A DNA stretch of 64,000 nucleotides from Lentzea guizhouensis (GTDB lineage: Bacteria; Actinomycetota; Actinomycetes; Mycobacteriales; Pseudonocardiaceae). The stretch lies in contig NZ_CP016793.1 in NCBI RefSeq assembly GCF_001701025.1, positions 5,084,001 to 5,148,000 of the forward strand, given 5' to 3'. The position numbers and the translations under genes are program-made. Under the pieces are notes generated by a model. It saw nothing but the letters and a program-made list of their open reading frames with translations, searched no databases and was not told where the DNA came from. Below, piece by piece: positions 1 to 64,000 of this stretch. Position 1 is the first letter of the stretch, and the number at the start of each line of letters is the position of its first letter.

Positions 1-2
1 AC

Positions 3-641
3 TCGAAGTACGCGACGCTGTACTACCCGTGGGTCAAGGTCTACGACCCGTCCACTTCGGACAACGTCTTCGTGCCGCCGTCCGGCCACATGGCCGGGAT
101 CTGGGCCCGCACCGACGCGGCGCGCGGGGTGCACAAGGCCCCGGCGAACGAGGTCGTGCGCGGCGCCGTGGCGTTGCACACCCAGCTCACCAAGGCCGAG
201 CAGGAGCTGCTGAACCCGATCGGCGTGAACTGCATCCGCTCGTTCACCGGCCGCGGCATCCGCGTCTGGGGCGCGCGGACGTTGTCGTCGGACCCGGCCT
301 GGCGCTACCTGAACGTGCGGCGGCTCTTCAACTACCTCGAGGAGTCCATCATGGACGGAACGCAGTGGGTCGTCTTCGAACCGAACGACGACGCGCTGTG
401 GGCCCGCATCCGCCGCACGATCAGCGCGTTCCTGGTGATGGAGTGGCGCAAGGGCGCGCTGTTCGGCCTGACGCCCGACGAGGCCTTCTACGTCAAGTGC
501 GACCGCGAGACCAACCCCGCCGAGGGCATCGACCTCGGCCAGGTGATCTGCGAGGTCGGCGTCGCACCGGTGAAGCCCGCCGAGTTCGTCGTCTTCCGGC
601 TCGCCCAGATCCAGGGCGGCACCAGTCTGGTCAACGAGTAA
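3..641 (+). CDS. Contractile tail sheath protein, C-terminal part (5' end outside window)
   Basis: The frame is open from the left edge to TAA at 639-641, giving the last ~212 residues of a phage/CIS tail sheath protein. Visible family features are the segment starting YYPWVKVYDPS, the PPSGHMAGIWARTDAARGVH stretch that sheath proteins use in their conserved core, and the end region with TQWVVFEPND, LW..IRR.I..FL, GALFG.TPDEAFYVKCD and PAEFVVFRLAQ. In contractile tails this C-terminal domain carries the contacts to the inner tube and the inter-subunit mesh that drives contraction. It is followed after 24 bases by the tube gene, the normal sheath-tube order. The start lies upstream of the window, so total length and any second sheath paralogue cannot be judged. 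Confidence 0.93.
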   Translation, partial: SKYATLYYPWVKVYDPSTSDNVFVPPSGHMAGIWARTDAARGVHKAPANEVVRGAVALHTQLTKAEQELLNPIGVNCIRSFTGRGIRVWGARTLSSDPAWRYLNVRRLFNYLEESIMDGTQWVVFEPNDDALWARIRRTISAFLVMEWRKGALFGLTPDEAFYVKCDRETNPAEGIDLGQVICEVGVAPVKPAEFVVFRLAQIQGGTSLVNE

Positions 642-665
642 CCGAGCAGAAGGCGGTTCAGCGTC

Positions 666-1109
666 ATGGCACTCCCCGAACTCGACACGTCGGTCGGCCA
701 CTCGTTCGGCCTGGAGGTCGACGGCATCACAATCAAGCAGATCTCCGAGGTGACCGGCCTGAAGATGGAACAGGACGTCATCGAGCTCAAGCAGAACACC
801 TCCGACGGCAAGTACGTCGTGAAGAAGCTGCCCGGCCGCAAGAAGGCGGGCGAGGTCACCTTCACCCGCGGCCTGACCGGTGACAACTCGTTCGAGAGGT
901 GGGTGAAGGACGCCCAGTTCGGCAAGATGGGCGCCGCCCGCAAGAACGGCGTGGTCGTCGTCTACGACTACGAGGGCCAGCCCATCAAGCGCTACAAGAT
1001 CATGCACGCCTGGCCGAAGTCGCTGGAGATCGGCTCGCTGAAGGCCGGCGACACCTCCGTGCTCACCGAGAAGCTCGTCGTCACGTACGAGGAGATGGAA
1101 GTCGAGTGA
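666..1109 (+). CDS. CIS inner tube protein (T4 gp19/Hcp-like)
   Basis: A 147-residue protein of the phage tail tube family (T4 gp19-like, related to Hcp). It begins MALPELDTSVGHSFGLEVDG, followed by the tube signatures ISEVTGLKMEQDVIE, GEVTFTRGLTGDNSFERW and the C-terminal KLVVTYEEMEVE. Its length is typical for the family. Hexameric rings of this protein stack into the rigid inner tube that is driven through a membrane when the sheath contracts. ATG at 666 follows the sheath stop closely. The stop at 1107-1109 overlaps the next start (GTGA), so translation is probably coupled. A second, more divergent tube-like protein lies at 4234, as in other eCIS clusters where one copy forms the tube and another the tube-baseplate junction. 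Confidence 0.93.
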   Translation: MALPELDTSVGHSFGLEVDGITIKQISEVTGLKMEQDVIELKQNTSDGKYVVKKLPGRKKAGEVTFTRGLTGDNSFERWVKDAQFGKMGAARKNGVVVVYDYEGQPIKRYKIMHAWPKSLEIGSLKAGDTSVLTEKLVVTYEEMEVE

Positions 1110-1501
1110 AACGCGGCGGCACCGCTCAGGTCATGCAGACGGAGTTCGCGTTCGAGCTCCCGCGCGGCTACGTGGACTCGTCCGGAACTGTGCACCGTTC
1201 CGGCGTGATGCGCCTCGCGACCGCACGCGACGAGCTGGTCCCCCTGCGGGACGACCGGGTCCGCGAGAACTCGGCCTACCTGACGGTGGTCCTGCTGGGC
1301 AGGGTGGTCGTGCGGATCGGTGACGTGACGGACGTGCACGCCGGCGTCATCGAGAACCTCTTCGCCTCGGACCTGGCTTTCCTGCAGGACATGTACCGCC
1401 GGATCAACAGCGAGGGCCACACCCGGTCCGCGGTCGCGTGCCCGGGGTGTGGCCACGGCTTCGAGGTGGACATCGCGGGCGGGCGCCTGGGGGAACCGTG
1501 A
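1106..1501 (+). CDS. CIS-associated small assembly protein with a C-terminal CxxC motif
   Basis: A 131-residue protein if started at GTG 1106, which overlaps the tube stop as GTGA; ATG 1133 is an in-frame alternative that gives MQTEFAFELPRGYVDSSG. The N-terminal part looks like the small phage tail assembly/chaperone proteins placed after tube genes, with LRDDRVRENSAYLTVVLL and VTDVHAGVIENLFASDLAFL. The C-terminus carries a CPGCGHGFEVD knuckle, two cysteines that could bind half a metal site or pair between subunits. Proteins of this type follow the tube gene in many actinobacterial CIS loci; their exact role is unproven. Its stop overlaps the next start by 4 bp. Confidence 0.75.
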   Translation: MKRGGTAQVMQTEFAFELPRGYVDSSGTVHRSGVMRLATARDELVPLRDDRVRENSAYLTVVLLGRVVVRIGDVTDVHAGVIENLFASDLAFLQDMYRRINSEGHTRSAVACPGCGHGFEVDIAGGRLGEP

Positions 1502-1641
1502 CGTACGCGCCGGACCGGCTGTACTCGGAGGTCGCGTACGTCGCCTACCACTTCCACTGGTCGCTCGACTCCATTCTGGACCTGGAACATCCCGACCGGC
1601 TGCGGTACGTCGCCGAGATCTCGTCGCTCGCAGGGAGGTGA
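1498..1641 (+). CDS. Small CIS protein (DUF6760-like)
   Basis: A 47-residue protein starting at GTG 1498, which overlaps the stop of the preceding gene (GTGA at 1498-1501). The sequence runs MTYAPDRLYSEVAYVAYHFH then WSLDSILDLEHPDRLRYV. The pattern of a short helix rich in Tyr/His followed by W..D.ILDLEH.DR is what I recall for the short DUF6760-type proteins found directly after the CxxC assembly protein in actinobacterial CIS loci. It resembles the small proteins translated with tail assembly chaperones in phages (the gpG-T arrangement), so a role in tube or tape-measure handling is a reasonable guess, not shown. It is short, but position, coupling and conserved-looking content support it. 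Confidence 0.75.
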   Translation: MTYAPDRLYSEVAYVAYHFHWSLDSILDLEHPDRLRYVAEISSLAGR

Positions 1642-1648
1642 GCCGCCC

Positions 1649-1954
1649 GTGTGGCCGTTCCGTCGATCCGTTGCCCTGCCCGTCGTCCGCGCCGACTGGC
1701 GGACGTTGCCGCCGTTGCAGCGGGTGGTGGGGGCGCATCCGCTGATCAACCCGGTGGGCGGGTTCTCGTCGCGGCTGGCGTCGTGGCAGAACCCGTCGTC
1801 GTTGGCGCCGCTTGGGCATGTGGTGAGTGCGGGGGCGCCTTCCGGGAGTGTTTCCGGGGTGGTGTCGGAGGCTGTGGGGGGTGCTGGGGTGTTTCCGGCT
1901 GCGCCGGTGGTGGCGCGGGCGGTGGAGGCGGGTGAGCCGTCGTCGGTGGGGTGA
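1649..1954 (+). CDS. N-terminal part of CIS linker protein, frame ends at a GTGA junction
   Basis: A 101-residue frame from GTG 1649. The start MWPFRRSVALPVVRADWRTL, then PPLQRVVGAHPLINPVGGF and ASWQNPSSLAPLGHVVS, is characteristic of a conserved N-terminus found in this position of actinobacterial CIS clusters. There, to my recollection, it belongs to one long protein that continues through a variable Pro/Val/Gln-rich region to an LYDPLVRRLKAEL end. Here the frame stops at 1952-1954, while the rest continues in the -1 frame from GTG 1951. The two frames are both open only within about 1936-1954. Either this is a separate, translationally coupled protein, or a -1 slip at GGGG (1948-1951) fuses them, or one base is missing from the sequence. 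Confidence 0.7.
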   Translation: MWPFRRSVALPVVRADWRTLPPLQRVVGAHPLINPVGGFSSRLASWQNPSSLAPLGHVVSAGAPSGSVSGVVSEAVGGAGVFPAAPVVARAVEAGEPSSVG

Positions 1955-4224
1955 GCGAGCCGCCGGTGGGGGTGGTTGAGCCGTCTGCAGGGGTGGGTGA
2001 GCCGCTGGTGCGCGTGGTTGAGCCGTCGGTGGGGGTGGTCGGGCGGGTGGACGCGCCGGCTGAGCCCGCTGGCGCTCCGGTTGGCTCGGTTGAGCGGGTT
2101 GAACCGGTTGGTCCGGTTGAGGCGGATGGCTCGGTTGAGCCGGTGGTGGCGGTCGGTTCGGTGGATGAGCCCGTGGGTGGTGTGGCGGCTTCGCGGGCGG
2201 TTGTGCCGGAGGTGGGTGCGCCTGCTCGGCCGAGGAAGTTGGGGTTGGGCGAGCCGATCGTGCAGCGCGCGGTGGAGCCGGGGGCGTCTCGCGGCGCGGC
2301 TGAAGTGGGGCCGTCGGGTGCTGGGCCGGGTGATGCGGGGCTGGCGGATGTGGTGCTGCCGGGGGTGGGTGGCGCTGATGTGACGGGTGCTGTGGGCAGT
2401 GCCGGGTTGGTCGGTGGTGTGGCGTCTGCGGGTGGGGCTGGGGTGGTGCAGCGTTCGGCCGATGCGGAGGCGGGCGGTGTGCGGCCGGATGTGCAGCGCC
2501 TGCATGGCCAGCCGCAGGTTGGTCAACTACCCGTGGTCCAGCCGTCCGTGGTCCAGCCGCTGGCGGTCCAGCCGCCGGTTGTGCAGCGGTCGGTTGTGCA
2601 GCGGTCGGTTGTGCAGCGGTCGGTGGGGGATGGCGGAGACGGTGCTGGTGGAGACGGGGCTGGAGTAAACGGGCATGGCGGGGCCGAGGTTTGGCAGGCG
2701 GTGGAGTCCGCGGGGCCGGGAGGTCGGGGGTCGGGTGAGGTTCGGGGATCGGCGACGCAGCGGGTAGAGGTCCAGCGCGCGGTTGCTCGGGGTGGGGGAG
2801 ACCAGGCGGTTGGCGTGCAGCGGATGAGCGCGCAGCCGGCGGATGCGCGGTCGGCTGGCGCAGGGTCGGCGGATGCAGGGTCGGTGGGCGCAGGGTCGGT
2901 GGGCGCGCGGTCATCGGGCGCGCAGGCGGTGGATGCGCAGGCCGCGGGTGCGTGGTCGTCGGGCGTGCAGGCGTCGGACATGCAGCAAGCGGGAGCACAG
3001 CCGATGGACACGCGGTCGGTGGACGCGCAACTGGTGGTTGCACGGTCGGTAGACACGGAACCGGGGGCAGCGCAGTCGATGGACGTGTGGTCGATGGGTG
3101 CGCAGCCGGTGGAAGCGCAGTCGATGAGTGCCCAACCGATGGATGCGCGGTCGCTGGAAGCACAGGCGGTGGATGCGCACTCGGTGAGCGGACGGACCGG
3201 GGACGGGTCGGTCGGGCGTGCGGGTGGCGGGCCTGTGGGCGTTCAACGGGTGGATGTGCAGCGGGTTGAGGCGGCGTGGACGGAGGATCGGCGGTGGGCG
3301 GACACCGGACCGGTGGAGGCGTCGCGGGTGGCGGGGCAGATGCCAGGTGTGCAAGGGCTGGGAGTCCAGCGAGTCGAGGGACACCGGGCGGAAGTCCGGC
3401 GCGCGGAGGGGCACCAGCCGACAGAACACCAGCCGACAGAACACCAGCCGGCTGAAGTTCAGCGCTCAGAAGACCAAGGCGCAGAGGCCCGCGAAGCGGG
3501 CTTCCAGCGAGCAGAGACCCAGGTGGCAGGCCAGCGAGTAGAAGTCCAGGGCGCGGAACAGCGCTTGGAAGTACGACCGGTGCAGAGGCAGCGGGACGAA
3601 GTTGCCGGGGCTCGCGGTCTGCAGGCAGAAGCGTCGCGGACTGATGGTCGGTGGGCCGACGTTCAACGGGTGGAGAGCACAGCGTCTGGGTCGCCTGTGG
3701 GGGTTCGGCTGCCGGAGGTGCGACAGGCGCAAGCCCGGCAGGCGGCGGTCGAGGTGCAGCGGGTGGTCGAGGTCGGGCCCGTGGACGTCCGGCACCCGGA
3801 GTTGCAGCGGCTCACGGTTCAGCAGGTGGAGACGAACCCCGCGCAACCACGGCAACCAGACGGGCAGCACGTCGGTGAGACCGGGTGGCCACACACCACG
3901 AGAGAACCCGTGCGACCGGCCGTGCAGCGTGCGGAAGCCGCTCAAAGCGTTGCACCACAACAGAGGCGGGAGGTGGCGCAGTTCGACCCACCCGAGCCCG
4001 CGAAAGCCCCACCGCTGGTCATCGCGAGAACCACCGAACCCGGACCCGGAACAGAACCCGGACCGGCACCCCAACCAGCGCAACAGGAACAACGCGTCGA
4101 GGCACCCAAACCCGAGCAGAGCCCCGAGGAGTTGCTGACCAAGTTGTACGACCCGCTCGTGAGGCGGTTGAAGGCGGAGCTGTGGCTGGACCGTGAGCGT
4201 CGAGGCGCGCTCACCGACCTTTAA
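1951..4224 (+). CDS. Very long low-complexity CIS linker protein with pentapeptide repeats
   Basis: A 757-residue frame starting at GTG 1951 in the GTGA overlap. It is almost wholly low complexity. Residues 1-190 are Val/Glu/Pro/Gly-rich. About 191-225 carry five-residue units of the type VVQPS/VVQRS. Residues 296-415 are 24 consecutive pentamers such as SVGAG, AVDAQ, SMGAQ and PMDAR, and the following part is rich in VQR and QP repeats. Only the end is ordered-looking: SPEELLTKLYDPLVRRLKAE then LWLDRERRG, a conserved C-terminus at this locus position in other CIS clusters. No enzyme motif is visible. An extended, disordered spacer or scaffold in the assembled particle is possible but is inference. 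The strong strand asymmetry of the repeats also creates a large artificial antisense frame. Confidence 0.7.
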   Translation: MSEPPVGVVEPSAGVGEPLVRVVEPSVGVVGRVDAPAEPAGAPVGSVERVEPVGPVEADGSVEPVVAVGSVDEPVGGVAASRAVVPEVGAPARPRKLGLGEPIVQRAVEPGASRGAAEVGPSGAGPGDAGLADVVLPGVGGADVTGAVGSAGLVGGVASAGGAGVVQRSADAEAGGVRPDVQRLHGQPQVGQLPVVQPSVVQPLAVQPPVVQRSVVQRSVVQRSVGDGGDGAGGDGAGVNGHGGAEVWQAVESAGPGGRGSGEVRGSATQRVEVQRAVARGGGDQAVGVQRMSAQPADARSAGAGSADAGSVGAGSVGARSSGAQAVDAQAAGAWSSGVQASDMQQAGAQPMDTRSVDAQLVVARSVDTEPGAAQSMDVWSMGAQPVEAQSMSAQPMDARSLEAQAVDAHSVSGRTGDGSVGRAGGGPVGVQRVDVQRVEAAWTEDRRWADTGPVEASRVAGQMPGVQGLGVQRVEGHRAEVRRAEGHQPTEHQPTEHQPAEVQRSEDQGAEAREAGFQRAETQVAGQRVEVQGAEQRLEVRPVQRQRDEVAGARGLQAEASRTDGRWADVQRVESTASGSPVGVRLPEVRQAQARQAAVEVQRVVEVGPVDVRHPELQRLTVQQVETNPAQPRQPDGQHVGETGWPHTTREPVRPAVQRAEAAQSVAPQQRREVAQFDPPEPAKAPPLVIARTTEPGPGTEPGPAPQPAQQEQRVEAPKPEQSPEELLTKLYDPLVRRLKAELWLDRERRGALTDL
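2521..3195 (+). repeat. 15-bp tandem repeat tracts encoding pentapeptides
   Basis: Two tracts inside the linker gene are built on a 15-bp period. At about 2521-2625 the units read VVQPS, VVQPL, AVQPP and VVQRS; the unit cggttgtgcagcggt is repeated exactly three times near 2577-2625. At 2836-3195, 24 degenerate units of 15 bp encode pentamers of the form [SPA]-x-[GDE]-A-[QRGW]. A shorter exact 15-bp duplication (encoding TEHQP twice) lies near 3418-3450. The in-frame period means copy number can change without breaking the gene. This is not a CRISPR array: there are no spacers. Confidence 0.85.
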
Positions 4225-4233
4225 GGACGTGCG

Positions 4234-4662
4234 ATGACCGCGCCGGAGGAAGCCGTTGCCGTGTGCTTCAACGTGCAGGTGGACAAGGACGACCTGGGGT
4301 CGTTCAACAGCTGTGAGGGGTTGGGGTGCGAGTTCGTGATCGAGCAGCGGGAGGAGGGCGGCAACAACGGGATGGTGTGGCAGTTGCCCACGCGGATCAA
4401 GTACCCCAACGTGAAGCTCTCCAGGCCGGTCACCAGGGACAGCCAGAAGATCACCCGGTGGATCGCGGGGATGGCGGCCGGGGTCAAACGCCGCACCGCC
4501 GTCATCGAGGCCAAGAACCTCGAAGGCAAGACGATCGCGAGCTGGTCGCTGGCCGAGGTCATCCCCGTCAGGTGGACGGGGCCGCAGCTCAGTGCGGAGC
4601 AGGCGAAAGTGGCCACGGAGACGCTTGAGCTGGCGCACCACGGGTTCTTGGACGCGCGATGA
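4234..4662 (+). CDS. Second CIS tube-like protein (gp19 family, tube-baseplate junction)
   Basis: A 142-residue protein with the T4 gp19-like tail tube fold: VCFNVQVDKDDLGSFNSCEG, LGCEFVIEQREEGGNNGMVW, LPTRIKYPNVKLSRPVTRDS and the C-terminal TLELAHHGFLDA. It differs from the tube protein at 666 in loops and in the GG-rich insertion, as in clusters that encode a main tube protein and one or two tube-initiator proteins at the baseplate (the Afp5-type position). ATG 4234 follows the linker stop by 9 bp, with AAGGA as ribosome site. Its own stop overlaps the next ATG (ATGA). Confidence 0.88.
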   Translation: MTAPEEAVAVCFNVQVDKDDLGSFNSCEGLGCEFVIEQREEGGNNGMVWQLPTRIKYPNVKLSRPVTRDSQKITRWIAGMAAGVKRRTAVIEAKNLEGKTIASWSLAEVIPVRWTGPQLSAEQAKVATETLELAHHGFLDAR

Positions 4663-5390
4663 CCGTCACGTTCACGTCGGCCGGGTCGGCGACCACGTCG
4701 AAGAAGATGGAGCACGCGAGCATCACCGTGCACGAGCCGCCGAAGCCGGGCGGGTTGCAGCAGCCGGGGACCAAGCTGAGCGAGATCAAGTTCCAGTTCA
4801 ACCCCAAGGAGCTCACGCTCGCCAAGAACGCCAAGTGGCAGCGGCAGACGCAGCCCAACGCGGCCAAGAGCGGGGTGCCGGAGTTCAAGGGGGCCGAGCC
4901 CGCCAAGCTGCAGCTGGAGATCTTCCTCGACTCCACCGACACCATGGGCGACGCGACCATCAAGCTGGTCGAGGAGCTGTTCAACCTCACCGTGCCCACG
5001 AAGGACAGCCGCACCAACGGCAAGGGCTCGCCGCCGTGGGTCATCTTCAAGTGGGGGACCACGACCGGTTTCCCGAGCTTCGTGTCCAGCGTCAGCGCCA
5101 AGTACACGCTCTTCACGCCCGGCGGGATGCCGGTCAGGGCGGTGTGCACGGTCAGCCTCGAAGAGGTCTCCGGCGAGCCGGGCGGGCAGAACCCGACCAG
5201 TGGCGCCAAGGAGGCCAGGGGTGCGCACGTGCTCACGGCCGGGGACAGCCTGCAGTCGCTGGCGTACCGGGCGTACGGCAACCCCGAGCTGTGGCGGCAC
5301 ATCGCGGAGGCCAACGGGATCGACGACCCCATGCGGCTGCGGCTCGGCAGCACCCTGCTGGTGCCGGCGTTGGAGGAGATCGATGGCTAA
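4659..5390 (+). CDS. CIS baseplate hub protein with C-terminal LysM domain (Afp7-like)
   Basis: A 243-residue protein. The N-terminal ~175 residues match the CIS tube/baseplate protein domain (KLSEIKFQFNPKELTLAKNA, EIFLDSTDTMGDATIKLVEE, SVSAKYTLFTPGGMPVRAVC). Residues ~190-240 form a LysM domain: HVLTAGDSLQSLAYRAYGNP, ELWRHIAEANGIDDP, then RLGSTLLVP. In Afp/T4 terms this corresponds to Afp7/gp53, which connects tube, spike and wedge. LysM here is normally a structural module within the baseplate rather than a free peptidoglycan binder. It starts by ATGA overlap with the previous gene and overlaps the spike gene by 8 bp. Confidence 0.92.
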   Translation: MTVTFTSAGSATTSKKMEHASITVHEPPKPGGLQQPGTKLSEIKFQFNPKELTLAKNAKWQRQTQPNAAKSGVPEFKGAEPAKLQLEIFLDSTDTMGDATIKLVEELFNLTVPTKDSRTNGKGSPPWVIFKWGTTTGFPSFVSSVSAKYTLFTPGGMPVRAVCTVSLEEVSGEPGGQNPTSGAKEARGAHVLTAGDSLQSLAYRAYGNPELWRHIAEANGIDDPMRLRLGSTLLVPALEEIDG

Positions 5391-7152
5391 CGAGAGCTTC
5401 GCCAACAACCTGGTCGTCGAGGTCGACGGCCAGGCGTTGCCCGCGGACGTCAAGCTGCTGCTCACCTACGCCTACGTCGACGACAGCCGCAACCTGCCGG
5501 ACATGTTCGTGCTGCGGTTCCGCGACCCCGGCCACGTCGTGCTGAACAAGGGTGGGTTCAAGATCGGCGCCAGGACCGCGCTCAAGGTGCAGACCGCCGA
5601 CCCCGGTGGGCCGAAGCCGTTGATGAGCGGGGAGATCACGGCGGTCGGCGTCGAGCTCGACGGGCAGGGCACGTTCACCGAGGTGCGCGGGTACGACGAG
5701 GCGCACCGGCTGTTCCGCGGCACCAGGGTCGCGGTCTACCCGAACATGACCGTCGCCGACGTGGTCAGGAAGGTCGCCCAACGGGCCAAGCTGAAGACCG
5801 GCACCATCGACGACGTCAAGGGGTTCGGCGGCAGGCCGGACACCCAGCTGAGCCAGGACAACGTCAGCGACTGGGAGTTCCTCAGCCGGCTCGCGAAGGC
5901 GGTCGGCGCGCAGATCGCGGTCAAGGACGGCAAGCTCGACTTCCGGCTGCCGGAACCGCCCACTGCCGCACCGAAACCGAACGCGAAGGCGAAGACCAAC
6001 CCGCTCGTTCTTGAGCTGCACAGCACGCTCGTGGCGTTGCGGGCCGGCCTCACCACCGCGGGCCAGGTGCCGGAGGTGCAGGTCAGGGGCTGGGACTTCG
6101 AGAACAAGCAGGAGATCGTCGCCACCGCTGTCCCGACCACCGCGGGCGTCGAGGTGCCGCAGGCCAACCCGGCCGAGCTCGCGAAGAAGTTCGGCGCGCC
6201 ACCACACCTCGAAGCCGGCCTGCCCTACCGCACGCACGCCGAGGCCAAGACCGCCGCGGACGCGCTCGCCGCCCAGCTCGGCGGTTCCTGCGCGGAGCTC
6301 ACCGGTGTGGCCAGGGGCAACCCGAACCTCAAGGCGGGCACGGCGGTCGCGCTGACCAACGTCGGCGAGCCGTTCCAGGGCCGCTACACGCTCACCAGCA
6401 CCCGGCACCTCTTCGCCGAGCACACCGGCTACACCACCGAGTTCACCGTCTCCGGCCGCCAGGAGCGCTCGCTCTACGGCCTCACCCACGGCACCAAGGC
6501 CAAGCTCCTCAACGGACTCGTGCCCGCCGTGGTCACCAACGCCAAGGACCCGTTGAACCTCGGCCGCGTGCAGCTCAAGTTCCCCTGGCTCTCCGCGGAC
6601 TTCACCAGCGTCTGGGCGAGAACCGTGCAGGCGGGCGCCGGAGCCGGCCGCGGCATGCTCGTCCTGCCCGAGGTCGGCGACGAGGTGCTGGTCGGGTTCG
6701 AGCACGGCGACCTCGACGCGCCGTACGTGCTCGGCGGCCTGCACAACGGCAAGGACAGACCGCCCGAGCTCGGCAAGCCACCGGTCGACGGCGGCAACGG
6801 GGAGATCGCGGTCAGGGGGTTCGTCAGCCGCAAGGGCCACAAGGTCGAGCTCGTCGAGGACGAGGGCATCGTGATCTCCAGCGGTGACGGGAAGTTCGTC
6901 GTCAAGCTCGACCAGAAGGCGCAGACGGTCGAGATCACCAGCGGCGGGAAGGTGACCGTCGGGGCGCGCAACGGCATCACCGTCGACGCGGGCACCGGGC
7001 CGCTGGAGCTCAAGGGCCGGAACGTCGCGATCAAGGCCGCCGCCGAGCTCAAGGCCGAGGGTGTGCAGGTCAAGGTCGCGGGCCAGGCCCAGACCGAGGT
7101 CACGGCCGACGGTGTCCTCACCGTCAAGGGCTCGATCGTCAAGATCAACTGA
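5383..7152 (+). CDS. CIS spike protein (VgrG-like, gp27/gp5 fusion)
   Basis: A 589-residue VgrG-type spike. Residues 1-~350 are the gp27-like ring (NNLVVEVDGQALPADVKLLL, MTVADVVRKVAQRAKL, DNVSDWEFLSRLAKAVGAQI). Residues ~380-470 are the gp5-like OB fold with the hallmark GRVQLKFPWLSADFTSVWAR, GMLVLPEVGDEVLVGFEHGD and PYVLGGLHNG. From ~500 the chain consists of short beta repeats expected to form the trimeric needle (VKLDQKAQTVEITSGGKVTV and similar). No extra C-terminal toxin domain is seen, so cargo is probably carried elsewhere. ATG 5383 lies inside the end of the LysM gene; upstream in-frame codons are not family-like. Confidence 0.95.
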   Translation: MANESFANNLVVEVDGQALPADVKLLLTYAYVDDSRNLPDMFVLRFRDPGHVVLNKGGFKIGARTALKVQTADPGGPKPLMSGEITAVGVELDGQGTFTEVRGYDEAHRLFRGTRVAVYPNMTVADVVRKVAQRAKLKTGTIDDVKGFGGRPDTQLSQDNVSDWEFLSRLAKAVGAQIAVKDGKLDFRLPEPPTAAPKPNAKAKTNPLVLELHSTLVALRAGLTTAGQVPEVQVRGWDFENKQEIVATAVPTTAGVEVPQANPAELAKKFGAPPHLEAGLPYRTHAEAKTAADALAAQLGGSCAELTGVARGNPNLKAGTAVALTNVGEPFQGRYTLTSTRHLFAEHTGYTTEFTVSGRQERSLYGLTHGTKAKLLNGLVPAVVTNAKDPLNLGRVQLKFPWLSADFTSVWARTVQAGAGAGRGMLVLPEVGDEVLVGFEHGDLDAPYVLGGLHNGKDRPPELGKPPVDGGNGEIAVRGFVSRKGHKVELVEDEGIVISSGDGKFVVKLDQKAQTVEITSGGKVTVGARNGITVDAGTGPLELKGRNVAIKAAAELKAEGVQVKVAGQAQTEVTADGVLTVKGSIVKIN

Positions 7153-7174
7153 GCAGGAAACGAAGGGGGAACCG

Positions 7175-7459
7175 GTGCCACCGGCAGCCAGAGTGAGCGA
7201 CCTGACCGGGCATCCGGGCGTCATCATGCCGCCCGGCGTCCCGACCGTGCTCATCGGTGGCCTGCCCGCCGCGACGGTCGGCTCGATGCACACCTGCTCG
7301 TTCCCGCCACCCGCCGTGCACCCGCCGACGCCGATCGTCCCGCCCGGCTGCCCGACCGTGCTGATCGGCGGCAGACCGGCGGCCCGCGTCGGCGACCTGA
7401 GCGGCTGTGGCGCACCGGTCCTGCCACCCGGCTGCCCGACCGTCCTCATTGGAGGGTAG
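7175..7459 (+). CDS. PAAR-type spike tip protein
   Basis: A 94-residue protein starting at GTG 7175, preceded by an AAGGGGGA ribosome site. It contains PPAARVSDLTGHPGVIMPPG and three copies of the PG[VC]PTVLIGG motif spaced about 40 residues apart, the pattern of PAAR-like proteins that form a sharp metal-stabilised cone on the VgrG trimer. His (GHPG, SMHTCSF) and Cys residues are available as ligands. It is slightly short but complete, and ends with TAG directly followed by the next ATG (TAGATG). It sits between spike and gp25 genes, which fixes its role. Confidence 0.92.
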   Translation: MPPAARVSDLTGHPGVIMPPGVPTVLIGGLPAATVGSMHTCSFPPPAVHPPTPIVPPGCPTVLIGGRPAARVGDLSGCGAPVLPPGCPTVLIGG

Positions 7460-7870
7460 ATGGACTTCATCGGCAGGGGCCTCAGCTTCCCCGTCCGCAC
7501 CGACGCCACCGGCAGCGTGGCGCTCGTCGACGGCGACCGCGAGGTCGTCGAGAGCATCCGGCTGATCCTCGCCACCGCGCCGGGAGAACGCCCGATGCGC
7601 CCCGAGTTCGGCTGCGCGATCCACGACCTGGTGTTCGCGCCGGCCGACTCCTCGACGGCCGGCCAGATCGCCTACGAGGTGCGGCAGTCGCTGGAGCGCT
7701 GGGAACCGCGCATCGACCTCACCGACGTGGTCGTCGACTTCGCCGAGGCCGACAACGGCACCCTGCTGATCGACATCCGCTACACCCTGCGCACCACCAA
7801 CGACCCGCGCAACCTCGTCTTCCCCTTCTACGTGATCGGGCCGCACGAGCTCGACGAGGACGGTGCGTGA
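7460..7870 (+). CDS. Baseplate wedge protein (gp25/GPW-like)
   Basis: A 136-residue protein of the gp25-like family (T4 gp25, Afp9). The conserved core ILATAPGERPMRPEFGCAIH contains the EPR-like loop of this family (here GERPMRPEFG), followed by VFAPADSSTAGQIAYEVRQS, LERWEPRIDLTDVVV and IDIRYTLRTTNDPRNLVFPF. gp25-like proteins start sheath polymerisation at the baseplate. The ribosome site GGAGGG lies in the last codons of the PAAR gene. The stop overlaps the next start. Confidence 0.95.
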   Translation: MDFIGRGLSFPVRTDATGSVALVDGDREVVESIRLILATAPGERPMRPEFGCAIHDLVFAPADSSTAGQIAYEVRQSLERWEPRIDLTDVVVDFAEADNGTLLIDIRYTLRTTNDPRNLVFPFYVIGPHELDEDGA

Positions 7871-9795
7871 TGCCGCTGCCTCTGCCGAACCTGGACGACC
7901 GGCGTTTCCAGCAGCTGGTCGACGAGGCCAAGCGCCGCGTCCAGCTGCACTGTCCGGAGTGGACCGACCACAACGTCTCCGACCCCGGCGTCACGCTGAT
8001 CGAGGCCTTCGCGCACATGGTCGACGAGCTGGTGTACCGGCTCAACCGCGTGCCGCAGCTGCACTACCTCAAGTTCCTCGACCTCATCGGCGTCGAGCTG
8101 TTCGCCCCGACCGCGGCCCGCGTGGACGTCACCTACTGGCTCTCCGCCCCGCAGGCCGCCCCCGTGGTCGTGCCGAGCGGCAACCAGGTCGCCACCCAGC
8201 GCCGCGGCCACGACGAACCGGTCGTCTTCACCGTCGACCGCGAGCTCACCATCGTGCCGTGCGAGCTCGCCCACCTCGCCACCGAACCGGCGGGCGGCCA
8301 GCCGGCGTTGCGCACCGACGACCTCAAGGCCGCCAAGGAACCACCTGTGTTCGCCGAGCAGCCACAACCGGGCGACGCCGTGCTGTTCGGCCTGTCCGCC
8401 GCGGTTCCCGGCTGCGCGGTGCTGCTGCGGTTCGACTGCACGCCGATGGGCTCCGGCATCAACCCGGACGACCCGCCGTGGGCGTGGGAGGCCTGGACCG
8501 GCGACGGCTGGGCCGCCTGCGAGGTCGACCGCTTCGACAACAAGGGCTTCAACGCCGCCGGTGACGTCGTCGTGCACGTCCCGCCCGGCCACACCACCTC
8601 GGTGCTGGCCAGGCAGCGCGCGGGCTGGCTGCGGTGCCGCGCCGAGCGCCTCTGGCCGGACCAGCCGTTCTACCAGCGCTCACCGCGGATCAGCGACGTC
8701 ACCGCGGCCACGATCGGCGGCACCACCGAGGCCGTGCACGCCGACGTCGTGCACAACGAGACCGTCGGCGTTTCGGAAGGGGTTGCGGGCCAACGGTTCC
8801 CGCTCGCCAGAACGCCCGTCGTCGCGGGCGCCCCGATCACCGTGGAGGTCGCGACCACCGACGGCTGGGAGGAGTGGACCGAGGTCCCCGCGTTCGCCGA
8901 GTCCGGCCCGCGGGACCGGCACTTCCTGGTCGACAACGTGGAGGGCACGCTGATCTTCGGTCCCGCCGTGCGCGAGCAGGACGGCACGCTCCGGCACTAC
9001 GGCGCGGTCCCGTCGAAGTCCGCTGCCATCCGCGTTCCCGAGTACCGCACCGGCGGTGGCCTGCGCGGCAACGTGGCCCGCAACCTCGTGACCGTGCAAC
9101 GCGACCCGGTGCCGTTCGTCAGCACCATCACCAACCGCAAGCCCGGCCGCGGCGGCGTGGCCGGCGAGTCGGTCGAGGACGCGGCCCTGAGAGGCCCGCT
9201 GTCGCTGCGGACCAGGGACCGGGCCGTCACGGCCGAGGACTACGAGATCCTCGCGCGAGAGGCCGCTCCGGAGGTCGCCAGGGTGCGGTGCGCGCCGGGT
9301 GACGACGGCGTGCGCGTGCTGGTCGTCCCCGCGGTCCCCGAGCACGAGGAACCGGACTTCGCCGCGTTCCAGGTCGACCAGGAGACCCTCGAACGGATCG
9401 CCCGCCACCTCGACGCGCGCCGCTGCGTCGGGGCCCGCGTGAGCGTCGAACCGCCCTTCTACCAGGGCATCACGGTCGTCGCGGACCTCAGGGCACGTGC
9501 CGGGACGCCCACCGAGGCCGTCCGCGCCCGAGCGGTGGACGCACTGGCCGCCCACCTCGACCCGATCACCGGCGGCGCCGGCGGCACCGGCTGGCCGTTC
9601 GGCCGCCCGGTGCACTCCGGCGAGGTCTACGCGGTCCTGCAACGCGTCCAGGGCGTCGAGCTGGTCGAGGACGTCCGGCTGTTCGCGGCCAACCTGCTCA
9701 GCGGCGAACGCGGCCAGGCCGTGCAGCGCGTCGACCTGCCGCCGAACGGGCTCGCGTTCTCCTACGGCCACCAGGTCCGGGTGGTGAGGAGCTGA
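7870..9795 (+). CDS. Baseplate assembly protein (gp6/baseplate J-like)
   Basis: A 641-residue wedge protein of the putative baseplate assembly family (T4 gp6, baseplate J, Afp11). Diagnostic parts are the N-terminus LPNLDDRRFQQLVDEAKRRV, CPEWTDHNVSDPGVTLIEAF, LVYRLNRVPQLHYLKFLDL, and the later EYRTGGGLRGNVARNLV, RTRDRAVTAEDYEILAREAA and SVEPPFYQGITVVADLRA. The start is ATG 7870 inside TGATG; the adjacent GTG 7867 is equally possible. Two gp6-like proteins are found in some CIS loci; only this one is present here, followed by the gpI-like protein. Confidence 0.93.
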   Translation: MPLPLPNLDDRRFQQLVDEAKRRVQLHCPEWTDHNVSDPGVTLIEAFAHMVDELVYRLNRVPQLHYLKFLDLIGVELFAPTAARVDVTYWLSAPQAAPVVVPSGNQVATQRRGHDEPVVFTVDRELTIVPCELAHLATEPAGGQPALRTDDLKAAKEPPVFAEQPQPGDAVLFGLSAAVPGCAVLLRFDCTPMGSGINPDDPPWAWEAWTGDGWAACEVDRFDNKGFNAAGDVVVHVPPGHTTSVLARQRAGWLRCRAERLWPDQPFYQRSPRISDVTAATIGGTTEAVHADVVHNETVGVSEGVAGQRFPLARTPVVAGAPITVEVATTDGWEEWTEVPAFAESGPRDRHFLVDNVEGTLIFGPAVREQDGTLRHYGAVPSKSAAIRVPEYRTGGGLRGNVARNLVTVQRDPVPFVSTITNRKPGRGGVAGESVEDAALRGPLSLRTRDRAVTAEDYEILAREAAPEVARVRCAPGDDGVRVLVVPAVPEHEEPDFAAFQVDQETLERIARHLDARRCVGARVSVEPPFYQGITVVADLRARAGTPTEAVRARAVDALAAHLDPITGGAGGTGWPFGRPVHSGEVYAVLQRVQGVELVEDVRLFAANLLSGERGQAVQRVDLPPNGLAFSYGHQVRVVRS

Positions 9796-9797
9796 CC

Positions 9798-10316
9798 ATG
9801 CCGATCTCACCGCACCCGCTCGGCGAACGCCTGCCGGCCGTCTACACCGACGACGACTTCACCCAGCGCTTCACCGCGGCCCTCGACGAGGTGCTCGCGC
9901 CGGTGTTCACCGTGCTCGACTGCTTCGCCGCCTACCTCGACCCGCGCCTCGCCCCCGCCGGCTTCGCCGACTGGCTCGCCGGCTGGGTCGCGCTCGACCT
10001 CGACGAGAGCTGGACCGCGTCACAACGGCGTGAGCTCGTCGCCCGCGCTGTGCACCTGCACCGCTTCCGCGGCACCAGGAGAGGTCTGGCCGAACACGTC
10101 TGGCTGCTCACCGGCGGCCGCGTCGAGATCGCCGACAGCGGCGGCACCGCCGTCTCCCCGCGCCCCGACGGCGCCCTGCCGGGCAGCTCGCCCGCCCACG
10201 TCCTGATCAGGATCCGGCTCGCCGACCCGCACGCGGTCGACCGGGCGAGGATCACCGCGGCGGTGCGCCGGATGGTGCCCGCCCACGTCGCCACGACCAT
10301 CGAGGTGGTCACATGA
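9798..10316 (+). CDS. Phage tail/baseplate protein I-like (Afp12/gpI-type)
   Basis: A 172-residue protein with the tail protein I pattern: HPLGERLPAVYTDDDFTQRF, LDCFAAYLDPRLAPAGFADW then LAGWVALDLDESW, and RAVHLHRFRGTRRGLAEHVW. These motifs mark the small baseplate partner of the gp6/J protein, which together form wedge dimers. It starts at ATG 9798, two bases after the gp6 stop, and its stop overlaps the next ATG (10313-10316). It is the last canonical structural gene of this cluster inside the window; the genes after it are envelope proteins. Confidence 0.9.
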   Translation: MPISPHPLGERLPAVYTDDDFTQRFTAALDEVLAPVFTVLDCFAAYLDPRLAPAGFADWLAGWVALDLDESWTASQRRELVARAVHLHRFRGTRRGLAEHVWLLTGGRVEIADSGGTAVSPRPDGALPGSSPAHVLIRIRLADPHAVDRARITAAVRRMVPAHVATTIEVVT

Positions 10317-11254
10317 TCGTCTGCCAGAGCTGCGGGGAGCACAACGCGCCGAACGCCGAGTTCTGCGGCCACTGCGATGATTTCCTGAAGTGGACCGGCA
10401 CGCCCGCCCAGACCGGCGCGGTCCGCCCGGACACGCGGCAGCAGGTGCTGCACCACCGTCCACAGCAGACCGAACGCAGACAGGCCCAGCCCGGTGACCT
10501 GATCTGCGGCCAGTGCGGGTCCGGCAACGTGCCCGCCCGCCGGTTCTGCGGCGTGTGCGGCCACTCGCTGGTCGACGCGGCCGTGCGGGAACGGCCGTGG
10601 TGGAAGCGCTGGCTGCCGGCGAAGGGCCCGAAGGTCAGACAGGGCGGCAGCCGCCCGCGCCGCACCAGCGGGGCCGCGCGGGTCCGCCACGGGATCGGTC
10701 TCGCGATCCGCTGGGTGCTCGCGCTCGCCGTGCTGCTCTTCGCCGCGCTGTACGGGTTCTCCCACCCGTTCCGCAGCAGCGTGAACACCCAGGTCGTCGC
10801 CGCCAAGGACGTCGTGGCCGGCGTGTTCGTCGACAACCCGGTGCCGGTGCGGCAGAGCGCCATCTCGGCCACCAGGGAGCTCCCCGACCACCCGGCCCGC
10901 CTCGCCATGGACAACGACAAGGGCACGTTCTGGGCCGCGCAGACCGACCCGGGGACCACCGCGCTGACCATCCAGTTCGACCACGTCACCGACCTGCGCC
11001 GGATGATCGTCCACATCGGCGACCCGAAGAAGTACCTGGGCTCGCAACGGCCGCAGCGGCTCACGCTGGTGTTCGACACCGGCAAGACCCACGACGTCAC
11101 GCTCACCGACGTGCCGGACCCCCAGGAGCACGCGATCAGGAACGGCGACGGCGTCCGGCAGGTGCAGGTGCTCGTCGCGGGCGTCTTCCCGTCCACCGAG
11201 AGCACGGACACGGCGATCGCCGAGATCGAGCTGTTCGAGAAGCAGGTGAAGTGA
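10313..11254 (+). CDS. Zinc-ribbon, single-pass membrane protein with C-terminal discoidin-like domain (CIS cluster)
   Basis: A 313-residue protein. The N-terminus has two zinc ribbons: CQSCGEHNAPNAEFCGHC and CGQCGSGNVPARRFCGVC. A basic stretch (RQGGSRPRRTS) precedes one membrane segment at about residues 132-152 (LAIRWVLALAVLLFAALYGF). The remaining ~160 residues look like a beta-sandwich of the NAD-glycohydrolase/discoidin (F5/8 type C-like) kind: LAMDNDKGTFWAAQTD, ALTIQFDHVTDLRRMIVHIG, ISATRELPDHPARL. The positive-inside rule places the zinc ribbons in the cytoplasm and the sandwich outside. It overlaps the gpI-like gene by 4 bp, so it belongs to the CIS operon. A role in tethering or envelope sensing is inferred from topology only. 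Confidence 0.8.
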   Translation: MIVCQSCGEHNAPNAEFCGHCDDFLKWTGTPAQTGAVRPDTRQQVLHHRPQQTERRQAQPGDLICGQCGSGNVPARRFCGVCGHSLVDAAVRERPWWKRWLPAKGPKVRQGGSRPRRTSGAARVRHGIGLAIRWVLALAVLLFAALYGFSHPFRSSVNTQVVAAKDVVAGVFVDNPVPVRQSAISATRELPDHPARLAMDNDKGTFWAAQTDPGTTALTIQFDHVTDLRRMIVHIGDPKKYLGSQRPQRLTLVFDTGKTHDVTLTDVPDPQEHAIRNGDGVRQVQVLVAGVFPSTESTDTAIAEIELFEKQVK

Positions 11255-14232
11255 TGCGCGCACTCGCGCTGGCCGTCGTCGCGCTGCTGGTGCTCCCGGT
11301 CCCCGTGGTGCACGCCCAGCAGGCTGAACCCGAGCCGTTCACCATCGGCTTCACCCGCAACGTCGACGGTGACAACCGCGAGGTCATGGCCGTCGACAGC
11401 AACGCGCAGAACTTGGCGAACCTGACGAACAACGAGCGCTACCAGCAGGAACCGGCGTTCTCGTTCGACGGCACCAAGCTCGCCTACGTGGACGACGAAC
11501 GCGTGGTGGTCGCCAACGCCGACGGCACGAACCCGCGCAGGCTCACCACTGACGACCGGCGGCAGGAGCACCCCGCGTGGTCCCCGGACGGCACGATGAT
11601 CGCTCTGGTCACCTGGTACCCCCAGGGCGATGGCCGCGTGCCCGTGGTGGAGGTCTACCGGGTCGCCGACGGCGCGCGGGTCGGTCAGATCGAGGTGCCT
11701 GACCACCTGGAGGGAAGCGACACCCAGCCGGACTGGTCGCCGGACGGCACGACCATCGCCCTGGTCCGCCGCGCCCGCCACGCCGTTCCGCCGCAGCTCG
11801 GCAGTCCGCGGACCGACCGGCCGGCCCGCCTGGGGAGCAGCTTCGACCTCGCCCAGGTCGTCAAGACCCCGCGCATCCCGCCGAAGCCGGACATCGTGCT
11901 GCTGATCGACGTCAGCCGCTCGATGGACGACGAGCTCGCCGGGGTGCAGCGCACGCTCGCCGAGATCGTGGAGGAGGTCGGCACCGCCCAGCCGGAGACG
12001 CAGTTCGGCCTTGCCTCGTTCGCCGGTCACGACAACGGCGACCGGATGTTCTACCGGCACAGCGAGCTCACGAAGAACCTCGGCAACGCCGTCAACGACA
12101 TCACGCTCGTGCCGAACCAGAACTCCGAGGAGGTGTGGGCGCACGCGTTGATCCGGGTCGCCACCGGCGAGTTCGACTTCCGGCCCGACTCGAGCCGCGT
12201 GGTCGTGCTGATCGGCGACGAGCCGACGGTGGAGCACGAGCCCGAGCAGGACGACACCGTCGACGCCGCCATCAAGGCGTTGCAGGAGCAGAACATCAAG
12301 ACCGTCGCCGTCGACAGCGGCGGGATCAACGCCACCGGCCAGGTCACCAGGGTCATCCGCGACCCGAAGGGCGCGCTGAAGACGTTCGACGAGAACGGGT
12401 CCGCGGAGATCAGCGAGGCGATCCTGGACGGCATCGGCGACCTGGAGGTCAAGATCACGCCGGTCCCGTCGTGCGACGAAGGCCTGAGCGTGGAGCTCGA
12501 CCCGGCCGGGCCGGTGACCGCGCCCAGCGGCCAGGACGTGCGGTTCGCCGAGAGGTTCACCGTCGCCGGCACCGCGGTGCCCGGCAGCACTCTGCGGTGC
12601 ACCATCGAGTTCCGGCTCAACAACGAGCAGGAGGCACCGCCCGCGTACACGCAGGTCGTCACCGTGCGCGTGGCCGGTTCCGCGCAACCGGTGGTGCTGG
12701 TCGAGGACGTGACCGCGCAGGCGCGGGACGACGGCGGCGCGCTGGTCCGGTACGAGGTCTCGGCCGTCGACAGGGAGGGGCGTCCGCTGGTCCCGGCCTG
12801 CGTTCCGCCGTCGGGGACCTTCTTCCCGGCCGGCGTGACGACCGTGCGCTGCACCGCGACCGACGCGCGGGGCAACACCGGCACCGACACGGCGATCGTC
12901 ACCGTGGTGTCGGCCGAGGAGCTCGGTTCGCGGATCTGGCTCGTCACCCCGGACGGCAGCACGCAGGTCGACCTGTCCGCGCGCTTCGCCGAACCCTGCT
13001 CCGGCAGCAACGACGAGGACCCGGCGTGGTCGCCGGACGGCACCCGGCTCGCGTTCACCCACGACGACGAGCGGATCTGCACGGTCGCGGCGGACGGATC
13101 CGGTGCCGTCACGGTGGTCCAGGACGGCGAGGTCGTCGAATGGCCGCGCAACCCGGCGTGGCTGCCCGACGGCACCAGGCTGCTCTTCGACGCCGCGGAC
13201 TCGGAGGCGGAACCGGACCTGTGGCGGGTGGCCGCGCAGGGCGGCACGCCGGAGCTGTTCCTGGCCGGCGGGAGCGAGCCGGCGGTGCGGCGACTGCCGA
13301 AGATCACCGTGACGGCGACCGCGGCACCGGCGCAGATCGCGTTCGGCGGCACGACGACCCTGGAGTTCACCGTCACGAACACCGGCTACGCGCCAGCACC
13401 GGTCACGCTCACCGTCACGCTCCCGGCCGGCCTGCAGGGACAACCGATCGGCGGCCCGGTGGGGTCCGTCGCGGCGGGGGAGACCAGGACCGTGCGCGGT
13501 GAGGCCAGGGGCGTTGTGGCCGGCGACCACGCCGTGACCGCCACAACGGGTTCCTCCACGGCCACGGTGACCGTGAAGGTCGCCGAGGAGGTCAAGCCAC
13601 CGGACACCCCGGGATCGCTGTCCCTGGCGGTCGGTGCGAGCCCGCAACCGGGGTTCGTCGGAGGGGACGCGGTCGAGGTGACGTTCAGGTTGCGCAACGG
13701 ATCCGGCACGCCGATGACCGACGTGCGGCTGATCGCGTCGGCGTTCGGCTGCCAGCCGGACTGCGTCGTCGGCACCGTCGCACCCGGCGCGGAGGCCGAG
13801 GTGAAGCTCGCGGTTCCCACCACGGCGGCCGTCGACGTCGACCTCGCCGGGGTGCTGACCGCGACCGGCCCGGACACCGATGCCGCCGACAACGTGGCGT
13901 CGACCAGGGTCGTGGTCAAGCAGCCCGCGCTCACGATGGACCAGCAGGCCGGGCCGCTCGGCGGTGTGGTCTCGGTGCAGGGCAAGGACTTCCCTCCGGG
14001 CGCCCGGGTCAGGCTGGCTTGGAGCGTCGGGATCTCCGAGACACCGGGCGAGCTGACGACCGCGGACGGCACGTTCAGCGCGCAGATGCTGGTGTTCCAC
14101 AACGACACCGAAGGAACCCGGCAGGCGCTGGCGACCTCGGTGGGCGGCACGCGGTTCGGTGAGGTGAAGGCAGCGGACTTCCTCGCCTGGCCGAGCACCG
14201 TGCAGCCCGCCGGTTTCGTCGAGCGCGGGTGA
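11254..14232 (+). CDS. Large secreted protein with beta-propeller, von Willebrand A and Ig-like domains (CIS cluster)
   Basis: A 992-residue protein with a clear signal peptide (MRALALAVVALLVLPVPVVH then AQQAEP). PD40/TolB-type blades occur at ~66-170 (AFSFDGTKLAYV, AWSPDGTMIALV, DWSPDGTTIALV) and again at ~588-670 (AWSPDGTRLAFTH, AWLPDGTRLLFDA). Between them lies a VWA domain (~212-400) with a complete metal-ion adhesion motif DVSRS at 219-223 and a later VVVLIGDEPT strand. A HYR-like domain (~480-552), CARDB/Ig-like repeats (~683-880) and a final Ig/IPT-like domain follow. It starts at ATG 11254 within the stop of the previous gene. The architecture suggests a surface or matrix adhesion/recognition protein made together with the injection system; its function is not established. 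Confidence 0.8.
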   Translation: MRALALAVVALLVLPVPVVHAQQAEPEPFTIGFTRNVDGDNREVMAVDSNAQNLANLTNNERYQQEPAFSFDGTKLAYVDDERVVVANADGTNPRRLTTDDRRQEHPAWSPDGTMIALVTWYPQGDGRVPVVEVYRVADGARVGQIEVPDHLEGSDTQPDWSPDGTTIALVRRARHAVPPQLGSPRTDRPARLGSSFDLAQVVKTPRIPPKPDIVLLIDVSRSMDDELAGVQRTLAEIVEEVGTAQPETQFGLASFAGHDNGDRMFYRHSELTKNLGNAVNDITLVPNQNSEEVWAHALIRVATGEFDFRPDSSRVVVLIGDEPTVEHEPEQDDTVDAAIKALQEQNIKTVAVDSGGINATGQVTRVIRDPKGALKTFDENGSAEISEAILDGIGDLEVKITPVPSCDEGLSVELDPAGPVTAPSGQDVRFAERFTVAGTAVPGSTLRCTIEFRLNNEQEAPPAYTQVVTVRVAGSAQPVVLVEDVTAQARDDGGALVRYEVSAVDREGRPLVPACVPPSGTFFPAGVTTVRCTATDARGNTGTDTAIVTVVSAEELGSRIWLVTPDGSTQVDLSARFAEPCSGSNDEDPAWSPDGTRLAFTHDDERICTVAADGSGAVTVVQDGEVVEWPRNPAWLPDGTRLLFDAADSEAEPDLWRVAAQGGTPELFLAGGSEPAVRRLPKITVTATAAPAQIAFGGTTTLEFTVTNTGYAPAPVTLTVTLPAGLQGQPIGGPVGSVAAGETRTVRGEARGVVAGDHAVTATTGSSTATVTVKVAEEVKPPDTPGSLSLAVGASPQPGFVGGDAVEVTFRLRNGSGTPMTDVRLIASAFGCQPDCVVGTVAPGAEAEVKLAVPTTAAVDVDLAGVLTATGPDTDAADNVASTRVVVKQPALTMDQQAGPLGGVVSVQGKDFPPGARVRLAWSVGISETPGELTTADGTFSAQMLVFHNDTEGTRQALATSVGGTRFGEVKAADFLAWPSTVQPAGFVERG

Positions 14233-14317
14233 CTTCCCCAACGGGCAGAGATGAGCGCACCCGGCCACGCCTGAACCGCCGCTGTGCGCCGGCAACCGGA
14301 CGAGGAGACTTCCTGAC

Positions 14318-15610
14318 ATGGGAGCAACAGCGACACTGTCCACTTCGGACCTGTCGGTCGCGCCGGGCGGGGACGCCACCTGCCAGGTGGTGGTCCGCAA
14401 CGCGGGTGAGCTGGTGGACCAGTTCACGATCGACGTCGTCGGCGAGGCGGCGTCGTGGAGCCACGCCGAACCGGCCGTGGTGAACCTCAACCCCGGCGAG
14501 TCGGCACCGGTGCTCATCCGGTTCGCCCCGCCCAGGGACGCGGGCGTGGCGGCGGGCCAGGTCCCGTTCGGCGTCCGGGTGGTCTCCCGCGAGGACCCGC
14601 ACGGCTCGGTCGTCGAGGAGGGCGCCGTCACCGTCGGCGCGTTCACCGACGTGGCCTCCGAACTGGTGCCCGCCAAGGCCGAGGGCAGCCGCGGAGCGAA
14701 GTTCCAGGTGGCCGTCGACAACGTCGGCAACTCGCCCGCGCTGTTGCGGCTGCGCGCCGTCGACCCCGAGGACGAGCTGGACTTCCGGCTGGACCGCACC
14801 GAGGTCGTGCTGCCGCCGGGCACGACCACGTTCGTCCGGCTGCGGGCCAAGCCCCGCAAGCGGTTCCTGCGCGGTGAGCCGCAACGCCACCCGTTCCAGG
14901 TCGAGGTCCTGCCCGAGCACGGTGAGCCGCTCGTCGCGCAGGGCACGATGGTGCAACGCCAACTGCTGCCGCGCTGGCTGCTCCCGGCGCTGATCACGTT
15001 GCTGCTGCTGGCCGCGGCCTTGGCGGCGCTGTGGTTCACCGTCGTCGAGAAGGCGGTGAAGTCGGCGGCGCGGGAGGCCGCGCAGCAGGAGAACGCGGCG
15101 ATCAAGGAGAAGGCCGAGGAGGCCGCGAGCACCGCCGGTGCCGCCAAGGACGAGTCGAAGCAGGCCGCCGCGAACGCCGGGCAGGCACTGGAGGCGCTGG
15201 GCATCGAGCCGGGCGACACCTCGGCCACCCCGACCCTGCCGAAGCCGGCCGAGCAGGGCGAGTCGATCACGTTCCGGCTCGACGCCAACGCGCCGATCGT
15301 GGCGAACAGGACCTCGTTCACCGAGTACACCTTCACGCCGCCGGCGGACAAGACGCTGGAGATCACCGACGTCTTCTTCGAGAACCCCAACGGCGACTCG
15401 GGCACCGCCCAGATCGTCCGGGACGCGTCCGGGACCAGGTTCACCTTCCGGGTGATCGGGCTCGGGAACTACCGGGACCGCGACGAGCACCTGCAGGAAC
15501 CGTTGCGCATTAAGCCGGGTGAGAAGGTCGTGTTCCGGGTGAACTGCCAGAACCAGGCGCCGAAGGGCCCGTGCACGCCCTCGGTGGTGTTCAACGGGCG
15601 TGCCGAGTGA
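14318..15610 (+). CDS. Bitopic membrane protein with cytoplasmic Ig-like repeats (CIS-associated 'hydrolytic protein' type)
   Basis: A 430-residue protein without signal peptide. Residues 1-~215 are two Ig-like repeats of the COG1470 kind (VAPGGDATCQVVVRNAGELV, NLNPGESAPVLIRFAPPRDA, FQVAVDNVGNSPALLRLRAV). A membrane segment at about 219-240 (LLPALITLLLLAAALAALWF) is followed by an Ala/Glu/Lys-rich helix (~245-290) and a C-terminal beta domain (~300-430). The RKR and RQLLPRW residues before the segment favour N-inside. It is separated from the previous gene by 85 bp, with CGAGGAG upstream of ATG. Proteins of this type accompany actinobacterial CIS loci; in Streptomyces a bitopic membrane protein (CisA) links CIS to cell death, and this could be a functional counterpart, but that is inference. 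Confidence 0.78.
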   Translation: MGATATLSTSDLSVAPGGDATCQVVVRNAGELVDQFTIDVVGEAASWSHAEPAVVNLNPGESAPVLIRFAPPRDAGVAAGQVPFGVRVVSREDPHGSVVEEGAVTVGAFTDVASELVPAKAEGSRGAKFQVAVDNVGNSPALLRLRAVDPEDELDFRLDRTEVVLPPGTTTFVRLRAKPRKRFLRGEPQRHPFQVEVLPEHGEPLVAQGTMVQRQLLPRWLLPALITLLLLAAALAALWFTVVEKAVKSAAREAAQQENAAIKEKAEEAASTAGAAKDESKQAAANAGQALEALGIEPGDTSATPTLPKPAEQGESITFRLDANAPIVANRTSFTEYTFTPPADKTLEITDVFFENPNGDSGTAQIVRDASGTRFTFRVIGLGNYRDRDEHLQEPLRIKPGEKVVFRVNCQNQAPKGPCTPSVVFNGRAE

Positions 15611-15624
15611 GCCCGCTCCCAGGC

Positions 15625-16251
15625 TCAGATCAGGCCTTCCCGCAACGCGAAGGCCACGGCGTGGGCGCGGTTGCGCAGCTGGAAGCGGTTGGTGATGTCG
15701 TGCAGGATCGACTTCACCGTCCGCTGCGAGTAGCACAACCGTTCCGCGATCTCCTTGGTCTCCAGGCCGTCCGCGATCATCCGCAGCACCTCGGTCTCCC
15801 GGCTGGACATGCCGGCGAGGTTGAGGCCGTTGGGGCGCAGCACGTTGCGCTGCAGCTGCGACACCCGGCCGAGCAGCCGCCCGAGCAGGTCGGCCGGCAG
15901 CGCGCCCTCACCGGCGTGCGCGGCCTTGATCAGGCGCACCAGCGTGTCCGGGGTGGCCTCGGCCCTGCGCAGCACCGCGGACACCCCGCTCGACACCACG
16001 TCGAGCAGCTCGGCGTCGGCCACGTCACCGGCCACGAGCACGATGCCCTGACCGGGTTGGCACTGCAGCTTGCGCAGCAGCTGCCGGACGGTGTCGTCCA
16101 TCTTCTCGGCGACGACCAGCGCCACGCAGGTCTCGCCGACCTCGGGCTCGACCAGCCGGATCTCGGTGCGGCCGCGCAACGCCACGGTCACGCCCGCCCT
16201 GGTGATCGAGTCGGTGGCGTGCAGGACTACCTCGACGGGTTCCGCGTTCAT
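15625..16251 (-). CDS. LuxR-family regulator with degenerate receiver domain
   Basis: A 208-residue protein. The C-terminus is a clear LuxR/GerE helix-turn-helix: LAGMSSRETEVLRMIADGLE, TKEIAERLCYSQRTVKSIL, HDITNRFQLRNRAHAVAF. The first ~125 residues follow the receiver fold (VEVVLHATDSITRAGVTVAL, GIVLVAGDVADAELLDVVSS, GVSAVLRRAEATPDTLVRLI) but lack the acidic pair after strand 1 and the phospho-Asp after strand 3. It therefore cannot be phosphorylated in the usual way and is a pseudo-receiver. ATG 16251 has GGGGAGAG upstream. It lies convergent to the CIS genes and downstream of the two-component pair; its target could be the CIS operon, which is inference from position. Confidence 0.88.
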   Translation of the reverse strand: MNAEPVEVVLHATDSITRAGVTVALRGRTEIRLVEPEVGETCVALVVAEKMDDTVRQLLRKLQCQPGQGIVLVAGDVADAELLDVVSSGVSAVLRRAEATPDTLVRLIKAAHAGEGALPADLLGRLLGRVSQLQRNVLRPNGLNLAGMSSRETEVLRMIADGLETKEIAERLCYSQRTVKSILHDITNRFQLRNRAHAVAFALREGLI

Positions 16252-16282
16252 CAGCTCTCCCCTTCTGACGTCAGCGAACCCA

Positions 16283-16945
16283 TCATCCGGCGCCGGGCGT
16301 CCCGTCCGACATGGGCAGTGTTCCCGAACTGTCCCGGATCCGGTCCACCGCCTGCGCGCGGTCGGCGGCGTGCAGCTTGCGCAGGATGTTCGACACGTGG
16401 TTGCGCACGGTTTTCGTGCTGAGCACGAGGTCCCGCGCGATGGTGGCGTTGCCCTTGCCCGCGGCCATGAGGTTCGCGATCTCGCGTTCGCGGGAGGTGA
16501 GCTCCGGCATGGCCTCCGGGCGCGGCGCGGACGTGAAGAACTCCAGCAGCCTGGTCGCCACGGCCGGGCTGAAGATCGCCTCGCCGTCGCCGACCGCACG
16601 CACGGCGTCCACGATCTGCTGCGGGCGCGAGGACTTCACCAGGTACCCGCGGGCACCGGCGCGCATCGCCGCGAACACCGACTCGTCGTCGTCGAACATC
16701 GTCAGCACCAGCACCCGCGCGGCCGGCCTGGCCGCGACGATCCGCCTGGTCGCCTCGATGCCGCCCACCCCGGGCATGTTGAGGTCCATGACGATCACGT
16801 CGGGCTGCAGCTCCGACGCCAGCTCGACGGCCGCCGCGCCGTTGGAGGCCTCGTCCACGACCGTGATGCCGTTGTCGGTCAACGCCGCCGTGACACCGCG
16901 GCGGAACATCGGGTGGTCGTCCACGACCAACGCCCTGAGCGTCAT
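16283..16945 (-). CDS. NarL/FixJ-type response regulator
   Basis: A 220-residue two-component response regulator. The receiver has D9/D10 (LVVDDHPMFRRGV), phosphorylation site D54 (VIVMDLNMPG), the switch region VLVLTMFDDDE and the conserved Lys in GARGYLVKSS. The LuxR-type DNA-binding domain follows: MPELTSREREIANLMAAGKG, NATIARDLVLSTKTVRNHVS, NILRKLHAADRAQAVDRIRD. It starts at ATG 16945, overlapping the kinase stop by 4 bp, so the pair is co-translated. Its partner is the soluble kinase at 16942-17580. The 31-bp gap to the pseudo-receiver LuxR gene suggests one transcript of three genes. Confidence 0.95.
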   Translation of the reverse strand: MTLRALVVDDHPMFRRGVTAALTDNGITVVDEASNGAAAVELASELQPDVIVMDLNMPGVGGIEATRRIVAARPAARVLVLTMFDDDESVFAAMRAGARGYLVKSSRPQQIVDAVRAVGDGEAIFSPAVATRLLEFFTSAPRPEAMPELTSREREIANLMAAGKGNATIARDLVLSTKTVRNHVSNILRKLHAADRAQAVDRIRDSSGTLPMSDGTPGAG

Positions 16946-17580
16946 GGCACGGGCAGTGCCGCGGCCAGGCGGGTGCCACCGGCCGACCGGGGTTCGACGA
17001 GGCAGTCGCCGCCCAGCTCGGTGGCCCGCTGCCGCATCGACGCGAGACCCACGCCCGAGCCGGTCTGCTGCGCACCGCGGCCGTCGTCGACCACCTCGAC
17101 GTGCAGCGACCCCTCGAACCACAGCGTGACCCGGCACGTCCGCGCGTCGGCGTGCGTGACGACGTTCGTGAGCGCCTCGCGGACGATCCGGTACGCGGCC
17201 ACGCCCACCGCGTCCGGCAACGGCGGCAGCTCACCGCGCACGACCACGTCGATCGTCACGCACAGCCGCGACCGCAACGCGGCGACGAACTGCGAGACCG
17301 CTCCGACCAGCCCCAGCCGCAGCACCGACGCCGGGTTCTCGTTCGCGACCAGTGCCCTGATGTCGTCGATCGCCGAGTGCAGCTCGTCCTCCAGCGAGGC
17401 GAGCAACCGCGCCGCCGCCACCGGGTCGGCCGCGACGAGCTGCCTGGCCGAGCGCAGGCCGAGCGCGACGGCCGCGAGCGAGGGCCCGACGCCGTCGTGG
17501 AGGTCGCGCAGCACCGTGCGGCGCGCCTCTGCCGCACTCCGGTCACATGTCTCCGCTGGCACGATGAATTGGCGGCGCAT
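16942..17580 (-). CDS. Soluble histidine kinase (HisKA_3/HATPase), no sensor domain
   Basis: A 212-residue kinase core of the NarX/DesK/LiaS type. The phospho-acceptor is H28 in LRDLHDGVGPSLAAVALGL, followed by the dimerisation helices. The ATP-binding domain has an N-box-like REALTNVVTHADARTCRVTL and the G1 region VVDDGRGAQQTGSGVGLASM. There is no transmembrane helix, PAS or GAF domain before the H box, so input must come from a partner protein or directly from the catalytic core. ATG 17580 is the first Met; upstream codons are not coding-like. It is co-transcribed with the response regulator and divergent from the gene at 17771. Confidence 0.92.
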   Translation of the reverse strand: MRRQFIVPAETCDRSAAEARRTVLRDLHDGVGPSLAAVALGLRSARQLVAADPVAAARLLASLEDELHSAIDDIRALVANENPASVLRLGLVGAVSQFVAALRSRLCVTIDVVVRGELPPLPDAVGVAAYRIVREALTNVVTHADARTCRVTLWFEGSLHVEVVDDGRGAQQTGSGVGLASMRQRATELGGDCLVEPRSAGGTRLAAALPVP

Positions 17581-17806
17581 GCTTCCTCCCTCCCCGACGA
17601 TGACGTCGTTCCCTCATCCGCACCCGTTTCGGCTGGACACGATGGTGTTAGCGCAAGCCACCTGAACGGCCCAGCCGGCGGGGTGATGCGGTCGTTTGCA
17701 TCCCGATGGAAACGCCGGCCCGCCAGATACACCTGGCTCACCGGATCAAATGGCCCGATGAGCGGTACGGATGTATTTGTGCTCTGAATGGCGGCTCTTC
17801 ACCGGT

Positions 17807-18385
17807 ATGGGAGTCGAGGTCCACGACGCCCGCTGGCTCGCCGCCGTGCCGGGAGCCGAGCTGGTGGTCGGGCTGGACGCCGTGGGTGCGCACGCCGCCG
17901 AGGGGCACCGGGTGACGGTGCTGATCGACCTCGTGCCGGACAACGTGGCATCGCTGCGGGCGATGGCGGCGCGGGCGGTGGGCGAGGGTGCGCGCAAGGT
18001 GCGGGTGCGGCCGCACGGGGTGGACCGCGTCGACCTGGTCCACGCGGCCGTGGAGCTCAACCGGGTCACCGAGGACGACGCGGTCGAGGTCCAGTTCGAC
18101 GTCACGTCGGCGGCGCTGCTGAGAGCCGACCCGGAGGCGTTCGTGCGGGTCGACCCGCTGGTCGTGCTCGCGGACGGCACGGTGGTGCCGATCTGCGCGG
18201 GGCTGGAGCGCTACGCGCTGGGGCGGCTCGGGGAGATGACCGCGCTGGTCAGGGCGTGGAACCCGGAGCCGGTGCGCGACCTGTGCCGGATGGCGCTGAG
18301 GCGCGCGCTGGCCGACACCGGGCCACTCGTCTCGTGGTACGAGCACCTCACCCGGCTAGCAGCTGAGCCGCCGGTCGAGTGTTGA
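17807..18385 (+). CDS. C-terminal fragment resembling radical SAM/SPASM-type proteins
   Basis: About 192 residues from ATG 17807 (an earlier in-frame ATG is at 17771). The middle region (RVTVLIDLVPDNVASLRAMA, VEVQFDVTSAALLRADPEAF) and the end DPLVVLADGTVVPICAGLER then YALGRLGE resemble the C-terminal half of actinobacterial radical SAM proteins, where a [LV]VV[ED]ADGTVVP..YGF...YALG motif is common. The N-terminal CxxxCxxC that binds the catalytic 4Fe-4S cluster is absent, so this is either a remnant or a repurposed fragment. Its 3' end overlaps the convergent PHP gene by 38 bp, unusual for two intact genes. The assignment rests on motif memory and is uncertain. Confidence 0.4.
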   Translation: MGVEVHDARWLAAVPGAELVVGLDAVGAHAAEGHRVTVLIDLVPDNVASLRAMAARAVGEGARKVRVRPHGVDRVDLVHAAVELNRVTEDDAVEVQFDVTSAALLRADPEAFVRVDPLVVLADGTVVPICAGLERYALGRLGEMTALVRAWNPEPVRDLCRMALRRALADTGPLVSWYEHLTRLAAEPPVEC

Positions 18386-19334
18386 TCACCATCTCGGGCG
18401 TCACGCCGCACTCCTCGGCCCGCGCGCAGCCGTAGTTCAGCCAGTCCAGCTGGCCCGGCGCGTGCGCGTCGCTGTCGATCGAGAACGTGCACCCGGCGTC
18501 CACGGCCAGCGACAGCAGCCTGCGCGGCGGGTCGAGGCGTTCCGGGCGTGAGTTGATCTCCACCGCGGTGCCGAACTCGGCGCACGCCTCGAAGACGCGC
18601 TCGGCGTCGAACTGCGACTCGGGGCGGCCCTTGCCGACGACGAGCCGGCCGGTGCAGTGGCCGAGGACGTCGACGTGCGGGTTCGCCACGGCGGTCAGCA
18701 TGCGTTCCGTCATCTCGGCGCGCGGCATCTTCAGTTTCGAGTGGACGCTCGCGACCACGACGTCCAGCCGTTCCAGCAAGTCGTCGTCCTGGTCGAGCGA
18801 GCCGTCGTCGAGGATGTCGACCTCGATGCCGGTGAGGACCAGGAACGGCGCCAGCTCCACGTTCAGCTCCGCCACCACGTCGAGCTGCTTGAGCAACCGG
18901 TCGCGGGAGAGCCCGTTCGCGACGGTCAGCCGCGGCGAGTGGTCGGTCAGCACCATCCACTCGTGGCCGAGGTCGCGGGCCGCCTCCGCCATGTCCCTGA
19001 TCGGGCTGCCGCCGTCGGACCAGTCGGAGTGGACGTGGCAGTCGCCCTTGAGCTTCGACCGCATCTCCTCGCCGCCGGTGATGTCGACGTGCCGCAGCTT
19101 CGCGAGGTACTGCGGCTCGCGGTTCGCGAGGGCGTCCGCGACCACACCGGCGGTGGACTTGCCGACGCCCTTCAGGTCGGTCAGCGTGCCGAGCCGCGCG
19201 CGTTTCTCGACGTCCTCCGGCGTGAGCTCGGCCAGCACGGCGGCCGCGTTGCGGAAGGCCTGGACGCGGTAGGTCGGCTCGCCCGCTCGTTCGAGGTGGA
19301 AAGCCACCTGCTTCAACGCCTTGACCGGATCCAT
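18348..19334 (-). CDS. PHP-domain phosphoesterase with N-terminal helix-hairpin-helix (PolX C-terminal type)
   Basis: A 328-residue protein. Residues 1-~75 form a Pol beta/PolX-like helix-hairpin-helix region (YRVQAFRNAAAVLAELTPED, LTDLKGVGKSTAGVVADALA). The PHP domain begins at KGDCHVHSDWSDGGSPIRDM and continues with EWMVLTDHSPRL, GIEVDILDDGSLDQ, VVASVHSKLKM, VDVLGHCTGRLV and FSIDSDAHAPGQLDWL, supplying the His/Asp metal ligands of a trinuclear site. No polymerase palm domain is present, so this is the stand-alone HhH-PHP form common in actinobacteria, presumably acting on nucleic acid or phosphate ester substrates. ATG 19334 is preceded by GGAAGAGG. Confidence 0.9.
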   Translation of the reverse strand: MDPVKALKQVAFHLERAGEPTYRVQAFRNAAAVLAELTPEDVEKRARLGTLTDLKGVGKSTAGVVADALANREPQYLAKLRHVDITGGEEMRSKLKGDCHVHSDWSDGGSPIRDMAEAARDLGHEWMVLTDHSPRLTVANGLSRDRLLKQLDVVAELNVELAPFLVLTGIEVDILDDGSLDQDDDLLERLDVVVASVHSKLKMPRAEMTERMLTAVANPHVDVLGHCTGRLVVGKGRPESQFDAERVFEACAEFGTAVEINSRPERLDPPRRLLSLAVDAGCTFSIDSDAHAPGQLDWLNYGCARAEECGVTPEMVINTRPAAQLLAG

Positions 19335-19379
19335 ACCTCTTCCTACCCCATCGGCGGCGTCCCAGCGTCTCGACAGGCC

Positions 19380-20686
19380 CGTCCCGACCATCGGCGGGTT
19401 CCGGCCGGGCAGCCGCCTGCGGAAGCAGGGCCGCTGGACGAGTACTACTCGCAGACCATCTCCTGGGCCGAGTGCACGGCGGGGTGGGTGACGCCGTCCA
19501 CGGGCGTCGAGTGCGCCGCGGCCGTTGTGCCGGTGGACTACTCGAACCCGGAGAACGGCAACCTGGAGATCGCGCTGTCCCGCAGGAAGGCCACCGACCC
19601 GGCCCGCCGCAGAGGCGTGCTGCTGACGAACCCCGGCGGGTCCGGCTTGAGCGCCGTCAACTGGTTCACCGGCCAGACCGACGTCCTGCGCGTCTACGAC
19701 GTCATCGGCGTGGACCCGCGCGGCGTCGGCTACTCCTATGGCACCCAGCTGGGTTCTGTCTACGGCTCGATGTTCCCCACCCGCCTCGACCGCTCGGTCC
19801 TCGACTCGGCCCTCGACCCGCTCAAGACCTGGCACGAACAGGACGTCGACGTGGTCGACGCCATCGTCGAGAACCTCCGCAAGTGGACCGAGTGGACCGC
19901 CGCACGTCATGGCACCTACGGCTTGGGCACCACCCCCGCCGCGGTGCGGGGCGAGCTGGACGCGATCGCCGAGAAGCTCAAGTCCGGCCCGCACGGCGGC
20001 TACGCGGACGTGACCTCCTTCGACCACGCGACCGGCGCCGCCCGCTACCGCCGCTCCTGGGCCGCCTTCGCCCGCCACATCGCCTCGATCAAGGCCAGCA
20101 CCTCCGACCCGGCCGAAGCCCCGGCCGTCGTCTCCGCCCTGCGCCGCGGCGACATCGAACCGACCTCGCCGGGCCCTTCAACGCGGTCGTCTGCGAGTGG
20201 GACTGGCCGAGCGACGTCAACACCTACTACAACGACATGAAACGCTGGCGCGACACCAACCCCTACGGCGGCACCGTCGACTACATGGCGCCCACCAACT
20301 GCGCGTTCCGCTCGTTCGAACGCCAGGAACCGATCCCGCCGATCCCGCGCAAGTACCCGGCCGGGATCGTCATCAACTCCGACGGCAACACCCAGACCCC
20401 TTACGCCAACGGTCAGGTGATGGCGGAACACCTCAACGTTCCGCTGATCTCCGTGGCCGACGACGGTCAGCACGGGCACTACGCGTTGCGCCGCAACGCA
20501 TGCGTCGACGCGCTGGTGAACAAGTACCTGGTGTCCGGGGTCCTGCCGGCCTCGCGGGTGACGTGTGCGGGGACGGACATCGCGGAGCCGGTGCCGCCGG
20601 GTGCCGCTCGGGGTGACTCGGTGGCGGTGGGGCGGCCGTTGAGCGACGTCCTCGGGGAGATCGCGGGGGAGACCAAGCCCTTCTGA
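19380..20686 (+). pseudogene. Secreted alpha/beta-hydrolase (TAP-type peptidase), truncated and frameshifted
   Basis: Parts of a secreted alpha/beta-hydrolase of the tripeptidyl-aminopeptidase family are visible: WAECTAGWVTPSTGVECAAA, VVPVDYSNPENGNLEIALSR, LLTNPGGSGLSAVNW, GYSYGTQLGSVYGSMFPTRL (nucleophile elbow GYSYG), and the C-terminal lid/TAP domain VCEWDWPSDVNTYYNDMKRW and GIVINSDGNTQTPYANGQVM, with HGHYAL near the end. Three defects are seen. There is no start codon or signal peptide before ~19430. VIGVDPRGVG is joined directly to YSYGTQLG, deleting the usual ~60-70 residues between them. At about 20162 one base is missing (the expected IEPDLAGPF is split between two frames). It is therefore annotated as broken. 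Confidence 0.8.
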
Positions 20687-20758
20687 CACCGCAACTGGGG
20701 CTCGGTCTCCCGTCTCGCCACCGACGGCGAGCCGAGCTCCAGGTCGCCCGCCTCTGTC

Positions 20759-20905
20759 TTGCTCGCCCTCGCCGTGCTCGCCCTCGCCGTGCCCGCCCTC
20801 GCCGTGCCAGCCCCGCCCGCCCGCCGTCGCCGTGCCTGCCCGCCCTCGCCGTGCCTGCCCGCCTCGCCGTGCCTGCCCGCCCTCGCCGTGCCTGCCGCGC
20901 CCGTG
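20759..20905. repeat. GC-rich imperfect tandem repeat
   Basis: The core ctcgccgtg occurs at least six times, plus one gtcgccgtg variant, at spacings of about 15-19 bases, in a nearly pure C/G stretch. It lies directly upstream of the LuxR/ATPase pseudogene. No spacers or palindromes are present. It is probably a slippage-generated repeat and an error-prone region for sequencing. Confidence 0.75.
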
Positions 20906-23709
20906 CAAGACTCGGGCGGCAGGACCGCCGAAGCCGGGGCCGTCATCGCCGACACCCCGCGCGCCACGGCCCCGATCTTCGGGCGGGAGCCGGAGCTGCG
21001 TGCCGTGCTGGCCTGCGTCGACCAGGCGCCGGCGACCGGGCTGGTCGCGGTGCGGATCAGCGGTGAGCCGGGCATCGGCAAGACGAGCCTGGTGAACGAG
21101 ATCGCGCGCCGGCTGCGGGACCGCGGCTGCGGGGTGCTGGCCTCGGCGTCGGACGTGCTCGGCAAGCGCATCCCGTACGGCGCGGTCGTGGCGGCCGTCC
21201 GCAGCCTCGCCGAACCCGGGAGCCCGGCCCGTGCCGAGGCGTTGCGGGCGTTGGAGGTCGACGGGACCGAAGACGGCGCGTGGTTCGGCCGGGCCTGCGA
21301 CCGGGTGGTGGCGCTGCTGGCCGAGCTCACCGCGACCCGGCCCGCGGCCCTGCTCGTGGACGACCTCGACCACGTCGACGACGACTCGCTCGCCCTGCTC
21401 GGCCTGGTGCTGCGCCGAGTCTCCGCGGCTCCGCTGGTGCTGGTCACCACGAGCCGGTCGCACGCCGGCGAGACCGGTGCCGAACACCTGCTGGACCGCG
21501 TCGAGCAGTACGCCGAGGTCGTGCGCATCGACCTCGCGCCGCTGTCGGACGCGGACGTCGCGCGGATCGTCGAGACCGTCCTGCAGAGCCCGGTCGACGA
21601 CGCGCTCGCCCGCGAGGTCCAGCAGCGGGCCGACGGGAACCCGTTCTTCGTCACCGAGATCGCCCGCTCGCTGCGGGAGCTCGACCTGGTGACGCTCGAC
21701 GGCAACCGGGCACGACTGGCCGTGTCGCCCGACGCGATCCGGCTGACCCGACGCGAGGCTGTGCTCCGACGCGTTGCGCCTCTCGAGAACGAGACGCGTC
21801 TGGTCGCGCGGGCCGTGGCGGTGTTCCGGCGCGTACGGCTCGACCAGATCCCGTTGCTGGCAAGGGTTGCGTCATTGCCGGAGCACACCGTTGTCGCCGC
21901 GTTCGACGAAATGCTGCACGCGCACATCGTGGTGCACGACGAGGACCGCGGCTATCGGTTCTCCCACGCCCTTGTGGGCGAGGCGCTCTACCACGAGGTC
22001 GGCCCGGCCCAGCGCCGTCACCTGCACAGCCTCATCTCCGCGCGGCTGCTGGACGACCGCGCGCAGGGCCTGCCCGCCGACCTGCTGCAGCTGGCCTGGC
22101 ACCTCGCCGAGTCCGCCGCGCCGGGCGACCGGGTGGCGGTCGGCGTGCTCGCCGAGGCCGCCACTGGCCAGGTCCACCGCGCCCGAGACGGCCGCCGCGC
22201 TGTGCGGGCGAGCGCTGCAGCTGTTGCCGCACAACGCACCCGAGCGCGCCGGGCTGCTCGCCTGCGGTGCCGGGTGCTGGCCCGCGTCCCGGCCGGGGCT
22301 CGCGGTGGAACCGGGTCTGGCCGCGCTGGAGTCGTTGTCCGGCGCGGAACGCCCGCGTCGCCACCGCCGTGATCTCGTCGCTGTTCGCGGTGGGCCGCAC
22401 GGCGCAGGCGATGGAGCTGGCCGACCGCGAGGTGGCCGGGCGGACGTGCCGGCGTCGCTGCGGGCGTTGCGCGCGGTGCTGCTCGTCCACACCGGGCGGC
22501 ACGACGCCGCGGCGGCCGAGGTCCCGCTGGTCGAGGCGTTGCCGATCAGCTCACCGGCCGAGGGCGTGATCGTCAACGAGCACCTCGCGATGCTGACCTC
22601 GTTGCTGTTCCGCCACGACGAGACCGTCGAGTACGCCAACCGCGCGCTGGCGTGCAGCGAGGGCCGGCCGGTGCTGGAGCTGCAGGCGCTGTCGGTGTGC
22701 GCGTCGATCACCGCGCTGGCCGGTCTGGTGCACGACGCGTCGTGGCGGGTGCGGCGTGCCGAAGAGCTCGCCGATCAGGTGGGCGCGCACGGTTTCCGCG
22801 CCGAACGCGCCGCCTCCCGCGTGGCGCTGGACTGGCTCGGCGGCCGGTGGGACGCGGCGCTCGACGGCATCGGTCGCCGGCCCCGACGTCGAGGCCGCTC
22901 AGGCCGACCAGGCACTCGGCTTCCTGCAGGCGGTCGAGCTCTCCATCCGCACCTGGCGCGGTGAGCTGGACGTGGCCGCCCGCCTGGCCGCTGCCCGCCC
23001 GCGGTCGGTGACCATCTCGCGCCTGCACGCCGCCGCGCTGGCCGAGTACCTGATCGCCCGCGGCGACCTCGACGAGGCCCACGCCCTGCTCACCACCGGC
23101 GTCGGCGACCGGCTGGAGGCCGCCTACTCCTGCGTCCTGGTCGCGCGCACGATCGAGCTCGACCTGGACCGGGGCCGCACGGAGGCCGCGAAAGCCGCAC
23201 TCGCCCGTCTCACCGAGGTCGCACCGGCCCGCGTGTCGCCGTGGTCGCGCACCACCGTCCGGCGCGTCACGGGCCTGGTGCTCCGCGACGCGGACGTGCT
23301 GCGGGATGCCGTGTCCGAGGCCGAGCTCGGCGGCCTGGAGTTCGAGAAGGCCCGTGCCCAGCTCGCCCTCGGCGAGGTCGCGACCGACGAGGTCCCGGCG
23401 CTCGTCCAGGCGTACACGACGTTCCAGCGGCTCGGCGCCCACGGCCTGCGCCGCCGGGCCGGCACCCGCCTGCGGACCCTCGGTGCCAAGGTGCCGCGCG
23501 CCCGGTCGAAGGCACCGGGCCTGCTGACCGAGGCCGAGGAGAACGTGGCCAGGCTGGTGCAGCAGGGCATGCGCAACCGCGACATCGCCGCCGCCCTGCA
23601 CTACAGCCCGCGCACGATCGAGGTCTACCTGTCCCGGATCTACGCGAAGCTGCACGTGTCGTCCCGGCTGGAGCTCGCCCGCGTGCTGGACGCGAGGCAG
23701 CAGCGGTGA
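20759..23709 (+). pseudogene. LuxR-family ATP-binding regulator (LAL/MalT-type), broken by several frameshifts
   Basis: A large ATP-dependent LuxR regulator is recognisable across three frames. The ATPase domain has IFGREPELRAVLACVDQA, Walker A GEPGIGKTSL, Walker B AALLVDDLDHVDDDS and RVSAAPLVLVTTSR. Helical repeats follow, and the end is a LuxR HTH: GLLTEAEENVARLVQQGMRN, RDIAAALHYSPRTIEVYLS, RIYAKLHVSSRLELARVL. Frame switches are needed at about 22178, 22345, 22443 and 22878, where the conserved sequence jumps between frames without any stop codon between the intact blocks. This pattern fits several small indels, either in the genome or in the sequence determination. The first ~180 bases are a GC-rich tandem repeat and probably not coding; the true start may lie near 20940. 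Confidence 0.8.
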
Positions 23710-23710
23710 G

Positions 23711-24590
23711 CTACCCGAGCACCGGGTACGGGACCAGCCTGCTCTCGTCGTGGAACCGGCGGTAGAAGCCCGTCACGACCTCGGCGATCGGACCGTGCCG
23801 CAGCAGGACGTCCGCCACGCCGGGAGGCACGCCCTGCGGCCGTTCCCCGCGGGCACACGCGGCCAGGAACGCCCGGTGCTCCTCCCCGCGGTACCCGTAC
23901 CGGTTGGCGATCAGCCAGAGCACCAGGTGCGTGACGGTGTAGCAGCGGTCGTAGGCCTGGTGCCGGGCGAAGAACCCGGCCTCGTCCTCGGCCAGGTCGA
24001 ACTCGGCGGAGAGCGCGAGACCGCAGTCCGCGAAGTACAGCCGTTCGCCGTCGGTGAGGATGTTCTGGAAGTGGCCGTCGAAGTGCAGCAGGCCGCGGGC
24101 GTTCAGGAACGACGTGCCGGCCGCCAGCTCCGCCTCGACCATGGCGCAGGCGCGGTCCAGTGCCTCCTCGCCGGCGTCGGCCTGCGCGCCGAGCCAGTCG
24201 TGCAGGTTGTCCGGGAAGTGCTCGAGGAACAGCACGATGCTCGCCCGCGAGTCCCGCAGCGCCTCGATCCGCCGCCGCATCGCCGGATCACCCTCCCAGT
24301 AGGCGACCGCGGCGTCCACGTCGGCCAGCTCCTCCGGCAGCGGCTGCCCGGGATGCGGCAGCACCCGCCAGTGGTACATCAGCGGGAACCCCCGGAAGTC
24401 CCCGGCGAGCACCCAGTCCGTCGTCATCCGGTGCACGGCGAGCTCCCGCCAGGCCCCGAACCCAGCGGGACGGCTCCGGCGAGGACCTCGTCATCGCCGC
24501 GGCGGGCCAAAGCGCTGGAGACGGTGTGGTGAACGACCGAACGTGCTTGCACCGCCTCGACTGCACGCAGTTCCTCAGGCGGGTGGCACG
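23711..24590 (-). pseudogene. Protein-kinase-like (aminoglycoside phosphotransferase fold) gene, N-truncated and frameshifted
   Basis: The intact part (ATG 24436 to 23711, 241 residues) contains a kinase catalytic loop HFDGHFQNIL and a DFG-like FADCGLALS, with IVLFLEHFPDNLHDWL before them, as in small protein-kinase/APH-fold proteins. The nucleotide-binding N-lobe is missing from this frame. Upstream the same protein seems to continue as WRELAVHRMTTDW, and then, one frame over, as RAVEAVQARSVVHHTVSSAL then ARRGDDEVLAGAVPLGSG, so a small indel lies at about 24450-24460. Further upstream the reading runs into the 3' end of the MASE1 gene without a start, so the true N-terminus seems deleted. 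A start at 24436 or GTG 24445 could still give a shortened protein. Confidence 0.6.
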
Positions 24591-25525
24591 ACCCGGCCGA
24601 GCCGCTTGCGCACGCCCTCCTCCTGGTAGCGCGCAACGGTTTCCGCCAGCTGCACGCACGCGCGCTCGATCGCCCGCCTGGCCTCGTTGCGCTCGCTCGT
24701 GATCGCGCTGAGGATCAACCCGGTCAGCGCCACCGACCCGTTGAACGCCTGCAGCACGATCATCGTCGTCAGCAGGTCGGTCTGCGCGAACGTGCCGGAC
24801 GCGGCCGACAGCACCGCCGCCACCGAGATGATCACCGCGCACGGTGCCGCCACCGTGTGCTGGAAGCGCAGCGCGGCCCAGATCAGCATGGGGAACACCA
24901 GGAACAGGAACCGCAGCTCCGAGGTCGTCACGAACAGCGACAGGACCGCGGCGGAGGCGAAGATCGCGGCCGCCTCGAGCACCCGCGCCGGTGGCGCGTG
25001 CCAGGTGCGCGGGAACGTCAGCAGCAGCGGGGTGAACACGAGCACGCCCATCGCGTCGCCGGTCCACCACACCGAGAACACGGGCAGGACGTCGTGCCAG
25101 GGGATGATGCCGAAGAGCCGCAGCGACAGGGCACCGACGAGCGCGCTGACCGCCATCGCGCCGAACGCGCCGACGAACACCAGCAGCAGTGCGTCCTTGA
25201 GGCGGTCGAGTTCCGTGCGGAAGCCGAACCGGGTGAGCAGGTACCAGGCGAGCAGCGGCGCGGTGGTGTTGCCGATGGTGACCAGCACGGCGGGGCCGAG
25301 GCCGTTGAGTGCGATGTTCGCGGCCAGGGCACCGACCGCGATGCCGGGCGCGATGCGGCCGCCGAAGAGGAACAGCGCGGCGACCGAGATGCCGGTCGGC
25401 AGCCACAGCGGGGTCACCTGGCCCTCGACGAGAGCCAGGACCAAGCCCACCTGTGCGGTTGCGAAGTAGGCGAGCGCCACCGCGGCGATCGTTGCCACGG
25501 TGCGGAATGCGGCGTTCACGCGCAC
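24575..25525 (-). CDS. MASE1-domain integral membrane protein
   Basis: A 316-residue membrane protein from GTG 25525. It has about eight hydrophobic segments and the MASE1 signature VTPLWLPTGISVAALFLFGG, RIAPGIAVGALAANIALNGL, WWTGDAMGVLVFTPLLLTF. MASE1 is a membrane sensor domain usually joined to kinase, GGDEF or EAL output domains; here the chain ends after a short charged helix (ITSERNEARRAIERACVQLA) with no output domain. The end overlaps the remnant of the kinase-like gene, so a deletion may have removed a C-terminal part. Whether it acts alone or with a separate kinase cannot be told. Confidence 0.82.
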   Translation of the reverse strand: MRVNAAFRTVATIAAVALAYFATAQVGLVLALVEGQVTPLWLPTGISVAALFLFGGRIAPGIAVGALAANIALNGLGPAVLVTIGNTTAPLLAWYLLTRFGFRTELDRLKDALLLVFVGAFGAMAVSALVGALSLRLFGIIPWHDVLPVFSVWWTGDAMGVLVFTPLLLTFPRTWHAPPARVLEAAAIFASAAVLSLFVTTSELRFLFLVFPMLIWAALRFQHTVAAPCAVIISVAAVLSAASGTFAQTDLLTTMIVLQAFNGSVALTGLILSAITSERNEARRAIERACVQLAETVARYQEEGVRKRLGRVVPPA

Positions 25526-25716
25526 ATGCTGCTCTTGTGCAGGGTCGATGGACAGACCTTATGACTCGCCGTACCCGCATGGGCTCACACGGTCGGTGCC
25601 GCTGCTGAGCGAATCGCTTTGTGCAATTTGCACAGACGGCTCTGAGCTGGGAAATCCCTTAGTTGTTGTGGAAGCCGCACTACAAGCCGGCACTCGCTGT
25701 CCACAACTCTGACCAG

Positions 25717-26364
25717 ATGCGCACAGCCGAGGCGGCCGATGAGGTCAGGGTCGAGGACGGCGGGCGTCGCGTCGTCGTGGTCGCCGGTCGCCTGCACCTG
25801 CCCGTGTCCGCGGGCGTGAGCGATGAGCAAGCGCTGGTCTTGGCCAGAGCAGGCACCACGGCATGGCATCTCCTCCGCACGTGCGCGCACCTCAGGCCAG
25901 ACGAGTCGATCGTCGTGCACAACGCTGCGAGCGAGATCGGCGCGATAGCGGTGCAACTCGCGCGCAGCTTCGCCGCAGGCCGTGTGATCGCCACGGAGTC
26001 GAGCCAAGCCCGCCGGCGCAAGGCGCTCAAGCTCGGCGCCGACATCGCGGTCGAGTCCGATCGGGACGGTCTGGCCAACCGGCTGGTGCGCGCGAACGAG
26101 GGTGGACAGGTCGACGTCGTGCTCGACCCCGGAGGCATGCTCACGGCCTCCTCCGACGCGCTCGCGCCGTTCGGGCGGATCGTCTGTTTTGGCACTGACC
26201 AGGATGAATCCATCAAGCTGACCGGTCTGCTCAGCGGGTCGCGAGCCGTGATCGGCTTCCGCTTCGAACACACGCTGCAACGACCGGACATGATCGCCAG
26301 AGCGGTCAGTGAGCTTTTCGGGTTGACCTCGGCCGGGCGGTTGCGCCCGGTGGCCACCGACTAG
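25717..26364 (+). CDS. Truncated zinc-type alcohol dehydrogenase/quinone oxidoreductase (N-terminal domain missing)
   Basis: 215 residues from ATG 25717 (TTG 25663 in frame is possible). The Rossmann half of a medium-chain dehydrogenase is present: VSDEQALVLARAGTTAWHLL, VVHNAASEIGAIAVQLARSF, RKALKLGADIAVES, VDVVLDPGGMLTASSDALAP, and the end VSELFGLTSAGRLRPV. The GroES-like catalytic half (~110 residues in a ~325-residue family) is absent, and the usual GGVG loop reads AASEIGA. It is most likely a gene fragment; a binding-only role cannot be excluded. It stands alone between the MASE1 gene and the molybdopterin oxidoreductase. Confidence 0.6.
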   Translation: MRTAEAADEVRVEDGGRRVVVVAGRLHLPVSAGVSDEQALVLARAGTTAWHLLRTCAHLRPDESIVVHNAASEIGAIAVQLARSFAAGRVIATESSQARRRKALKLGADIAVESDRDGLANRLVRANEGGQVDVVLDPGGMLTASSDALAPFGRIVCFGTDQDESIKLTGLLSGSRAVIGFRFEHTLQRPDMIARAVSELFGLTSAGRLRPVATD

Positions 26365-26398
26365 TACTCGTTGGTAACAAGCCGGAGCAAGGGGACGC

Positions 26399-28537
26399 AT
26401 GAGCACCGTGTTCACGACCTGCCCGCTGTGCGAGGCGACGTGCGGGCTGGAGCTGACGGTCGAGGGCGACCGCGTCACGAAGGTGCGCGGCGACCGCGAC
26501 GACGAGTTCAGCAAGGGGTTCATCTGCCCCAAGGGCGCCTCGCTCGGCACGCTCGACGCCGATCCCGACCGCCTGCGCACGCCGCTGGTCAAGCGTGCCG
26601 GCGAGTTCGTCGAGACCACCTGGGCGGAGGCGTTCGCGTACATCGACGAGCGGCTCAAGGACTTCCCCGACCGCGACGCCGTCGCGATGTACCTCGGCAA
26701 CCCGGTGGTGCACTCCCTCGCTGGCGGCCTTTACGCCGGACCGCTGCGCAAAGCGCTCGGCAGCCGCAACGTCTTCACCGCCAGCACGGTCGACCAGATG
26801 CCCAAACACGTCCAGTGCGGACACATGTACGGCAGCATCTTCTCGATCCCGGTGCCCGACATCGACCGCACCGACTTCATGCTGGTCCTCGGCGCGGACC
26901 CGTTCTCGTCCAACGGCAGCCTGTGGACGGTCCCGGACGCGCCGGGCCGGTTCCGCGAGCTGCAGCGGCGCGGCGGGTCGTTCGTCGTCGTCGACCCGCG
27001 CCGCAGCCGCACCGCCGCGGCCGCCGACCAGCACGTCGTCATCCGGCCGGGCACCGACGTGTTCCTGCTGCTGGCGTTGATCCACGAGCTGTTCGCCCAG
27101 GACCTGGTCGACCTGAAGGAACTCGCGGACCACGTCACCGACCACACGCCGGTCCGCGCGCTCGTCGCCGACTTCGGCCCGGACGCGGTGGCAGAACGGA
27201 CCGGCGTGGCCGCCGAGGTGATCCGCGCGCTGGCCCGCCGGCTCGCCACCGCCGACCGGGCAGCCGTCTACGGCCGCATCGGCACCACGACCGTCGAGTT
27301 CGGCACGATCGCGTCCTGGGCGGTCGACACGCTCAACGTCCTCACCGGCAACCTCGACCGGCCCGGTGGCGTGATGTGGCCGCTGCCCGCCCACAGCCGC
27401 CGAGGTTCCGGGCGGGGCAAGGGGTTCGGCATCGGCAGCTGGCACAGCCGGGTCAAGGGCCACCCCGAGGTGATGGGGGAGTTCCCGGCCGTCACACTGG
27501 TCGACGAGATCGAGACGCCCGGCGACGGCCAAGTGCGCGCGCTGTTCACGATCGGCGGCAACCCGGCGTTGTCGTTGCCGAACTCCGCACGCGTGAACGA
27601 CGCCCTCGCGTCGTTGGAGTTCATGGTCAGCGTCGACCCGTACCTCAACGAGACGACCAGGCACGCCGACGTCATCCTGCCCACGCCGCCGCCGTCCCGC
27701 CGTGCGCACTACGACCTCGCGTTCTTCAACAACTCCGTGCGCAACGTCGTGAAGTACTCGCGCGCACCGATCCCGTTGGAGCAGGACCGGGTCGACGAGA
27801 CGGACATCTTCTTCCGGCTCGCCACCATCTTCGGCGGCATGGGCCCGGCCGCCGACCTCGACGCCATCGCCGCGTTCCAGCTGGCGGAGCTGAAGACCAA
27901 GCTCGGGGCCGACTTCGAACCCGAGGGTGAGACCCGCGAGGAACGCCTGCTGGACCTCAAGCTCCGCACCGGCGCGTACGGGGTCTCGTTGCGGCAGCTG
28001 CTGGACAACCCGCACGGCATCGACCTCGGCCCGCTCACCTCACGCCTGCCGGAGATCCTGCGCACCGCGTCCGGCAAGGTCGAGCTCACGCCACAGGCCG
28101 TTGTGGACGACCTGCCGCGCGTGCTGGAGTCGTTGCGCACACCCGAGACCGAGATGGTCCTCGTCGGCCGCCGCCACCTGCGCACCAACAACTCCTGGAT
28201 GCACAACGTGCCCGCGCTGGTGAAGGGCAGGCCGTTGTGCACGCTGCTCGTCAACACCGGTGACGCCCGGCGGATCGGCCTGACCGACGGCGCCACCGCC
28301 CGGGTGACCTCGCGGGTAGGCAAGGTCGAGGTGCTCGTCGAGGTCACCGACGACATCGCGCCGGGTGTCGTGTCGATGCCGCACGGCTGGGGCCACGACC
28401 TGCCCGGCACGCGGATGACCGTGGCCCGTGAGCACGCCGGGGTGAACGTCAACCTGCTCACCGACGACCTCCGGATCGACCCGCTCTCCGGGACCGCCGT
28501 GCTCAACGGCACCCGCGTCCAGGTCGTGCCCGCCTGA
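26399..28537 (+). CDS. Molybdopterin-dependent oxidoreductase (single-subunit, 4Fe-4S)
   Basis: A 712-residue protein of the bis-MGD oxidoreductase family (formate dehydrogenase alpha/nitrate reductase superfamily). An N-terminal 4Fe-4S site is formed by C8, C11, C15 and C43 (CPLCEATC and FICPKG). Cofactor-binding regions follow: LVLGADPFSSNGSLW, VVVDPRRSRTAAAADQHVVI, GTDVFLLLALIHE, ALFTIGGNPALSLPN, HADVILPTPPPSRR, and the C-terminal MopB-CT beta barrel (LVGRRHLRTNNSWMHNVPAL, VNLLTDD). No separate electron-transfer subunit is encoded next to it, so its redox partner is unknown. Substrate cannot be deduced. ATG 26399 has GGAGCAAGGGGA upstream. An acyl-CoA synthetase gene follows after 44 bp. 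Confidence 0.88.
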   Translation: MSTVFTTCPLCEATCGLELTVEGDRVTKVRGDRDDEFSKGFICPKGASLGTLDADPDRLRTPLVKRAGEFVETTWAEAFAYIDERLKDFPDRDAVAMYLGNPVVHSLAGGLYAGPLRKALGSRNVFTASTVDQMPKHVQCGHMYGSIFSIPVPDIDRTDFMLVLGADPFSSNGSLWTVPDAPGRFRELQRRGGSFVVVDPRRSRTAAAADQHVVIRPGTDVFLLLALIHELFAQDLVDLKELADHVTDHTPVRALVADFGPDAVAERTGVAAEVIRALARRLATADRAAVYGRIGTTTVEFGTIASWAVDTLNVLTGNLDRPGGVMWPLPAHSRRGSGRGKGFGIGSWHSRVKGHPEVMGEFPAVTLVDEIETPGDGQVRALFTIGGNPALSLPNSARVNDALASLEFMVSVDPYLNETTRHADVILPTPPPSRRAHYDLAFFNNSVRNVVKYSRAPIPLEQDRVDETDIFFRLATIFGGMGPAADLDAIAAFQLAELKTKLGADFEPEGETREERLLDLKLRTGAYGVSLRQLLDNPHGIDLGPLTSRLPEILRTASGKVELTPQAVVDDLPRVLESLRTPETEMVLVGRRHLRTNNSWMHNVPALVKGRPLCTLLVNTGDARRIGLTDGATARVTSRVGKVEVLVEVTDDIAPGVVSMPHGWGHDLPGTRMTVAREHAGVNVNLLTDDLRIDPLSGTAVLNGTRVQVVPA

Positions 28538-28581
28538 ACCCTCCCGCCCGAACCCCCGCCCCGACGCGCGTAGGAGCCGCA

Positions 28582-30363
28582 ATGACCGCAGGAGTCACCA
28601 GCCCGAACGCGGTGAAAGCCGTGCGCCGCATCGCCGACCTGCCGTTCCTCGCGGAGCAGGCGTACGGCGACGCGGTGGCGTGGCGGTTCAAGCAGCACGG
28701 CGAGTGGCACCGGCAGACCTACGCCGAGGTCTCCGAGCAGGTGCTGGACCTCGCCTCCGGGTTCGTCCACGCCGGACTGTCCTCAGGCGACCGGGTGTGC
28801 GTGCTCGCCGGCACCCGGCACGAGTGGGTCGCGGTCGAGCTGGCCGTGCTCGCGGCCGGCGGCATCGTCGTGCCGATCTACCCGTCCAGCACGGCGGAGG
28901 AGGTCGCCTGGGTGGTCGGCAACTCCGGAGCGTCCATCGTGGTCGCCGAGGACGAGGCGCAGTGCGTCAAGGTCGACGTCGTGCGCGACGGGCTCCCCGA
29001 GCTGCGCGCGGTCTACACGATCGAGCCCGCCGGTGACCGGCCGACGGTCGCCGACCTGCGCGACACCGGCCGCACCTCGCCGCTGGCCGCCGAGCTGGAC
29101 GCGCGCAGGGCCGCGGTGAAGCCCGACGACCCGAGCCTGATCATCTACACCTCCGGCACCACCGGGCCGCCCAAGGGCTGCGTGCTGACCAGCGCGAACT
29201 GGGTCACGCTGTGCCGGCTGGCCGAGGAGACGCGGATCGACGCCATGCAGGGCACGGTCTACCTGTTCCTGCCGCTGGCACACGTCTTCGCGCAGATCGT
29301 CATGTTCGGCACGATGTACCGCGGCGGCGAGCTGGCGTTCTACGGCGGCGACATGAAGGCGGTCGTGCCCGAGCTGGCCGAGGTCAAGCCGACGTTCCTG
29401 CCGTCGGTGCCCAGGATCTTCGAGAAGATCTACACGTTCGTCACCGGCGCGGTCGACCCGGCGCAACTGTCCCAGGCGGTCACCCTCGGGCTGGAGGTGC
29501 GGCGCCGCAAGGCCGCGGGCGAACCGGTGCCCGCCGAGATGGCGGCGGCGTTCGACCAGGTCGACGCGCTGTTCGCGAACGTGCGCGCGGTGTTCGGCGG
29601 GCGGCTGCAGCAGGCGTTGTCCGGTGCCGCGCCGATCTCCCCCGAGGTGCTGCAGTTCTTCCACGCCGCCGGGGTGCCGGTGCTGGAGGGCTACGGCATG
29701 ACCGAGTCCACTGCGGTCGGCACCATCAACACGTTGGAGAGTTTCAAACTCGGCTCGGTCGGCGCCACCGGCGTGGCGGGCCTGGAGATGAAGCTCGGCG
29801 AGGACGGTGAGCTGCTGATGCGCGGCCCGCACGTCTTCGGGGGCTACTGGCGCGACCCGGAGGCGACGGCGGAGACGATCCGGGACGGCTGGCTGCACAC
29901 CGGTGACCTCGGCGAGATCGACGCGGACGGTTTCGTGACGATCACCGGGCGCAAGAAGGACATCATCATCACCGCGGGCGGCAAGAACATCGCGCCCGCC
30001 AACGTGGAGAACGTGTTGCGGCAGTCGCGGTGGATCTCGCACGCGGTGCTCTACGGCGACCGCAAGCCCTTCTGTGTGGCTCTGATCACACTGGATGCGG
30101 ACGAGATCGCCGCGTGGGCCACGTCGCGTGGACTTCCTTCTGACGTTGAGTCACTGGTGGGTCACCCGGACGTGCGAGCGCTGGTGCAGGAAGTCGTTGA
30201 CGAAGCGAACTCGCACTTCGCCAGTGTTTCCCAGGTGAAGAAGTTCGTCCTCCTGGCAAGGGACCTGTCGCAGGAGGTAGGCGAGCTCACGCCCACGTTG
30301 AAGGTCAAACGTGGTGTGGTGCACCGTCTTCACGCTGAGTTGTACGAAGGCCTCTACGTGTAA
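28582..30363 (+). CDS. Long-chain fatty acid-CoA ligase (FadD15-type AMP-binding enzyme)
   Basis: A 593-residue ANL-superfamily ligase. The P-loop LIIYTSGTTGPPKGC, the A5 motif EGYGMTESTAVG, GWLHTGDLGEIDADGFVTIT then GRKKDIIITAGGKNIAP, and VYLFLPLAHVFAQ identify a long-chain acyl-CoA synthetase of the FadD15/ACSL type, which activates fatty acids with ATP and CoA through an acyl-adenylate. The C-terminal catalytic Lys lies in ELTPTLKVKRGVVHRLH. Length is normal. It follows the molybdopterin enzyme at 44 bp and is probably co-transcribed. A strong terminator-like hairpin at 30481-30533 closes the unit. Confidence 0.92.
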   Translation: MTAGVTSPNAVKAVRRIADLPFLAEQAYGDAVAWRFKQHGEWHRQTYAEVSEQVLDLASGFVHAGLSSGDRVCVLAGTRHEWVAVELAVLAAGGIVVPIYPSSTAEEVAWVVGNSGASIVVAEDEAQCVKVDVVRDGLPELRAVYTIEPAGDRPTVADLRDTGRTSPLAAELDARRAAVKPDDPSLIIYTSGTTGPPKGCVLTSANWVTLCRLAEETRIDAMQGTVYLFLPLAHVFAQIVMFGTMYRGGELAFYGGDMKAVVPELAEVKPTFLPSVPRIFEKIYTFVTGAVDPAQLSQAVTLGLEVRRRKAAGEPVPAEMAAAFDQVDALFANVRAVFGGRLQQALSGAAPISPEVLQFFHAAGVPVLEGYGMTESTAVGTINTLESFKLGSVGATGVAGLEMKLGEDGELLMRGPHVFGGYWRDPEATAETIRDGWLHTGDLGEIDADGFVTITGRKKDIIITAGGKNIAPANVENVLRQSRWISHAVLYGDRKPFCVALITLDADEIAAWATSRGLPSDVESLVGHPDVRALVQEVVDEANSHFASVSQVKKFVLLARDLSQEVGELTPTLKVKRGVVHRLHAELYEGLYV

Positions 30364-30480
30364 CCCGTACGTACGAGAATCCAAAAACAGGTACATCCAC
30401 CCTGGCTTATTTCCCCGTCCCAGGGCAGAGTGGAACACCAGCGGCACATGGCCCCCTCCCCCCTCGGGCCCGCCGCTTTC

Positions 30481-30533
30481 GCGGCCCCGGCTTTCAGCGC
30501 ACTCCCCCCAGGCGCTGGCCGGGGCCGCCTTTT
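30481..30533. terminator. Long hairpin with T-tract, probably bidirectional terminator
   Basis: An 11-bp perfect inverted repeat (gcggccccggc at 30481-30491 with gccggggccgc at 30518-30528) encloses an inner stem cagcgc/gcgctg (30495-30500/30512-30517). It is followed by TTTT at 30530-30533. It lies between the convergent acyl-CoA ligase and LacI genes, next to the LacI stop codon. Confidence 0.85.
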
Positions 30534-31516
30534 CACCTCTTGGGCGGCGTGGTGGTCCCGCGCACGACCAGCTGCGTCTCCAGCACGACCTGCGGCACCT
30601 CGGTGTTGTCGGAGTCCAGCCAGTCCAGCAAGAGATTCACCGCCGTCCGTCCTGCTTGGGCAACGGGCATCGCGACGGTGGTGAGCGCGGGGCAGCACAG
30701 CGCCGCGTACGTCAGGTCGTCGAACCCCGTCACCGACACGTCGCCGGGCACCGAGATCCCGCGGTCCCGCAACCGCGCCAGCACACCCAGCGCCATGATG
30801 TCGTTGTAGGCGATGACCGCGGTCGTGCCGGCCGCCACGGCCAGATCCGCCGCCTGCAGGCCACCTTCGTAGCGCGGCGCGAACGGCCCGAGGTCGGCCA
30901 GGTCCACGCCGTGCCTGGCCACCGCCGACATCAGGCCGCGCCGGCGCTCCTGGTTGGACCACGACGTGCGCGGCCCGTTCAGGTAGGCGATCCGCTGGTG
31001 CCCCAACGCGACGAGGTGCTCGACGACCGCCTGCACGCCATCGGACGAGTCCATCAACACCGCCGGCACACCGGGCAGCCGCCGGTTCAGCAGCACCAGC
31101 GACGTCGCCCCGGCCGCCTCGCGGACCTGCGAGTCCTCCAGGCCCGGCGCGCACAGCACGACACCGTCGACCTGCTTCGCCATGGCGTGCACCAGCTTGG
31201 CCTCCGCGACCGGGTCCTCGTCGCTGTCGGCCACGAACACCGCGTAGTCGGCCTGCGCCGCCCGCGCCTGCACGGCCTTGAGCACCCCCGTGAAGAACGG
31301 GTTGTCGAGGTCGGGCACGACGATGCCGATGTTGCCGGTCTTGCCCGTGATCAGTCCCCGCGCGGCGCGGTTGGGCTGGTACCCGAGCTCCGTGGCAGCG
31401 GCCAGCACGCGCGTCCTCGTCTCCGGCCGCACGAGCTCCGGAGAGGTCAGCGCACGCGAAACGGTGGCGACCGACACGTGCGCCCTGCGTGCCACGTCGC
31501 GGATGGTCACTGCCAC
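30533..31516 (-). CDS. LacI-family transcriptional regulator
   Basis: A 327-residue repressor from GTG 31516 (GCGAGG upstream). The N-terminal HTH and hinge helix are typical: VTIRDVARRAHVSVATVSRA, LTSPELVRPETRTRVLAAAT, ELGYQPNRAARGL. The periplasmic-binding-like domain has IGIVVPDLDNPFFTGVLKAV, PAVLMDSSDGVQAVVEHLVA, GHQRIAYLNGP and YNDIMALGVLARLRDRGISV then PGDVSVTGFDD. LacI proteins bind a sugar or nucleoside ligand and repress neighbouring catabolic genes, but no sugar gene is next to it, so the ligand and targets are unknown; the sugar-acid operon at 33356-36598 has its own GntR regulator. Confidence 0.93.
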   Translation of the reverse strand: MAVTIRDVARRAHVSVATVSRALTSPELVRPETRTRVLAAATELGYQPNRAARGLITGKTGNIGIVVPDLDNPFFTGVLKAVQARAAQADYAVFVADSDEDPVAEAKLVHAMAKQVDGVVLCAPGLEDSQVREAAGATSLVLLNRRLPGVPAVLMDSSDGVQAVVEHLVALGHQRIAYLNGPRTSWSNQERRRGLMSAVARHGVDLADLGPFAPRYEGGLQAADLAVAAGTTAVIAYNDIMALGVLARLRDRGISVPGDVSVTGFDDLTYAALCCPALTTVAMPVAQAGRTAVNLLLDWLDSDNTEVPQVVLETQLVVRGTTTPPKR

Positions 31517-31817
31517 TGGTTACCTCGCCTCAGCCGCCGGTTGATCCAATCATGACCTGTCCGGCGCTGAGAGCGGTCTCCGAGCCGGGTCACGAGCCGG
31601 GCGGGGTTCACGAACTTCAGCGCGACCACCAGCAGGACCGGCGTGGAACCGGTGCAGGTCACCGCCATCGAGCCGGCCATCTGCTGTGGCCTGATCCCCG
31701 CCGACGGGAAAACGCTGACCGCCCGGAACCGCTGGCTCCTGTTCGCCCCCAGCGTCGCCGTACAACCCCAAGCCGCGCAACCCAACCCGCGCGGCCCCGA
31801 GCCGCACAACCCCCCGA
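31517..31817. other. Intergenic stretch with no recognised gene
   Basis: About 300 bases between the LacI and TetR genes, both on the minus strand. Short open frames exist on both strands, but none shows family motifs, a convincing ribosome site or normal residue composition. It should contain the LacI promoter. No strong hairpin with a T-tract was found. Confidence 0.5.
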
Positions 31818-32369
31818 TCAGGCGCGCAGACCGTCCAGCAGCAGCGCGATCACCCGTCGCGGCTCGTACCGCTCATCCGCCTGCCCGATGCAGAGGTTCC
31901 CGATCCCGCGCATCAGCTCGTACGGCCGCACATCCGCCCGGATCTCCCCGGCCGCCGCAGCCGCATCGAGCAGCTGCCGGCACACCGGCCCCAACGTGTC
32001 GAGGAAGTACGCGTGCAACGACGCGAACCCGCTGTCGTCGGACTGCAACGCCTGCGCCAGACCGTGTTTGGTCACCAGGAAGTCGACGAACAGGTCGATC
32101 CACCGTCGCAATGCGACATACGGGGACCCGCCGCCCGCCAGCAGTTCCGGGCCCGCCGCCGCGCACGACTCGACCTGGTGGCGGTACACGGCGACGACGA
32201 GGTCCGCGCGGGTGGGGAAGTGGCGGTAGATGGTGCCCATGCCGACGCCCGCCTCGGCCGCGATCTCCCGGATCGGGGCGTCGACGCCGGAGCGGACGAA
32301 CACGGCGGCCGCGGCGGCGAGCAGGGTCTGCTCGTTGCGCACGGCGTCGGACCGCTTGCGTGGGGGCAC
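31818..32369 (-). CDS. TetR-family transcriptional regulator
   Basis: A 183-residue regulator from GTG 32369 (GGAG six bases upstream). The TetR HTH is clear: LAAAAAVFVRSGVDAPIREI, AAEAGVGMGTIYRHFPTRAD, LVVAVYRHQVES. The C-terminal ligand domain (WIDLFVDFLVTKHGLAQALQ, IGNLCIGQADERYEPRRVIA) belongs to the group with an SBD-like helix pattern. It is divergent from the hydrolase gene at 32472; a palindrome-rich region between them probably carries its operator. The likely role is to repress the hydrolase and itself until a small ligand binds. Confidence 0.93.
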   Translation of the reverse strand: MPPRKRSDAVRNEQTLLAAAAAVFVRSGVDAPIREIAAEAGVGMGTIYRHFPTRADLVVAVYRHQVESCAAAGPELLAGGGSPYVALRRWIDLFVDFLVTKHGLAQALQSDDSGFASLHAYFLDTLGPVCRQLLDAAAAAGEIRADVRPYELMRGIGNLCIGQADERYEPRRVIALLLDGLRA

Positions 32370-32391
32370 GGGACTCCCTTCCGAGGGGCGG

Positions 32392-32441
32392 TTGACAAAG
32401 CGGAACACTGCTCCGTATCGTTCCGGAACGTCGCTCCGCTT
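32392..32441 (+). promoter_or_regulatory. Hydrolase promoter with TetR operator-like palindromes
   Basis: TTGACA (32392-32397) and TATCGT (32416-32421) are separated by 18 bp. Overlapping them are a perfect 12-bp palindrome cgttccggaacg (32419-32430) and outer arms aagcgga (32398-32404)/tccgctt (32435-32441). The arrangement lets a TetR dimer block the promoter of the gene at 32472 and the divergent tetR. Confidence 0.65.
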
Positions 32442-32471
32442 GGTGTGGCGAGCATACTCGAAGGGAACGTC

Positions 32472-33359
32472 ATGACCGTCTTCACGGTGAGCCCGATCGT
32501 GCTGCAGGTGCCCGGAAGGCCCGTTGACCTGCAGCTGAAGGTCTCCGCGCCGACCGAGGGCACTGGGCTGCCGATCATCCTTCTGTCCCACGGGCAGGGC
32601 TACTCCCACCACCTCTCCTCGCTGCACGGCTACGGGCCGCTGGCCGACTACTGGGCCGAGCAGGGCTTCGTGGTCATCCAGCCGACGCACCTCAGCTCCC
32701 GCACGCTGAACCTGCCCGCGGACACCCCCGGCGCGCCGATGTTCTGGCGGGAACGGGCCGAGGACATGTCCACCGTCATCGACCGGCTCGACGAGGTCGT
32801 GAAAGCCGTGCCGCAGCTGGAGAACCGGCTCGACACCGGCAGGATCGCCGTCGCCGGGCACTCGATGGGCGGGCACACCGCGAGCCTGCTGCTCGGCATG
32901 ACCACCGAGGGCGTCAGCCTGCGGGAGCCGAGGATCAAGGCCGGCGTGCTGCTCGGGGCGACCGGGCGGGGTGACGCGGTCACCGACGTCGTCAGGGAGA
33001 ACTACGGGTTCATGGCGTCCGTGGACTTCACCACGATGACCACGCCCGCACTCGTGGTGGCCGGCGACAACGACGCCTCCGGGCACCTCACGACCGCCGG
33101 GCCGGACTGGCACGCCGACCCGTACCACCTGGCACCGGGCCGCAAGTCGCTGCTCACGCTGGTCGGCGGCGAGCACGGGCTCGGTGGCGTCTCCGGCTAC
33201 GACGTCGCCGAGACCACGGACGAGAGCCCCGAACGCATGCACGCCGTCCGCGAGCTCGCGGCCGCGTACCTGCGCACGGAGCTTCACGGCAGCAGCGACT
33301 GGCAGGACGCCCAGGAGAAGCTCGACCCCGCCATGGGCAGTGTCGTGTCCAAGGGCTAG
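32472..33359 (+). CDS. Alpha/beta-hydrolase (chlorophyllase/dienelactone-hydrolase-like)
   Basis: A 295-residue cytoplasmic alpha/beta-hydrolase. The strand LPIILLSHGQGYSHHLSSLH, the nucleophile elbow GHSMGGH (IAVAGHSMGGHTASLLLGMT), an acid in ALVVAGDNDASGHL and the late His in LVGGEHGLGG form a plausible catalytic triad. No signal peptide. The family acts on esters or similar small substrates; the substrate is unknown. It is divergent from tetR with an operator-like region, suggesting ligand-induced expression, for example detoxification of an ester. Its TAG stop (33357-33359) shares the palindrome CTAG with the stop of the convergent dehydratase gene. Confidence 0.88.
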   Translation: MTVFTVSPIVLQVPGRPVDLQLKVSAPTEGTGLPIILLSHGQGYSHHLSSLHGYGPLADYWAEQGFVVIQPTHLSSRTLNLPADTPGAPMFWRERAEDMSTVIDRLDEVVKAVPQLENRLDTGRIAVAGHSMGGHTASLLLGMTTEGVSLREPRIKAGVLLGATGRGDAVTDVVRENYGFMASVDFTTMTTPALVVAGDNDASGHLTTAGPDWHADPYHLAPGRKSLLTLVGGEHGLGGVSGYDVAETTDESPERMHAVRELAAAYLRTELHGSSDWQDAQEKLDPAMGSVVSKG

Positions 33360-35062
33360 TGCGCGTTGGGCTCCGGGTTGCGGCCCGGACGCGACAGGAA
33401 CTCGAAGTCGCAGCCCTCGTTCGCCTGCGTGATGTGCTCCTGGTACAGCGCGCCGTACCCGCGTTCGAACCTCGGCGCCGGCTCGACCCACGCGGCCCGC
33501 CGCCGGGCCATCTCCTCGTCGGAGATCTCCACGCGCAGCACCCGCGCCTCGACGTCCAGCGTCACCAGGTCGCCGTCGCGCACCAGCGCCAGCGGACCAC
33601 CGACGTGCGCCTCCGGTGCCACGTGCAGAACGCAGGCACCGTAGGAAGTTCCGCTCATCCGGGCGTCCGAGACCCGGAGCATGTCCCGGACACCCTCGCG
33701 CAGCAGCTTGTCCGGTATCGGCAGCATCCCGTACTCCGGCATGCCGGGCCCGCCCTTCGGGCCACCACCCGCCAGCACGATCACCGAGTCCTTCGCGACC
33801 TCCAGCGAAGGCGAGTCGATGCGCGCCTGCAGGTCCTGGTAGCCGTGGAAGACCACCGCCGGACCGGTGTGCTTCCACAGGGCGGGGTCGGCCGCCACGT
33901 ACTTGATCACCGCGCCGTCCGGTGCGAGGTTGCCGCGCAGCACGGCCAGTCCGCCCTCGGGCGAGACCGGGTCCGACAGCGGCCGGATCACCGCGGGGTC
34001 GTGCACCTCGGCACCTTCGAGGTCCGCGCCGAACGTGCGGCCCGTGACGGTGATCCGCTCGAGGTGCAACGAGTCCCGCAACCGCGAGAGCAGTCCGCGC
34101 AACCCGCCGGCGTAGTAGAAGTCCTCCATGAGGTGCTCACCGGCGGGTTGCACGGACGCGAGCACCGGCACCTCCCGCGACAACCGGTCGAAGTCGTCCA
34201 GCGACAACGGGATCTGCGACCGCCCGGCCATCGCGATCAGGTGGATGTACGAGTTCGTCGAACCACCCAACGCCAGCACGGTCCTGACCGCGTCCTCGTA
34301 CGCCTCAGCGGAAAGGACGTCGCCGATCGTCAGACCCTCGCGGACCATCTCGACCACCCGCATGCCCGAGGCCGCCGCCATCCGGTGGTGGGCCGAGTCC
34401 ACGGCCGGGATCGACGACGCCCCCGGCAAGGTGAGTCCCAGCGCCTCGGCCGCCGCGGTCATCGTCGACGCCGTGCCCATCGTCATGCACGTGCCGGGGG
34501 AGCGGGCCAGCCCTGACTGGATCTCCGCCCAGTCGGCGGACGTGATCTTTCCCGCCCGCTTCTCGTCCCAGAACCGCCACATGTCGGTGCCGGACGCGAG
34601 CTTCTGCCCGCGCCAGTGCCCGCGCAGCATCGGCCCGGCCGGCACGAAGACCGTGGGCAGACCGGCGGAAGCGGCACCCATCAGCAACGCCGGCGTGGTC
34701 TTGTCGCAGCCGCCCATCAGCACCGCGCCGTCGACCGGGTACGAGCGGAGGATCTCCTCCGTCTCCATCGACAACATGTTGCGGTACAACATCGGCGTCG
34801 GTTTCTGGTACGTCTCCGACAGCGTCGACACCGGGAACTCCAGCGGAAAACCGCCCGCCTCCCACACCCCGCGTTCGACCTGCTGCGCGCGCTCGCGCAA
34901 ATGCATGTGGCACGGGTTGATGCCGCTCCACGTGTTCAAGATCGCGATGACGGGCTTGCCGAGGTGTTCAGCCGGGTTCACGCCGAGCTGGCGCATGCGC
35001 GCGTTGTGCGAGAACGCCCGCAGCCCTTCGCCGTCGAACCACTCACCGCTGCGCAAGCTCAC
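33356..35062 (-). CDS. IlvD/Edd-family dehydratase (sugar-acid dehydratase, arabonate dehydratase-like)
   Basis: A 568-residue Fe-S dehydratase starting at GTG 35062, which overlaps the stop of the DapA-like gene (GTGA). Family marks are LRAFSHNARMRQLGVNPAEH, NTWSGINPCHMHLRERAQQV, LMGGCDKTTPALLMG, SPGTCMTMGTASTMTAAAEA, LALGGSTNSYIHLIAMAG and DARMSGTSYGACVLHVAPEA. The three cluster cysteines are in NPCH, GGCDKT and PGTCMTMG. Fusion or partner with a DapA-like enzyme and a GntR regulator indicates sugar-acid (for example L-arabonate, D-galactonate or similar) dehydration rather than branched-chain amino-acid synthesis. The exact sugar cannot be read from sequence. Confidence 0.92.
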   Translation of the reverse strand: MSLRSGEWFDGEGLRAFSHNARMRQLGVNPAEHLGKPVIAILNTWSGINPCHMHLRERAQQVERGVWEAGGFPLEFPVSTLSETYQKPTPMLYRNMLSMETEEILRSYPVDGAVLMGGCDKTTPALLMGAASAGLPTVFVPAGPMLRGHWRGQKLASGTDMWRFWDEKRAGKITSADWAEIQSGLARSPGTCMTMGTASTMTAAAEALGLTLPGASSIPAVDSAHHRMAAASGMRVVEMVREGLTIGDVLSAEAYEDAVRTVLALGGSTNSYIHLIAMAGRSQIPLSLDDFDRLSREVPVLASVQPAGEHLMEDFYYAGGLRGLLSRLRDSLHLERITVTGRTFGADLEGAEVHDPAVIRPLSDPVSPEGGLAVLRGNLAPDGAVIKYVAADPALWKHTGPAVVFHGYQDLQARIDSPSLEVAKDSVIVLAGGGPKGGPGMPEYGMLPIPDKLLREGVRDMLRVSDARMSGTSYGACVLHVAPEAHVGGPLALVRDGDLVTLDVEARVLRVEISDEEMARRRAAWVEPAPRFERGYGALYQEHITQANEGCDFEFLSRPGRNPEPNAH

Positions 35063-35964
35063 AGCAGGCTCCACGAGTTCAGCAGCACGCCGACAGCGGA
35101 ACGGCCGGCCTCGCCCAGCACCGACGCGGGCGGACGCACGTCCCGGCGGCACAACCCGAGCTGTGCCAGCGCTTCCTTCACCACCGACACGTTGTTCGCC
35201 GACTCGTTCGCCGCCCGCAGCTCCTCGAACCCGCGCACGAACTCCCAGATCTCCATCGCCGCTCCGAACTCCCCGGCCCGCAGGCAGCCGAAGAACTGCA
35301 CCGACAGCTGCGGCGCCACGTTCGCCAGCCCGGACGTGAACCCCGTTGCCCCGACGGCGAAGTAGCCGGGCGCGGACAGCTCGGCCAGCCCCGCGACCCA
35401 CGTCAGCCGGTCGAGTCCGGCGTCGCGCGCCACCGAGGCGAACCGCACCGGGTCCGGCACCGCGTACTTCACGCCCACGACGTTCGGGCACGCGTCGGCG
35501 AGCGCGGCGATCTGCGCGCCACCGATCCGCGGGTTGCGCACGTAGAGGACCACGCTCAGCTCGGGCACCGAGTCGGCGATCGCCCGGTGGTAGTCGACCC
35601 AGCCGTCGAGCGACACGTACGGGTGCGCGGGCTGGTGGACCATCACGCCCTGGGCACCGTGCGCGTCGGCGAACCGGGCGCTCCTGACGGCGGTCTCCAG
35701 GTCGTGCCCGACACCGGCGATGATCGACGCCCGCCCGCCCACGGTGTCGACGGTGACCCGCAGCGCGCGCTCGGTCTCCGCGGGGGACAGCGTGGAGAAC
35801 TCGCTGGTGTTGCCGTTCGGCGTGACGACGGAGATGCCGCCGTCCACCATCCGGTCGAGGACCGCGGCGTAGCTCTTCTCGTCGACGGCTCCGTCCGCGT
35901 CGAACGGCGTGACGGTGATCGCCACGACGGACGCCAGCTGGTCGGAGAGGTCATCGAACGACAT
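35059..35964 (-). CDS. DHDPS/DapA-family aldolase or dehydratase (sugar-acid catabolism)
   Basis: A 301-residue TIM-barrel enzyme of the dihydrodipicolinate synthase family. It has VTPFDADGAVDEKSYAAVLD, VVTPNGNTSEFSTLSPAETE, IIAGVGHDLETAVRSARFAD, the catalytic Tyr in LSVVLYVRNPR and the Schiff-base Lys in PNVVGVKYAVPDP. In this operon it more likely acts on a 2-keto-3-deoxy sugar acid made by the neighbouring dehydratase (KDG aldolase or 2-keto-3-deoxyarabonate dehydratase type) than in lysine synthesis. ATG 35964 has GAGGAG upstream and lies inside the 3' end of the gntR gene; its stop overlaps the dehydratase start. Confidence 0.9.
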   Translation of the reverse strand: MSFDDLSDQLASVVAITVTPFDADGAVDEKSYAAVLDRMVDGGISVVTPNGNTSEFSTLSPAETERALRVTVDTVGGRASIIAGVGHDLETAVRSARFADAHGAQGVMVHQPAHPYVSLDGWVDYHRAIADSVPELSVVLYVRNPRIGGAQIAALADACPNVVGVKYAVPDPVRFASVARDAGLDRLTWVAGLAELSAPGYFAVGATGFTSGLANVAPQLSVQFFGCLRAGEFGAAMEIWEFVRGFEELRAANESANNVSVVKEALAQLGLCRRDVRPPASVLGEAGRSAVGVLLNSWSLL

Positions 35965-36598
35965 CGGGGAGCTCCTCGGTGAGACGGTCGGCGAATGTCC
36001 GTATGTGGCGGCGCAGCAGTTCGGTCGCGAGGCCGGCATCGCGGTCGGTGGCGGCGGCGAGGATCGCGCGGTGCTCGGCGGCCTCCGCTTCCCATGTCGG
36101 GTGCAGGCCCCAGCCCGCGACGGTGACGAGCGCCGCCTGGTCGCGCAGGCCGTCGAGGATCTCGACCATCAACGGGTTGCCGCAGCCGGCGTACAGCGCC
36201 CGGTGGAACCGCCGGTTGGCGAGGCTGCGGCGGGCGAGGTCATCGGTGTCCTCCAGCGCGAGCGCCGCCTCGTCGAACGACGCCCCGAGCTCCACCGCAC
36301 GCCGCAGCGCCTCGGGTTCCAGCAGCAGCCGCACGTCGTAGAGCGCGGCGGCCATCGCGGCGTCGACGGTCCGCACGGCGGCGCCCTTGTAGGGGCTCAT
36401 CACGACGAGACCGGACCCGACGAGCGTCTTCAACGCCTCCCGCACCGGGGTCTTCGAGACGGTCAGCCACGCGGCCAGATCTGTTTCCACGAGCGCCTGA
36501 CCGGGCTTCAGCTCTCCGTTGAGAATCGCTTCTTTGATCGATTCCAGAACGAAGTCCGTTCTCGACGCAGGCGGCGTTCCGGCCTGGTCATACATCAT
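35951..36598 (-). CDS. GntR-family regulator, FCD subfamily
   Basis: A 215-residue regulator starting at ATG 36598 (a second ATG follows directly). The winged HTH reads SIKEAILNGELKPGQALVET, DLAAWLTVSKTPVREALKTL, VGSGLVVMSPYKGAAVRTV. The FCD ligand domain (DVRLLLEPEALRRAVELGAS, DLARRSLANRRFHRALYAGC, RHIRTFADRLTEEL) has the Asp/His residues that bind a metal and carboxylate effector, fitting a sugar-acid inducer. It is the first gene of the gntR-dapA-like-dehydratase operon and overlaps the next gene by 14 bp. A palindrome over its start codon suggests autorepression. Confidence 0.93.
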   Translation of the reverse strand: MMYDQAGTPPASRTDFVLESIKEAILNGELKPGQALVETDLAAWLTVSKTPVREALKTLVGSGLVVMSPYKGAAVRTVDAAMAAALYDVRLLLEPEALRRAVELGASFDEAALALEDTDDLARRSLANRRFHRALYAGCGNPLMVEILDGLRDQAALVTVAGWGLHPTWEAEAAEHRAILAAATDRDAGLATELLRRHIRTFADRLTEELPDVVR

Positions 36599-36604
36599 AT
36601 ATGA
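36595..36604. promoter_or_regulatory. Palindrome over the gntR start, candidate operator
   Basis: tcatatatga is a perfect 10-bp palindrome that includes the gntR ATG. Its AT-rich sequence stands out in this GC-rich region. FCD-type GntR proteins commonly bind short palindromes near their own start; binding here is inferred. Confidence 0.45.
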
Positions 36605-36674
36605 GAGCTTAAGTGCAGGTCACGGCCCAGGTCAACCTCGTGCTGTGGGGTGCACAACCTCTTGGTATCTGCGT

Positions 36675-36702
36675 TGAACCAACTTCCTCGTAGCGCCGTT
36701 TT
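36675..36702 (+). promoter_or_regulatory. ECF (SigL-type) promoter
   Basis: TGAACC (36675-36680), 16 bp, then CGTTTT (36697-36702). The same -35 with the same spacing and CGTGTG occurs at 39976-40003 before the ECF sigma gene. The mycobacterial SigL consensus is TGAACC-N16/17-CGT. It would transcribe the anti-sigma-like gene at 36800. Confidence 0.65.
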
Positions 36703-36746
36703 GAAGGTGTTGGTCACCGCAGGAACGCGGAACAGGAGGAGAGAAA

Positions 36747-36806
36747 GTGCGGTGTTCCCACATCCATGGGCACCACGACGAGCTGAACGAGATCACCACA
36801 TGCTGA
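36747..36806 (+). CDS. Possible 19-residue leader peptide
   Basis: GTG 36747 follows an excellent ribosome site (AGGAGGAG at 36735-36742) and opens a 19-codon frame rich in His and with two Cys (CSHIHGHHDELNEITTC). It ends TGA at 36804-36806, overlapping the ATG at 36800 of the next gene. It may be a leader that couples translation, or the ribosome site may simply serve a mis-assigned start. No homologue is known to me. Confidence 0.35.
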   Translation: MRCSHIHGHHDELNEITTC

Positions 36807-37288
36807 AGGAAGAGCTACCACCGGAGGCCGCGCTCGACGGCCCACCACCGGACGCGGACCACGTCCTGCAGCGCACACTGGGCACGGTCCGCCGGGAACG
36901 CCACGACGCCGGCCGCCGTCGTGGTCGCGTCATGGCCGCGACCTCCACGTTCATGGTCGCGGGGGCGCTCGCCGGCGGGGTGTGGCTGGGGCAGGACACC
37001 GGGGACACCGTCCTGCGGGGGACCTCGGCGGCCGGTGCGCACCTGGCCGTGCAGGTCACCGACACCGAGGGCGGGCTGCGGCTGGTCGCGACGGTCGACG
37101 GCGTGCAGGGCGGGGAAGCCTGCTGGCTGGTGGTGCACACGAAGGACGGGCGCACGTTCACCGCGGGGTCGTGGCGGGCGAACGAGGACGAGGTGACGCT
37201 CTCGGGCTCCGCGATGGTGCGCGCGGCCGACGTGGCGGGCGTGAGCGTGATGAACCACGACCGCACGCCGTTGATCACGGCCGGGTGA
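36800..37288 (+). CDS. Anti-sigma-factor-like membrane protein lacking the zinc-binding domain
   Basis: A 162-residue protein. LPPEAALDGPPPDADHVLQR then TLGTVRRER closely parallels the middle of the anti-sigma factor at 40615 (VPPEAMLDGPPEGGDLLLQR then TLRQVRSER). A membrane helix lies at about 40-62 (VMAATSTFMVAGALAGGVWL), and an outer domain (LRLVATVDGVQGGEACWLVV, GRTFTAGSWRANEDEVTLSG) parallels the outer domain of that anti-sigma factor. The N-terminal His-x3-Cys-x2-Cys sigma-binding domain is absent. It is therefore a paralogue without the sigma-binding part. A SigL-type promoter precedes it, suggesting it belongs to the regulon of the ECF sigma factor at 40067. A decoy or sensor role is inference. 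Confidence 0.75.
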   Translation: MLKEELPPEAALDGPPPDADHVLQRTLGTVRRERHDAGRRRGRVMAATSTFMVAGALAGGVWLGQDTGDTVLRGTSAAGAHLAVQVTDTEGGLRLVATVDGVQGGEACWLVVHTKDGRTFTAGSWRANEDEVTLSGSAMVRAADVAGVSVMNHDRTPLITAG

Positions 37289-37295
37289 GGGGGAA

Positions 37296-37331
37296 GTCCG
37301 GGCCGCCCAGGGGGTGGGGAGCGGCCCGGAC
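37296..37331. terminator. Hairpin between convergent genes
   Basis: gtccgggccgc (37296-37306) pairs perfectly with gcggcccggac (37321-37331) around a 14-base loop, in the short gap between the anti-sigma-like gene and the convergent oxidoreductase gene. No long T-tract follows on either side, so termination strength is uncertain. Confidence 0.6.
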
Positions 37332-37337
37332 CTGGTC

Positions 37338-38363
37338 TCAGGCCACGGCCGGCGTCGCCCGCAGCTCCTTGTGCAGGACGGGGAGCACCTCCTCGCCGAC
37401 GAGCTCGATCGTCCGGTGCACCTCCTTCTCCGGCACGCCGCCGAAGTCGGCGCTCCACAGCTGCCGCCGGTACGGGCCGAACGCCTGCCGGGTCGCCATT
37501 ACCTTCTCGACCACCTGCGCCGGACTGCCCACCGTGAGGCCGGTGTGCCGGTTCGCCAGGTCGAGGTCCTGGCCGCGGTAGAGGTCGTGGCCGTCGAAGT
37601 GCGGCCGGTACTCGTCGACCGCGTCCTGCGAACGAGCACGCACGTAGAACGCGCCGCCCGCACCCACCACGGCGTCCTCGGCCGCGCCGTGCCCGTGCTC
37701 GGCGTAGAGCGACCGGTAGAACTCGACGTAGCGCTTGTAGAAGTCGATCGGCACGAGCAGGTTGTTCACGAAGAACCCGTCGCCGTACCTCCCGGCCTGC
37801 TGCGCGATCTCCGGTGACCGGATCGAGCCGTGCCAGACGAAGGGCGGCTTGCCGTCCAACGGCCTGGGCATCGCGGTGAAGTCGCGCAACGGCGCGCGGA
37901 ACCGGCCGGACCAGGTGACCACGTCGTTGTCCCAGAGCTGCCGCAGCAGCGCGTAGTTCTCGACGGCGAGCGCGATGCCGTCCTCCGGTCGCTGGCCGAA
38001 CGCGGTGTAGGTCTCCGCGCTGACACCGCGGCCGAGCATCAGGTCCACCCGGTCCTGCGAGAGGTGCTGCAGCGTCGCGAACTCCTCGGCGACGCGCACC
38101 GGGTCGTTGGTCGTGATCAGGGTGACCGCGGTGGAGAGCGTGATCCGCGAGGTCTGCCCCGCGATGAACCCGAGCACGGTCGCCGGGCTGCTCGAGACCC
38201 AGCCCTGCGCGTGGTGCTCGCCGAACGCGAAGACGTCGAACCCGGCCTCTTCCGCGTGCTTGGCGATGCGGACGTTCGCGAGGAGCCGCTCCTGCTCGGA
38301 CGGGGTGTACCCGGTGGTGACGTCGACCCTGATGTCACCCAGTCCGAAGAGTCCGAACTCCAT
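37338..38363 (-). CDS. LLM-class flavin-dependent oxidoreductase (luciferase-like)
   Basis: A 341-residue bacterial luciferase-like protein: MEFGLFGLGDIRVDVTTGYT, ERLLANVRIAKHAEEAGFDV, FAFGEHHAQGWVSSSPATVL, RITLSTAVTLITTNDPVRVA, EEFATLQHLSQDRVDLMLGR and GVSAETYTAFG. These are the F420/FMN-dependent monooxygenase or dehydrogenase signatures of the family. The substrate is unknown. ATG 38363 has GGGGAGAGGGG upstream. It is divergent from a MarR gene; two palindromes between them point to MarR control. Confidence 0.92.
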   Translation of the reverse strand: MEFGLFGLGDIRVDVTTGYTPSEQERLLANVRIAKHAEEAGFDVFAFGEHHAQGWVSSSPATVLGFIAGQTSRITLSTAVTLITTNDPVRVAEEFATLQHLSQDRVDLMLGRGVSAETYTAFGQRPEDGIALAVENYALLRQLWDNDVVTWSGRFRAPLRDFTAMPRPLDGKPPFVWHGSIRSPEIAQQAGRYGDGFFVNNLLVPIDFYKRYVEFYRSLYAEHGHGAAEDAVVGAGGAFYVRARSQDAVDEYRPHFDGHDLYRGQDLDLANRHTGLTVGSPAQVVEKVMATRQAFGPYRRQLWSADFGGVPEKEVHRTIELVGEEVLPVLHKELRATPAVA

Positions 38364-38384
38364 CGCCTGCCCCTCTCCCCAATT

Positions 38385-38439
38385 TGCTGATACATCAGCA
38401 TCGTAGGGCATTGGCTGATGTATCAGCAACTAGTAGAAT
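38385..38439 (+). promoter_or_regulatory. Two MarR-type operators over the marR promoter
   Basis: tgctgatacatcagca (38385-38400) and gctgatgtatcagc (38414-38427) are near-identical palindromes with centres 28 bp apart. The second overlaps a -35-like TTGGCT (38411-38416) that is 17 bp from TAGAAT (38434-38439). The -10 lies so close to GTG 38447 that the marR mRNA is probably leaderless. The left operator covers the region upstream of the divergent oxidoreductase. Confidence 0.75.
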
Positions 38440-38446
38440 CGCCGGT

Positions 38447-38890
38447 GTGGATCACATGACGGCGTTGGACGAGCGCGAGAAGTCGCTCTGGAAGGCGTGG
38501 CTGGAGCTCAACCGCTGCCTCGTGGTCGCCACCGAGCGCCAGCTGCTCGACAACGGCCTGTCGTGCGCGGACTACGAGCTGCTCGTGCCGCTGACCGAGG
38601 CGGCGGACGGTGTCGTGCGGGCCCGTGAGCTGCGCACCGCCGTCGGCTGGGACCGCAGCCGGCTCGCCCACCAGCTCAAGCGCATGGAGCAGCGCGGGCT
38701 GGTCGAACGCTCCGACTGCCCCGGTGACGCGCGGGCGACGATGGTGGCGATCACCGAGGAGGGCAGGCGCGCGGTCGCCGAGGCCACGCCGGGGCACGTC
38801 GAGACGGTGCGCCAGGAGCTGTTCGACAAGCTCGAAGAGGGCGAGGTCGAGACGTTGCTGCGGATCTACGACCGGCTGCTCGCGAAGTAG
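38447..38890 (+). CDS. MarR-family transcriptional regulator
   Basis: A 147-residue regulator. The winged helix is clear: CADYELLVPLTEAADGVVRA, RELRTAVGWDRSRLAHQLKR, MEQRGLVERSDCPGDARATM, VAITEEGRRAV. GTG 38447 is chosen because the TAGAAT promoter element ends eight bases upstream and no ribosome site exists, as in leaderless actinobacterial genes; ATG 38456 is the alternative. It most likely represses the divergent luciferase-like oxidoreductase and itself through the two palindromes between them, releasing on binding of a phenolic or oxidising compound (family knowledge). Confidence 0.92.
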   Translation: MDHMTALDEREKSLWKAWLELNRCLVVATERQLLDNGLSCADYELLVPLTEAADGVVRARELRTAVGWDRSRLAHQLKRMEQRGLVERSDCPGDARATMVAITEEGRRAVAEATPGHVETVRQELFDKLEEGEVETLLRIYDRLLAK

Positions 38891-38975
38891 CCGGCGCTCG
38901 TCCTTCCGGTGGTGCGGCGGGTGATCTGACCCCGTCACCGGTCGATAGACTGGCCGGAGTGTGGAAGGAACCGGA

Positions 38976-39911
38976 GTGAGCCGCCGGCCTGTCGTCGCCG
39001 TCGCGGTGCTGGCGGTGGTCGTCGTCATGACCGCCGGTTTCGTGCTGTTCGGCGGCACCTCGAACGGCACGCCCGACGCCGACATGTACGTGAGCGAGCT
39101 CGACCGGACGGTGAGCGAGCCGAACACGCCCGGCGTGGTGCTCCGCTGCGGCACGAACGAGAAGCGGCACCTCAACGCCGACAACCCGGTCGTGTCGCCC
39201 GGCATCCCGTTCGGCGCGCACCACACACACGAGTACGTGGGCAACGAGTCGGCGAACGCGATGTCGACGAACACCTCCCTCGCACAGGCACCGTCCACGT
39301 GCGAGAAGGACGACCGGTCGACCTACTACTGGCCGGTGCTGCGCCTGACCGACGGCACAGGCCACGACGTGCACGCCGACGGTGGCGGTCTGCACGGCAA
39401 CACCGGTGAGGTGCTGGCGCCGGCGAGCGTCGAGGTCCGGTACGACGGCAGCCCGGTCAGCGACGTGCTGCCGATGCCGCGGTTCCTGCGCCTGATCACC
39501 GGCGACCCGAGCGCCTACACCAACGACTACGGCCCCAACACGCGGGCGCGGTGGGGCTGCGCGGACCAGCCGGACCGGTACACGACGAAGTACCCGCTGT
39601 GCGCCCCCGGCGTGCGCACCCTGCGCCGCTACGAGTTCCCGAGCTGCTGGGACGGCAGCAACACCGACAGCGCCTCGCACCGCACGCACGTGGTGTTCGC
39701 GCTCGCCGGCGGCACCTGCCCGGCCAAGACGTTCCCCGTCCCGCGCCTGCACGTGACGGTCGGCTACGACGTCCCGGCGGGGCGCCCGTTCGCGATCGAC
39801 AGCTTCGCCGAGGAGCTGCGCGACCCGGCCACCGACCACGGCATGTTCATCAACGTCATGCCGCAGGCCGTGATGGACGAACTGGTGAAGCATCTGAACC
39901 GGATGCGGTGA
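38976..39911 (+). CDS. Secreted/membrane-anchored DUF1996 protein
   Basis: About 311 residues from GTG 38976 (GGAAGGA upstream; GTG 38961 also in frame). An N-terminal hydrophobic helix (VVAVAVLAVVVVMTAGFVLF) acts as signal or anchor. The exported part matches DUF1996: FGAHHTHEYVGNESANAMST, STYYWPVLRLTDG, PRFLRLITGDPSAY, RYEFPSCWDGSNTDSASHRT and HVVFALAGGTCPAKTFPVPR. The many His, and the Cys pairs in SCWDG and GTCPA, suggest a disulfide-stabilised extracytoplasmic domain. Function of DUF1996 is unknown. It is upstream of, but separated by 155 bp from, the ECF sigma gene, which has its own promoter. Confidence 0.85.
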   Translation: MSRRPVVAVAVLAVVVVMTAGFVLFGGTSNGTPDADMYVSELDRTVSEPNTPGVVLRCGTNEKRHLNADNPVVSPGIPFGAHHTHEYVGNESANAMSTNTSLAQAPSTCEKDDRSTYYWPVLRLTDGTGHDVHADGGGLHGNTGEVLAPASVEVRYDGSPVSDVLPMPRFLRLITGDPSAYTNDYGPNTRARWGCADQPDRYTTKYPLCAPGVRTLRRYEFPSCWDGSNTDSASHRTHVVFALAGGTCPAKTFPVPRLHVTVGYDVPAGRPFAIDSFAEELRDPATDHGMFINVMPQAVMDELVKHLNRMR

Positions 39912-39975
39912 GCTGCGGTTCGGGGCCTGCCACCGCACCCGGCTACCATCCGGCTCGCTTTCGTTGGAACTTCGT

Positions 39976-40003
39976 TGAACCGAAGCCACTGCCCGCTCGT
40001 GTG
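39976..40003 (+). promoter_or_regulatory. Autoregulatory ECF (SigL-type) promoter
   Basis: TGAACC (39976-39981), 16 bp, CGTGTG (39998-40003), an exact fit to the TGAACC-N16-CGTGTR pattern known for mycobacterial SigL. It lies 63 bp before the sigma gene start, consistent with autoregulation. Confidence 0.75.
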
Positions 40004-40066
40004 TCGGCTGAGGTCTGGAACAGGACGCCCACAAGAGGTGTTTCGTGGGCGGGGAGGAGTGGGTGG

Positions 40067-40618
40067 ATGGCGGCATTGTTCTCCCGCAAACGGGAGACCG
40101 CGGCCGACGAGGCACTGATCCGATCGCTCTACGAGGAGCATGGTCGGGCGTTGCTGGCGTACGCGACGCGGTTGACCGGCGACCGGGCGGCTGCCGAGGA
40201 CGTGGTCCAGGAGACCCTCGTCCGCGCGTGGCGCCACCCCGACGCCCTCGTGAACGGCAAGGGATCGGTGCGCGGCTGGCTGTTGACGGTCGCGCGCAAC
40301 ATCGTCACCGACCGGGTCCGCGCCAAGGCCGCGCGTCCCCAGGAGGTGGCCGAGTCCCCGGCGACGCCGCCGATCGAGCGCGACCACGCGGACCAGGTCG
40401 TCGACTCGGTGGTGGTGCTGGAGGCCCTCGACCGGTTGTCGTCCGACCACCGCGACGTGCTGATGGAGATCTACTTCCGCGGCCGCAGCGTGAGCGAGGC
40501 GGCAGCAGCCTTGGGGGTGCCACCGGGCACGGTGAAATCAAGATCGTATTACGCGTTGCGAGCCCTGAGGGAGACGTTCGGCGGTCAACAGGTCGCACTG
40601 AAGGGGGTGGCCGGATGA
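40067..40618 (+). CDS. sigL: ECF sigma factor, SigL-like
   Basis: A 183-residue extracytoplasmic-function sigma factor. Region 2 reads LIRSLYEEHGRALLAYATRL, AAAEDVVQETLVRAWRHPDA, VRGWLLTVARNIVTDRVRAK; region 4 reads LSSDHRDVLMEIYFRGRSVS, EAAAALGVPPGTVKSRSYYA. The layout resembles M. tuberculosis SigL. ATG 40067 has GGGGAGGAG eight bases upstream. It overlaps the anti-sigma gene by 4 bp. The matching SigL-type promoter in front of it, and another in front of 36800, support the subgroup assignment. SigL in mycobacteria responds to thiol/redox cues and controls exported proteins; conditions here are unknown. Confidence 0.9.
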   Translation: MAALFSRKRETAADEALIRSLYEEHGRALLAYATRLTGDRAAAEDVVQETLVRAWRHPDALVNGKGSVRGWLLTVARNIVTDRVRAKAARPQEVAESPATPPIERDHADQVVDSVVVLEALDRLSSDHRDVLMEIYFRGRSVSEAAAALGVPPGTVKSRSYYALRALRETFGGQQVALKGVAG

Positions 40619-41325
40619 CCACGCAGCACGACCCGCAGCTGCTCGGTGCTTACGTTCTGGGAGCACTGGACGAGCAGGAGGTGCGTGACATGGACCAGCA
40701 CCTGGCGTCCTGCCCCGACTGCACCCGTGAGCTCGAGGACCTCCGCGCCATGGAGGCCTACCTCGGCGAGGTGCCGCCGGAGGCCATGCTCGACGGCCCG
40801 CCGGAGGGCGGAGACCTGTTGCTGCAGCGCACGCTCCGCCAGGTGCGCTCGGAGCGCGGCGGCGTCGCCCGGCGCCGTCAGGTGACCCTGGGAGCCGCTG
40901 CCGCCGTGGTGGCGGCTTTGGTGCTCGGCGCAGGCGTGTTCGTCGGCAAGGCGACCTCGCCCGAGGGCGGCGGCATCGCCCAGCCGACCCCGACCGTCGC
41001 CCCCGACCCCACCGGTACGAAGCTCGCCACGGCCACCGACCCGGTGACCGGGGCGTCGATGACCGTGAAGGTCGTCCCGGCCGCCGGCTGGGTGCGGACC
41101 AACTTCGCGATCAACGGCATCCCCGAGGGCGAGAAGTGCCGGATCTTCGTGGTGGCCAAGGACGGCACCCGCCAGGAGGCAGGTTCCTGGCTGGTGTCGA
41201 AGAGGGGCGCCGCCGAGGGCACGAACCTGGACGGCTCCGCACTCGTGGCGCCGAACGACGTCAAGTCCGTCGTCGTCGAGAACACGGCGGGCAAGAAGTT
41301 CGTCGAGGTCCCGGTCCAGGCCTGA
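40615..41325 (+). CDS. Membrane anti-sigma factor with zinc-binding domain (RslA-like)
   Basis: A 236-residue protein. The N-terminal ZAS domain has HDPQLLGAYVLGALDEQEVR and the His29-x3-Cys33-x2-Cys36 motif (QHLASCPDC), which holds the ECF sigma factor until oxidation or zinc loss. One membrane helix at ~88-108 (LGAAAAVVAALVLGAGVFVG) is followed by an extracytoplasmic domain (TGASMTVKVVPAAGWVRTNF, GEKCRIFVVAKDGTRQEAGS). The arrangement matches RslA, the SigL antagonist, and RskA-type proteins. It starts inside the sigma stop (ATGA). A terminator follows. The shorter paralogue at 36800 repeats its middle and outer parts. Confidence 0.92.
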   Translation: MTTQHDPQLLGAYVLGALDEQEVRDMDQHLASCPDCTRELEDLRAMEAYLGEVPPEAMLDGPPEGGDLLLQRTLRQVRSERGGVARRRQVTLGAAAAVVAALVLGAGVFVGKATSPEGGGIAQPTPTVAPDPTGTKLATATDPVTGASMTVKVVPAAGWVRTNFAINGIPEGEKCRIFVVAKDGTRQEAGSWLVSKRGAAEGTNLDGSALVAPNDVKSVVVENTAGKKFVEVPVQA

Positions 41326-41339
41326 TGGTGTGCTGAGGA

Positions 41340-41370
41340 GGGCCGTTCCCGCTGCGGGAACGGCCCTTCG
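41340..41370. terminator. Rho-independent terminator
   Basis: A 12-bp perfect stem gggccgttcccg (41340-41351)/cgggaacggccc (41355-41366) with a 3-base loop, followed by TTCGTC. It sits between the anti-sigma gene and the convergent oxidoreductase gene and can serve both. Confidence 0.85.
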
Positions 41371-42315
41371 TCACGGCTTCAGCACAACCTTGCCGACGGT
41401 CGCCCTGGACTCCAGCGCCTCGTGGGCCTTCGCCGCGTCCCGCAACGCGAACGGCGGGTTGATCAGCGGCACGAACCGTCCGCTCGCGAGCCCCGCCATC
41501 GACTCCTCCTCCAACGTCCGCAGCCCGCGCCGCATCAGCCCCGGCCCCAGCGCGACGGTCGCGGTCAACGACTTCGGGTAGAGGTTGTCGACGCTGGTGT
41601 CCGTGGCCTTCCCGGACGCCCAGCCGTAGATGATCGCGCGCCCACCCACCCCGAGCGTCCCCAACGCGGCCGTGCCCACCTCCCCACCCACACCGTCGAG
41701 CACGACGGTGATGTCCTTGAGCCCGTCGGACCAGCCGGCCCGCGTGTAGTCGATGGCGGCGTCAGCACCGTTGCCCACGACGTGGTCGAGCTTCGCCCCC
41801 GACGCCAGCCCGATCACCCGCGCCCCGACGTTGCGCGCCTCCTGCACGAAGAGCGCTCCCATCCCACCGGCCGCCGACGTCACGAGCACCACGTCGTCAG
41901 CGGTCAGCCCGGCGGTGCCCAAGACACCGACCACCGTGCGCCCGGTGCCGATCATCGCCACCGCCGCCTCGAAGGACACGTCGTCCGGCAACGGGTGCAA
42001 CGACTCCACCGCCGCGACGGCGAGCTCGGCATAGCCACCGCTGGCCATGCCGAGGTGCACCACCACCCGGCGGCCGAGCCACTCGCTCGACACCTCGGGA
42101 CCTGTGGAGGTGACGACGCCGGCGACCTCGCGGCCGGGCGTCATGGGGAGGTCGACGGGGCCGAAGGCACCCTTGCGGATGGTGGTGTCGACGAGGTGGA
42201 CGCCCGCCGCGGCCACGGTGAGGCGGACCTGGCCGGGGCCTGGCGTCGGGTCGGGTACCTCCTCGAAGAGGAGGGTGGAGGCGGGACCGAGCTCGTACTG
42301 CCGAATCGCGAACAT
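41371..42315 (-). CDS. NADPH:quinone oxidoreductase-like zinc-type dehydrogenase
   Basis: A 314-residue medium-chain dehydrogenase of the quinone oxidoreductase group: MFAIRQYELGPASTLLFEEV, PDPTPGPGQVRLTVAAAGVH, PGREVAGVVTSTGPEV, ASGGYAELAVAAVESLHPLP, the nucleotide loop VTSAAGGMGALFVQEARNVG and VTVVLDGVGG-like ITVVLDGVGGEVGTAALGTL. Catalytic zinc ligands are absent, as usual for this group. It likely reduces quinones or enones with NADPH. ATG 42315 directly follows a promoter with a 19-bp spacer of the MerR-controlled kind, so expression is probably switched on by a MerR-family activator encoded elsewhere. Confidence 0.92.
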   Translation of the reverse strand: MFAIRQYELGPASTLLFEEVPDPTPGPGQVRLTVAAAGVHLVDTTIRKGAFGPVDLPMTPGREVAGVVTSTGPEVSSEWLGRRVVVHLGMASGGYAELAVAAVESLHPLPDDVSFEAAVAMIGTGRTVVGVLGTAGLTADDVVLVTSAAGGMGALFVQEARNVGARVIGLASGAKLDHVVGNGADAAIDYTRAGWSDGLKDITVVLDGVGGEVGTAALGTLGVGGRAIIYGWASGKATDTSVDNLYPKSLTATVALGPGLMRRGLRTLEEESMAGLASGRFVPLINPPFALRDAAKAHEALESRATVGKVVLKP

Positions 42316-42323
42316 GCTGACGA

Positions 42324-42354
42324 ACGCTATGAGCTCCAGTTAAGTGGAGGTCAA
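42324..42354 (-). promoter_or_regulatory. MerR-type promoter with 19-bp spacer
   Basis: On the minus strand, TTGACC (42354-42349) and TAGCGT (42329-42324) are 19 bp apart. The spacer carries an inverted repeat ctcca/tggag (42334-42338/42345-42349 on the + strand, six bases between arms). Over-long spacers with a dyad are the hallmark of MerR-activated promoters. The predicted start is about two bases before the ATG, so the mRNA would be almost leaderless. Confidence 0.7.
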
Positions 42355-42490
42355 CGGGTCGCGTGCGGAGTCGGCCAGCACCCCGGTCGCGCACCGCCGG
42401 GCGGTACGCTGATCAGGAGGCGGTGGGCCGCCTGCCGGACTGCGGGAGACTCTGCGGGTACGTGAAGCTCTATGACGAGACGGCGATCAA

Positions 42491-42814
42491 ATGACCGTGT
42501 CCAACGCCTCGATGCTCGACCAGTGGGAGCAGGTCATCGACTTCGTCGAGGACTCCTACCACGACAACATCGACGAATACATGTACGACCTGTCGGTGAG
42601 GGAAGCGATCGAACGCCGTCTCTCGGAGGGCGCCGAACCGCCGTGGGTGGCGGAACGCCTCGCCGAGCTCGACGCCCGGTTCCGCGCGCTGCTGTTGCCC
42701 GAGCCGGTGCGCGACGACGTGCCGTGGTGGAAGGCGCACGTGCCCGCTTACGCGGGTGCGGAGCTGGCCGCGTCGTTGCACGAGTGGTACGGCGTGACCA
42801 TCGAGGTCCGCTGA
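42491..42814 (+). CDS. Small acidic protein of unknown function
   Basis: A 107-residue protein from ATG 42491. The N-terminal half is acidic and helical (QWEQVIDFVEDSYHDNIDEY), followed by SVREAIERRLSEGAEPPWVA, ERLAELDARFRALLLP and a C-terminal DVPWWKAHVPAYAGAELAAS. The codon usage and the helical composition look like a real protein. I do not recognise a family. The start context is GACGGCGATCAA without a strong ribosome site. It stands alone between two convergent or divergent units. Confidence 0.65.
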   Translation: MTVSNASMLDQWEQVIDFVEDSYHDNIDEYMYDLSVREAIERRLSEGAEPPWVAERLAELDARFRALLLPEPVRDDVPWWKAHVPAYAGAELAASLHEWYGVTIEVR

Positions 42815-42864
42815 CCGGAGGTGGGATGAGGAGGTTCGAACGCGCTCGGAACCGGGCCTTCCGT

Positions 42865-44253
42865 CTAGTGGGCGATCATCACGTGCTTCACGCGCGTGTA
42901 GTCCTCCAGCCCGTGCATCGACAAGTCCTTCCCATACCCCGACGCCCCGAACCCGCCGTGCGGCATCTCCGACGCCACGAGCCCGTGCGTGTTCACCCAC
43001 ACGATCCCGAAGTCGAGCCGTGCGCTCAAAGCCGCGACACGCCCCGCATCCCGCGTCCAGATCGACGACGCCAACCCCTGCGGCACGCCATTGGCCAACG
43101 CCACGGCTTCGTCGTCGGAGGCGAACGTCTGCACGGTGATCACCGGCGCGAACGCCTCTTCCTGTACGAGCTCGTCGTCCTGCGACACCCCCGAAACCAC
43201 GGTGGGCTCCAGGAAGAAGCCATCAGACCCGTGCCGTCGCCCTCCACAGTGGACCAGTCCTGAGGACCGCGACACCAATCCCAGCACGCGGTCGAGCTGC
43301 GCCTGCGAGTTCAACGGACCGAAGTCGAAACCGGGCACCTGCGAAGACGCCACCTTCACCAACGCCTCGACGAACGAGTCGAAAACCGACGTGTGCACCA
43401 GAACGCGAGAGGCGGCCGTGCAGTCCTGGCCCGCGTTGTAGAAGGCGGCGCCGACGATCCCCTCCGCGGCAGTGACCACGTCCGCGTCGTCGAACACCAA
43501 GACCGGTGCGTTGCCACCGAGTTCGAGGTGCAGCCGCTTCACCGTCGCAGCAGCGGAACGGGCCACCTCGGCACCAGCGCGCGTGGAGCCGGTCAGCGAC
43601 ACCATCGCGGGAACGGGGTGTTCGACGAGCAGGCGGCCGGTGTCGCGGTCACCCAGCACGACGTTGACCACACCGGGCGGCAGCACCTCGGCGGCCAGTG
43701 AGGCGAGCAGCACAGACGAAGACGGTGTGGTGTCGGCGGGCTTCAACACCACCGTGTTGCCGGCGGCCAACGCCGGGGCGATCTTCCAGACGGCCATCAT
43801 CAGCGGGTAGTTCCACGGGGTGATCTGGGCGATCACACCCACGGGCTCGCGGCGCTGGTAGGAGGTGTGGCCGGGCAGGTACTCCCCGGCGGAGGCCGAC
43901 GACAGCGCACGGGCGGCGCCCGCGAAGAAGCGGATCTGGTCGGCGCACTGGGGGATCTCCTCCTCGACCAGCACCGAGCGGATCTTGCCGGTTTCGCGGA
44001 CCTCCGCATCGGCGATGGTCGCGGCGTTGGACTCCAGCAGGTCGGCCAGCTTCAGCAACGCCTGCTGGCGTTCCGAAGGGGTGGTGCGCGACCACGACAC
44101 GAACGCGGTGGCGGCGGCGGAGACCGCGGCGTCGACCTCGGCGGCGCGGGAGACGGCGGCACGGCCGAACTCGACGCCCGTTGCGGGGTCGATCAGCGGT
44201 GAGGTGTCCGCGGCGGGCGAAGAGGTGCCGTTGATGAAGTTCGCGACGATCAC
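42865..44253 (-). CDS. NAD-dependent aldehyde dehydrogenase (aminobutyraldehyde dehydrogenase-like)
   Basis: A 462-residue ALDH from GTG 44253, overlapping the ThDP enzyme stop (GTGA). Hallmarks: ITPWNYPLMMAVWKIAPALA, the NAD/Glu region VKRLHLELGGNAPVLVFDDA, the catalytic Cys in AAFYNAGQDCTAASRVLVHT, EEAFAPVITVQTF and MPHGGFGASGYGKDLSMHGL. The C-terminal SGYGKDLS and EDYTRVKHVM are typical for gamma-aminobutyraldehyde dehydrogenases. As last gene of the agmatinase operon it probably oxidises the aldehyde produced from putrescine or a guanidino-aldehyde to the acid. Confidence 0.92.
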   Translation of the reverse strand: MIVANFINGTSSPAADTSPLIDPATGVEFGRAAVSRAAEVDAAVSAAATAFVSWSRTTPSERQQALLKLADLLESNAATIADAEVRETGKIRSVLVEEEIPQCADQIRFFAGAARALSSASAGEYLPGHTSYQRREPVGVIAQITPWNYPLMMAVWKIAPALAAGNTVVLKPADTTPSSSVLLASLAAEVLPPGVVNVVLGDRDTGRLLVEHPVPAMVSLTGSTRAGAEVARSAAATVKRLHLELGGNAPVLVFDDADVVTAAEGIVGAAFYNAGQDCTAASRVLVHTSVFDSFVEALVKVASSQVPGFDFGPLNSQAQLDRVLGLVSRSSGLVHCGGRRHGSDGFFLEPTVVSGVSQDDELVQEEAFAPVITVQTFASDDEAVALANGVPQGLASSIWTRDAGRVAALSARLDFGIVWVNTHGLVASEMPHGGFGASGYGKDLSMHGLEDYTRVKHVMIAH

Positions 44254-45869
44254 GTGTGCTCCAGGTGCGTGGGGGCGAACATGCGCAACACCGCGGGCAG
44301 GACCACCACGTGCGGGCCGTTCGTGGCGAAGGCCCTGGTGAGGTCCTCGCGCAGCGTCTCCGGCGTGGTGAGGGTCGCGGGGACGCCGAAGGACGCGGCG
44401 AGTGCCACGAAGTCCGGGCGGGTCAGCTCGGTGGCGGTGGCCTGGCCGAACGCGTCGGTCATGTACTCGCGCAGGATGCCGTAGCCGCCGTCGTCGACGA
44501 TCAGCCACACCACGCGCGAGCCGTGCTGGGCGGCGGTGGCGAGCTCGGAGATGCCGTACATGGCGCCGCCGTCACCGGAGACCGCCAGCACCGGACCGTC
44601 GTGAGCCGCCGCGACGCCCAGCGCCGCGGGGAAGCCGTAGCCGAGGCCGCCCGCGCCCTGGGCCGAGAGCTGCGCGCCGCCGCGCGGGTCCCAGGCCGAC
44701 CAGGCCCAGTAGGCGAGGATCGTCATGTCCCAGCACGTCGGGGTGCCGTCGGGGACGGCGGCGCGCAACGCTTGCAGGACGCCGAGCTCCAGCGCGAGGT
44801 CCTGCGCGGCCAACCGATCCTGTACGCGTGTCAACAACTCCGCGACCCGCGCCTCCGCAACGCCGTCGGCAACCCTTGCCGTGACCCCGGAAACCAACGC
44901 GCGCAACGCGTGCCGGGCCTCGGCGTGGATGCCGAGAGCCGGGTAGTTCGACTCCAGCTTGCCGAGGTCCGCCTCGATCTGGACCACCGCACCGCGCGGC
45001 TGGAACGTCCGGTAGTTGCTGGACAGCTCCCCGAGCCCGGACCCCACCACCAGCAGCACGTCCGCGTCGGCCAGGAACGACGTGGTGTGCCAGTCCTCCA
45101 GCCACGACTGCGCGGAGAGCGGGTGCTCCCGGGGGAAGTTGCCCTTGCCGCCGAACGTGCTCACCACCGGTGCGCGCAGCTTCTCGGCCAGCTGGGCCAG
45201 TTCGGGGCCGGAGGCGCCACCACCGGCCAGGATGACCGGGCGCTGAGCACCGTCCAGCAACCGCACCGCCTCCGCGACCAGCTCCGGCCGCGGGTGCAGC
45301 TCGCGCGGTGACCACGACACCGACGTCACCGGCGGCACCCCGGCCGGGCCGAGCAGCACGTCCTGCGGGATCTCCAGCCACACCGGACCGTACGGCGCAG
45401 TCAGCGCGATCTCCCACGCTTCGGCCAACGCCGACGGGATCTGCGACGCATGCCGGACAACGCGTGCGTGCTTCACGATGTCCCGGAACGACGCCAGCTG
45501 GTCCGTCAGCTCGTGCAGGTATCCACCACGCACGCCGCCAAGACCGGCCCTGGGGATCTGCGACGAAATACCCAGCACGGGCGCCGAAGCAGCGGCGGAC
45601 TCCTGCAGTCCGGCCAACGTCTGCAACGCACCCGGTCCGGTCGAGACGAGCAACGGCGTCACGGAACCCGTGAGCCGTGCGTGCCCATCGGTGGCGAACG
45701 CGGCGTTGACCTCCGTCCGCGACCCGACGTACCTCAGCTCCGACCGCCGCAAGGCGTCGAACAACCCGAGAGCGTGCTGGCCGGGAATGCCGAAGACGGT
45801 GCTCGCGCCGAGCGCCTCCAGCGTCTCGACGACGACGTCACCGCCGGTGCGTCCAGAGGAGTCGGTCAC
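44250..45869 (-). CDS. Thiamine-diphosphate enzyme (acetolactate synthase-like large subunit)
   Basis: A 539-residue ThDP enzyme. The pyrimidine-binding domain has [20 protein letters not shown], with the catalytic Glu in [20 protein letters not shown] and [20 protein letters not shown]; the central domain has [20 protein letters not shown]; the diphosphate domain has [20 protein letters not shown] then [18 protein letters not shown]. The motif that is usually NN-GGYG reads DDGGYG. Acetolactate synthase is unlikely in this operon; proteins of this kind are found beside agmatinase-type genes, perhaps acting on a keto acid or guanidino compound. It overlaps its neighbours by 4 bp on both sides. 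Confidence 0.85.
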
Positions 45870-46804
45870 GCGCCCTCCTTCAGAGCCATCAAACTCACGA
45901 GGTCGTACGCAACGTGAGAGGCTGCCACAGAAGTGATGTCCGCGTGGTCGTAGGCCGGAGCGACCTCCACGACGTCCGCGCCGACCAGGTTCAGCCCCCG
46001 CAGCCCTCGCAGGATCTCCAGCAGCTCCCGCGACGTCATCCCACCGGCCTCCGGCGTGCCGGTGCCGGGCGCGTGCGCCGGGTCCAGCACGTCGATGTCG
46101 ATCGACACGTACACCGGCCGCGACCCGATCCGCTGCCGCAGCGCGTCGACCGTCTCGTCGACACCTCGCCGCAGGACGTCCGACGACGTGACGATGCCGA
46201 ACCCGAGCCGCCGGTCGTCCTCCAGGTCCTTCTTGCCGTACAACGGCCCGCGCGTGCCGACGTGGGAGATCGCCTCGGTGTCGAGGATGCCTTCCTCGAC
46301 GGCACGGCGGAACGGCGTGCCGTGTGTGTACGGCTCACCGAAGTACGTGTCCCACGTGTCCAGGTGTGCGTCGAAGTGCAGCAGCGCAACAGGTCCGTGG
46401 ATCCGCGACACCGCCCTCAGCAACGGCAGCGCGATCGTGTGGTCACCGCCGATCGTCACCAACCGCGTGCCCCCGGCCTGCAGCTCGGACGCCGCGCCCT
46501 CGATGGTCTCGATCGCCTCGCCGATGTGGAACGGGTTCACCGCGACGTCCCCGCCGTCCGCGACCTGCACGCGTTCGAACGGCGACACGTCCAGGCCGGG
46601 GTGGTACGGGCGCAGCAACCGGGACGCCTCCCGCACCGCCGAGGGTGCGAACCGCGCACCGGGCCGGTAGGAGACGCCGGTGTCGAACGGGATCCCCACC
46701 ACCGCGACGTCCGCGTGCGCCACCTGGTCCAGGCGCGGCAGCCGGGCGAAGGTCGCCGGGCCCGCGTAGCGCGGGACCTGCGAGGAGTCGACGGGGCCGA
46801 TCAT
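45866..46804 (-). CDS. speB: Agmatinase/guanidinobutyrase-type ureohydrolase
   Basis: A 312-residue Mn-dependent ureohydrolase. The metal motifs are all present: [25 protein letters not shown] and [20 protein letters not shown] then GG. N-terminal [20 protein letters not shown] then [10 protein letters not shown] is typical of agmatinases. The enzyme hydrolyses a guanidino compound (agmatine, guanidinobutyrate or similar) to urea and the amine. The symporter and aldehyde dehydrogenase in the same operon fit import and breakdown of an exogenous guanidino compound or polyamine precursor. ATG 46804 overlaps the transporter stop by 4 bp. Confidence 0.92.
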
Positions 46805-48225
46805 GCTTTCACCAGTTCCTCTTCGGTTGCCTTCCCCGCCACGCGCCGGTTCCACGCCGCCAGCACGGCCGGGTCGGTGGGCGGGGTGGCCAGGCTGACC
46901 ACGACGTACGTCACCAGCGACGCGCCGAGGCTGTAGTAGATCGGGGAGTCGGCCAGCACGCCGTCCAGCACCATGAACGCGATCGCCGTCAGCGAGCCGG
47001 CCGCCATCGACGTCATCGCGCCGGCCTGCGTGCCGCGCTTCCACACCAGCCCGCCGAGGATCGCCACCAGCAGCCCGCCGACCAGGATGTTGTAGGCGAC
47101 CGTCAACGCCGCCACGACGTCGTTCAGCGCCACCGCGATGCCGATCGCGACGATGCCGAGCACCAGCGTGAACATCCGGTTCGAGTGCACGTCGCCCTTG
47201 GCACCGCGCTTCCAGATGTCGGTGGAGGCGACGGTCGCGCAGGCGATCAGCGCACCGGACGACGTGGACATCATGGCCGCCAGCGCCGCCGCGAGCACGA
47301 GCCCGCGCACCCCGGTCGGCAGCAGGTTCTCCACGATCGTCGCGAACGCCTCGTCGGAGTTCGCGATGTCCGGGTACAGCGCCTTGCCCGCGGTGCCGAT
47401 CACCGCGCCGGCGACGGCGTAGACCAGGCAGTAGAGCCCGGACGTGATCCCGCCCCACGTGGCGACCTGCGGCGACTTGGCGGTGAACACGCGCTGCCAG
47501 ATGTCCTGTCCGATCAGCAGACCGAACACGTAGATCAGCAGGTAGGTGATGATCGTGCTGACACCGATGGTGCCGACGTCGAACACCGCCGGGTCGTTCA
47601 GCCGTTCCTTGATGCCGTCGAAGCCGCCCGCCGCGGACAACGAGATCGGCAGCAGCAGGAACAGGATGCCGATCGTCTTCACCACGAATTGCACGATGTC
47701 GGTCAGCGTGATCGACCACATGCCGCCGAGAACGCTGTACAGCACCACGATGCCGCCGCCGATGATGACGCCGACGGACTTCGGCAGTCCGAAGAGGACG
47801 GTGAAGATCGTGGAGTACGCGATCGTGGACGTGACCGTCAGCATCAGCGTGTACGCCCACATCACCGTGCCGGACACCATCGACGAGCTGCCGCCGTAGC
47901 GCAGGTCGAGCATCTGGGAGACCGTGTAGACCTTGAGCCGCACGATCCGGCGCGCGAACAGGGCGCTCAGCAGCAAGATGCCGAGGCCGATGGCGAACAC
48001 CATCCAGGCGCCGGAGATGCCGAACTTGTAGCCGAGCCCGACGCCGCCGATGGTCGACGCGCCACCGAGCACGACGGCGGACATGGTGCCGGAGTACATG
48101 GCGAAACCGAGCCTGCGTCCGGCGACCAGGTACTCGCTCTTGCTGGTGGCGCGGCGCATGCCCCACCAGCCCATGCCGATCATGCCGAGCACGTAGGCGG
48201 CGATCACCGCGTAGTCGAGAGCCAC
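46801..48225 (-). CDS. Sodium:solute symporter (SSS family)
   Basis: A 474-residue membrane protein from GTG 48225 with about 13 hydrophobic segments. SSS hallmarks: [95 protein letters not shown] then [10 protein letters not shown], and [13 protein letters not shown]. It should import the operon's substrate with Na+. First gene of the operon symporter-agmatinase-ThDP enzyme-ALDH, all linked by 4-bp overlaps. The promoter must lie in the 82-bp gap to the divergent PucR-type regulator, which is probably its activator. Confidence 0.92.
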
Positions 48226-48307
48226 TGTCGGACCTCCTTGGGTTGCAGGTCACAGTAGGAACGCGGGCTGGCGCTGGTAAGCAGTCGTTCTGCACAATCC
48301 TGGGCTT

Positions 48308-49644
48308 GTGGTTGTGCACACCGTCCCACTGCGCGAGCTCGTCGCGCGAGCAGACCTCGGGCTGACCGTCCTGTGTGGATCATCCGGGCTGGACCGGCCG
48401 GTCCGCTGGGCGCACGTGTCCGAGCTCGCCGACCCGACGCCGTACCTGGTCGGGGAGGAGCTGCTGCTCACGGCCGGGGTGCGGTTCCCCGGCGACGTGC
48501 CCGGCTACGTCGCCGGGCTGGTGTCCTCGGGGGTCTCGGCGATCGGGTTCGGGGTGGAGCCGGAGTTCCGCGAGGTGCCGTCGCCGCTGGTCGAGGCCTG
48601 TGCGCAGCAGGGGATGCCGCTGCTGGCTGTGCCGCCGTCCACCCCGTTCCTCGCGGTGTCGCAGGCGTTGGGCGCGTTGCTCGCCGAGATCGCCGTGCGG
48701 GAGCAGCGGATGCTCGCGGACAGCCAGCGCGCGCTCACCCGTGCCGCCACCCGCGTCCGGCCGGTGGAGTCGGTGCTGACCACGCTGGCGGTCGTGCTGG
48801 GCTGCCGCGCGGACCTCGTGGAACCGGCGAGCGCGCCGGACGACGTGGCGTCGCTGGTGGACCGGGTGGCGTCGGGCACCGGCCCCCGTTCGGCCTCCGC
48901 CCAGGTGGGTGACGAGCACGTGACGCTCGACCCGGTCGAGTCGTCGGTGCTCGTGGTGCGGCGGGCGAGTCCGCTGTCACCGGCCGAACGGGCCGTGGTC
49001 ACGGTGGCGCTGGCGTTGCTCGGGCTGCTGCGCAGGGACGTGGAGAGCGAACGCGGGCGGCTCGCGCGGCTGGCGGCGTCGCTGCTGCGGGCTGAGGTCC
49101 CCGGCCTGGCCGGCGTGCTGGGACCGGGGCCGTACCGGGTGGTCGCGGGGGAGTCGCGGCGGACTACGACGTGCTGGCCAGGCGGTACGGGCCGGTGGTG
49201 TCGGGGTGGGCGACGGGTTCTCGCGCTGGTCCGGCCGGGGTGGTGACCGGCGGTCGGCGTGTCGGCGCCGATCGCGGGTGAGGAGCTGCCGGTGTCGGCG
49301 GTCGGTGAGGCGGTGGCGGAGGCCTCCGCCCTGTTGCCGCGGGCGCTGGCGACCGGCGCACCCGCCGTCGCGTCGTCGACCTGACGTCGCTGCTGGACCC
49401 GGCGGTGGCGTCCGCGTTCGCCCGCAGGGAGCTCGCGGCGCTGCTCGCGAGGCCGGAGCTGGTCGAGACGCTGAGGGCCTGGCTGGCCCAGCACGGCAGC
49501 TGGGACCGGGCCGCGGCGGTGCTCGGCGTGCACCGCAACAGCGTCCGGCACCGCATCGGGCACGTCGAACGACTGCTCGGCCGCGACCTCGGTTCGGCCG
49601 ATGCCCGAGCGGCGCTGTGGCTCGCGCTGACGTGGCTCGATTAA
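48308..49644 (+). pseudogene. PucR/CdaR-type regulator broken by three frameshifts
   Basis: The N-terminal PucR domain is intact in frame 2: [80 protein letters not shown]. The C-terminal PucR HTH is in frame 1: LAALLARPELVETLRAWLAQ, HGSWDRAAAVLGVHRNSVRH, RIGHVERLLGRDL. Between them the homologous sequence passes 2 to 1 at about 49158, 1 to 2 near 49250 and 2 to 1 near 49360. No nonsense substitutions are seen apart from those made by the shifts. The gene is divergent from the symporter operon and is the expected regulator of it. Either it is inactivated or the sequence carries indel errors. Confidence 0.82.
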
Positions 49645-49787
49645 TTCCTTTGCGGGTGTGTCAGGTGCTCGGTCATGATTGTTGCATGATCCGAGCAGAT
49701 GAATGGACCGGAGCTCCGGCCAAGCTGTGACCAGCTGAAACGCAGTCAATCTATTTTTAGCGAGCATTTGTTTTGATGCTCGTGTTC

Positions 49788-49859
49788 GGCGTGTTCGTCC
49801 AGTGGTCAGGACGTCGGATTCTCAATCCGGAAACACGGGTTCGATCCCCGTACGCGCTA
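49788..49859 (+). tRNA. tRNA-Glu (anticodon CTC)
   Basis: A full cloverleaf can be drawn. Acceptor ggcgtgt (49788-49794)/acgcgct (49852-49858) with two G-U pairs; D-stem gtcc/ggac (49797-49800/49809-49812); anticodon stem tcgga/tccgg (49814-49818/49826-49830) with loop ttctcaa and anticodon CTC at 49821-49823; 4-base variable region; T-arm acggg-ttcgatc-cccgt (49835-49851); discriminator A 49859. CCA is not encoded. It is an isolated tRNA gene; no integrase or att-like duplication is seen beside it. Confidence 0.95.
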
Positions 49860-49978
49860 CGTGGCCCGGTCTCTGTGGGGTGGACCGGGCCCGCTGTCAA
49901 CCGGGTGAATGTCAGACGGACCCAAAGAATCTTCGAAAACTTCGCCCGAATGGTCTAGACGCCAGTTACGCTCTGCGA

Positions 49979-50656
49979 ATGGCTGCGGTCCCCGCCTTCG
50001 CACGGTACGAGGTCGACGTACGTCGGCCGAACGCCGCGCGGATCCACGACTACTACCTGGGCGGCGCCCACAACTACGCCGCCGACCGCGCGTTCGCCAA
50101 GCAGGCGGTCCGGATCGACCCCGAGCTGCCGCTCGTCACCCGCGCCCACCGGCTCTTCCTGCGCCACGCCGTCCGGCACTGCTGGGAGGCGGGCGTCCGC
50201 CAGTTCCTCGACCTCGGCTCCGGCATCCCGACGTGCGGCGCGACGCACCAGACGCTGCCCGACGCCCGTGTCGTCTACGTGGACTCCGACCAGGTGACCG
50301 CCACCTTCGCCCGCGGCCTGCTGCGCGGCGAGCCGCGGGCGTGCGCGGTCCAGGCCGACCTGCGCCGCCCCGAGCAGGTGCTGCGACATCCCGGCGTGCT
50401 GTCCCACCTGGACCTGCGCGAGCCGTACGCGGTGCTGATGGTGGACGTCCTGCGGTACGTCGACGACGCCACCGGTCCCGGCCGGGTCGTCCGCCGCTAC
50501 CGGCACGCGTTGCCCGCCGGCGGTTTCCTCGTGGTCTCGCACCCGCAGCCGGTCGAGCAGCTGCTGGAGGGCCTGCAGATCGAGGCGCCGTGCGTGGTCC
50601 CCGGCGCGTACGCGGGAATCGGTCGCAAGCCGCAGGCGGCCCCCGGCCGTATCTGA
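49979..50656 (+). CDS. SAM-dependent methyltransferase of the SAV2177/DUF574 type
   Basis: A 225-residue protein from ATG 49979. RRPNAARIHDYYLGGAHNYA, DRAFAKQAVRIDPELPLVTR and AHRLFLRHAVRHCWEAGVRQ are the conserved N-terminal features of the actinobacterial DUF574 methyltransferases. The SAM-binding region is FLDLGSGIPTCGATHQTLPD, ARVVYVDSDQVTATFARGLL. The usual family members are ~265 residues; this one is short at the C-terminus (ends GIGRKPQAAPGRI). The substrate is unknown. An upstream extension in frame would run through the tRNA gene and is rejected. Confidence 0.87.
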   Translation: MAAVPAFARYEVDVRRPNAARIHDYYLGGAHNYAADRAFAKQAVRIDPELPLVTRAHRLFLRHAVRHCWEAGVRQFLDLGSGIPTCGATHQTLPDARVVYVDSDQVTATFARGLLRGEPRACAVQADLRRPEQVLRHPGVLSHLDLREPYAVLMVDVLRYVDDATGPGRVVRRYRHALPAGGFLVVSHPQPVEQLLEGLQIEAPCVVPGAYAGIGRKPQAAPGRI

Positions 50657-50694
50657 CACCTCGTCCGGTCCTCTTCCAGTACGTGCGAGGGGGC

Positions 50695-52163
50695 ATGGAG
50701 GACGAAGGGGATGCGCTCGTGCGCGCTCGAGCGCTGCGGTCCGCCGGAAAACCGGAGGAGGCGGCGGCCGAGCTGCGCAAGGCACTCGCGACCTCGAACG
50801 ACCGGTGCGAGCTGCTGTACCTGTTGTGGGACTGCCAGTTCGTGCTGGGCGACCGGGCGGCCGCACACGAGACCCTGCTGGAGGCCAAGGCGTTGGCCGA
50901 CGGCGTGGCGGCACACCGGATCGCCGTCGCCGAGGCCAGCTGGCTGATGTCGCAGGGGGAGTACGCGGCCGCCGTCGAGATGATCGCGGCGGTGACGACG
51001 CCTGACGAGTCCGTGCGCGCGTACGGCTTGAGCGTGCGCGGGGTGTGTGAGGCGTTCCTGGGCGACATGGACAAAGGCGTTGCGACACTGGAGGAAGCGC
51101 GCGCGTCGGCTCATCGCAGCGGCGACATGCGTGAGTACACCAGGGCCGTGGGCAACCTGACGTTCGTGCTCGGTAGTTCGGGACACCACGAACGCAGCGC
51201 GCGCATCGGTGCGGAAGCGCTCAAACGGCTTGCCGTGCAGGGATTCCCGTCGACGTACAGCGCGCCGATCCGGTACAACCTCGCCACCAGCCTGCTCGCG
51301 CTGGGCAGGTGGCCGGAGCTCGACGTGCTGGAGGTGCCGGACACCATCCCCGGCAACAAGGCCGCGCGCATCCTGCTCTGCCAGGCGGAGGCGCGGGCGT
51401 TGCGCGGGCTGGACCCGGACGACCTGGTCGAGGCGGCCGCGAAGGCCATCGACGGGCAGGACGCGTTGTTCGCCGCCCAGAGCGCGTACACCAGGGCCGT
51501 TGCGGCACGGGCGAAAGGCCGGCACCGGGCGGCGGTGGAGCTGTGCCGCGAGACGGTGCTGGACCCGCCGGCGGCGTTGACCGGCGGCGAGGTGCTGCGG
51601 CTGATCGCCGAGGGCCTGGGGGCGGTGCACGACCTGCAGGCGGCGGGTGGCCGGGTCACCAAGCTCGACGACCCGAGGCGGTGGAGCAGGGCTGCTCGCG
51701 CGGCTGCCGGTGCCGCGCGGGCCGGAGGACGAGGTGGCGCCGGGTGGCCCTCGCCGAGGCGGGGCTGGACGACTGGGCCGCCGTGGCCGCCGACTGGGAC
51801 CGGCAGCGGATGCCGTACCAGGCGGCCTACGCCAGGACCCGGTGCGGTGAGCCGGAAGCGTTGCGCCGGGCACACGTCGTGGCCGAGCGGTTGCGCGCCG
51901 TGCCGTTGCGGAAGAGGATCGACCGGGCCGCTCGCCGGCAGCGCATCCCGTTGCTGCACGGGGACGAACCCCAGCTCGGCACGCTCACCCCGCGCGAGCG
52001 CGAGGTCCTGGAGATGCTCGGCTGGGGCCGCACCAACCGCGAGATCGCCGCCGAGCTGGTGCTGAGCGTGCGCACCGTCGGCCTGCACGTGTCGCACGTG
52101 CTGGCCAAGCTCGGCGCGGGCAACCGGTCGGAGGCCGCGCGCATCGCCCGCGACCAAACCTAG
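50695..52163 (+). pseudogene. LuxR-type regulator with TPR-like repeats, frameshifted
   Basis: From ATG 50695 an intact ~330-residue TPR-like part runs to about 51690 (GKPEEAAAELRKALATSNDR, HRIAVAEASWLMSQGEYAAA, YSAPIRYNLATSLLALGRWP, FAAQSAYTRAVAARAKGRHR). The homologous sequence then moves to a second frame (GLLARLPVPRGPEDEVAP) and near 51738 to a third (VALAEAGLDDWAAVAADWDR, QRMPYQAAYARTRCGEPEAL), which ends in a LuxR HTH: LTPREREVLEMLGWGRTNRE, IAAELVLSVRTVGLHVSHVL, AKLGAGNRSEAARIA. Two indels thus separate the sensor part from the DNA-binding part. It lacks the ATPase domain usual for LAL regulators. Confidence 0.8.
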
Positions 52164-52239
52164 GTATTGCGACTGATGTGCTGAGGTGTGCTTCTGCGTT
52201 CTCCTTGTGGGGCAAGAAACTCGACCCGAGGAGAACCTG

Positions 52240-52671
52240 ATGAACCTGAAGCGCGCCGCAGCCGTGTTGTCCCTTGCCGGTGGGATCGCCGCCGTCACCG
52301 CGGGAACGTCGCACGCCCAGGTCGCCATGGCAGGCGGCTGTGAGCTGCGCGTCACCGAGGTGCGCGCGCTCGACCTGCAGGAGACGCCGACCGACGAGAT
52401 CTACCTCGTGGTCGGCGACGAGAGAACCGGCGTGCGCACCTTCACCGAAGGCCAGACGAGAGAGGCCACCGAGTTCGGAACCTCCGACCAGATCACGGAG
52501 TTCATCGGGCCCGGTGGCACGGTCCTGGTGTCCGTCGTCGAGGACGACCCCACCGCCGACACCAGGATCGGGGCCTTCTCCGTGCCCTGCCGTGCCGCCG
52601 CCACGCAGCGCGACGTCGCGGGCGCCGGTGCGTTCTACCGGGTCTCGTACGTCGTGACCCAGTTGCCGTAA
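52240..52671 (+). CDS. Small secreted protein of unknown function
   Basis: A 143-residue protein from ATG 52240 (CGAGGAGAA upstream). A signal peptide is clear (LKRAAAVLSLAGGIAAVTAG then TSHAQ). The mature part (CELRVTEVRALDLQETPTDE, YLVVGDERTGVRTFTEGQTR, VLVSVVEDDPTADTRIGAFS) is beta-rich, acidic and has two Cys that could form a disulfide. I do not recognise a family. It is separate from its neighbours. Confidence 0.75.
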   Translation: MNLKRAAAVLSLAGGIAAVTAGTSHAQVAMAGGCELRVTEVRALDLQETPTDEIYLVVGDERTGVRTFTEGQTREATEFGTSDQITEFIGPGGTVLVSVVEDDPTADTRIGAFSVPCRAAATQRDVAGAGAFYRVSYVVTQLP

Positions 52672-52754
52672 CAGATCTTCCGTTGTAACTGATCTTCCGG
52701 GCGCCGAGCGGTGGGCGCGGCGTCCGGAGCCCACCTTGTGAGGAGACCGCCGCC

Positions 52755-53057
52755 ATGAACCCGACCGATCCGCCTACCGACACCGAGCTGTGGGCCGTCC
52801 TGCACGTCGACGAGTTCCAGTTCCGTCTGGTGAAACCCTGGAACTTGGACACGTTGCCCGCTGCGTTGCGCAATGCGGCCGCTCGTGGCACACAGATCGA
52901 GGTCCGCGCTTATACCGACCTCAACGCCGAAGTCACCGTTCTGATCAACCCGTCTCGCGCGCGCGTGGTCCACGTCGCCAAGCGCAACGTCGTGGTGCCG
53001 CGCACCGGCATGCCCGACGTCTCCGTGCACGGTTTGACCGAGGCGATGGCGGGGTAG
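52755..53057 (+). CDS. Small protein of unknown function
   Basis: A 100-residue protein from ATG 52755 with GAGGAGACC upstream. The sequence TELWAVLHVDEFQFRLVKPW, LPAALRNAAARGTQIEVRAY and NPSRARVVHVAKRNVVVP suggests a small alpha/beta cytoplasmic protein; no family is recognised. The stop codon TAG (53055-53057) forms part of a SigF-type -10 element for the next gene, so the two genes are close but separately promoted. Confidence 0.65.
   Translation: MNPTDPPTDTELWAVLHVDEFQFRLVKPWNLDTLPAALRNAAARGTQIEVRAYTDLNAEVTVLINPSRARVVHVAKRNVVVPRTGMPDVSVHGLTEAMAG
53032..53057 (+). promoter_or_regulatory. SigF/SigB-type promoter
   Basis: GTTT (53032-53035), 16 bp, GGGTAG (53052-53057). It fits the GTTT-N14-16-GGGTAY-type sequence of SigB/SigF-group sigma factors and lies 37 bp before the DUF4383 gene. 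Matches with the same spacing occur at 56412 and 58102 (minus strand). Confidence 0.6.
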
Positions 53058-53093
53058 TTCTCCGGCGACCAAGTACGGAGCCTGGAGGGCGTC

Positions 53094-53747
53094 ATGACCC
53101 ACCGCGTCACTGTCAAGGTCGCCGGTCTGCAACCGGTGCAGGTGCTGGCAGGGCTGGCCGGCATCGCGTTCATCGTGTTCGGCGTCGTGGGCTTCACCCG
53201 CACCGGCATCGGCGACTGGACCACACACTCGTTCGTGCTCGGGTTCTCGGTGAACGCGCTGCACAACCTGGTGCACGTGGTCGTCGGAGCGCTCGGTCTG
53301 GTGATGGCTCTCGGTTCGGGCCTCGCCCGGCTGTACGGATGGCTGCTCTTCGCCGGTTACGGCGCGCTGTTCGTGTGGGGCCTGATGATCACCGGCATCG
53401 TGGCCCAGAACCCGGTGTCCGAGGCCGGCAACCCGTTGGCGCTCAACACGAACGACAACTGGCTGCACCTCGGCCTCGCCCTGTTCGGCCTGCTGCTCGC
53501 GGTCATGCCCGCGCGCCGCAAGCTGATCGAGGAGGAGCCGGACCTGCCCGAGCCGCGTGAGGCGCACGACGACCGTGCGCACGACGACGTGCGTCACGAC
53601 CACGTCGGTGACGACCGCCGGATCGAGCAGGTGGACCCGGCCGTCACCCCGCGCGCACAGGAGCCCATCACGAAGGAGCAGGCCGTGGTGGACCCGAAGA
53701 CCGACCGCGTGGACCGCGACAAGATCAGCGATCGGATCAAGCACTAG
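53094..53747 (+). CDS. DUF4383 membrane protein
   Basis: A 217-residue protein with four membrane helices (VLAGLAGIAFIVFGVVGFTR, LHNLVHVVVGALGLVMALGS, YGWLLFAGYGALFVWGLMIT, WLHLGLALFGLLLAVMP), the DUF4383 pattern including HNLVH and NDNWLHLGL. The C-terminal ~65 residues are hydrophilic and rich in His/Asp (REAHDDRAHDDVRHDHVGDD), which could bind metal. DUF4383 proteins are often stress-induced in actinobacteria; here a SigF-type promoter precedes the gene. A strong terminator hairpin follows. Confidence 0.85.
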   Translation: MTHRVTVKVAGLQPVQVLAGLAGIAFIVFGVVGFTRTGIGDWTTHSFVLGFSVNALHNLVHVVVGALGLVMALGSGLARLYGWLLFAGYGALFVWGLMITGIVAQNPVSEAGNPLALNTNDNWLHLGLALFGLLLAVMPARRKLIEEEPDLPEPREAHDDRAHDDVRHDHVGDDRRIEQVDPAVTPRAQEPITKEQAVVDPKTDRVDRDKISDRIKH

Positions 53748-53795
53748 CTTCACGCCCATCCGGACGGTCAGACCCCCACGTATCCCCGTCCGGAG

Positions 53796-53845
53796 CAGAT
53801 GCGCCGTGAGAGCCCACATGCGGCTCTCACGGCGCATCTGTTTCC
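53796..53845. terminator. 19-bp perfect hairpin terminator
   Basis: The arms 53796-53814 and 53822-53840 are perfect inverted repeats of 19 bp (starting cagatgcgccgtgagagcc) with a 7-base loop, followed by TTTCC. It terminates the DUF4383 gene and argues that the next gene starts downstream at 53854 rather than at an ATG inside the hairpin (53818). Confidence 0.88.
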
Positions 53846-53853
53846 ATGTCGCG

Positions 53854-54537
53854 ATGCTCTCGGACGAACTGCTCACGCACGAGGTCCTGATCACGTGGGG
53901 CACCGCGCTGGCCGCCTTCCTGGCCGTGGCCCTGTCCGCGGTCTGGCGCCTGACCCGCAACGTCATCACCATCGCCCACGAGGGCGGCCACGCCCTGCTG
54001 GCCGTCTTGACGGGCCGTCGCCTCAGCGGCATCAAGCTGCACTCCGACACCAGCGGCCTCACCGTCTCCCGCGGCAAACCCCGCGGCCCCGGCATGGTCC
54101 TCACCGCACTGGCCGGCTACACCGCCCCGTCCCTGCTCGGCTTCGGCGCGGCCCTGCTCATCACGAACGACCAGATCCGCCTGATGCTCTGGATCACCAT
54201 CGCCTTCCTGGCGGCGATGCTCGTCATGATCCGCAACGTGTTCGGCGTGCTGTCCATCATCGTGACGGGCGGCGCCTTCTTCTTCATCTCCTTCTACGCC
54301 TCGCCCGAGGTCCGCGACGCCGCCGCCTACGTCTTCGCCTGGTTCCTGCTGCTCGGCGGGGTGCGGCCGGTGTGGGAGCTGCAGGTCAAGCGGTGGCGGC
54401 GGCAGGCGCCCAGGTCGGACGCGGACCAGCTGGCGTGGCTCACTGGAGTGCCGGCGCTGGGCTGGGTGACGCTGTTCGGGCTGGTGAGCGTGGCGGCGCT
54501 GATCGGGGGAGGGGCGCTGCTGCTGGGCCGCTGGTGA
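53854..54537 (+). CDS. M50-type membrane metalloprotease-like protein
   Basis: A 227-residue integral membrane protein. Helix 1 is followed by VITIAHEGGHALLAVLTGRR, giving the zinc motif H42-E43-x2-H46 of site-2-type (M50B-like) proteases, and then RRLSGIKLHSDTSGLTVSRG and GPGMVLTALAGYTAPSLLGF. Five or six more hydrophobic segments follow (LMLWITIAFLAAMLVMIRN and others). The third metal ligand (an Asp in a later helix) is not obvious. Family members cleave within membranes, but many small M50B-like proteins are uncharacterised. The start at ATG 53854 is placed after the terminator. Confidence 0.82.
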   Translation: MLSDELLTHEVLITWGTALAAFLAVALSAVWRLTRNVITIAHEGGHALLAVLTGRRLSGIKLHSDTSGLTVSRGKPRGPGMVLTALAGYTAPSLLGFGAALLITNDQIRLMLWITIAFLAAMLVMIRNVFGVLSIIVTGGAFFFISFYASPEVRDAAAYVFAWFLLLGGVRPVWELQVKRWRRQAPRSDADQLAWLTGVPALGWVTLFGLVSVAALIGGGALLLGRW

Positions 54538-54663
54538 GGCGGGCCGCAGCCCGTCCGCCACTCGTCCCGGCTGGAACACCCGTTCGATCCCAACCGCAGT
54601 TCCCAACTGATTTGTGACTGGTGAAATACTGGGCACCAAAGCCGCGGTCGAAAGGTGGTTTCA

Positions 54664-56397
<1,734 letters not shown>

Positions 56398-56411
56398 CAC
56401 CGGCTGAACAG

Positions 56412-56437
56412 GTTTATCACCGGTCACCCCGAGGTAC
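56412..56437 (+). promoter_or_regulatory. SigF-type promoter before the whiB gene
   Basis: GTTT (56412-56415), 16 bp, AGGTAC (56432-56437); one mismatch to GGGTAC. It lies 43 bp before the whiB start, facing it, in the gap after argS. The sigF-like operon directly downstream on the other strand makes control by that factor plausible. Confidence 0.5.
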
Positions 56438-56480
56438 GCAGTGATCGCAACTTCTCCACCCCAGCTTTCAGGGAGTCGCG

Positions 56481-56777
56481 ATGACCTGCACCACCCGTTT
56501 GCCCAAGCCGGTCACCGACGTGTGGGACTGGCAGATGGACGGTCTGTGCCGCGGGCAGAACAGCGCCATCTTCTTCCACCCGGACAACGAACGCGGCTAC
56601 GCCAGGGCTGCGCGCGAGGAGAAGGCCAAGGAGATCTGCGCGCAGTGCCCCGTGCTCGCGCAGTGCCGCAGCCACGCGCTCGACTCGCAGGAGCCCTACG
56701 GCGTGTGGGGCGGCATGGGTGAGGACGAACGGCGCCAGATCATCGCGGCGGCGAGGCGCCGTGTCCGCGCGGCCTGA
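56481..56777 (+). CDS. whiB3: WhiB-family iron-sulfur regulator (WhiB3/WhiD-like)
   Basis: A 98-residue WhiB-like protein. Four Cys (C23, C53, C56, C62: GLCRGQ and EICAQCPVLAQC) bind a 4Fe-4S cluster. The turn motif GVWGGMGEDERRQI and the flanking VWDWQMDGLCRG, FFHPDNERGYARAAREEKAK and CRSHALDSQEPYGVWGG closely resemble the WhiB3/WhiD branch, which works with the principal sigma factor region 4 and senses redox or NO. ATG 56481 has CAGGGAG upstream. A SigF-type promoter precedes it; the gene overlaps a terminator hairpin at its end. Confidence 0.92.
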   Translation: MTCTTRLPKPVTDVWDWQMDGLCRGQNSAIFFHPDNERGYARAAREEKAKEICAQCPVLAQCRSHALDSQEPYGVWGGMGEDERRQIIAAARRRVRAA

Positions 56778-56791
56778 AACCGCGCGGACAC
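56761..56791. terminator. Bidirectional hairpin between whiB and sigF
   Basis: gtgtccgcgcgg (56761-56772) pairs perfectly with ccgcgcggacac (56780-56791), loop cctgaaa. It includes the last whiB codons and stop and lies just before the sigF stop on the other strand, so it can end both transcripts. No long T-tract follows. Confidence 0.7.
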
Positions 56792-56798
56792 CCGCTGA

Positions 56799-57659
56799 CT
56801 ACTCCTCCAAGACATCGCGCAACTGACGCAACGTCTTCGCGAGCAACCGCGAGACGTGCATCTGCGAGATGCCGACCTTCTGAGCGATCTGGGTCTGCGT
56901 CATGTTGCCGAAGAACCGCATGATCACGATCTTGCGCTCACGTTCCGGCAGCTTCTGCAGCAGCGGGTGCAACGCCTCCCGCTGCTCGATCATCGCGATC
57001 TCCGGGTCCTCTTCGCCGATCGTGTTCCCGAGGGAGATCGACGAGTCGTCCGACATCAGCATGTCGTCCAAAGACGCGCTCTGGTAAGCGTTTCCGGCCG
57101 CGAGTCCCTCGTGGACCTCGTCACGCGACAGGCCGAGGTGCTCGGCCAGCTCGGACGGGGTCGGCGCGCGGCCGAGCGACTGCGACAGCCGCGAGGTGCC
57201 CGCATTGATCGCGAGGTGCAGCTCCTTGAGCCGCCTCGGCATCCGCACCGACCAGGACGAGTCGCGGAAGTACTTCCGCACCTCACCCATGATCGTCGGC
57301 ACCGCGAACGACAGGAAGTCGCTGCCGCGGTCGGGGTCGAACCGGTCGACCGCGTTGATCAGACCCACCGTGGCGACCTGGACCAGGTCCTCGTGCGGCT
57401 CACCGCGGTGGCCGAACCGGCGCGCGATGTGCTGGGCGACCGGGAGGTGCTCGGTGACCAGCCGGTCCCGCAGCGTCTCCCGAGCCGGACCCGCCGGGGT
57501 CACCGCGAGCTCGGCGAACAGCGGCGCCAGGTGGTCGTAGTCACCGCCCTTGGAGCTCTTCGCGACCTCTTCCGGCACTACCTGCGCTTCCGGCACTACC
57601 TGCGCTTCTGGCGCTTCCGGCGTCTCCGTCGCGGTGGCAGCCTTTTCCGACCCGGTCAC
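56799..57659 (-). CDS. sigF: SigB/SigF-family RNA polymerase sigma factor
   Basis: A 286-residue stress/sporulation-type sigma factor. Region 2: VAQHIARRFGHRGEPHEDLV, QVATVGLINAVDRFDPDRGS, DFLSFAVPTIMGEVRKYFRD, SSWSVRMPRRLKELHLAINA; region 3: RAPTPSELAEHLGLSRDEVH; region 4: RERKIVIMRFFGNMTQTQIA, QKVGISQMHVSRLLAKTLRQ. These match the SigF group controlled by anti-sigma kinases. An N-terminal extension (~40 residues) contains a directly duplicated EAQVVP made by an 18-bp repeat. It overlaps the anti-sigma gene by 4 bp and shares its promoter. Confidence 0.94.
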   Translation of the reverse strand: MTGSEKAATATETPEAPEAQVVPEAQVVPEEVAKSSKGGDYDHLAPLFAELAVTPAGPARETLRDRLVTEHLPVAQHIARRFGHRGEPHEDLVQVATVGLINAVDRFDPDRGSDFLSFAVPTIMGEVRKYFRDSSWSVRMPRRLKELHLAINAGTSRLSQSLGRAPTPSELAEHLGLSRDEVHEGLAAGNAYQSASLDDMLMSDDSSISLGNTIGEEDPEIAMIEQREALHPLLQKLPERERKIVIMRFFGNMTQTQIAQKVGISQMHVSRLLAKTLRQLRDVLEE

Positions 57660-58054
57660 TCATCCACCGCCCCTGCCGAGGACTTCACGAGGTCGATGTG
57701 GACCACGAACCCCTCCGTCTCGGCGACGGAGGTCTCCACCGAGTCCACCAGCGCGGTCAGCACCCGCCAGCCGAAGCTGCCCTCGTCCGGTCCCGCGGCC
57801 GCCTTCGCCGTGACCTTGGCGCTGACCCGCACCGCACCCGCGGCGTCCACCGCGAAGTGAGCGCTCAGCACCGCGTCGTCGGCGGCGAGCGTGATCAACG
57901 TGGAGCACGTCTCGTCGACCGCGAGCTTGAGGTCCTCGATCGAGTCGAGGTCGAAGTCCTGCCGCATCGCGATGTCCGCCGCGACGGCTCGCGCGATGGA
58001 GAGCTGCGTCGGGTCCGCTGCCATGCGCAGTTCCACCCCTGACAATTGCGTCAC
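57656..58054 (-). CDS. Anti-sigma factor, RsbW/UsfX-type ATP-binding protein
   Basis: A 132-residue anti-sigma kinase-like protein from GTG 58054 (GAGGTGGG upstream). VELRMAADPTQLSIARAVAA, DIAMRQDFDLDSIEDLKLAV, DETCSTLITLAADDAVLSAH and FGWRVLTALVDSVETSVAET are the actinobacterial UsfX/RsbW pattern; the N-box is the weak AVDETCSTLI form. It binds the co-encoded sigma factor and releases it to antagonists of the STAS type, one of which lies at 58875-59225. Operon: anti-sigma then sigF, from a SigF-type promoter at 58102-58128. Confidence 0.88.
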   Translation of the reverse strand: MTQLSGVELRMAADPTQLSIARAVAADIAMRQDFDLDSIEDLKLAVDETCSTLITLAADDAVLSAHFAVDAAGAVRVSAKVTAKAAAGPDEGSFGWRVLTALVDSVETSVAETEGFVVHIDLVKSSAGAVDE

Positions 58055-58101
58055 ACCCACCTCGTAGTCCGTTCTGCTGTGTAGGCCGGCATGTCGGTGC
58101 C

Positions 58102-58128
58102 GTACCCGAATGGATCTCATTTCACACC
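58102..58128 (-). promoter_or_regulatory. SigF-type autoregulatory promoter of the anti-sigma/sigF operon
   Basis: On the minus strand, GGTGT (58128-58124), 16 bp, GGGTAC (58107-58102). It lies ~48 bp before the anti-sigma start. It fits the GTTT/GTGT-N16-GGGTAY pattern of SigB/SigF promoters and suggests positive autoregulation, as in M. tuberculosis usfX-sigF. Confidence 0.7.
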
Positions 58129-58204
58129 TTGTACTGCACGTGTAGTAGTCGCCTACCCAGGGAAGTCACCTGCTGGAAGCAAGAGATCAATGGGGAGGAG
58201 CGTC

Positions 58205-58882
58205 GTGCTGGTGCAGAAAGACTTCCTGGCCCTCCGTTTCCCCGCGGACGCACACGAAGTGGGGCCCGTGCGACGCCACCTGCGTGAGTGGTTGCAGGGC
58301 AGCGGGTTCACCGAGGACGAGTCCGACGACCTGGTGCTCGCGGTCAGCGAGGCGGTCAACAACTCGGTCGAGCACGCCTACCCGGGACCCGCGCGCGGCA
58401 CCGTCGAGGTGCGGGCGCAGGTCGGCCGCGACGGCGGCGTGGTCGTGGACGTCGTCGACCACGGCCAGTGGCGCGTACCGCCGCCGGCGCTCACCACTCG
58501 TGGCCGTGGTCTTCTGCTCATGAGGGAAAGCGTGGACGACGTGGAGATCCGCCGCTCGGCGAACGGCACGACCGTGCGTCTGCACAGGTCCCGTTCCCCG
58601 GTCTCGACGGCGGCGGACACCGCACCGGACTGCCAGGTGCATGCCTACGAGACCTCCTCCGGCGTGGTGGCGGTCATCCGCGGTGACGCGCCCGCCTCGG
58701 CGGGTCCGTCGTTGCGGCGTTCGCTGATCACCGCGGCGCGAGGAGGTGCCGTGCCGCTGACCGTCGACCTGCGCGGGCTCGGCGTTCGCCGGGAAGGCGT
58801 CGCGCACGCGCTCGCGGAGGTCGCGTCGGCTCTGGCGGCGGCGGGCAACCGTCTCACCGTCGTGCCGGAGGGGCTCAGCTGA
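58205..58882 (+). CDS. RsbW-like ATPase fused to a degenerate STAS domain
   Basis: A 225-residue protein from GTG 58205, with GGGGAGGAG just upstream (ATG 58190 is in frame but would bury this site). Residues ~1-125 are an HATPase of the anti-sigma kinase type: LALRFPADAHEVGPVRRHLR, LVLAVSEAVNNSVEHAYPGP (N box) and TRGRGLLLMRESVDDVEIRR (G box). Residues ~135-225 look STAS-like (VHAYETSSGVVAVIRGDAPA, VPLTVDLRGLGVRREGVAHA), but the usual phosphorylatable Ser/Thr loop reads RREG. It is divergent from the sigF operon and convergent with the STAS gene, so it probably belongs to the same partner-switching network. Confidence 0.82.
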   Translation: MLVQKDFLALRFPADAHEVGPVRRHLREWLQGSGFTEDESDDLVLAVSEAVNNSVEHAYPGPARGTVEVRAQVGRDGGVVVDVVDHGQWRVPPPALTTRGRGLLLMRESVDDVEIRRSANGTTVRLHRSRSPVSTAADTAPDCQVHAYETSSGVVAVIRGDAPASAGPSLRRSLITAARGGAVPLTVDLRGLGVRREGVAHALAEVASALAAAGNRLTVVPEGLS

Positions 58883-59225
58883 GCGCGGCGTCCACCGAGT
58901 CGTGCACGCTGAACACCTCGCCCAGCCCGGTGGCCTCCAGCGGACGCGTCACAGCGCGCTTGGTCGCGACGACCTTCAGGGACGCGTTGTGCTGCGGGGC
59001 GAGCCGGGCGGCCTCGACGAGCACGGCGAGCCCCGCCGATCCCAGGAACGTCACGCCGGTCATGTCGACCACGAACGTCCCACCGTCGGAGAGGCCGTTC
59101 ACCAGGGCTTCGCGCAACGTCGGGGCGGACACCATGTCCACCTCGCCGGACACGGCGAGCACCGTGACGCCGGCGGCCGGTTGCCGGGCCGACAGCTCAA
59201 TGGTCTGCGGGTCCTGCACAGTCAC
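58875..59225 (-). CDS. Anti-anti-sigma factor (STAS domain)
   Basis: A 116-residue STAS protein from GTG 59225 (AGGGAG upstream). VTVLAVSGEVDMVSAPTLRE, GTFVVDMTGVTFLGSAGLAV and LKVVATKRAVTRPLEATGLG then EVFSVHDSVDAAL are canonical. The phosphorylatable Ser is in TFLGSAGLAV. Unphosphorylated it would bind the RsbW-type anti-sigma factor and free the SigF-type sigma factor. The gene is convergent with the RsbW-STAS fusion gene and overlaps it by 8 bp. Confidence 0.92.
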   Translation of the reverse strand: MTVQDPQTIELSARQPAAGVTVLAVSGEVDMVSAPTLREALVNGLSDGGTFVVDMTGVTFLGSAGLAVLVEAARLAPQHNASLKVVATKRAVTRPLEATGLGEVFSVHDSVDAALS

Positions 59226-59370
59226 CGATCTTCTCCCTACTCGCACCACAGGGACCGCCACAGCAGCGGTCCCCACACGCGGCTGCTGGCTCAACCGCTG
59301 CGCCCTCACCGTACGGGAGAGGTCGCTCGACAGGACAGGTCGCCGCAGCGGTACCCCTGCCCGGCGCCGC

Positions 59371-60034
59371 TCAAACCTGCAAAGCCGCCCAAAGTCTGCG
59401 CGCGGTGTCGTAGGCGATCTCCGGGGGTGCGGTGACCTCGTCGCCGACCTCCTCCAGATCACCGCCGACCACCATGACCAGCGCTGTCGCCACATCGCGC
59501 AGCTTCACGTTCGCGTGCTGGCTCGCCCGCACGAGCAGCTCGAACGCCTCACCCGGCTTGCTCTGCCGTGCGCCCATCAGCAACCCCTTGGCCTGCTCGA
59601 TGTAGCGCCGGTGCTGCACCATCCGCACCATCTGGTCGGCGCGCAGCACCTCGCCGGAGCAGAACTCGACCACCGCGGCCGCCGTGGCGAGCAACGGCTC
59701 CGTCTCCTCGATCACACTGAGGTCCGCGGCGCGCGGCTCGTGGTCGAGGTAGACCGTCAGCACCACCGCCGTCGCCCCAGCTGCCCGGCACCGCGACGAC
59801 GTGGCAGCCGCCCAGCTCGGCGGTCACCTGCCGTTCGTCGCGCGAGGCGTCGACCAGCGGTCCCCGCTGCCCGTCCAGCTGCGCCTGGTCCAGCTCCTCC
59901 GCGACGCCGACGGCCTTCAGCACGGCACCGTCCGGCCACAGCGTCATGCCCACCCCGAGGCAGCCGGTCAGCTGCGCGCAGAGGTGGTCCATCAGCCGGG
60001 CGATGAGCTCCGGTCCGAATTTCACCTGGTCCAC
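59371..60034 (-). pseudogene. GAF-ANTAR antiterminator-type regulator, frameshifted
   Basis: The N-terminal GAF-like part begins at ATG 60034 (KFGPELIARLMDHLCAQLTG, CLGVGMTLWPDGAVLKAVGV, ELGGCHVVAVPGSWGD). After an indel near 59770-59780 the protein continues in another frame as VVLTVYLDHEPRAADLSVIE, ATAAAVVEFCSGEVLRADQM and an ANTAR RNA-binding domain, MVRMVQHRRYIEQAKGLLMG, ARQSKPGEAFELLVRASQHA, NVKLRDVATALV. ANTAR proteins bind tandem RNA hairpins to prevent termination. One extra base in gacggcggtgg would explain the break, by mutation or by sequencing error. Confidence 0.82.
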
Positions 60035-60287
60035 GCGGCCACGTTAGGCCGAGCCGATCGAACTGACGAGCCGTGTGGTCATCGGCGCACGACGAACGGT
60101 TGCGCAGGCAACGACTTGGGGACCCGCCGCGCTTCGGGCCCGAACAGCTCAGCGCGGCGTTCGGCCCAGTCATCGCTTCGGGTCCGTCCGAACCACGTGT
60201 TCTGAACCACAGTCCGCCAGAATCCGTTCATCGGGATAACGCCGGAGCCCCGGTGGACGACATCCCGGATGTCACGGAGGGACTGAG

Positions 60288-60491
60288 ATGAGAACCGCCA
60301 TGGAAACCCAGCCGCAGCAGGCCGCAGAGCTGCCGACCTCACCGTGCAGCGTGGTGTGGAGCCGGGGTCACGCGTACGTGCTCGAGGGTTTCCGCGCCCG
60401 CTGGGTGGGTCGTGACGACCGCGGCCGCCCCTGCTCGCTCACCGGCGCCGAGATGGAACGCCGCGGCTGGACGCTCACGAAGTCGGCCTGA
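60288..60491 (+). CDS. Small protein of unknown function
   Basis: A 67-residue protein from ATG 60288 with GGAGGGA upstream. Its central part (SVVWSRGHAYVLEGFRARWV, GRDDRGRPCSLTGAEMERRG) is well structured-looking, with Trp and Cys conserved-type positions, but I do not recognise a family. ATG 60300 is a second possible start. It is monocistronic. Confidence 0.65.
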   Translation: MRTAMETQPQQAAELPTSPCSVVWSRGHAYVLEGFRARWVGRDDRGRPCSLTGAEMERRGWTLTKSA

Positions 60492-60608
60492 GCCCGTCGC
60501 CCCACCGGCCTTCTCCGCACCACGAGGACCGACCGTCCGCGCAGCACCCGCAACCAGTCGCACCGCGTGCCGTGACGCCATCCGGCAGCCCCTGCGCAGT
60601 CACTCGTT

Positions 60609-60614
60609 TAGAGT
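60609..60614 (+). promoter_or_regulatory. -10 element for a leaderless phosphatidyltransferase mRNA
   Basis: TAGAGT at 60609-60614 ends six bases before GTG 60621, the normal distance to a transcription start. No ribosome site is present before that GTG, so the mRNA is probably leaderless. Confidence 0.5.
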
Positions 60615-60620
60615 GCGGGT

Positions 60621-61202
60621 GTGCGTGACCCGGCTGATCGCCTGCTGACGATTCCGAACCTGCTCAGCGTGTTGCGGCTGGCCGGCGTTCCGCTCTTCCT
60701 GTACCTGTTGCTCGGACCCCAGGCCGACGGCTGGGCGCTGCTGGTCCTGGTCTTCGCCGGTCTGTCCGACTGGCTCGACGGCAAGCTCGCCCGCTGGCTC
60801 AACCAGATGAGCCGGCTGGGCGCGCTGCTGGACCCGGCCGCCGACCGCCTCTACGTGTTCTGCACGCTGCTCGCGTTCGTGGTCAGGGACATCGTGCCGC
60901 TCTGGATCGCCCTCGTGCTCGTGGCACGGGAGGTCGTCGTCGGCATCTGCCTGCTGGTCCTGCGACAGCGCGGCTGGGGCCCGTTCGAGGTCACCTACCT
61001 GGGCAAGGCCGCTACCTTCAACCTGCTGTACGCGTTCCCCCTGCTGCTGCTCGCGCAGGGCGACTCGGCCTGGGCGCAGATCGCCCAGCCGTTCGCCTAC
61101 GCGTTCATCGCCTGGGGTGGAGCGCTCTACCTGTGGTCGGCGCTGCTGTACGTCTACCAGTTCTTCTCGGCCCTGAGGGTCACTCCCGACAGGGCCGCGT
61201 GA
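60621..61202 (+). CDS. CDP-alcohol phosphatidyltransferase
   Basis: A 193-residue membrane enzyme with about six helices. The family motif D-x2-D-G-x2-A-R-x8-G-x3-D-x3-D is complete in LSDWLDGKLARWLNQMSRLG then ALLDPAADR. It joins a CDP-activated diacylglycerol (or similar) to an alcohol acceptor, such as glycerol phosphate or inositol phosphate. The neighbouring gcvH-garA block has a PgsA2-type gene close by in mycobacteria, so a PgsA2-like enzyme is plausible. The start GTG 60621 is chosen because of the promoter just upstream and the fitting N-terminus RDPADRLLTIPNLLSVLRLA. Confidence 0.9.
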   Translation: MRDPADRLLTIPNLLSVLRLAGVPLFLYLLLGPQADGWALLVLVFAGLSDWLDGKLARWLNQMSRLGALLDPAADRLYVFCTLLAFVVRDIVPLWIALVLVAREVVVGICLLVLRQRGWGPFEVTYLGKAATFNLLYAFPLLLLAQGDSAWAQIAQPFAYAFIAWGGALYLWSALLYVYQFFSALRVTPDRAA

Positions 61203-61244
61203 AAAGATCACCCCATACAGGTTCAGCACGAGGAGCGCAGTCAG

Positions 61245-61628
61245 TTGATTCCCGAGGAGCTTCGCTACACCGAGGAGCACGAGTGGGTCGCCAGCACAGG
61301 TGAGAACACCGTGCGCGTCGGCATCACCGACTACGCCCAGGAACAGCTCGGTGACGTGGTCTTCGTCCAGCTGCCCGAGGTGGGCCACACGGTCTCGGCC
61401 GGCGACACGTTCGGCGAGGTCGAGTCGACCAAGAGCGTGTCCGACCTCTACTCGCCGCTCGACGGCGAGGTCGTCGGCATCAACGAGGCCCTGGTCCAGT
61501 CCCCGGAGTCCATCAACTCCGACCCGTACGGCGAGGGCTGGATGGTCGAGCTCCGCGTGAGCGACCCCGAGGCGGTCGAGGGGCTCTTGGACGCCGACGG
61601 GTACAAGGCGTTGGTGGAGAAGGAGTGA
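61245..61628 (+). CDS. gcvH: Glycine cleavage system H protein
   Basis: A 127-residue lipoyl carrier protein. YTEEHEWVASTGENTVRVGI, TDYAQEQLGDVVFVQLPEVG and the lipoylation site K63 in GEVESTKSVSDLYSPLDGEV are definitive, as is the end LLDADGYKALVEKE. It shuttles the aminomethyl group between glycine decarboxylase and the T protein. The start is TTG 61245, a rare codon, with GAGGAG about nine bases upstream; no ATG or GTG gives the family N-terminus IPEELRYTEEHEW. It leads the conserved gcvH-garA-merR-nuclease-merR block. Confidence 0.96.
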   Translation: MIPEELRYTEEHEWVASTGENTVRVGITDYAQEQLGDVVFVQLPEVGHTVSAGDTFGEVESTKSVSDLYSPLDGEVVGINEALVQSPESINSDPYGEGWMVELRVSDPEAVEGLLDADGYKALVEKE

Positions 61629-61741
61629 CGTCGATCTTTCGCCGGCTGTTCGGCCGGAAGGGGAGCCGCTCCTCGGGGGGCGACCCGAACGCGATAGGTT
61701 TTACCGGAAGTGACGGATCCAGCAGCAGGAGGAGAGCTCAG

Positions 61742-62200
61742 GTGAGCACGAACGACGGCCCAGGCGTTCCGCCGGAGCAGTCCCCGGAGCGGACCTCCGT
61801 CTTCCGGGCGGACTTCCTCCAGGAGATGGAGGGCGGCGCCGAGGCACCCGCGCAGGAGCCGGCCGTTGCCGGTGTCGACGCACTTCCCGCCGGTTCCGCG
61901 CTGCTCGTGGTGAAGCGCGGCCCCAACGCCGGTTCGCGGTTCCTGCTGGACCGCGACACGACGAGCGCGGGGCGCCACCCCGACAGCGACATCTTCCTCG
62001 ACGACGTGACGGTCTCGCGCCGCCACGCCGAGTTCCGCAGGGAGAGCGGCGAGTTCGTCGTCATCGACGTGGGCAGCCTCAACGGCACCTACGTCAACCG
62101 CGAGCCGGTCGACCAGGCCGTCCTCGCGAACGGCGACGAGGTGCAGATCGGCAAGTTCCGCCTGGTCTTCCTGACGGGTCCTGGCTCAGCGGGAGCCTGA
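61742..62200 (+). CDS. garA: FHA-domain regulator GarA/OdhI
   Basis: A 152-residue protein from GTG 61742 (AGGAGGAG upstream); an in-frame GTG at 61625 would add a Gly/Ser/Arg-rich stretch absent from the family. The FHA domain LLVVKRGPNAGSRFLLDRDT, TSAGRHPDSDIFLDDVTVSR, RHAEFRRESGEFVVIDVGSL, NGTYVNREPVDQAVLANGDE is almost identical to mycobacterial GarA. GarA/OdhI inhibits 2-oxoglutarate dehydrogenase and glutamate dehydrogenase when unphosphorylated. The phosphorylation motif, normally ETTSVFRADF, reads ERTSVFRADF (R17-T18): the first Thr, the PknG site, is replaced by Arg. Confidence 0.94.
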   Translation: MSTNDGPGVPPEQSPERTSVFRADFLQEMEGGAEAPAQEPAVAGVDALPAGSALLVVKRGPNAGSRFLLDRDTTSAGRHPDSDIFLDDVTVSRRHAEFRRESGEFVVIDVGSLNGTYVNREPVDQAVLANGDEVQIGKFRLVFLTGPGSAGA

Positions 62201-62204
62201 TCGC

Positions 62205-62795
62205 GTGCCGGCCGGGCGGCCCTCCACCCGTGGGGTCATGAACATCGGGGCGGTGCTCGAACAGCTCCGCCCCGAGTTCCCGGAGGTGACCATCTCCAAG
62301 ATCCGCTTCCTGGAAGCGGAGGGGTTGGTCCGCCCGGCGCGCACCGCCTCCGGCTACCGCCAGTTCGACCAGGCGGACGTCGAGAGGCTGCGGTTCGTGC
62401 TGTCCGCACAACGCGACAGGTACCTGCCGCTCAAGGTGATCCGCGACCAGCTGGACGCGGCACCGCGGGACTCCTGCGGGGTGTCCCGCTCCGAAGTGCT
62501 GGCCCAGACCGGAATCAGCCCCGACCAGCTGTCCCAGCTGGAACGCGACGGTCTGCTGTGCCCCGGTCCCGGCGGTGTGTTCACCGCCGAGGACGTCACC
62601 GCGCTCCGCACGATCCGGACGATGACCGGGCTCGGCGTCGAGCGCGAGCACCTGCGCGCGGTCCGCGCCGCGGCCGACCACGAGGTGGTCGTGCTCAAGT
62701 CCTTCTCAGATCCCGAGACGGTCCGGGAATTGGCCGGCCTCTTCGCCTCGTTGCACATGTCGTTGGTGAGAGCGGGTCTGCGGCAATCGTCTTGA
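62205..62795 (+). CDS. ftsR: MerR-family regulator FtsR-like (Rv1828 type)
   Basis: A 196-residue MerR-like regulator from GTG 62205. MNIGAVLEQLRPEFPEVTIS, KIRFLEAEGLVRPARTASGY, RQFDQADVERLRFVLSAQRD and RYLPLKVIRDQLDAAP are nearly the same as in Rv1828/FtsR, which controls ftsZ in corynebacteria. A second winged-helix-like part follows (VLAQTGISPDQLSQLERDGL, FTAEDVTALRTIRTMTGLGV). It is about 50 residues shorter than the mycobacterial protein, lacking most of the linker between the two parts. It follows garA by 4 bp. Confidence 0.9.
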   Translation: MPAGRPSTRGVMNIGAVLEQLRPEFPEVTISKIRFLEAEGLVRPARTASGYRQFDQADVERLRFVLSAQRDRYLPLKVIRDQLDAAPRDSCGVSRSEVLAQTGISPDQLSQLERDGLLCPGPGGVFTAEDVTALRTIRTMTGLGVEREHLRAVRAAADHEVVVLKSFSDPETVRELAGLFASLHMSLVRAGLRQSS

Positions 62796-62919
62796 TCACG
62801 TTCTGCCCGCAACGATTGAGCACACGGCCCGCTTGGCGGGTAGCGTCGAACGCATACGCCGGGGGATGCTCGGAGACGTTCCGGGTACTCCCCAACGAGT
62901 CAGAGGGAGGCGAGACCCG

Positions 62920-63393
62920 ATGAGCGAGATGCGCGTCGTGGGCGTCCGGGTGGAGCTGCCCCAGAACCAGCCGATCCTCCTGCTGCGTGAAACCGAGGGT
63001 GAGCGGTACCTGCCGATCTGGATCGGCTCGGTCGAGGCCACCGCGATCGCGCTGGAGCAGCAGGGCGTCCGTCCGGCCCGTCCGCTCACCCACGACCTGC
63101 TCAAGGACGTCATCGGGGCGCTGGGCCGCAACCTGGAGCAGGTGCGGATCACCGACCTGCAGGAGGGCACGTTCTTCGCCGAGCTCGTGTTCGACGGCGA
63201 CGTGCGGGTGTCCGCCCGCCCGTCGGACTCGGTGGCGCTGGCGTTGCGCGTGGGAGTGCCGATCCACGCCGAGGAGTCGGTGCTGGCCGAGGCCGGCCTG
63301 ATCATCCCGGACGAGCAGGAGGACGAGGTCGAGAAGTTCCGCGAGTTCCTCGACTCGGTCTCGCCGGAGGACTTCCGCGGAGCGGACACGTAG
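62920..63393 (+). CDS. Bifunctional nuclease family protein (DUF151, Rv1829 type)
   Basis: A 157-residue protein from ATG 62920 (AGAGGGAGG upstream). MRVVGVRVELPQNQPILLLR, ETEGERYLPIWIGSVEATAI, ALEQQGVRPARPLTHDLLKD, DLQEGTFFAELVFDGDVRVS, ARPSDSVALALRVGVPIHAE and ESVLAEAGLIIPDEQ are the BFN/DUF151 family signatures. Plant relatives have RNase/DNase activity; the bacterial role is not settled. It always sits between the two MerR genes in this actinobacterial block. Confidence 0.93.
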   Translation: MSEMRVVGVRVELPQNQPILLLRETEGERYLPIWIGSVEATAIALEQQGVRPARPLTHDLLKDVIGALGRNLEQVRITDLQEGTFFAELVFDGDVRVSARPSDSVALALRVGVPIHAEESVLAEAGLIIPDEQEDEVEKFREFLDSVSPEDFRGADT

Positions 63394-63719
63394 ACACTGC
63401 GCGGACACCCGAGTTTGTGGTGAGCGTCGCTTTCCGTCTCGTTTGGACCCGGTGAACACCGTCCGGATGTCCCTCGATCGGGCTACTTTCTGCACACCTT
63501 GGCCGCTAAACAATCACTAAACGTCACCTGAACGTCCTAGTTCGGGTGACGGGCTGACCCTCCACCTCAGGTTGAGGGCAGACACTCCCCGCGCGTCGCG
63601 TTGACCTGCCCTCGGACCGGTCTTACCGTCGAACTCGAGTGGACGTCGCCGGTCTGCGCGAGTGGACCAGGCGGCTTGACGGCCCCGACTTTCGTGGCCG
63701 TTGGCGAGGGGAGGCAGGC
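63394..63719 (+). promoter_or_regulatory. Long intergenic region with promoter and inverted repeats before the second merR gene
   Basis: This 326-bp gap holds no gene. TTGACC (63601-63606) and TACCGT (63624-63629) with a 17-bp spacer form a good housekeeping promoter ~90 bp before the merR start. Upstream lie gtcacctgaac/gttcgggtgac (63523-63533/63540-63550, one mismatch), a hairpin or operator, and a cctca/tgagg dyad near 63565-63577. The latter may be operators for a MerR-type protein. Confidence 0.55.
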
Positions 63720-64000
63720 GTGGTCGAGGAAGCGCCCTTGCGGGCCGAATCCGGGCAGCAGGGTGAGCTGTTCCCGGACTCCTCGCTGCCGGACGAACTC
63801 GTCGGCTACCGGGGACCCGCGGCGTGTCAGATCGCCGGGATCACCTACCGGCAGCTCGACTACTGGGCCAGGACCGGGCTGGTCGCACCGACGGTGCGGA
63901 TGGCGCACGGTTCGGGGAGCCAGCGGCTCTACTCCTTCAAGGACATCCTCGTCCTGAAGGTCGTGAAGCGGCTGCTGGACACCGGGGTCTCGCTGCAGAA
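63720..64000 (+). CDS. MerR-family regulator (Rv1830 type), 5' part
   Basis: GTG 63720 (GAGGGGAGG upstream) opens a frame that runs past the right edge (93 codons seen). LPDELVGYRGPAACQIAGIT, YRQLDYWARTGLVAPTVRMA, GSGSQRLYSFKDILVLKVVK and RLLDTGVSLQ match the MerR-like regulator that follows the DUF151 gene in mycobacteria (Rv1830). The acidic N-terminus (EEAPLRAESGQQGELFPDSS) is a normal extension. The C-terminal effector part is outside the window. Confidence 0.92.
   Translation, partial: MVEEAPLRAESGQQGELFPDSSLPDELVGYRGPAACQIAGITYRQLDYWARTGLVAPTVRMAHGSGSQRLYSFKDILVLKVVKRLLDTGVSLQ

What the first reader, a model, noticed from the sequence alone, without database searches (positions are those of the whole stretch)
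10313..15610. Three envelope proteins co-encoded with a contractile injection system
Directly after the last baseplate gene, and partly in 4-bp overlap, come a zinc-ribbon/TM/discoidin-like protein, a 992-residue secreted beta-propeller-VWA-Ig protein and a bitopic Ig-repeat protein. Topology predicts cytoplasmic domains that could meet the particle and outer domains that could sense or adhere. Together they look like a dedicated docking and surface module, so this CIS may act at the cell's own envelope rather than as a free particle. Membrane partners of CIS are known in Streptomyces (CisA), but this three-part set with an intact MIDAS motif is unusual to me.
Basis: partly seen in the sequence, partly recalled or inferred. 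Interest (0 to 1): 0.72.

Follow-up and report, generated by a model that had tools for sequence, protein, structure and literature searches.

The report
Envelope proteins of a cell-death injector
Next to the genes for a phage-tail-like injection machine in a soil bacterium sit a known kind of membrane adaptor, a member of a known family of cell-killing membrane proteins, and a little-studied exported protein that travels with one version of that family, which gives a testable idea of how the machine acts on the cell's own envelope.

Summary
In detail: after the last baseplate gene (gpI) come three genes with the stated domains, coordinates and MIDAS motif. The reading is half right. P0001 is a CisA (Sco4242) homologue: same place, zinc ribbon, one TM, discoidin-like C-terminal domain; CisA is published as the membrane adaptor. 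P0003 is not a new docking protein: its first ~300 residues (two Ig domains plus TM) are homologous to the Sco4256-4258 type, published as CIS-associated effectors; its last ~115 residues are a different beta-sandwich. The family tracks this kind of CIS: found in 53 of 53 genomes with a strong gpJ match (150 sampled) and 97 of 97 (199 Streptomyces), though not in 13 genomes with only weak gpJ matches. P0002 is the newest part: a predicted exported TolB-like propeller with an integrin-beta-like VWA/Ig insert and a conserved C-terminal region. In the Streptomyces sample that region occurs in 44 of 46 genomes with the P0003 type and 1 of 52 with the other type. I propose P0002 is the exported partner of P0003-type effectors. 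Binding is untested; a co-divergence test gave no support, and 8 of 34 relatives' loci lack it. New variant of a known kind.

The parts
9798..10316 (+). gpI / Tail_P2_I baseplate wedge protein (P0004), last baseplate gene
   Evidence: Pfam PF09684 46.9 bits; TIGR02242 115.7 bits, partial CIS12 match below cut-off
10313..11254 (+). P0001, CisA (Sco4242) homologue, 313 aa
   Evidence: position after gpI, zinc ribbons, TM, NADase_discoid CTD; family alignment A2
10694..10750 (+). P0001 transmembrane segment, residues 128-146
   Evidence: hydropathy, N-flank net charge +5
10874..11230 (+). P0001 NADase-type discoidin domain, residues 188-306
   Evidence: NF047619 61.3 bits, cut-off 38; profile A2 matches PDB chain 7ji1 at E 2.3e-13
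11254..14232 (+). P0002, predicted exported 992-aa TolB-like propeller / VWA / Ig protein
11323..11781 (+). P0002 first part of the propeller, residues 24-176
   Evidence: AF2 model; VIA match to TolB spans 24-682 with 257 aligned residues
11890..12438 (+). P0002 VWA domain inserted in the propeller, residues 213-395; motif DVSRS at 11908-11922
12916..13299 (+). P0002 second part of the propeller, residues 555-682
   Evidence: PD40 stretches
13600..14229 (+). P0002 conserved C-terminal region (A4), residues 783-992, linked to P0003-type proteins
   Evidence: alignment A4
14318..15610 (+). P0003, member of the Sco4256-4258-type family, 430 aa
14318..14965 (+). P0003 two PapD/ASH-like Ig domains, residues 1-216 (cytoplasmic by inference)
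14990..15046 (+). P0003 transmembrane segment, residues 225-243
   Evidence: helix 221-293 in the model
15260..15607 (+). P0003 C-terminal beta-sandwich, residues 315-430 (two conserved Cys)
   Evidence: AF2; C410 and C419 invariant in A5

Best explanation
These genes are the envelope arm of an intracellular contractile injection system related to CIS-Sc of Streptomyces. P0001 is a CisA-type adaptor: zinc-ribbon part in the cytoplasm towards the baseplate, glycan-binding discoidin domain outside (homology shown; topology and role inferred from published CisA). P0003 is a Sco4256-4258-type protein: two Ig domains inside, one membrane helix, C-terminal domain outside (homology shown; effector role inferred). 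P0002 is exported by its signal segment and waits outside the membrane; it goes with the P0003 type of C-terminal domain and hardly with the lectin or wall-binding types that replace it elsewhere (shown by distribution in Streptomyces). Proposed mechanism: CisA brings the particle to the membrane, firing needs or delivers the P0003-type protein, and its outer domain acts on the envelope together with P0002, where other strains use a built-in lectin or wall-binding domain (inferred).
For: CisA: a profile from Pseudonocardiaceae relatives scores 156.8 bits on a 468-aa CisA-like protein of genome G331, 468 being the published length; P0001 alone 64 bits, 28% identity. The gene follows gpI directly in 25 of 32 and 60 of 65 loci with a called gpI (loci chosen for hits). 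P0003: 33% identity over 296 residues, E 2e-50, to a ricin-type tandem protein. In nine of ten tandem loci viewed the relatives lie reverse between sheath and AAA, the Sco4256-4258 place; the tenth stretch does not reach the sheath. Nine of nine CIS-located copies scanned end in ricin (5), ChW (2) or PG_binding_1 (2) domains. Co-occurrence with strong gpJ: 53 of 53 and 97 of 97 genomes. P0002 C-terminal region: 44 of 46 genomes with the full-length P0003 type, 48 of 58 such loci within 10 kb; 1 of 52 genomes with the other type. Papers: PMC12237407, PMC10066040, PMC10020575 (sections and passages read).
Against: In 8 of 34 Pseudonocardiaceae loci no P0002-type C-terminal region lies within 8 kb of the P0003 homologue. 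Thirteen of the 150 family genomes have only weak gpJ matches (E 4.7e-49 or worse) and no P0003 homologue, so other tail or CIS kinds do without it. Genome G187, outside the Streptomyces sample, has both P0003 types in two loci. Mirror-tree tests gave no specific P0002-P0003 signal (partial r 0.18, p 0.08 in 25 loci; -0.06 in 35). The linkage is spread over few CIS lineages, so genomes are not independent. Effector status rests on published work on the S. coelicolor proteins; CisA too is toxic in E. coli, so toxicity does not separate cargo from resident. A tape-measure-like ORF upstream (R1098, weak match) could be the real cargo. S. coelicolor's own sequences were not fetched; the link to Sco4256-4258 goes by architecture, place, tandem number and the shared name 'hydrolytic protein'.
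Confidence: 0.6

Rival explanations
1. All three proteins are resident in the envelope: a dedicated docking and surface platform, with P0003 anchoring and P0002 sensing or adhering.
Against: Relatives of P0003 swap C-terminal domains as effectors do, and loss of Sco4256-4258 empties the tube lumen (PMC10066040). The P0002 C-terminal region is not found in 51 of 52 Streptomyces genomes with the other P0003 type, and in the three such loci whose stretch reached that far a CisA-like gene is still present.
Confidence: 0.25
2. P0002 is an exported immunity or control protein that binds and blocks the outer domain of P0003 until stress, rather than a co-effector.
For: Pairing with one C-terminal type and near absence with the others; adjacency, often in divergent orientation.
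Against: It is about 1000 aa with many domains, unlike usual immunity proteins (recalled); no P0002-type gene was called in the ten tandem-type stretches viewed; no co-divergence signal.
Confidence: 0.2
3. P0002 is a CIS tail fibre or an injected VWA toxin.
For: Its gene lies near where fibre genes lie; VWA domains are listed among eCIS toxin domains (PMC8213781, passage) and with one class of eCIS fibres (PMC12923769, passage).
Against: N-terminal signal-like segment would export it away from a cytoplasmic particle; in most Streptomyces and other loci viewed the gene lies beside cis16.
Confidence: 0.05

Closest known systems
CisA (Sco4242) of Streptomyces coelicolor
   Same: Place after the last baseplate gene, Cys-rich zinc domain, one TM, ~160-aa glycan-binding C-terminal domain; homology to a CisA-like protein of a S. 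coelicolor-type locus detectable
   Different: P0001 has a shorter cytoplasmic part (127 against about 285 residues) with two zinc ribbons; 28% identity in the aligned part
Sco4256-4258 ('hydrolytic proteins'), CIS-associated effectors
   Same: Chaperone-like Ig pair, one TM, CIS-bound; constant part 33% identical to a ricin-type relative
   Different: C-terminal beta-sandwich instead of lectin, ChW or peptidoglycan-binding domain; single copy here; paired with P0002
TolB (Tol-Pal)
   Different: Far below the TolB equivalog cut-off (73.8 against 343 bits); carries a VWA/Ig insert and C-terminal Ig-like domains; host is a Gram-positive (recalled)
Integrin beta headpiece (VWA/betaI plus hybrid domain)
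   Different: rmsd 8-10, so domain angles differ; here the module is inserted in a bacterial propeller
WxLIP and PapD-like chaperones
   Different: No sequence match in the PDB; in P0003 without signal peptide and before a TM

Membership tests
CisA | Gene directly after the last baseplate gene of a class IId-type CIS | tested here: met
   4-bp overlap with gpI; 25 of 32 and 60 of 65 loci. The IId class itself was not assigned here
CisA | Cys-rich zinc domain before a single TM | tested here: met
   PF13240/PF12773, TM 128-146
CisA | Conserved ~150-aa sugar-binding C-terminal domain | tested here: met
   NF047619 61.3 bits; alignment A2
CisA | Long, mostly unstructured cytoplasmic N-terminal region | tested here: inconclusive
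   127 residues with two zinc ribbons; length varies in A2
CisA | N-in/C-out topology, needed for firing | not testable with these tools
   known for CisA only (PMC12237407)
Sco4256-4258 effector family | First domain like pilus chaperones | tested here: met
Sco4256-4258 effector family | Single TM after that domain | tested here: met
   225-243
Sco4256-4258 effector family | CIS-bound distribution | tested here: met
   53 of 53 and 97 of 97 genomes with strong gpJ; 1 genome each with the family but without such a gpJ
Sco4256-4258 effector family | Lectin/toxin-like C-terminal domain (said of about a third of homologues) | tested here: not met
   beta-sandwich without lectin match; not a universal feature by PMC10020575
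Sco4256-4258 effector family | Direct homology to S. coelicolor Sco4256-4258 | tested here: inconclusive
   same place, tandem, ricin C-termini in other Streptomyces; own sequences not fetched
Sco4256-4258 effector family | Loaded in the tube, toxic | not testable with these tools
   published for the S. coelicolor proteins only
TolB | Reaches the TolB equivalog cut-off | tested here: not met
   TIGR02800 73.8 of 343 bits
VWA with MIDAS | DxSxS motif | tested here: met
   DVSRS 219-223; metal binding not tested

The most novel reading that the evidence does not exclude
P0002 and P0003 form one signal path across the membrane: an integrin-like exported head (propeller plus VWA with MIDAS) senses wall, ion or neighbour-cell state and, through the outer beta-sandwich and helix of P0003, licenses CisA-dependent firing of the cytoplasmic particle, so that cell death is gated from outside.
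Probability: 0.12. Interest if true: 0.85.

Novelty: new variant of a known kind. Interest (0 to 1): 0.6.

Why it matters
How intracellular CIS are told to fire and what they do to the membrane is open. Casu 2023 found effector homologues in 47 of 94 CIS-positive Streptomyces (section read); here the wider family is found in all 97 gpJ-positive genomes of a 199-genome sample, about half with the P0003 type of C-terminus and, nearly always, an exported partner. That suggests the other half of the strains use a two-protein version, and it names one gene pair to delete.

Tried and rejected
P0002 as tail fibre or injected VWA toxin: disfavoured by its signal segment and its place in other loci. 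P0002 as TolB: cut-off not reached. MIDAS as the core of the set: disfavoured, Pfam found a VWA in 5 of 8 relatives scanned and not in the one Streptomyces copy among them; two weak Streptomyces rows (P0227, P0228) do carry one. My first motif count (DxSxS by pattern) suggested loss of the site in Saccharothrix; the alignment showed a DxTxS form, so that claim was dropped.

Led nowhere: mirror-tree tests for P0002-P0003 contact were negative, and the CisA-P0003 signal seen in 35-36 loci vanished in 25. No PDB sequence match for P0003. No exported propeller partner of Streptomyces CIS came up in the paper searches (listings, and passages of the papers opened; PMC library, most subscription papers missing). 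Papers opened for passages only: PMC12923769, PMC8213781, PMC10286715, PMC11126660, PMC2000904, PMC9282665, PMC5826349; one section and passages of PMC13277306.

Rows dropped before counts: one search left out six second-segment rows and all rows weaker than E 1e-120; one search used rows down to E 7e-37 and left out two C-terminal fragments (G297, G225), which make these two genomes likely split P0003-type genomes counted as the other type; one search left out five Streptomyces genomes with weak matches (E 8.5e-7 or worse), none of which has gpJ. The lists were cut at their weak ends. The profile behind the 26 of 34 and 11 of 11 counts was built from 16 of these and all 11, so only ten of the hits (L123-L132, 38-70 bits) are new.

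Full report
What is there. The window lies at 5,084,001-5,148,000 of a 10-Mb single-contig genome, by its nearest named relatives a Lentzea (inference). The CIS locus begins upstream: Pvc16_N and AAA genes, then reverse-strand genes, then sheath, tubes, spike, gp25, gpJ, gpI. After gpI follow P0001, P0002 and P0003, then reverse LuxR, response regulator and histidine kinase genes.

P0001. Two zinc ribbons, one TM (128-146), and a C-terminal domain that passes the NCBIfam NADase_discoid cut-off (61.3 against 38 bits). Published CisA/Sco4242 has a Cys-rich zinc domain, a TM and a sugar-binding domain, is N-in/C-out and is needed for contraction (PMC10020575 section 11; PMC12237407 sections 3, 7, 9; PMC10066040 discussion). 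A profile from Pseudonocardiaceae relatives scores 156.8 bits on the 468-aa protein in the same place of genome G331, 468 being the published length of CisA; P0001 alone reaches 64 bits. Among 80 named loci found through this family (80 kept of 184), 60 of the 65 with a called gpI have the gene directly downstream; in the 34 Pseudonocardiaceae loci, chosen for hits, it is 25 of 32, with five directly upstream. P0001 is therefore a CisA homologue.

Mechanism. Shown: homologies, linkage, predicted topology. Inferred: CisA-type P0001 recruits the particle; P0003 spans the membrane with its C-terminal domain outside, where exported P0002 is. Since the C-terminal domains that replace it in the nine CIS-located copies scanned are, by family name, sugar- or wall-binding, I take P0003's outer domain with P0002 to do the same work in two pieces. 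Rivals: P0002 is immunity or a sensor; or all three are residents. Co-divergence gave no support for contact.

Known and new. CisA and the effector family are known; Vladimirov 2023 note Sco4256 homologues in 90% of 105 Streptomyces class IId loci and in other actinomycetes, so P0003-type proteins may be among those. [quoted passage not shown] The finding is best called a new variant of a known kind, of fair interest because it makes one clear deletion experiment possible.

Noticed in passing
L111:11934-15230 (-), about 4.8-8.1 kb before the window start: 1098-aa reverse ORF between AAA and sheath with a weak tape-measure match (phrog_4070); relatives beside CIS in L120 and in Cellulomonas aerilata L162. 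Candidate Sle1-like cargo; no match to the Sle1-position genes of the Streptomyces loci viewed was called.
   Followed up: partly
window 1951-4224 (+): 757-aa low-complexity ORF inside the CIS operon with many 15-45-bp tandem repeats, no Pfam match.
   Followed up: no
L111:16229-18712 (-): MFS transporter and CBM96-metallophosphatase genes on the reverse strand before the sheath gene.
   Followed up: no
window 15625-17580 (-): LuxR, response regulator and short histidine kinase after P0003, kept in L113-L122; the kinase-like gene is much longer in some other loci (L126-L129).
   Followed up: no
L283:6733-7995, L284:6706-7983: Kutzneria genes with the P0003 N-terminal part away from CIS genes; the L283 copy ends in DUF4232.
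   Followed up: partly
L139-L150: Several genomes carry a second, distant CIS class whose P0002/P0003 pair lies at the end of the locus opposite to the baseplate genes.
   Followed up: partly
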